IMG/VR virus record: IMGVR_UViG_3300007960_000279
Location: 1 to 20,001 of that record
DNA length: 20,001 nt
Reading direction: 5' to 3' (one strand)
From: a virus
Positions 1-20,001 of the stretch are shown here, one piece after another. The notes beneath the pieces were generated by a model that was not told the DNA's origin, made no database searches, and worked only from the letters and a program-made list of their open reading frames with translations. Position 1 is the stretch's first letter; each line of letters begins with the position of its first letter. Both the position numbers and the translations under genes were made by a program.

Positions 1-359
1 CCTACCCCTCCGGTGAATAGGGACCAATACGTTGTATTTGTTGGGATAATGCCAGCAGTGGTGTTTTGTATAGCCCGATAGGAGGTGCCCGAGTAGACAA
101 CTACATTGTCTCGGTCATAGTCGATATTCGCGTCATAGGTGCCCCTATGCAAAAAGCCACTTGCTGTTTTCCGCCAATAGGTGGATTGCCCTGATGCGGT
201 GGTTGGGCGATCTGCTACGCTGGACACATATGAGGTCGCGTTGATCGAGACATAGGTCGACCCCTGGTATTGGACCTCGTCCAAAAACTCATACGTTGTA
301 GATGCAGCCCATTCCCCTCGATTGAAAGGGACAACTCTGCCGAGATCTAATTGAGGCAT
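1..359 (-). CDS. Tail/fibre protein with tandem carbohydrate-binding-like modules (3' end outside window)
   Basis: My own translation of the minus strand from the ATG at 359 stays open to the window edge, giving 119 residues of an incomplete protein. It holds two similar modules of about 50 residues (about 8-60 and 66-117). Each has the pattern G-x-[YW] ... V-x-Y-x-G-[ST]-x-Y ... P ... YW, for example DEVQYQGSTYVSI and NVVVYSGTSYRAI, with a closing YWRK or YWSL. This spacing resembles the small chitin/carbohydrate-binding modules (CBM5/12-like) common in phage tail proteins, so a role in binding host-surface glycans is inferred. The ATG lies one base after the TGA of the upstream fibre gene (TGATATG), so the two are probably translationally coupled. 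The C-terminus, and therefore the overall protein type, is not visible. Confidence 0.75.
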   Translation of the reverse strand, partial: MPQLDLGRVVPFNRGEWAASTTYEFLDEVQYQGSTYVSINATSYVSSVADRPTTASGQSTYWRKTASGFLHRGTYDANIDYDRDNVVVYSGTSYRAIQNTTAGIIPTNTTYWSLFTGGV

Positions 360-360
360 A

Positions 361-1830
361 TCAGATACTAAAAATTAGATGGTTGTCTGAATTGATAAAC
401 GTATTCGTAGACGTAAAATTACCCGTATGATTGAGGACCAGGTGATTGTCTGTTGTGCGAAGCGTGATGTTGACAATCGCTCCAATCAAATTCGTTCCTC
501 CACCACTCCCCCCATCCAGGGCATCCACACTGGTGATGAACCCTTGCTGAGCGGTGTAGTCTGCAATTCGCTGATCTACCTGGGTCTGGGTCAAAAAGTT
601 AGCATCGTTGGTAAAGATCGAAACGTTGGCACCTGGTTGAACTGCTGTGTCTGCAAGATCTCCCTGCTCAGCAGTCGCGAAGATTGACCCCTGAGCCAGG
701 TTGAGCGCAGAAGAAAAATCCACTGCTGTGATTTTCTTCTGCTGACCCAAAGACTTATCGTAGAAGAGTAGATAGTCTTCCGTATTCAGCGAACCAACGG
801 AGAGATTATTCAAATTGAAGATTGGCAAATCGATGTCGTAGGTCGTGCCATCTTCCAGGGTGAATGTAGCAGTGTCTCCAGCCTGGTTTGTGGACACATC
901 AGTTACCCCATTGGACCCGGTAAAGAGAGTCAACAGGTGAGATGGATTTGCTGGAGTCTGGGTCAACGCCAGGAAGACACTATTGGCATCCAGCTCAGCT
1001 GGTGTTGCAAATCCACCAATGGCTGTTGCGTAGTCATTCGTCCCAATCCCACCAGCAATGCCCCCATTATTGACTACAACGATATCCCCTTTCTCGATCC
1101 CTGTTGCTGAGAAGATCGCTGCATAATTGGCAAGCTGAGTAACTCCATTTTGCCTGCGCCAGACAATTGTCTGCTGATCACCATCGTAGAATAGATTCTT
1201 CCCGGCATCGGCAACCCCGGGGTTGGGGATGATCGTGTAGCTACTGCTAATGTGCGTGGTGTCAATGGCTCCATCTGCAATCTTCCCCCCGGTGATCGCA
1301 GCATCCTTGATCTTTGGACCAGTGATCGCCTCATCTTTGATTTTGACAGTAGTGACTGCATTCTGAGCCAGCTTGCTCTCGTTGATGGCAGCTCCTGCGA
1401 TCTTTGCCGTAGTCACCGCTTCTGAAGCAATCTTGGCTGTTGTGATTGTGCCATCAGCCACCCCGGAAGCTACTCCGGAGGTGTCGATCCCATCCACTGT
1501 ATTCGAGAGATTGGTGATCTGGCTCGAGAGGCTTGTTAGCTCATCACTGATCCCAGCGATCGTCAGTGAAGTGTTGCCCCCTTTGAGGTTGGTGATGTTC
1601 GTGTTGAGCGCAGAAATATTGTTGGTGTTGGCCTGCACCCCTTCTTGCACATTTGCGATCGAAGCAGTTAGCGAAGTCGTAGAAACGCTTGCCACTGCTG
1701 TGGCTAAATTGTTTAGAGCCGAGTCCACCAAATCGAGCGATTGGTTTAGGTAAGTGCCCCACTGGTTCTCCTCTGCGACACTATTGACAATCGGCTTTTT
1801 GAGCTGGTAGTGAGTCGTTAAGTTTGGCAT
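361..1830 (-). CDS. Tail fibre-like protein with decapeptide repeats (489 aa)
   Basis: Residues 1-40 form an anchor-like segment with W24-G25 and LNQS at 28-31, also present at the same positions in the upstream 554-residue protein. Residues 40-118 are Ser/Thr/Asn-rich with heptad-like spacing and probably form a trimeric coiled coil. Residues 128-197 hold seven degenerate ten-residue repeats of the type AVTTAKIADG, a repeat style seen in many phage fibre and receptor-binding proteins. The rest is Asn/Thr/Gly-rich and beta-prone, ending near LIFSI. The start is the ATG that overlaps the TGA of the upstream gene by one base (TGATG), so expression is coupled. A structural tail fibre or distal tail component is inferred from composition and position. 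No enzymatic motif is visible, and the receptor cannot be deduced. Confidence 0.75.
   Translation of the reverse strand: MPNLTTHYQLKKPIVNSVAEENQWGTYLNQSLDLVDSALNNLATAVASVSTTSLTASIANVQEGVQANTNNISALNTNITNLKGGNTSLTIAGISDELTSLSSQITNLSNTVDGIDTSGVASGVADGTITTAKIASEAVTTAKIAGAAINESKLAQNAVTTVKIKDEAITGPKIKDAAITGGKIADGAIDTTHISSSYTIIPNPGVADAGKNLFYDGDQQTIVWRRQNGVTQLANYAAIFSATGIEKGDIVVVNNGGIAGGIGTNDYATAIGGFATPAELDANSVFLALTQTPANPSHLLTLFTGSNGVTDVSTNQAGDTATFTLEDGTTYDIDLPIFNLNNLSVGSLNTEDYLLFYDKSLGQQKKITAVDFSSALNLAQGSIFATAEQGDLADTAVQPGANVSIFTNDANFLTQTQVDQRIADYTAQQGFITSVDALDGGSGGGTNLIGAIVNITLRTTDNHLVLNHTGNFTSTNTFINSDNHLIFSI
1240..1449 (-). repeat. 30-bp degenerate tandem repeat, about 7 units, coding for TAKI-type decapeptides
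   Basis: Within the 489-residue fibre gene, residues 128-197 fall into seven ten-residue units: GTITTAKIAS, EAVTTAKIAG, AAINESKLAQ, NAVTTVKIKD, EAITGPKIKD, AAITGGKIAD, GAIDTTHISS. The DNA units are 30 bp and diverged, so the repeat is old or under selection for protein sequence only. Such arrays can change in copy number and so lengthen or shorten the fibre shaft. Confidence 0.8.
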
Positions 1831-3494
1831 CAGGTACCATTCACTAGATGGACAAATCTGAGGGAATTGTCATTGACACTGGTATACTCTGCTATTCGCA
1901 AATGAGGATCCCCTGAGTCATTATCTGCTTCACAGGTAATTGCGATAAATTTATTGGTTTGGTGGCTAACAGTGTTGCCTGTGTAGTTGGGCCATGACCC
2001 AAGATAAGGTCTCACATAAAGCAACTCAGGCAAATTTGATTGAGATGATGGGACATTCGGATTTACCCCATTGATCATCGCGTAGAGTTTGCCCCAGGTG
2101 ATGTCACTGGTAGCCACATATCCCGAGAGATCTGCCGTTTGAATCAGCGAAACGTTGCTGGCGTTGGTGGCTAGATTCTTCCAGTAAGGGTCTCCGTTGT
2201 TTTCAAGGTCAATCCGCCCATACCCCGTAGAGCTGCCAAAGAGATAGAGGGCTTGAACATCATTGCCATCGACAAAGGTATTACTGCTTCCACCGAATAA
2301 ATAGCGGAGCTTGCCAGCATCGCTTTTAAATATTGCCGTTTTTGCGATGTTGTTTGTCCGGAAGTAAATGTTGCCATCGTTGAAAAGGATTTGGTTTGTA
2401 CCATCGCTGCCGACCAATACCCCGTTGGGAACTACCCCACCGGATTGCCCAAGCATCCCCTTCAGCCGCACATAGCTATAGTCATCGGTTCTGACGTAGT
2501 TTGTCAGGGAGCTGCTCGTCAGGAACCCATAGCCAGTAAGGCTGCTCGTAGTCACATAGCCACTCAAATTCGCACTAGTGATGTATCCTTGACCTGTGAC
2601 ATAGGATTTTGTCGCATAGGTCGTTAGCGTTGAACCTGTGACAAAGTTGGAATCCTCTAGAGCAGTCACTCTACCTCCCAGGGTGCTGATCTGACCACTG
2701 AGCCCATTGGCAGTAGTCTGGGCACTGGTAGCAGTAAGGGACACTGAGGTCAGGGTGCCCTCAGCGGCAGACATCCTGGTGACTAGGCCAGTGACCGATT
2801 GGCTACCATTGACCGTTGCCTGCAGAGCAGTAAAGTCAGTGCTGCTGACCTGGTTATTCTGCAACGTGGTCACTGCTGCTTCCACCGTTTGCAGCCGGGT
2901 ATCAATGCCATCAATCAAGGCTTTGAGAGCTTGGAGAGTCCCGGTGTAGGATCCAGTGATTGCCGCAATCGAGTTGTCAATCAACGTTTGCGCTGCAGTG
3001 CCCGTGATCCCGGTCGAGGTACTTCCCAGAACATCCGCAACGATCGCCCGGACACTCATGTTGGTGTCCGTGCTAATCAGGGTATTTACTTTGGTTTGAT
3101 TTGCCTCTGCCAAGGACTTGACAGACGTGGTCAACGTTGTTCCGGAGTGGCCCAGGTTTGCTTGCAGCTCACTGATTGCGCTATTGATCGAGGTCACATC
3201 GGTGGTGCCACTGGATGTGATTAAAGATTCGATCTGAGATAGGGTATTTGTGCTTCCCCCCTTCAAGGTAGTTAGTGCATCATTGACAACTTTCAGCACA
3301 CTGCCCACCGTGTTGACATCGGCATTCAGCGTAGCGATTGCGGCAGTGGCAGTAGCTACATTGTTCTCATTGGTCTTGGTCTGAGCTGATAAATCCTGCA
3401 CACTCTGATTGAGTACTTGCCCCCAGACGTTCTGATCCCCATCAATGGTGGGGAGTTCAATGTTTGGATATTCGGTGAGGGTAGGCCTAGTCAT
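1830..3494 (-). CDS. Tail fibre-like protein, coiled-coil and beta-rich (554 aa)
   Basis: The N-terminus has the same anchor as the next gene downstream: W24-G25, LNQS at 28-31, and an LKGG-S/N-T segment near residue 77. Residues 35-290 are Thr/Ser/Ala/Asn-rich with regular hydrophobic spacing, consistent with a long trimeric coiled-coil or beta shaft. From about residue 290 there are short repeated turns such as GYITSANLSGYV, SSLTGYGFLTSS and SSLTNYV. The final part, from about residue 335, is Gly/Tyr/Asn-rich and may be a globular tip. The ATG overlaps the TGA of the preceding 61-residue gene by four bases (ATGA). The role is inferred from composition and from placement just after the adaptor gene. 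No peptidase, lyase or chaperone motif was recognised. Confidence 0.75.
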   Translation of the reverse strand: MTRPTLTEYPNIELPTIDGDQNVWGQVLNQSVQDLSAQTKTNENNVATATAAIATLNADVNTVGSVLKVVNDALTTLKGGSTNTLSQIESLITSSGTTDVTSINSAISELQANLGHSGTTLTTSVKSLAEANQTKVNTLISTDTNMSVRAIVADVLGSTSTGITGTAAQTLIDNSIAAITGSYTGTLQALKALIDGIDTRLQTVEAAVTTLQNNQVSSTDFTALQATVNGSQSVTGLVTRMSAAEGTLTSVSLTATSAQTTANGLSGQISTLGGRVTALEDSNFVTGSTLTTYATKSYVTGQGYITSANLSGYVTTSSLTGYGFLTSSSLTNYVRTDDYSYVRLKGMLGQSGGVVPNGVLVGSDGTNQILFNDGNIYFRTNNIAKTAIFKSDAGKLRYLFGGSSNTFVDGNDVQALYLFGSSTGYGRIDLENNGDPYWKNLATNASNVSLIQTADLSGYVATSDITWGKLYAMINGVNPNVPSSQSNLPELLYVRPYLGSWPNYTGNTVSHQTNKFIAITCEADNDSGDPHLRIAEYTSVNDNSLRFVHLVNGT

Positions 3495-3676
3495 ACTGTT
3501 GTCCAGTATTCAGATGATTCATCAGTGCTGGTGCTGTAGGTCTCATTGCTTTCATCAATGCTCTGGTTGTAGGCAATCGAGGTTGCATCGATCGTGATCC
3601 ACCCCACAGACTCAGCCTGGGGGGATGTATCAGGCTGGTATATCCCTGAGCCATATACGCCTTGTCCAAATCGCAT
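3491..3676 (-). CDS. Small Gly/Tyr-start phage protein (61 aa)
   Basis: This short gene fills the space between the adaptor and the first fibre gene. Its start overlaps the adaptor stop (TGATG) and its stop overlaps the fibre start (ATGA), so it fits the coupled operon exactly. The N-terminus, FGQGVYGSGIY, has the alternating Gly/Tyr look of tiny phage proteins I recall from the same genomic position in other podoviruses. The rest is Ser/Thr/Asp/Glu-rich and acidic. There is no signal peptide or membrane segment. A minor virion component is possible, but no function can be read from the sequence. Confidence 0.65.
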   Translation of the reverse strand: MRFGQGVYGSGIYQPDTSPQAESVGWITIDATSIAYNQSIDESNETYSTSTDESSEYWTTV

Positions 3677-4323
3677 CAGCCACCTTTAAGATAGGCTGGT
3701 CTCGAGCGACCACCCATGTTGCGAAATGCCAGGCTTTTGCGAATCCCTTGCTCGAGCTTCCTCCGATCCGCTCCATTGAGCTGAGCGATTTGAGAAGCGT
3801 ATTGAGAGGCCCAAAGTCCTTGCCGCTCATCTTCTCCAATGTAGCCAGCACTCTTGCTGAGTGCCCCATAGAGATAAATGTCTGGATGACCTAAGAGCAG
3901 CCAATTGTTTACATTGGTGCTGCTCAGAGCTGGGATGGTTTGATAATACAAAACTTCATATCGATAGCTTTGGGTAGGCACTGGAGCCACCTCGAATTTG
4001 CCATTGAGTAGCACCGCATGAGTGGGCTCTCCACCTTGGGGAACATTCTTGCGAATCGAGTCCAGCTCGGCTGGAGAGCAAAGCTTCAGATATTTGTTTT
4101 GCTCCTGGAGCATCAGGTGCCTGAGTTCCAGGAAGTCCGTGGGGAGGGTGATGATGCTATCGGAACTATCTGCATAGGCGTTCCTCAGCATCTCAGAGAC
4201 TCGAAGAGTGCGATTCAATTCACTCTCCGCTAGTTGGATAAACTGGTTAACTGCGGTATCCGTCAGATCATCACGATTGAGCCAATCGCTAATTGCTGCT
4301 GTTAGGGCTGCGTAGGAGTTCAT
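3676..4323 (-). CDS. Head-to-tail adaptor (connector) protein (215 aa)
   Basis: The protein opens with a helical segment, AAISDWLNRDDLTDTAVN followed by FIQLAESELNRTLR, typical of the phage adaptor proteins that dock under the portal (gp6-like and SU10 adaptor-like families). The middle contains the family-style strand elements ITLPTDFLELRHL, GKFEVAPVP and YEVLYYQTIPALS, then the segment LLGHPDIYLYGALSKSAGYI and a C-terminal helix ending in basic residues. Length (about 200 residues) and location (after capsid genes, before tail genes) agree. It is inferred to form the ring that joins the portal to the tail tube. The ATG overlaps the upstream TGA by four bases (ATGA). The family assignment is by pattern recognition, not a search. 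Confidence 0.8.
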   Translation of the reverse strand: MNSYAALTAAISDWLNRDDLTDTAVNQFIQLAESELNRTLRVSEMLRNAYADSSDSIITLPTDFLELRHLMLQEQNKYLKLCSPAELDSIRKNVPQGGEPTHAVLLNGKFEVAPVPTQSYRYEVLYYQTIPALSSTNVNNWLLLGHPDIYLYGALSKSAGYIGEDERQGLWASQYASQIAQLNGADRRKLEQGIRKSLAFRNMGGRSRPAYLKGG

Positions 4324-4625
4324 ATGTGCCCAGGCCAGATTCTAAAGCATCGATTATCCGGATCATTTAACCACTTCTTCAAATGGGCCTCATCATTCCA
4401 GCTGCCTTCGTTGATCATCTGCTGAACAACTGCAGCTGGGATGGTTGCCACTGGGCGCATGTCCGTTGGGCGATCATGCAGATGGCTTCTCAGGTAATCG
4501 ATCTCATCAAAAACAGGTTGAAGATCTTGACTGAGAATGTGGTGTATTCTACCGGGATCCGTTGAGTCTGATTGTATGCGAGAGACAACAGATCCCCGGT
4601 GATCGAGGATCGTGTTGATTTTCAT
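4320..4625 (-). CDS. Conserved-looking small protein downstream of capsid gene (101 aa)
   Basis: A 101-residue protein is encoded between the major capsid and adaptor genes. Start and stop overlap both neighbours (TGATG with the capsid stop, ATGA with the adaptor start), so it belongs to the head operon. The N-terminal half is charged with scattered His. Residues 60-101 are more ordered: IPAAVVQQMINEGSWNDEAH, then a Trp- and Arg-containing end (LKKWLNDPDN ... RIWPGHI). The compact helical C-terminus with repeated Trp looks like a binding motif. I recall similar short proteins beside capsid genes in other phages but cannot name a family. A capsid-decorating or head-completion role would be a guess. 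Confidence 0.7.
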   Translation of the reverse strand: MKINTILDHRGSVVSRIQSDSTDPGRIHHILSQDLQPVFDEIDYLRSHLHDRPTDMRPVATIPAAVVQQMINEGSWNDEAHLKKWLNDPDNRCFRIWPGHI

Positions 4626-5629
4626 CAGGCGATTGTTGGATCCAGGTCTGTGATCAATCCATGCGCCTTCGGTGCTGACACCTCAACGCCTGCCTCGACT
4701 AGCAGCACGTCAGTGTCTGCATCTCCGGTCTTTGCAGCTCGAAATGTGGTAAAATTGCGAAGATAGGCGATCTTCAATTTATCGGGCTGGATCAGGAAAA
4801 CGTCCATCTCGCGACCCGTCGAACCAGTAGATAGGGTACTTGTTCTAATGTGTCTCGTTGGCACGATCCGCAAATTACCAAAGTCACTGGCGAAGACCTG
4901 GACATCAGCTCCTGCCTGGTTTGCATCGATAATTTCTCGAGCGATTGATCGGCCTCCAAATGTGGAGAATTTCTGCTTTGTCAGTGGTCCGCACAAAATT
5001 GTATTTGGCTCAGCTCCGTTGGAATAACACTGCTGCATAACGTCATTGACCATTGCCTGGGTGAACGCTCGAGCAGTGCCATTTCCTCGGGTGTCGGAAC
5101 CATCCCCGGTGGGGTTGGTTCCGCCAGCATCCTTGTTGACGTTGTCCTTGATCCAGCTCAGTGGCGTTGCAGTCACTCGAGCAGTGGTGTCGTTACCAAT
5201 GTTTCGAGCAGTGTTCAGCATGAAGGCAGCGTCGAGATCTCTCTTCAGCTCTCGTCCAATTTTTGCCATCTGATGGGCTCGTTGGCTCCGTTTCCCGTAG
5301 AGGGTGACCTTCTCCTCAGTTCCGGTGGTCGTGCTGTTTCTGGTCATCAGTTGAACCACATTATTCAGACGTGTGGTTAAGGTTGAGGCTTGATTAATCA
5401 CCTCAAAGCCTTCAACTGCTGCTGCTGTAGCAATCGGACTTAGCTCCTCCGTCATCCACTCGAATAGTGTATTGTTACAAGAACGTGTCCCAGCGAGTGA
5501 AATAAGTGGCGAGCTAGCTGGATCTATATTGTGGATGATCGCTGAAACGTCTTCTGGCTGCTCTTTGGCACCCTGGGAAATATTACTCTGGTAGGTTGCG
5601 ACCGCATTCGTGATTTTAGTCGTTGACAT
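4625..5629 (-). CDS. Major capsid protein, SU10/DUF5309-like (334 aa)
   Basis: The protein has the start typical of SU10-like capsid proteins: an N-arm with QPEDVSAIIHNIDPASSPLI, then FEWMTEELSPIA and a helix-rich segment with KVTLYGKRSQRAHQMAKIGRE LKRD at about residues 105-130 (written here with a break). The C-terminal half is beta-rich, with FGNLRIVPTRHIR and KIAYLRNFTTFRAAKTGDAD. This is the HK97-fold family first defined in phage SU10 (DUF5309). At 334 residues it is full length. It would assemble the icosahedral shell with the scaffold encoded eight bases upstream. No strong ribosome-binding site is visible before the ATG; translation may depend on coupling to the scaffold. The family call rests on recognisable motifs and gene order (portal, scaffold, capsid). 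Confidence 0.88.
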   Translation of the reverse strand: MSTTKITNAVATYQSNISQGAKEQPEDVSAIIHNIDPASSPLISLAGTRSCNNTLFEWMTEELSPIATAAAVEGFEVINQASTLTTRLNNVVQLMTRNSTTTGTEEKVTLYGKRSQRAHQMAKIGRELKRDLDAAFMLNTARNIGNDTTARVTATPLSWIKDNVNKDAGGTNPTGDGSDTRGNGTARAFTQAMVNDVMQQCYSNGAEPNTILCGPLTKQKFSTFGGRSIAREIIDANQAGADVQVFASDFGNLRIVPTRHIRTSTLSTGSTGREMDVFLIQPDKLKIAYLRNFTTFRAAKTGDADTDVLLVEAGVEVSAPKAHGLITDLDPTIA

Positions 5630-5637
5630 CGTTTATC

Positions 5638-6585
5638 TCATCTTAGTATCGCTTCAAAAGCGGCAGCGGCATCTTCGACCCTTCCAGTTCTCCGTAATCG
5701 GTCAACTGCAGTTCTCTTCTGCTTGATTCGGGGATCCGCTTGCCTGTGTGTTCGACCCTGGACTTTCGGAGGTTGATCCACTTCTCCAGCTGAGACCTTT
5801 TGCACCTTCTGTTTCCCCTGGTGGTAAAGGTAGGCATCGCGGAGCATCTTGACCATCGTCGCTGAGTAGGCCTGAGACACATCCTGCTCACTCATTCCGT
5901 ATTCGCTCATCGCGAATTGTCTGAGGGCTGGCTTCTCCTTCTTGGCTACCTCTGCGTTCCTCCATTCGGGCACGATCTCTAAGAGTCTGGCTTGTTGCTC
6001 TTGAATGTGCGCTTGCATTTGCTGCGCTTGCAGCTGCTCTTGTTGTTGGTAAAGGCGTTGGAGTTGCTGCGACCGTTGTGATCGCAATTCCTGCCTCTCC
6101 CTGGCTAATTCCTTTTGTCTGACCCATTCGACCGAATCAGTCGAATACAGATGATCCCAATCAATCTGAGGCTCTGGGATATCTGGCACCGCTTGCAGTT
6201 CCTCTGCAAACTGGCGGACTCGCTGCAGCTCGGCTTGCATGGCATTGGTCAAATCTGCCATTTGCCTGCGCTCGGCTGCAATCTTTTGGGTCTTCTGGGT
6301 GTAGTCCCTGAGACGTTGGTGCCCATTAATAAGTTCTTGTAATGGCACCTTTTCCTCAACCCCATCGACAACCACAGTGTAGAGGTTTTCTTCCAGAGGT
6401 TCATCCTCATTACCGTCATCATCCAGATCCTCGTCTGCAGGCTGATCTTCCTCTAGATCCTCGTCCTGCATTGCATGATGATCCTCGGGTTCTGGCTTGG
6501 CTTCTGCTGCTTGGGGTTCCCCGGGTTCGAGGATTGCCGCAAGTGCGTCCGCTGCTTCATCAGGAGTTTGATAGACTTGACTCAT
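5638..6585 (-). CDS. Head scaffolding protein (315 aa)
   Basis: The N-terminal 65 residues are strongly acidic (long Asp/Glu runs, for example DEDLEEDQPADEDLDDDG). A short beta segment follows, YTVVVDGVEEKVPLQELING, characteristic of phage scaffolding proteins, then HQRLRDYTQKTQKIAAERRQ and a long Gln/Arg-rich coiled coil to about residue 210. The C-terminus is basic (many Arg/Lys), the usual site where scaffolds hold the capsid protein. Its position directly upstream of the major capsid gene fits. It would direct prohead assembly and leave the head before or during packaging. The start overlaps the TGA of the 95-residue gene (ATGA). The assignment is secure from architecture, although no sequence search was possible. 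Confidence 0.88.
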   Translation of the reverse strand: MSQVYQTPDEAADALAAILEPGEPQAAEAKPEPEDHHAMQDEDLEEDQPADEDLDDDGNEDEPLEENLYTVVVDGVEEKVPLQELINGHQRLRDYTQKTQKIAAERRQMADLTNAMQAELQRVRQFAEELQAVPDIPEPQIDWDHLYSTDSVEWVRQKELARERQELRSQRSQQLQRLYQQQEQLQAQQMQAHIQEQQARLLEIVPEWRNAEVAKKEKPALRQFAMSEYGMSEQDVSQAYSATMVKMLRDAYLYHQGKQKVQKVSAGEVDQPPKVQGRTHRQADPRIKQKRTAVDRLRRTGRVEDAAAAFEAILR

Positions 6586-6869
6586 TTTCTGGCTGCTCTC
6601 GTTTTGGTTTCGGTTTTGCTATTTTTTTCGATTTCCAACTGGGCTCGATCTCGTCGATTGACTAGGACATTGAATTCGTTTTGCAGCTCCTGGATTGCCC
6701 TCAGTAAAAAAAAAGCACTCTCTCGCTTGCTGCTTTCCTCCACCTGTGATGATTTAATGATTTGCATTTGCCGATCGACCATCTGTGTGATCGCTTGCTG
6801 AAATGATGGGTTGCTTGCGATCTTCTTGATCTCATCACCCAACTGCACTGCCTTTTGGTGTTCGTCCAT
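6582..6869 (-). CDS. Small coiled-coil protein upstream of scaffold (95 aa)
   Basis: An all-helical, charged protein with heptad-like spacing through most of its length (AVQLGDEIKKIASNPSFQQA, then ITQMVDRQMQIIKSSQ, later LLRAIQELQNEFNVLVNRRD). Its stop overlaps the scaffold ATG by four bases. The ATG at 6869-6867 shares the palindrome CATG with the ATG of a plus-strand gene, and no convincing ribosome-binding site precedes it. A run of nine T on the coding strand (plus 6706-6714) encodes part of the segment AFFLLRA and is a possible slippage site. The function is unknown; a head-assembly helper would be consistent with the location. Confidence 0.65.
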   Translation of the reverse strand: MDEHQKAVQLGDEIKKIASNPSFQQAITQMVDRQMQIIKSSQVEESSKRESAFFLLRAIQELQNEFNVLVNRRDRAQLEIEKNSKTETKTRAARK

Positions 6870-7098
6870 GATAAATGATCAGTTTGTTAGAGATTATATT
6901 AAGGCCACCGGGATGGAAGCCTGGGTTGCCAAGGAACGTGTCCGAGAGTTGCGATTCTCCCGAGGCATGAGGGCTCACAAGTATCGCAGACTTCCAGTAG
7001 ATCAACGTCCTACGTTTGATAACTCAGAAATCGATCGAGAGATCGAATTCCTGGAGCGAGTTACACACCAGCTCGAAAACGATCGAGCGCACTCATAG
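6868..7098 (+). CDS. Lone plus-strand small protein (76 aa)
   Basis: From the ATG at 6868 the plus strand encodes 76 residues, beginning MINDQFVRDYIKATGMEAWV and ending with LENDRAHS. The composition is protein-like: charged, balanced, with regular helical spacing (WVAKERVRELRFSRGMRAHK) and codons similar to neighbouring genes. There is no minus-strand reading frame of comparable length across 6870-7060, so the space would otherwise be empty in a tightly packed operon. It runs 38 bases into the end of the 784-residue gene on the opposite strand. No clear Shine-Dalgarno sequence precedes the start; an upstream in-frame ATG at 6811 would overlap the minus-strand gene heavily and is less likely. 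The function is unknown. It is the only credible plus-strand gene in the window. Confidence 0.6.
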   Translation: MINDQFVRDYIKATGMEAWVAKERVRELRFSRGMRAHKYRRLPVDQRPTFDNSEIDREIEFLERVTHQLENDRAHS

Positions 7099-9415
7099 AG
7101 GCTAGGGGGATCCCTAGCTCTAGAGCTTTCTCGATCCCCTGGAAGCCACCAGCTCCTTCCATCTCCGGGTAGTCCTCACCCAGGGAGCCTGAGAATGCCC
7201 TTCGTAAATTTTGTACGTCCTGACGTAGTGGCCCGATCTTCCTGCGGCTTTTGAATTCCTCATCTCGATCCACCTTGTCTTGCACCATCTGGCGCAACAT
7301 CGCATCAGAGCCCATCCTCGTTTTGAGCCCAGACAAGCTAGGGCTTTTGAATCTCTCCAATAAGCTCCGAGCGACTCGGCCTTCGTTGGGATTTGCCAGC
7401 TCCTCAGAGTAATCAATGTAATCCCCTTGCTGGTTTGTTTTCCGGGCTCGGGTGCCCTTGCCAAAAGTCCGATTCAAAAACGCCTGGTCATCAATCAACA
7501 TGTCAATTTCGGCTTCCACCTGGGCCAGGAACTCTGGATCCTTTTGCAGCCGATCAAAGTCGTAATTGCTGACGCTGACTCCGTTGCCCGTATCTGCAAA
7601 TTCCAAGGTTGGATACCGGGCTTCCAAAGCCTTGTATTCCCGAGGACCAATCGGCCCATCGAGATAGATTCTTGCTGAAGTGGCAGATGCTCCAGGGGTC
7701 CGCATGGGCGTAGGGAAACTGACCGGGCTCCCCTCCTGGATATCCATTGCACCTCGGAAAGCTTGTAGGGCTCCCATCTTTTCCATCATTGCCGCTTCGT
7801 CTTTTTTCTTCTTGCCTTCGCCAAACTCGACTCGAGCAATCCTGACCGGATTGTTCTCGAGTACGCCAGCTGAGTTGGTGTACGCTCCAAAAGCATCCCT
7901 GGTGGGTCTGGCTGCTTTGTCTGCTGCTAGGGTAGCTAGCCGATCAACTCCACTTGGATCGTCGTAGTCACTGCGAGGATCCGCTGAATATTCTCGAGCC
8001 AGGCGTTTCATTGCTGGGGTGGTCTCGAGTAATCCGCTGAACATTCCAGAGGCTGCACCTGGCACAGACTCATAGGGCAAATAGATGGATCCGGTGTCCT
8101 CCTTGGCCCGGGTCACATCGAGCAGCATGTTGGCGATCTTGGGCACTCGCTCTGGATACAACACTGGTACGTTTGCAGCTCCAAACACACCGGGTTGAAG
8201 GTTTGATAAGTTGTTGAGAACTACATCGTCCTGGATCCCCTCGAGCTTATTGCCATACACTGGGTCCAATAGGAGCGTTGCAAAGTCAGGAGTTGAGCCG
8301 ATCATCTCTCCGGTGATCACGCCCTCATTGATCACATCCTCAACATTCATGTCTCCGGATTCTTTGCTTTTGGCGTAGTCGACTGCTGTTTTCACATAGG
8401 ACCAAACACTCTCCTGGACATGAGCTGGAGTCCACTCAATCCCGGTATGCTTGGTCAGGATCTGAGCAGCTTCTCGCGTTGCATCGTTTAGAGCCAGATA
8501 GCTGGTGTTCTTGACCCCTAGCTCCTCTGGTCCTCGGAAAGTAAACCGAGTCCCGAGGAGGTCTTGCTGACGCTCTGTGGTGACCTTGGTTTTCTTACCG
8601 GAGAATGCCCCCTGGAGGACGTTCATTGCCCTTCCCATCCAGGTGTCATTGGTGACTTCGTTGAGGTTGCCCATCAGGTTTTCATAGAAGCTCTGGACCT
8701 TCGGACCAGATAACCTGATCTTGGTGGGATCCTTCTGAGTCAGGGCTCGGACACTATTGTTTTCCCAAGCTTCCAACACACTATCCCGGCCTTTATTCCC
8801 CTCTACACTCATCCCCATAATGTTGAGGATTTTCTCTCGATCCTTTGGCCTGCCTGCATTGACCCAGTTTCTCCAGATCGTCAGAGTGTTTCGCAGATTC
8901 GCTTCGACCGAGGTTTGCGGACTAGTTGCCGATAACAACGCAATAAATCGGGAGCCATCATTCTTCCCAAAGACCTGCATGATTGCTTTGTTTGATGCCT
9001 CATACCAACCTTTCTTTGCTGCTCCCAGGGAAGCCATTGCTGCTAGATTTTTGGGGTCCACCATCGTGTCATGGCGAGGGCTGACAAAGTCTAGATTTGC
9101 ATTGTTATAGTCACGCACTGCATCGAGAGCAGCTGCAGGTTTGCGCTCACTCGACAAGCCATAGACCTCTGCGGCTGTTAGATTCCTCGTGGTGCGTCTG
9201 CGATCTTTTGTGCTTTTGTATTCCTGCCCAACCTTCTTATCCAGCAAAGCTCCCCCATCGTAGGTCTGGACCTTCGACATCTGGTTACGTCCTCGAGTTG
9301 GAGCTTCTACAATCGGAGGGTCTGCAATCTCCTGGAAGATGGTAGATCGTTTTGTTGGTGCGCCTGATAGGCGCAAATCCAACAAACCTGGTAATGGGAC
9401 TAGTGCATCATCCAT
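7061..9415 (-). CDS. Large head-region protein with HhH-GPD-like segment, function unknown (784 aa)
   Basis: The gene lies between portal and scaffold. Residues 130-345 form a recognisable block: GWYEASNKAIMQVFG, then FIALLSATSPQTSVEANLRN, WRNWVNAGRPKDREKI, LSGPKVQSFYENLMGN, EVTNDTWMGRAMN and WTPAHVQESVWSYVK. The spacing of K239 and D257 inside LSGPK...NDTW equals that of the catalytic Lys and Asp of endonuclease III-type DNA glycosylases, so a helix-hairpin-helix fold is suspected. Residues 440-784 show no domain that I recognise; they are charged and rather hydrophilic. The position suggests a capsid-internal or ejected protein, but this is inference. The ATG at 9415 overlaps the portal stop by eight bases. 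An alternative start is Met46 (ATG at 9280), preceded by GAGGA, which would leave a hairpin at 9351-9386 outside the coding region. Confidence 0.75.
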   Translation of the reverse strand: MDDALVPLPGLLDLRLSGAPTKRSTIFQEIADPPIVEAPTRGRNQMSKVQTYDGGALLDKKVGQEYKSTKDRRRTTRNLTAAEVYGLSSERKPAAALDAVRDYNNANLDFVSPRHDTMVDPKNLAAMASLGAAKKGWYEASNKAIMQVFGKNDGSRFIALLSATSPQTSVEANLRNTLTIWRNWVNAGRPKDREKILNIMGMSVEGNKGRDSVLEAWENNSVRALTQKDPTKIRLSGPKVQSFYENLMGNLNEVTNDTWMGRAMNVLQGAFSGKKTKVTTERQQDLLGTRFTFRGPEELGVKNTSYLALNDATREAAQILTKHTGIEWTPAHVQESVWSYVKTAVDYAKSKESGDMNVEDVINEGVITGEMIGSTPDFATLLLDPVYGNKLEGIQDDVVLNNLSNLQPGVFGAANVPVLYPERVPKIANMLLDVTRAKEDTGSIYLPYESVPGAASGMFSGLLETTPAMKRLAREYSADPRSDYDDPSGVDRLATLAADKAARPTRDAFGAYTNSAGVLENNPVRIARVEFGEGKKKKDEAAMMEKMGALQAFRGAMDIQEGSPVSFPTPMRTPGASATSARIYLDGPIGPREYKALEARYPTLEFADTGNGVSVSNYDFDRLQKDPEFLAQVEAEIDMLIDDQAFLNRTFGKGTRARKTNQQGDYIDYSEELANPNEGRVARSLLERFKSPSLSGLKTRMGSDAMLRQMVQDKVDRDEEFKSRRKIGPLRQDVQNLRRAFSGSLGEDYPEMEGAGGFQGIEKALELGIPLASMSALDRFRAGV
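9351..9386 (-). promoter_or_regulatory. Stem-loop just after portal gene, 14 paired bases
   Basis: TTTGTTGG at 9351-9358 pairs with CCAACAAA at 9379-9386, and GCGCCT at 9360-9365 pairs with AGGCGC at 9369-9374, around a GAT loop and a small unequal internal loop. It begins about 22 bases beyond the portal stop in the direction of transcription, in codons 10-22 of the 784-residue gene if that gene starts at 9415. No U-run follows, so a simple intrinsic terminator is unlikely. It may set the ratio of portal to downstream head proteins. Confidence 0.5.
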
Positions 9416-11594
9416 TCATCATCCCCGGTGGTCTTGGTTGTGGTGGTTGTGGACCTGGTGGCCCCGGTGGGGGCATCACTGGTGGACCCGGTGGGGGCAT
9501 CATCGGTTGCGGAGTGGGATTCGGTGGCGTTTGCGGAGGGAGGCCACTCATCTGCGCCAAGGCAATCTTGTAAGCCTGCGCTGCTACATCATTCTGGGAA
9601 CGCTCCAGCTCTCGATTGCGTTGCAGCTCAGACATCAATCCATCTACATTGAGCTGAGTGCCATACTTGAGCTGCAGTTCCTGGATCTTCGTGTACATCG
9701 CAACCGTGTCTCGATCGCGTTCACGATCATCTTTTAGGCTCAGCTCATAAGCATCTTGTAACAATTGGAGCCTGGTCTTCTCCAGCTCCGCATTCGCCAG
9801 AATCTGCTCTGGTGAGGGTGGAGGAGGTTGCGGAGGTTGCTGCGCCTGCTGTTGCATCGCAATGGTTGGATCGTTGAAATAGGCCTGGGCCTCTGTGATC
9901 CCATTGAGTTCGAGCATCCGGATCATGGCAGCTCGAATATTCTGCAGGCTGACCAATGGGTTCTCTGGCCCGAGAAGCTGCAATAATTCCTGCTGTTTTT
10001 GAATCGTCTGTTGCAAAATGGCAGTGCGTTGCGTGGTGTCCGCTCCACCTAGTGGCATCGTTACTCGGACATCCATTTCCGGATAGCTCCCCGGGAATAC
10101 TGGAACGTATTGACCCCGGAGTAACATCAGATCCTGCTGATTCTGATGATGCACCGTTAGCTTCAACATCCGCTTGAACATCGGGACCAGCCCGGTATTG
10201 ATCAGGTTCCTAGTTATCAACTCGAGCCGGGATTGGCTGGCTTTGATGTTGGCCTGGACCCCGATTGCGGTCATCGACTGCAAGCTCTCCTGATCCATCC
10301 CTTGCGATGCATCGGTCACCCCAGTGCGCTGCTCCCGGATCCGATCCAAGACCTGGATCAAGGGCAAGGCCTGCTGGCCCAGGAAGGGCACCGTGATGGG
10401 CTGAATTGCGCCAGGTTGTTGCACCGGAATGAGTGCCCCAATCTCTTCGTTGGCGAGGGCTTCAAACGATACTTGGCCTTCTGTGTAGCTCATGCGCGGA
10501 GTGGTGGCTAACGCCAGGGAATCGAGGATCTGTCGCCAGATGCTCGATTGCAGCTGCTGTAGATCTCCACAAGCATCAAAGATCGAGAGGCCTGACCAGC
10601 TATGGGGTAAGGGCTCCATTCTAAAGATTGACCAGGGATGCTCATCTACCGGGGTGTTGCGGAGGATTTCAAAGTTGCCACCAGCAACACAGATCTTGCG
10701 GAGCTGGCGAATCCCGGTGCCCTGCATGTCGACACGCATATAGGCTTCAATGTAGCTGACTTCGGTGTTGAGGCCTCTGCCCTCGTCGTATTCGGCTCGA
10801 TGGTCTGGATGCCTGAGCAGCCACTCGTCATTGGTCTCATGGTCCTGGTCTGTGCCCAGATCAATCACGTCCTCGTAGCGATAGCCCATCTCCTCGATCA
10901 GATCGCCTACTCTGAGACGTTGCCTCCGAGCGATCACTAGCGCATTGTCGAGGTTGGTCGCAGTGCGATTGACAATCAGCTCCTCTGGGGGCACTGCCTC
11001 GATCTTGACTCCCCCCTGCACCTCCTGGCGCACACAAGTGGCCTCAATCATCCCGTTTGGGAGTGGATTGGCCTTGGTAATCTGCCAACCTTGTTGGCTC
11101 ATTGCCCCCAAGGTTTGCTGATCCAACGTCACATCCCTTTGAATCAACCTGGTCTGGTTTTCATAGTAGGTCTGGACTACGCCAATGCCCTTGATGAGAG
11201 CATCCTTCAGCACACTATCCATCACCTCATAGCCATTGTTCTTATCCTTGAAAAGATAAGAGATGTACTCGGTGGCTTGCTCGGCTAAGGGGATGTCCTC
11301 GATCGTGCGTGGCTCAAAGCGGACCACATGGTCCGGGCCAAAGATGCAGCGTTGCACCGCTGGGAGGATCCCTGCTACGGTGTCGTGGATGGTCCGGGCT
11401 ACATACCCGGAGCGACCATCGACTTCCTCGGGCACCGAATCGGATTCAGAGAAGGGCTGACCCAGGTAGTACTTCATGGCAGTGCTACGGTGTGGCGATT
11501 CCACCTCATCGATGTAATCAATCGCCTCAGTCAACACGTCCTTGACGTAATTCTGCAGCTCCTCTTCGTCCATCGGTTGATAGTCTTCTGCCAT
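9408..11594 (-). CDS. Portal protein, SU10-like (728 aa)
   Basis: This is the largest head gene after the terminase. The N-terminus contains the marker segment DEVESPHRSTAMKYYLGQPF followed by DGRSGYVARTIHDTVAGILP and the IFGPDHVVRFEPR strand, a pattern I associate with SU10-type portals. The central domain includes VEAVPP-like wing strands (GGVKIEAVPPEELIVNR) and a GVTDASQGMDQESLQSMTAI motif. The C-terminal part is a Gln-rich coiled coil that finishes in a Pro/Gly/Met-rich tail. The dodecameric portal would form the DNA entry channel and bind the terminase. Its ATG overlaps the preceding TAA by one base (TAATG), and its TGA lies inside the next gene. The unusual proline tail may be exposed inside the capsid. 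Confidence 0.88.
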   Translation of the reverse strand: MAEDYQPMDEEELQNYVKDVLTEAIDYIDEVESPHRSTAMKYYLGQPFSESDSVPEEVDGRSGYVARTIHDTVAGILPAVQRCIFGPDHVVRFEPRTIEDIPLAEQATEYISYLFKDKNNGYEVMDSVLKDALIKGIGVVQTYYENQTRLIQRDVTLDQQTLGAMSQQGWQITKANPLPNGMIEATCVRQEVQGGVKIEAVPPEELIVNRTATNLDNALVIARRQRLRVGDLIEEMGYRYEDVIDLGTDQDHETNDEWLLRHPDHRAEYDEGRGLNTEVSYIEAYMRVDMQGTGIRQLRKICVAGGNFEILRNTPVDEHPWSIFRMEPLPHSWSGLSIFDACGDLQQLQSSIWRQILDSLALATTPRMSYTEGQVSFEALANEEIGALIPVQQPGAIQPITVPFLGQQALPLIQVLDRIREQRTGVTDASQGMDQESLQSMTAIGVQANIKASQSRLELITRNLINTGLVPMFKRMLKLTVHHQNQQDLMLLRGQYVPVFPGSYPEMDVRVTMPLGGADTTQRTAILQQTIQKQQELLQLLGPENPLVSLQNIRAAMIRMLELNGITEAQAYFNDPTIAMQQQAQQPPQPPPPSPEQILANAELEKTRLQLLQDAYELSLKDDRERDRDTVAMYTKIQELQLKYGTQLNVDGLMSELQRNRELERSQNDVAAQAYKIALAQMSGLPPQTPPNPTPQPMMPPPGPPVMPPPGPPGPQPPQPRPPGMMNG
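9463..9510 (-). repeat. 24-bp imperfect tandem duplication in portal C-terminal tail
   Basis: CCCGGTGGGGGCATCA occurs at 9463-9478 and again at 9487-9502, a period of 24 bp. On the coding strand it produces the repeated PPPGPP-type segments of the portal tail. The surrounding DNA is rich in GGTGG, so this is probably a slippage-prone microrepeat. Confidence 0.7.
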
Positions 11595-11734
11595 TAGACT
11601 TTTGCTTTCTTGGCTTTCTTGCGAAGCATGTCTGCGGTCATTCGAGCTGGTTGAGGCATCTTTGCTGCAGCCTTGGCAGCTGCCTTCTTCCCGGCTGGGG
11701 TGTATGGGTATTTCTTCCCGGCTACATTCGGCAT
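11594..11734 (-). CDS. Very small basic protein before portal (46 aa)
   Basis: The open frame extends further upstream, but the real start is the ATG at 11734, preceded by AAAAGGAGACCT, an excellent ribosome-binding site. The product is 46 residues: MPNVAGKKYPYTPAGKKAAA, then a run of Ala/Lys/Gln/Pro, ending RKKAKKAKV. The KKYPYTPAGKKAA start is a pattern I recall from tiny basic proteins near portal genes in other phages. It is very Lys-rich, so nucleic-acid binding or packaging into the head is conceivable. It ends TAATG with the portal start. The function is unknown. Confidence 0.65.
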   Translation of the reverse strand: MPNVAGKKYPYTPAGKKAAAKAAAKMPQPARMTADMLRKKAKKAKV

Positions 11735-11744
11735 AGGTCTCCTT

Positions 11745-12023
11745 TTAACATTTCCAACGTTTACGACTCCAATAGTTTGCGGTGAGCTTCGATCCCTTGT
11801 CTCCAGGGAGTCCAGCTGACCTCGAGCAATAACTCTTCTTGCGTTTGGGTTGATCTGATTTGACCGATAGCTTTGGGTCTCCAAAGCGCACTAGCTTGGT
11901 CTTTCCGGATTCTCGGGCTAGCACCGCATACTCCTTGGATGCCCCTGGAGTTCTGCGAGGTTTGTTGTACCCGGAAAATTTAAGGCCTGATCTGGTAAGA
12001 GGATCTGCTTTCTTGGTGGGCAT
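11745..12023 (-). CDS. Small basic DUF6321-like protein (92 aa)
   Basis: A Lys/Arg-rich protein with the order SGYNKPRRTPGASKEYAVLA, then a beta pair ending KTKLVRFGDPKLSV, a basic KRKKSYCSRSA stretch and a final ANYWSRKRWKC. This order (GYNKP-RTP, VRFG, Y-W-R-W end) resembles the small phage proteins grouped as DUF6321, often found near terminase and portal genes. No catalytic residues are apparent. The ATG at 12023 follows an AAAGAG ribosome-binding-like stretch, and the stop is 10 bases before the next ATG. It is probably a late gene. The role is unknown; binding to DNA or the head-packaging machine is possible. Confidence 0.7.
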   Translation of the reverse strand: MPTKKADPLTRSGLKFSGYNKPRRTPGASKEYAVLARESGKTKLVRFGDPKLSVKSDQPKRKKSYCSRSAGLPGDKGSKLTANYWSRKRWKC

Positions 12024-12043
12024 AACTCTTTGATGTTGGAGGT

Positions 12044-12115
12044 TCTAGCACTCTCCCCCTCTGCGTGTATCACCAGCTGAGTCCTTCACTGGCTCCCTCA
12101 CAAGAAAGTGCTAGA
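12044..12115 (-). promoter_or_regulatory. Structured leader between terminase and head genes, 14-bp stem
   Basis: On the minus strand, TCTAGCACTTTCTT (complement of 12102-12115) can pair with GGGAGAGTGCTAGA (complement of 12044-12057): eleven Watson-Crick pairs, of which nine are uninterrupted, plus three G-U pairs. The enclosed 44 bases contain a smaller CCAG/CTGG hairpin. The element fills most of the 122-bp gap between terminase large subunit and the 92-residue gene, 20 bases before that ATG. It could be an RNase III-type processing site, a translation switch or an attenuator; no U-run follows the stem. Confidence 0.55.
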
Positions 12116-12145
12116 TGCTCGATCTTATCAAAGATTTAGGCAGGC

Positions 12146-13555
12146 TTATACGATGTTACCGACGTTTCGACGTTTCGGGCTCTGGGTCCGGAACCTCCCC
12201 TGGGAGTCGACCGCATTGCTGGCAAACGTCATCAACAGGGCATCTGCCGAGTCCGGAGATGCTCCAATTCTTTGCTGGGTGAGTTCCTTGCGTTCACAGG
12301 CAATCTTGCCATTGGGTCGATAGACAAAGCGCACACTGGTGAGGTCTCGGATCAAATCCTTGTCTGCAGGAATCTGCACATCCTGCTCATGGAACCAATC
12401 ACGCATTCGAAACCAGAGTTCTGCGCGAAGGTTCGCGTAGACATCTTTTCGAGCTGGTCCCTCTGACACTGCTACCCCACGCGCTGGATACCCCTCACTT
12501 TTAAGAATATCTAAGCAGCCTGCTCCGACACCTATACTGTCGATCTCAATAGAGTGAGGCTTCTGGTCTGCCGCATCATAAAGCTCGGCAATGCGTCCTG
12601 CCAGCTCCACCAGGCTCAGCTTGCGCCAACGGTAGATGGTGGGCAATACCCATCTTGCTTTGCGCTGGACCAGACACGATGAATCGTCTCCATACCGGGC
12701 TACATCCACCCCCCAGATGATGGGGTAGTTGTCCATGATCTTGACCTCTCGCTTCGTGGCATCCATCACCTTGCTATGGCTGATGATGGCATCACTATCG
12801 TGCAGAGGCCACTCCCCCTGGACTCGGATTCTAAATTGATTGCTCTCCTCTCCATACTTGGAGCGCACCTCCTCGATGTAGTCCTGACTGACCAAAGGAT
12901 TGTCCAGGCAGCTGACGTGCATCGTTTTCCAAGATTTGGCATGAACTGTATGAGAGTCAAAAAAGAAGCCCTGAGAAGAGGTAGGATTGCCGAGTAGAAT
13001 GACGTGCGCCTTGCCCCCGGTGATTTCTCCACCACCAGCCATTGAGCCATAGGCTGCTTCCCAAACAGCCTGAGGAACGCCTGCAGCCTCATCGATGCAA
13101 AGCATCGTGTTGAGGGCATGGAGTCCCTGCAAGGCGGATGGGTTGTCGAGCCGGGCAGTGCGGTAGCTGATGAAGTTGCTTTCCGGAGCGGAGCGCAGCT
13201 CGATCCGATCCGACTTGACCTCGAGCAAATCTCGAATGGGATCCGGTAGGCGATTGATCCACTTCTTGGTCTCGGCAGCCAGAGCATCAAAGATCTGAGC
13301 TGCACTCGGGGCAGTTACCGCAATCTTGGTGTCATAGTGGGTGAGCAAAAACCAAAGATTGGCAAAGGCGCAGGCTGATGATTTCCCACAGTTGTGCCCA
13401 CTTCGGACACTGATTCTTCGCTCCCCAGCTGCTAACGCTTCGAGCAGCTCCGCTTGCCACTTCAGTGGCGTGACCCCTAAAACGTTCTCACAAAAACTTA
13501 CCGGGTTCGGTCGATAGACCTCCATAAACTCAATGAATGGATTTGTCTTAGACAT
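12146..13555 (-). CDS. terL: Terminase large subunit (469 aa)
   Basis: This packaging ATPase-nuclease is complete. The ATPase domain has a Walker A motif RSGHNCGKS at residues 51-59 and a Walker B MLCIDEA at 151-157 (D155, E156), with coupling motif LLGNPTS at 187-193. The nuclease domain has the three expected acidic positions: D284 in GVDVARYGDD, D339 in SIEIDS, and D438 in SPDSADALLM. It would cut concatemeric DNA and drive it through the portal. The ATG overlaps the RusA stop by eight bases. The small subunit gene is not adjacent but about 3.7 kb upstream, with recombination and accessory genes between. Confidence 0.97.
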   Translation of the reverse strand: MSKTNPFIEFMEVYRPNPVSFCENVLGVTPLKWQAELLEALAAGERRISVRSGHNCGKSSACAFANLWFLLTHYDTKIAVTAPSAAQIFDALAAETKKWINRLPDPIRDLLEVKSDRIELRSAPESNFISYRTARLDNPSALQGLHALNTMLCIDEAAGVPQAVWEAAYGSMAGGGEITGGKAHVILLGNPTSSQGFFFDSHTVHAKSWKTMHVSCLDNPLVSQDYIEEVRSKYGEESNQFRIRVQGEWPLHDSDAIISHSKVMDATKREVKIMDNYPIIWGVDVARYGDDSSCLVQRKARWVLPTIYRWRKLSLVELAGRIAELYDAADQKPHSIEIDSIGVGAGCLDILKSEGYPARGVAVSEGPARKDVYANLRAELWFRMRDWFHEQDVQIPADKDLIRDLTSVRFVYRPNGKIACERKELTQQRIGASPDSADALLMTFASNAVDSQGRFRTQSPKRRNVGNIV

Positions 13556-13910
13556 CTTCCCAAATATCTATAATTGCCTTACCTGGTCGCATCACTGCAC
13601 CTCGGTCAATGATTAGGTGGTCTATTTGCGAATCGTTTGGAAAAACTTTTTTATGCTCTAAAAGATCGATCAGGGCTTTCAAATAGTTGTCAATATCCCT
13701 GGAAGCTTTGGTGGGAGGATGCAACATGATCTTGATCCAGATCCTTGCATCCTGATCAAAAGGTTGGAGTCCATCGGGAGGCCAGTGGCAAATCAATCCG
13801 GATTTGCGGAATTCCCGGCCTTTCTTGCTGAGGATCGTCCTTCCTCGGAATTGCCGATACAAGGCATTGACCGAGGGAGGCCAGACACTCTCTAGTTTCG
13901 TTCTATTCAA
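13548..13910 (-). CDS. rusA: RusA-like Holliday junction resolvase (120 aa)
   Basis: Recognised by the opening PPSVNALYRQFRGRTILSKK, the motif RDIDNYLKALIDLLEHKKVF and the following NDSQIDHLII. These carry D72, D74 and D93, which match in spacing the catalytic aspartates of E. coli RusA (D70, D72, D91). The length is that of the family. The enzyme cuts four-way junctions and branched phage DNA, clearing structures that would block packaging, which suits its place directly before terminase. The only start that keeps the conserved N-terminus is a TTG at 13910, overlapping the exonuclease stop as TTGA. A non-ATG, coupled start should limit translation. Confidence 0.93.
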   Translation of the reverse strand: MNRTKLESVWPPSVNALYRQFRGRTILSKKGREFRKSGLICHWPPDGLQPFDQDARIWIKIMLHPPTKASRDIDNYLKALIDLLEHKKVFPNDSQIDHLIIDRGAVMRPGKAIIDIWEDV

Positions 13911-14815
13911 ATCTTGAAAACTCTGGTCTCGCTTTTTCTCATAAATTCATCACAGATCTCCGGGTGTGCTGCCTTCAGAGCCTTGGTGTCCAGAGTATTG
14001 CGCTCCTGCGTCTTCCAGGTGACCAAAGGCTTGTCCTGGCAGAGCAACACTGCTGTTTCGCCCATCTTCGACTTCAACTCCAAGATCAGATCTCGACTCT
14101 CCTGGTACAAACCCCCGAGCTGCTTGTAGCGATCGATGATCTGCAGCTCCTCGGCTGTTGCTTCGCGTTTCAGCTGGTTGTCTTTCGGATACTTGTAGTC
14201 CAGATCTGCTGCACACAAAAAAGGAGGTTCCTCCCTTTTTTGTACCAGCTCCCAGAAGCTTGAGGCAGCTTCCATCAGCTCCCTTTGGCGAGTCTGCTGG
14301 GCTAAGCATAGCATGACCCTAACCTCGGCATCATCACGCAAACCGACCGCATAGTAACAACGATCCTTGCCTGTCAAGAGCATGTAGGTTTGCATCTGCC
14401 AAAAATGAGATGGAGGGCACATCTGCACATTGCCAAACTCCCAGTGAGAAAACTCAGCTCCATCAGGGCCATAGTCCTTGCGATTCATGCTCTTGGTACA
14501 CTTGACCTCCAGCACACTCTCCTTGTTCAACCCATCGACATGCCCCACCAGGAAAGCAAGCATGGGATGCCTAAAACGCTTCCGGACCTTGCGCCACTTC
14601 AAGCCAGTGCGCTCCTCTGCCTCTCGCTTGATATGATCCTCCATTGCTTCCCCAAACCGGGTGAATCGATTGCTCTCCATTGGCTCGATCTCTCCAGTTT
14701 TCTCCAACCATAGCTCATAGGGAGACTTGTAAGGATTGGCTCCCATGATCACCCCAATATCACTGCCACCCAGGAAAGATTTCCGCTCCTCTGCAGTAAA
14801 TGGCTTAGCTTGCAT
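13907..14815 (-). CDS. YqaJ-family recombination exonuclease (302 aa)
   Basis: A PD-(D/E)XK exonuclease of the YqaJ/lambda-Exo-like type. Counting from the ATG at 14815, it contains GGSDIGVIMGANPYKSPYEL at 16-35, GHVDGLN with D94, LEVKC with E103 and K105, and the QMQTYML helix at 140-146. These are the family's metal-binding and catalytic elements. The C-terminal third is a charged helix-rich extension. It would resect double-stranded ends for single-strand annealing, although no annealing protein is visible in this window. I prefer the ATG at 14815, preceded by AAGGTGGAG, to the upstream TTG at 14845. It overlaps the preceding gene by 11 bases. A terminator-like palindrome lies inside the coding region at 14215-14243. 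Confidence 0.93.
   Translation of the reverse strand: MQAKPFTAEERKSFLGGSDIGVIMGANPYKSPYELWLEKTGEIEPMESNRFTRFGEAMEDHIKREAEERTGLKWRKVRKRFRHPMLAFLVGHVDGLNKESVLEVKCTKSMNRKDYGPDGAEFSHWEFGNVQMCPPSHFWQMQTYMLLTGKDRCYYAVGLRDDAEVRVMLCLAQQTRQRELMEAASSFWELVQKREEPPFLCAADLDYKYPKDNQLKREATAEELQIIDRYKQLGGLYQESRDLILELKSKMGETAVLLCQDKPLVTWKTQERNTLDTKALKAAHPEICDEFMRKSETRVFKI
14215..14243 (-). other. Terminator-like palindrome within the exonuclease gene
   Basis: ACAAAAAAGGAGG at 14215-14227 faces CCTCCCTTTTTTGT at 14230-14243 with only two bases between; one base bulges. On the coding strand this gives an A-run, a GGAG/CUCC stem and six U, the layout of an intrinsic terminator in either direction. It encodes the segment QKREEPPFLC. 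The stem core is short, so activity is uncertain. Confidence 0.45.
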
Positions 14816-15281
14816 CGCGTAACTCCACCTTCTCGAATTTGTCAAAAGGAATCATCAACACTAGCTCTCGCTGAGATTCCACAAAACTCGCGTTGTAAAA
14901 GTTTTTCTCCGGGAAGGCATGGAAGAAATAATACTCCCCCGGAGGATCCGGCCTCCACCGAAACACAAAGGTTGTAGGAATGTTGGTTGCGTAAAAAATA
15001 TCCCGAGCATGGACAAACTTGTGCAGCGTGAGCGGTAGCCGCAAATCGGCCTGCCGCTCCGGTGTCCTCCGCAAAGATGGATCCTTTAACGATTTGAACT
15101 CCACCAGCTGGTCAATGTGCCCATCTGGACCAGCACAACAATAGTCCAAAATCCGAGCATCCTGGAGCTTGAGCAGCTTGCGCCCATAGGTGTAGTAGTA
15201 CCTCGAGGAAAACTCCTCTTCCTCCTGGATCGAGCTTGCATTGGTGCCCCATAGTTGTCGATTGCCTTTAAATTCAGCCAT
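14805..15281 (-). CDS. Probable PD-(D/E)XK nuclease-fold protein (158 aa)
   Basis: The segment GPDGHIDQLVEFKSLKDPSL places D57, E61 and K63 as D-x3-E-x-K, the core of the PD-(D/E)XK nuclease superfamily. After it come a basic helix (LRLPLTLHKFVHARDIFYAT) and a beta strand TTFVFRWR, as expected for that fold. The family cannot be named more closely. The protein is encoded immediately upstream of the YqaJ exonuclease and overlaps it, so it probably works on DNA ends or branched DNA in the same process. The start is supported by AGGAAG six bases before the ATG. Several His and acidic residues near the N-terminus could complete a metal site. A non-catalytic DNA-binding role is also possible. Confidence 0.65.
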   Translation of the reverse strand: MAEFKGNRQLWGTNASSIQEEEEFSSRYYYTYGRKLLKLQDARILDYCCAGPDGHIDQLVEFKSLKDPSLRRTPERQADLRLPLTLHKFVHARDIFYATNIPTTFVFRWRPDPPGEYYFFHAFPEKNFYNASFVESQRELVLMIPFDKFEKVELRDAS

Positions 15282-15481
15282 GCTTGCTTCCTATTCTTTT
15301 TGCTAGAGAATTCTAGTAAGTGGGAGTGGGGGAGCTTCGATCTGGCGGAACCCAGTAGGAGAGTGGAGTACCCTACCAGGTTGATCGTTATCGCTTACTC
15401 TCGAGGATCCAATCAGGAGAAAAAACTACAAAACAACTGATCAGTGAGACTTGCCCCCAGTTTGCTACGCAAATCAAAAAG
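15282..15481. other. Intergenic region with short inverted repeats
   Basis: Two hundred bases hold no credible gene on either strand. Visible elements are CTAGA/TCTAG around GAAT (15303-15316), a GTAGG/CCTAC pair near 15355-15375, and TTTGC/GCAAA just past the upstream stop codon. A ribosome-binding site for the PD-(D/E)XK gene lies at its low-coordinate end. No good promoter match was found. Confidence 0.5.
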
Positions 15482-15805
15482 CTAGGTCTTGAATTGACCC
15501 ACTCGCTTGATCAGCTCCTTTGCCATCTCATCTTCCAACACCAATATCGGGGGAGCATTCCTCGCGGCATGAATTGCCACCGTGTCCTGCTGCCAACATC
15601 CGCATGACCGCACTGGCTTGTTCTGCACACCCTTCCGCAACACGGGACCACGTTCATAGACCTCGTTCCCACAATCACACTCGCAACGCCACACCGCTGC
15701 CTTGTTGCTATTCTTCCTTACTCGCTCATAGTCCGGGCCACTGTAAATGCGCTCCTTGACCACCAAACGTCCGTAACGATTGCCTAACTCATTGATCTCT
15801 CTCAT
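15482..15805 (-). CDS. Cys-rich putative zinc-binding phage protein (107 aa)
   Basis: From the ATG at 15805 the protein reads MREINELGNRYGRLVVKERI, then WRCECDCGN (C41, C43, C45) and RSCGCWQ (C68, C70). This GNRYGRL...W-C-C-CG...SCGC layout is one I know from small phage proteins and from the N-terminal part of some HNH/AP2-type homing endonucleases; here no nuclease domain follows. A zinc-binding or DNA-binding role is likely. The start is chosen because the ATG forms an ATGA overlap with the stop of the upstream 60-residue gene and AGAGGGAG lies immediately before it. A longer frame from a TTG at 15832 is possible but less likely. The C-terminus is helical and charged. Confidence 0.75.
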   Translation of the reverse strand: MREINELGNRYGRLVVKERIYSGPDYERVRKNSNKAAVWRCECDCGNEVYERGPVLRKGVQNKPVRSCGCWQQDTVAIHAARNAPPILVLEDEMAKELIKRVGQFKT

Positions 15806-15984
15806 CTCCCTCTCTGCTTGCAAAATCGACAAATGGATGAACCTTTCCGGTAATACAAGGGCTCATTCGGATAGGCATTGTTGCATCGTCCGCAATAACG
15901 TAGTGCCTTGTCATCTGGCATGGCCCGGATCCGCTCCGCTAGCCTCTGGCTCAGTGGAAGGCGATCTGTTTGGAAGAACATCAT
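15802..15984 (-). CDS. Small CxxC...CxxC zinc-finger-like protein (60 aa)
   Basis: A 60-residue product with two Cys pairs, C31-x2-C34 and C52-x2-C55, in LRYCGRCNNAYPNE and ICRFCKQRGR, typical of a small zinc ribbon. The N-terminal 25 residues are an amphipathic basic helix. The ATG at 15984 is preceded by AGGAG at a good distance. The stop overlaps the next ATG (ATGA), which supports both genes. The N-terminal 74 bases overlap the end of the 95-residue upstream frame, an unusually long overlap here. An internal Met at 15921 would reduce it to 11 bases but has a weaker ribosome-binding site. It may bind nucleic acid or host RNA polymerase; this is inference only. Confidence 0.65.
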   Translation of the reverse strand: MMFFQTDRLPLSQRLAERIRAMPDDKALRYCGRCNNAYPNEPLYYRKGSSICRFCKQRGR

Positions 15985-16198
15985 TGGCTTCTCCTATTTT
16001 TGAGTATCCTCGACCAGGTGTGCGAATGCTTTGCTCCCAGTATCTTTTGCCATCTTCGTCTTCAGAGTAGAAGATCGTTACATTCCAATTGTCGAAAGGA
16101 ATGACTAGCTTTTTGTGATCTGTGACAAAGTGAGCTAGGACGTTTTGTACATCCGGGTTTTCGTTGGTGGTGCGGATGTCATCGATTAAATCGGGCAT
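15911..16198 (-). CDS. Small acidic hypothetical protein (95 aa)
   Basis: Unrecognised. Residues 1-70 look like a genuine small domain (LIDDIRTTNENPDVQN, VLAHFVTDHKKLVIPFDNWN, VTIFYSEDEDGKRYWEQS), with alternating strand and helix character. The last 25 residues are Pro/Ser/Glu-rich and overlap the 60-residue gene in another frame, so the tail is of doubtful value. No ribosome-binding site precedes the ATG. Instead, a 21-bp AT-rich element ends eight bases before it, and the same element precedes the methyltransferase. Shared regulation or leaderless translation is possible. Confidence 0.5.
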   Translation of the reverse strand: MPDLIDDIRTTNENPDVQNVLAHFVTDHKKLVIPFDNWNVTIFYSEDEDGKRYWEQSIRTPGRGYSKIGEANDVLPNRSPSTEPEASGADPGHAR

Positions 16199-16206
16199 TT
16201 TGCTGT

Positions 16207-16227
16207 TTTTGAAAATTTTAAAAATTG
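16207..16227 (-). repeat. AT-rich 21-bp direct repeat, copy 1 (before 95-aa gene)
   Basis: An exact 21-bp match to 16960-16980. On the coding strand it reads CAATTTTTAAAATTTTCAAA plus one A. It lies eight bases upstream of the ATG at 16198, where no Shine-Dalgarno sequence exists. It may act as a promoter -10 region or a ribosome-protein S1 binding stretch. Confidence 0.7.
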
Positions 16228-16240
16228 CAGATAGTCAGTT

Positions 16241-16960
16241 CTATCGTGCAGTTTGAAAAAGAATTTTGGCTATCTGTGGGCAAATCGAGTTGCCTAAAGC
16301 CTTTACTCGCTCCACCCTGTTGGGTAGCCCATCAACCACTCGCAAAACATCGGGCTCAGTTTGCCAGTTAGGGAACTCCCCTCTTTTACCTGTGCGCAAA
16401 GATAATATTTCTTCATCATGTTGATTTGTGACTTGCTCCCAACTGGGCCGCAATCCTTGTACTCTGATGCCCTCGGGGTTCCCCACATCCTTGGCAATAA
16501 TCCAGACTCTAGATCTTCGTTGGTGAGACATCTGGGCTGCAGCTGGTATAACAATCGGCCTGCAGGCGTATGAGATACTTTCCAAGTCAGCCAGCACTGC
16601 ATCGAGACCCAGTGTGATGTGCCCAACAACATTCTCAGCCAAAACGAAAGCGGGTCTTGCGGATGCAATGACTCTAAAGCCTTCTTTCCAGAGATCACGG
16701 TCATCTTTCTTGCCTCTGCGCTTCCCGGCATAGCTGAATGGTTGGCAGGGATATCCGAGAGTGATCCAAGTAACTCCATTGTATGATTCTCCATCCAGGT
16801 TTCTGATGTCTTCATGAACTAATACTCCAGGGAAATTTTTTCTTAAAATTTTTTGCGCATATGGATCAATCTCGCAAAATGCAATTGTTTTTATGCCTGC
16901 CATCTCAGCTGCCAGTGCAAATCCTCCAATGCCTGAAAAAAGATCTAGATGTGTCTGCAT
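16241..16960 (-). CDS. Cytosine-C5 DNA methyltransferase (239 aa)
   Basis: A Dcm-type enzyme with the family motifs in order: motif I DLFSGIGGF (6-14), motif IV GYPCQPFS with catalytic C72, motif VI AENV with E109, motif VIII QRRSRVWI (147-154), and a C-terminal motif X ALGNSICPQIA. The target-recognition region between motifs VIII and X is short, so the enzyme is small (239 residues against a typical 300-400) and probably monospecific; the target sequence cannot be read. No partner endonuclease is present, so it is probably an orphan enzyme protecting phage DNA from host restriction. Transfer of methyl groups is from S-adenosylmethionine to cytosine C5. The start has no ribosome-binding site but follows the AT-rich repeat directly. 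A second frame inside this gene is described separately. Confidence 0.95.
   Translation of the reverse strand: MQTHLDLFSGIGGFALAAEMAGIKTIAFCEIDPYAQKILRKNFPGVLVHEDIRNLDGESYNGVTWITLGYPCQPFSYAGKRRGKKDDRDLWKEGFRVIASARPAFVLAENVVGHITLGLDAVLADLESISYACRPIVIPAAAQMSHQRRSRVWIIAKDVGNPEGIRVQGLRPSWEQVTNQHDEEILSLRTGKRGEFPNWQTEPDVLRVVDGLPNRVERVKALGNSICPQIAKILFQTAR
16303..16815 (-). CDS. Candidate overlapping frame within the methyltransferase gene (170 aa)
   Basis: An open frame on the same strand, offset by one base from the methyltransferase. Its residues 57-170 carry patterns I recognise from phage proteins deposited as independent entries: SFWLRMLLGTSHW, CWLTWKVSHTPAGRLLYQL, NEDLESGLLPRMWGTPRASE and a final LSPMFCEWLMGYPTGWSE. 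The first 55 residues look random. The start codon is arbitrary and no ribosome-binding site was checked convincingly. The pattern could reflect real dual coding, an ancestral frameshift, or database proteins that are themselves out-of-frame translations of methyltransferase genes. I list it as a candidate, not an established gene. Confidence 0.3.
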   Translation of the reverse strand: MKTSETWMENHTMELLGSLSDIPANHSAMPGSAEARKMTVISGKKALESLHPQDPLSFWLRMLLGTSHWVSMQCWLTWKVSHTPAGRLLYQLQPRCLTNEDLESGLLPRMWGTPRASEYKDCGPVGSKSQINMMKKYYLCAQVKEGSSLTGKLSPMFCEWLMGYPTGWSE

Positions 16961-16980
16961 TTTGAAAATTTTAAAAATTG
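16960..16980 (-). repeat. AT-rich 21-bp direct repeat, copy 2 (before methyltransferase)
   Basis: Second exact copy of the element at 16207-16227, 753 bp away in the same orientation. It touches the methyltransferase ATG. A TTAAAAT stretch inside could serve as a -10 region and would place transcription start at or next to the ATG, giving a leaderless message. Confidence 0.7.
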
Positions 16981-17141
16981 GCTGGTGGGGGTACTAGAAT
17001 AATAAAGGCCCGGGGCCGGGTGCCCCCCGGGGGGGGTCTCGCCTGATCCTGGCGGCTGTTGCCCTTTTTGTTGCCCTTTTGCTTGATTTCACCGCAAATC
17101 CCTTGTTTTTCTAGGGATGTCGATTCCTTATCTAGCCACAT
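16971..17141 (-). CDS. Possible small basic protein before methyltransferase (56 aa)
   Basis: The minus strand is open from an ATG at 17141 to a TAA at 16971, too short for routine listing. The product begins MWLDKESTSLEKQGICGEIK, continues with two KGN units encoded by the direct repeats, then QARPPPGG and a hydrophobic FIILVPPP end. An AAAAAGGGCAACAGGTA stretch precedes the ATG and offers a loose ribosome-binding site. The frame passes through the GC-only block, which makes the C-terminal half suspect. It would end 11 bases before the methyltransferase. No function is recognised; the open frame may be chance. Confidence 0.3.
   Translation of the reverse strand: MWLDKESTSLEKQGICGEIKQKGNKKGNSRQDQARPPPGGTRPRAFIILVPPPANF
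17007..17036. other. GC-only 29-of-30-base block with hairpin
   Basis: All but one of 30 bases are G or C, including six C followed by eight G. CCCGGGG at 17009-17015 pairs with CCCCGGG at 17025-17031. On the minus strand the stem is followed by CC then TTTATTATT, so it could end transcription arriving from the terminase small subunit gene. Long homopolymers make this spot prone to sequencing error. Confidence 0.5.
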
Positions 17142-17158
17142 TACCTGTTGCCCTTTTT
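17057..17158. repeat. Three copies of TGTTGCCCTTTT
   Basis: Copies lie at 17057-17069, 17069-17080 and 17146-17158; the first two are head to tail with a period of 12 bp, and two extend by one further T. They may be protein-binding sites (operator or iteron-like) or simply a duplicated AAGGGCAAC stretch seen from the coding strand. Confidence 0.55.
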
Positions 17159-17228
17159 CTGTTTATCGCGTCAATATCGTGTTCATGCTTTGTAAGTCAC
17201 TGATATTATAAGTGTGGTTGAATGATTG

Positions 17229-17771
17229 TTAGTCAGTGACCGAGTCGTCGTCTTGGATCGTGCGCGAGATGCTTTGCGACTCGATATGTTGGCGAGGATT
17301 AATCTCCCTTATCCTCCCCTGATCAGCCAACCGTTTAATCGCCTGTCGATGTTCTTCCGTGAGATCTCTCGTCTGCACATCCACCCGTTGACGATCGCCA
17401 AACTGATCTGGATTATACTTAGCAGCCAGCCACTGATACGTCTGGATAGCGACATGCGCTTTCTTTGGATCGGGATCCTCAGCTTCCGATTGATCGAGTG
17501 CTTCGGCATTCCCTCGAATCTTCGACGCTAGCTTGTAGGAGAACTCCTGCAATGCCTGTTGCTGTTGTTTATGCCTCTCTGGATTCTTCTTAATCCAATC
17601 GTAGTAAGTTCGATAAGGGATCGCATACTCATCGAGGCAAGCCTTGATGTGTCCATATTCGCTGAGCTTCTGAAAGAATTCTTCCCACCACTCATCATTT
17701 ACTCGACGAACCTCGAAAGCTTTTTCCTTGTCCTCTCTGGTGATTCTTCTGGGCTTGGGAGCTTTTGCCAT
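17229..17771 (-). CDS. terS: Probable terminase small subunit (180 aa)
   Basis: The open frame runs further upstream through AT-rich DNA giving a meaningless Ile/Tyr-rich leader, so I set the start at the ATG at 17771, preceded by AAGGATG. The protein is basic at the N-terminus (MAKAPKPRRITREDKEK), has a helix-turn-helix-like segment at 40-62 (GHIKACLDEYAIPYRTYYDW), a helical centre, and the signature AAKYNPDQFGDRQRVDVQ at about 116-133, a pattern common in phage small terminases. It would recognise the packaging site and load the large subunit. The separation from terL by nuclease and methyltransferase genes is unusual. A general DNA-binding regulator with the same fold is the main alternative. 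Confidence 0.75.
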   Translation of the reverse strand: MAKAPKPRRITREDKEKAFEVRRVNDEWWEEFFQKLSEYGHIKACLDEYAIPYRTYYDWIKKNPERHKQQQQALQEFSYKLASKIRGNAEALDQSEAEDPDPKKAHVAIQTYQWLAAKYNPDQFGDRQRVDVQTRDLTEEHRQAIKRLADQGRIREINPRQHIESQSISRTIQDDDSVTD

Positions 17772-18020
17772 GATTACATCCTTATGCTTTGTTGACCTAA
17801 TGTTGAGTACCTCTCTTCTACACTCTAAATATCTATTATTATTATATATATTATATATATTTATATATATGTAGAGTAGTATAGAGAGATAAAAGAAAAG
17901 AATATAATAAAAGGGTAATAAGATGGATATAAATAGAGAAGGATCCATACAAACTCGACAAATGATGATTTGATCATTTTATCTAATAAGATCATGAACT
18001 TGTCTTGTCGAATGAGCTGG
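17772..18020. other. AT-rich gene-free region upstream of terminase small subunit
   Basis: This 249-bp gap has a core at 17828-17875 made almost wholly of A and T with TA repeats, then a purine/pyrimidine-biased stretch to 17940. Many TATAAT-like hexamers are present on the minus strand, so a promoter for the genes to the left is likely here, but no convincing -35 box fixes it. AAATGAT/ATCATTT (17960-17979) forms a 7-bp hairpin, and TCGACAA at 17955-17961 is inverted at 18005-18011. Easily melted DNA beside a helicase-like gene could also be a replication origin; this is inference. Confidence 0.5.
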
Positions 18021-18038
18021 TCAACGCTCATCGACAAG
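18004..18038 (-). terminator. Long stem-loop across the stop codon of the DUF3987-like gene
   Basis: CTTGTCGAATGAGC at 18004-18017 pairs with GCTCATCGACAAG at 18026-18038: thirteen base pairs with one bulged A and an eight-base loop. The TGA of the gene lies in the loop. No U-run follows in the sense direction, so it may be a processing or mRNA-stability element rather than a classical terminator. Confidence 0.55.
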
Positions 18039-19625
18039 CTCGACTTTCGACTTACTCTTCGGCTTTCCATTGATCCGGATCTTCCCTCCGATTTGTAGAG
18101 TTTCGAGAGCATAATCATACTCAGCTGGACCACCATCTAAGATCTTGCTATTGATCAGAGCCCGATAATCGACAAGACCACCACGTTTCGCGATGTATTT
18201 GATGACCTTGCCGAGCTTATCCTGGAGAGGACTTACGTTGAATTCTTCCTGGAGTAGGAGCGTAGTGGATTGCATCGCATAGGAGAGGATCTGCCAGGCA
18301 GACTGTAGAGCCTCTTTTGAGGGCTCTACCTGCCTGCAATCGATAACCTGCTGAACGATCATCCCCAGCTTCAGAAGAGAAGGAGCCCATCGCTTTGCCC
18401 AGATATCGAGATAGGGCTTGATCGCAGGATCTGACTGTTTACAGTGGCCCAGGATCCGATCATGGAAGCATTCATTGTAGAACGTCTTTGCATCGTGACT
18501 CAGTCGATCGCAGCTCCCGAATCGCTCAGGACTATTGAGCAGCTGATCACAGAGCTGACCGAGGAAGATATAGCTAGGCCAATGTTCCTGATAGACCTTA
18601 GCAGCCTTCACAGGCAACGCATTCGGGACTTTCTCCCCGTCATCAGCTGGAGGTAGGAAGAATAGGAAACGAGCCAGGAAGCCCGATAACATGTCCTCCT
18701 GAGTGATGTGAGGCTTTAGAAACTCCTTCGTTGACACCCCCATGATGCTCACATAGGGTCGACGTATCGGCTTGCAGCCTCTCCCTCGGGTACGCTCCTC
18801 GAAATCATCAACCACGTCATAGATCGAGGTCAGCCTGGACTTCATCCCATCATTGAACTTGGTGTTGACCATCGAGAAGAAGCTCTGCATCTCTGACTGA
18901 ATAAACAATCCACCTCCCTGCTCATCGAGGGAATCGATTAGAGCTTGCCAGGTCAAAGTATCCGGGAGCTTGCGCTTCTTCTTCCTGAGCTGAGCTGGAT
19001 CCTCACCATCGGAGATGGCTTCCGCCATTGCGATTGCTTCGTCATAGTAGTCATCGCGGACCTTGAGCAGCCGAGTCCCATATCTCAACCCGGTGCTTTT
19101 GTAGTCACCGGATTGAGCGATCACAATGCTCCAGAGATTGCAGTAGAGATGCTGGAAATAATCAGGGATGCTGATGCGGTGCATCGCATAAGCGGAGAGT
19201 GTCGAGATGATCGAGATGGTTGGCACAATCGGGGAGCTATCGGTGACCTCGCTGATGTCTTTGACATACTCACAAAGGGCATCCGGTAGACAATGCGGAT
19301 CGAAGGGAGGCAGCTGCTGTTTCTGCAGATATTGTTCTGCAAGTCTTTGATGCTCAGGCCTCTCCTGGTTCTGTGCAGATTGCCAGATCTCGATCTTGGT
19401 CTCGACCAATTGCCTTGGCTCTACATCCAAGGCTCTGCAGATCTTCCCCAGCTCACAATCATGTTCGCATTGCATCGTGATCCGGTCATCATGCAGCTCC
19501 ACCAGGAGCTTGCCCTGATCAAGTGGGCAACAGCACCGATAGCGTGAGCTGCTTAATGGCTGGACCTTGTCTGAGCTGCTCTGAAACTTAGAAATCAAGG
19601 AGGTGAAGGTTTCAGTTAGATGCAT
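18021..19625 (-). CDS. DUF3987-like primase/helicase protein (534 aa)
   Basis: The N-terminus contains RYRCCCPLD and ITMQCEHDCELGKICRAL, with C31-C33, C53, H55 and C57, resembling a degenerate CHC2-type zinc site of phage primases (normally CPaHdD ... C-x-GC). A helical linker follows, then the DUF3987-like core: SSPIVPTISIISTLSAYA, NLWSIVIAQSGDYKSTGLR as a reduced P-loop (SGDYKST near 172-178), a Walker B-like GLFIQSEMQSFF, and the family segment GFLARFLFFLPP. DUF3987 proteins are found beside or fused to primase and helicase modules, so a role in phage DNA replication is inferred. The P-loop lacks the usual first Gly, so ATPase activity is uncertain. The start overlaps the upstream stop by 10 bases. 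Confidence 0.75.
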   Translation of the reverse strand: MHLTETFTSLISKFQSSSDKVQPLSSSRYRCCCPLDQGKLLVELHDDRITMQCEHDCELGKICRALDVEPRQLVETKIEIWQSAQNQERPEHQRLAEQYLQKQQLPPFDPHCLPDALCEYVKDISEVTDSSPIVPTISIISTLSAYAMHRISIPDYFQHLYCNLWSIVIAQSGDYKSTGLRYGTRLLKVRDDYYDEAIAMAEAISDGEDPAQLRKKKRKLPDTLTWQALIDSLDEQGGGLFIQSEMQSFFSMVNTKFNDGMKSRLTSIYDVVDDFEERTRGRGCKPIRRPYVSIMGVSTKEFLKPHITQEDMLSGFLARFLFFLPPADDGEKVPNALPVKAAKVYQEHWPSYIFLGQLCDQLLNSPERFGSCDRLSHDAKTFYNECFHDRILGHCKQSDPAIKPYLDIWAKRWAPSLLKLGMIVQQVIDCRQVEPSKEALQSAWQILSYAMQSTTLLLQEEFNVSPLQDKLGKVIKYIAKRGGLVDYRALINSKILDGGPAEYDYALETLQIGGKIRINGKPKSKSKVELVDER

Positions 19626-20001
19626 ACGATGGATCCAATCATCTCCCCATGCGTTGCATCGTCAATGAAGATCGTTTGCTCTGCCCCCCATTCGGTGTAG
19701 TAAGGCACCACTTGCTTGTAGGTCACCCAAAAATTATTGGATCCTCGATTGATCTCCACCTTGGGCAAGGTCTTTCGAGCTGCTCGGATGATCTCGAGCA
19801 ATCGATCTCGATTGACCTCCTCATCGTATTCCCTTTTCTGCGTAAGGAGATTGGTCAAACAGGTGTAGTGCATATGCTGCACATACCCCTGATTGATCTC
19901 ATAGAGAGCTTTCTTCCTGCTGAGATCTTTCTGAGCCCAGTGGATGGGGATGCCAGCCAGGACAAACCATTCTTCATGCTCTTGGCCCCAACGAACCTCA
20001 G
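19616..20001 (-). CDS. C-terminal part of an unknown protein (5' end outside window)
   Basis: Translation upstream of the GTG at 19882 remains open to the window edge, so this is the last 128 or so residues of a longer gene. Visible segments include EVRWGQEHEEWFVLAGIPIH, a helix-rich LYEINQGYVQHMHYT stretch, a charged RDRLLEIIRAARKTLPKVEI region and a final TIFIDDATHGEMIGSIVCI. Trp, His and acidic residues are frequent but no catalytic motif is clear. It overlaps the DUF3987-like gene by 10 bases and is probably cotranscribed with it, so a replication-linked role is possible. I do not recognise the family. Confidence 0.65.
   Translation of the reverse strand, partial: EVRWGQEHEEWFVLAGIPIHWAQKDLSRKKALYEINQGYVQHMHYTCLTNLLTQKREYDEEVNRDRLLEIIRAARKTLPKVEINRGSNNFWVTYKQVVPYYTEWGAEQTIFIDDATHGEMIGSIVCI

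Follow-up and report, generated by a model that had tools for sequence, protein, structure and literature searches.

A nested +1 frame inside a phage C5-cytosine methyltransferase gene probably encodes the second chain of a naturally split enzyme

The window analysed here is the whole stretch of 20,001 nucleotides taken from IMG/VR virus record IMGVR_UViG_3300007960_000279, and is a fragment of a phage genome in which portal, major head and terminase genes are present. Its minus strand carries a C5-cytosine DNA methyltransferase ORF, and a second minus-strand ORF, offset by +1, lies wholly within it. The features of the locus are as follows.

16241..16960, minus strand: C5-cytosine DNA methyltransferase (outer) ORF, 239 aa, with motifs I-VIII and X (PF00145, phrog_363)
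16825..16828, minus strand: GGAG, a Shine-Dalgarno-like sequence located 9 nt before the ATG at 16813-16815
16303..16815, minus strand: nested ORF, 170 aa, ATG start, phrog_1008 family (1.1e-26), the proposed second chain
16493..16525, minus strand: methyltransferase motif VIII, HQRRSRVWIIA, from the sequence and the alignment to M.HhaI
16367..16492, minus strand: region from motif VIII to the WQTEPDV end, constrained in relatives mainly in the nested frame (pooled sister pairs)
16306..16359, minus strand: nested-frame LSPMFCEWLMGYPTGWSE, a motif IX-like end, from the profile match to the in-frame C-halves of single-chain methyltransferases
16274..16300, minus strand: motif X of the outer frame (ALGNSICPQ), lying past the stop codon of the nested ORF

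In profile searches the outer ORF matched PF00145 (6.8e-39) and phrog_363 (1.1e-63), and M.HhaI was aligned by methyltransferase residues 5-156 (5.8e-15), indicating that the catalytic N-half with motifs I-VIII is present. The PF00145 match stops at profile position 165 of 324. Sequence and profile comparison showed that motif IX is absent from the outer chain and that the motif IX-like segment is in the nested frame; 'LSPMFCEWLMGYPTGWSE' and '...DVLRVVDGLPNRVER' are encoded by the same DNA. The nested ORF had no match in Pfam or NCBIfam, and its only family assignment came from phrog_1008. The three nested-frame peptides quoted in a preliminary description of this DNA are all present in the window.

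Two features flank the locus. An exact 18-base repeat, TTGAAAATTTTAAAAATT, occurs at window positions 16209-16226 and 16962-16979, for which the chance expectation is none. Its copies lie directly upstream of two minus-strand genes, one of which is the methyltransferase gene, and the repeat is possibly a shared leader or promoter element. A C/G run at 17020-17040 is intergenic and also upstream of the methyltransferase gene.

Homologues of the nested ORF were found in 97 phage records and in at least 574 IMG/VR stretches, and the phrog_1008 profile was matched by 108 of the 108 members of one alignment (A4). Two loci from the phages collection (L022 and L024) were left out of the alignment used for folding. 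The nested frame sits at +1 in nearly all loci, and no copy of the family was found that lacked a methyltransferase: 150 of the 150 matching loci overlap one. The arrangement is very widespread in phages, and most genome records annotate one frame only. Earlier annotators had called the nested ORF an internal gene in Paenibacillus phages Lily and Diva and a separate protein in K1ind3. Gene 58 of phage N15 likewise contains a nested ORF (L231:1381-2106). A description of the family was absent from the open literature searched, which is a weak negative since subscription papers lay outside its scope. Three conventional plasmid methyltransferases used as controls (L325-L327) have motif IX in frame and gave no nested match. 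The nested ORFs also tend to have start signals of their own: a Shine-Dalgarno match of at least 5 nt was found at the best nested-start candidate in 58% of 129 non-redundant loci, versus 16% of controls, for which as many NTG codons were taken from other positions in the same genes.

As the second base of each nested codon is the third base of an outer codon, a conserved nested protein implies that synonymous sites of the outer gene are constrained. The nested frames of 64 non-redundant loci were scored with profiles built without the scored loci, and compared with nulls in which the outer gene was either recoded synonymously, using the codon usage of each locus, or subjected to codon permutation. 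The mean nested-frame score was 237 bits versus 60 bits after recoding and 74 bits after permutation, and in 64 of 64 loci the real score was above all 60 nulls for that locus. Note that the +2 frame score was raised too (215 versus 99-110 in the nulls), as would happen under any synonymous-site constraint. As these 64 loci had been found through nested-frame similarity, a second sample was fetched using as query the methyltransferase N-terminus alone, which lies upstream of the nested ORF, and non-truncated loci were counted. The +1 frame was open in all 78 of the non-truncated phage loci. These loci contained no +1 stops over the overlap, where 7.0 were expected after synonymous recoding, with a mean probability of 0.004 of the frame being open, and the real +2 frame had 13.3. 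The nested frame is neither chance nor shadow, and the claim in the preliminary description of a second conserved-looking frame inside the methyltransferase gene is confirmed.

Selection was estimated by simple counting, rather than by a codon model, in 28 independent sister pairs, using two-frame ratios and bootstrapping over pairs. Upstream of the nested ORF 59% of substitutions fell at the third position, whereas in well-aligned blocks between motifs VIII and IX 220 of the 337 substitutions fell on the first base of outer codons, where the nested codons have their wobble position. In the upstream flank, which has no nested ORF, omega was 0.16 for the outer frame and 0.70 (0.52-0.92) for the nested frame. 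Over motifs IV-VIII the values were 0.15 for the outer frame and 0.30 (0.23-0.38) for the nested frame, and between motifs VIII and IX they were 0.69 (0.49-1.1) and 0.15 (0.12-0.21), respectively. Downstream of the nested stop they were 0.24 for the outer frame and 0.58 (0.39-0.88) for the nested frame. Therefore, both frames are held over motifs IV-VIII, and conservation of the middle chiefly serves the nested protein. Purifying selection acts on both frames as protein; between motifs VIII and X nested selection is strongest and the methyltransferase frame is nearly relaxed. Dual coding, which had been one of the outcomes proposed from the sequence, is supported by this selection in both frames together with the recoding tests. 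The same description had named freely varying synonymous sites, along with overlap of every match with a methyltransferase, as the result that would refute its idea: every match does overlap one and no standalone copy was found, yet synonymous sites do not vary freely and the nested frame is under purifying selection.

Actinophage relatives indicate what the nested chain corresponds to. DLane gp65 is a single chain in which residues 1-458 match phrog_363 and residues 334-463 match phrog_1008 (1e-72), and Rebeuca gp80/gp79 and Andrew gp43/gp44 have the same two halves as separate genes overlapping at +1. The nested-family profile aligned with the actinophage C-halves (probability 98.5, E 3.7e-15), and the alignment ends in EW(L/M)MG.P.GW. 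Propionibacterium phage B22 gp50 is a single chain carrying this segment in frame, and its PF00145 match extends to position 321 of 324, which places the segment where motif IX is expected. A census of loci fetched by the C-half gave 27 single-chain loci and 49 split at +1 with overlaps of at least 60 nt; the few C-half loci without an N-half were all at contig ends. These in-frame relatives were reached with a hand-typed 144-aa probe, and the evidence is the records found rather than the probe. At the level of sequence profiles, the nested chain and the C-half of single-chain C5 methyltransferases are homologues, and nothing in the single-chain enzymes examined corresponds to the N-terminal half of the nested chain.

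Taken together, the nested overlapping frames probably encode a naturally split phage C5-cytosine methyltransferase. The outer frame would give a catalytic chain composed of motifs I-VIII, a poorly conserved stretch and then motif X. Ribosomes would start independently inside the outer gene and translate the +1 frame into a second chain, which would supply motif IX plus the variable region between motifs VIII and IX, and a single enzyme would form from the two chains. Target recognition in C5 methyltransferases normally lies between motifs VIII and IX. We infer translation of the nested ORF, assembly of the chains, enzyme activity and the presence of target recognition in the nested chain. A broader reading is plausible but tentative, namely that a large phage clade keeps its specificity region only in the nested frame, such that catalytic and recognition parts evolve on the same DNA and fused, overlapping and nested forms are interconvertible.

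Enzymes of this kind are already known, as the window has the layout of M.EcoHK31I, although it is classed with that enzyme by motif layout and not by sequence homology. In M.EcoHK31I (YGGCCR), a two-polypeptide C5 methyltransferase, Lee, Kam and Shaw reportedly found in 1995 that the large ORF contains the small one in another frame, as in the window, and that both were needed in vitro. Its large chain has motifs I-VIII and X and its small chain motif IX only (PMC3404938), a division that sequence and profile comparison also gave for the window. The predicted recognition domain of M.EcoHK31I has been placed in the large chain (PMC3404938), whereas in the phage family constraint on the variable region comes from the nested frame; a further difference is that the window system is in a phage. 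M.AquI (CYCGRG), a two-subunit C5 methyltransferase, is divided inside its variable region, beyond motif VIII (PMC3404938), and has motif X together with motif IX in its small subunit, as do the actinophage split pairs and unlike the window. The actinophage 'DNA methylases' DLane gp65, Rebeuca gp80/gp79 and Andrew gp43/gp44 have halves homologous to those of the window but occur as one chain or as two partly overlapping genes with motif X in the second half. Phage ShiLan likewise has a second frame inside a methylase gene, but this out-of-frame HNH element is an inserted homing endonuclease (PMC11855218) unrelated to the nested ORF of the window. The m5C methyltransferases of Paracoccus aminophilus prophages have been reported to show relaxed specificity when cloned (PMC3925955).

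Structures were predicted for the nested chain and for a naturally occurring single-chain relative (L256). On its own, the nested chain gave a model of low confidence (pLDDT 69.6, pTM 0.36), and a PDB search with that model returned no match. The L256 model had pLDDT above 90 at residues 1-160 and at about 295-380 (motifs IX and X), and its closest fold was M.HhaI (E 5e-15, 406 columns, rmsd 12.8, a full-length value too large for an exact superposition of motif IX on M.HhaI to be claimed). This model supports the assignment to this enzyme class, and its IX-X end is predicted with confidence. The variable region, residues 165-272, was of low confidence and thus a folded recognition domain there stays putative.

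An alternative that we consider unlikely is that the protein made from the nested frame is real but has a role of its own, such as regulation or counter-defence, rather than being a methyltransferase subunit. The selection tests show just that the nested frame is protein, and the nested N-half, which lacks both a solved homologue and an equivalent in the single-chain enzymes examined, would fit such a role. However, single-chain methyltransferases carry the nested C-half in frame, split ones have it as their second half, and no nested copy was found without a methyltransferase. The two meaningful protein families first suggested for this stretch are most likely two parts of one enzyme, which the preliminary description had not recognised. 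Programmed +1 frameshifting that fuses the catalytic N-half to the nested C-half is less probable still. It would accommodate the nearly constant +1 offset, the known single-chain versions and the relatives with permuted frames, but constraint is seen in both frames across motifs IV-VIII, before a shift could be of use, and nested starts are preceded by start signals more often than controls are. The C-terminus-swapping frameshift of the preliminary description is not needed in the window, because the shared DNA shows constraint in each of the two frames and the nested ORF begins at a start codon of its own. Although every match overlaps a methyltransferase and the conserved nested motifs coincide with conserved methyltransferase motifs, we reject the notion of a database artefact and regard as extremely improbable a shadow ORF whose similarity simply follows from codon bias and the conservation of the methyltransferase, because both openness and similarity were destroyed by synonymous recoding and motif VIII-IX substitutions gather at the nested wobble position.

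Given that split C5 methyltransferases were already known, the notable part of the nested arrangement is its breadth and the evidence for selection: it ranks among the clearer examples of long gene overlaps in which both frames are under selection, seen at hundreds of phage loci. The split-enzyme reading gives an explanation to phrog_1008, a large family without a Pfam model, and implies that records with single-frame annotation miss half of a probable enzyme. Recoding such methyltransferase genes for tests would silently destroy the nested partner. Should recognition reside in the nested chain, then the parts of one enzyme that catalyse and that confer specificity are evolving on shared bases.

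Several relatives depart from the common arrangement. In L011, L012/L013, L120 and L144 an indel spreads motif IX, motif X and the two N-halves over three frames, and in L120 a GA repeat lies at the frame junction. The permuted frames of L011-L013, L120 and L144 may be mutants, assembly errors or programmed shifting. L012 and L007 have additional in-frame sequence between methyltransferase motifs III and IV, and by eye the L012 insert resembles an HNH endonuclease.
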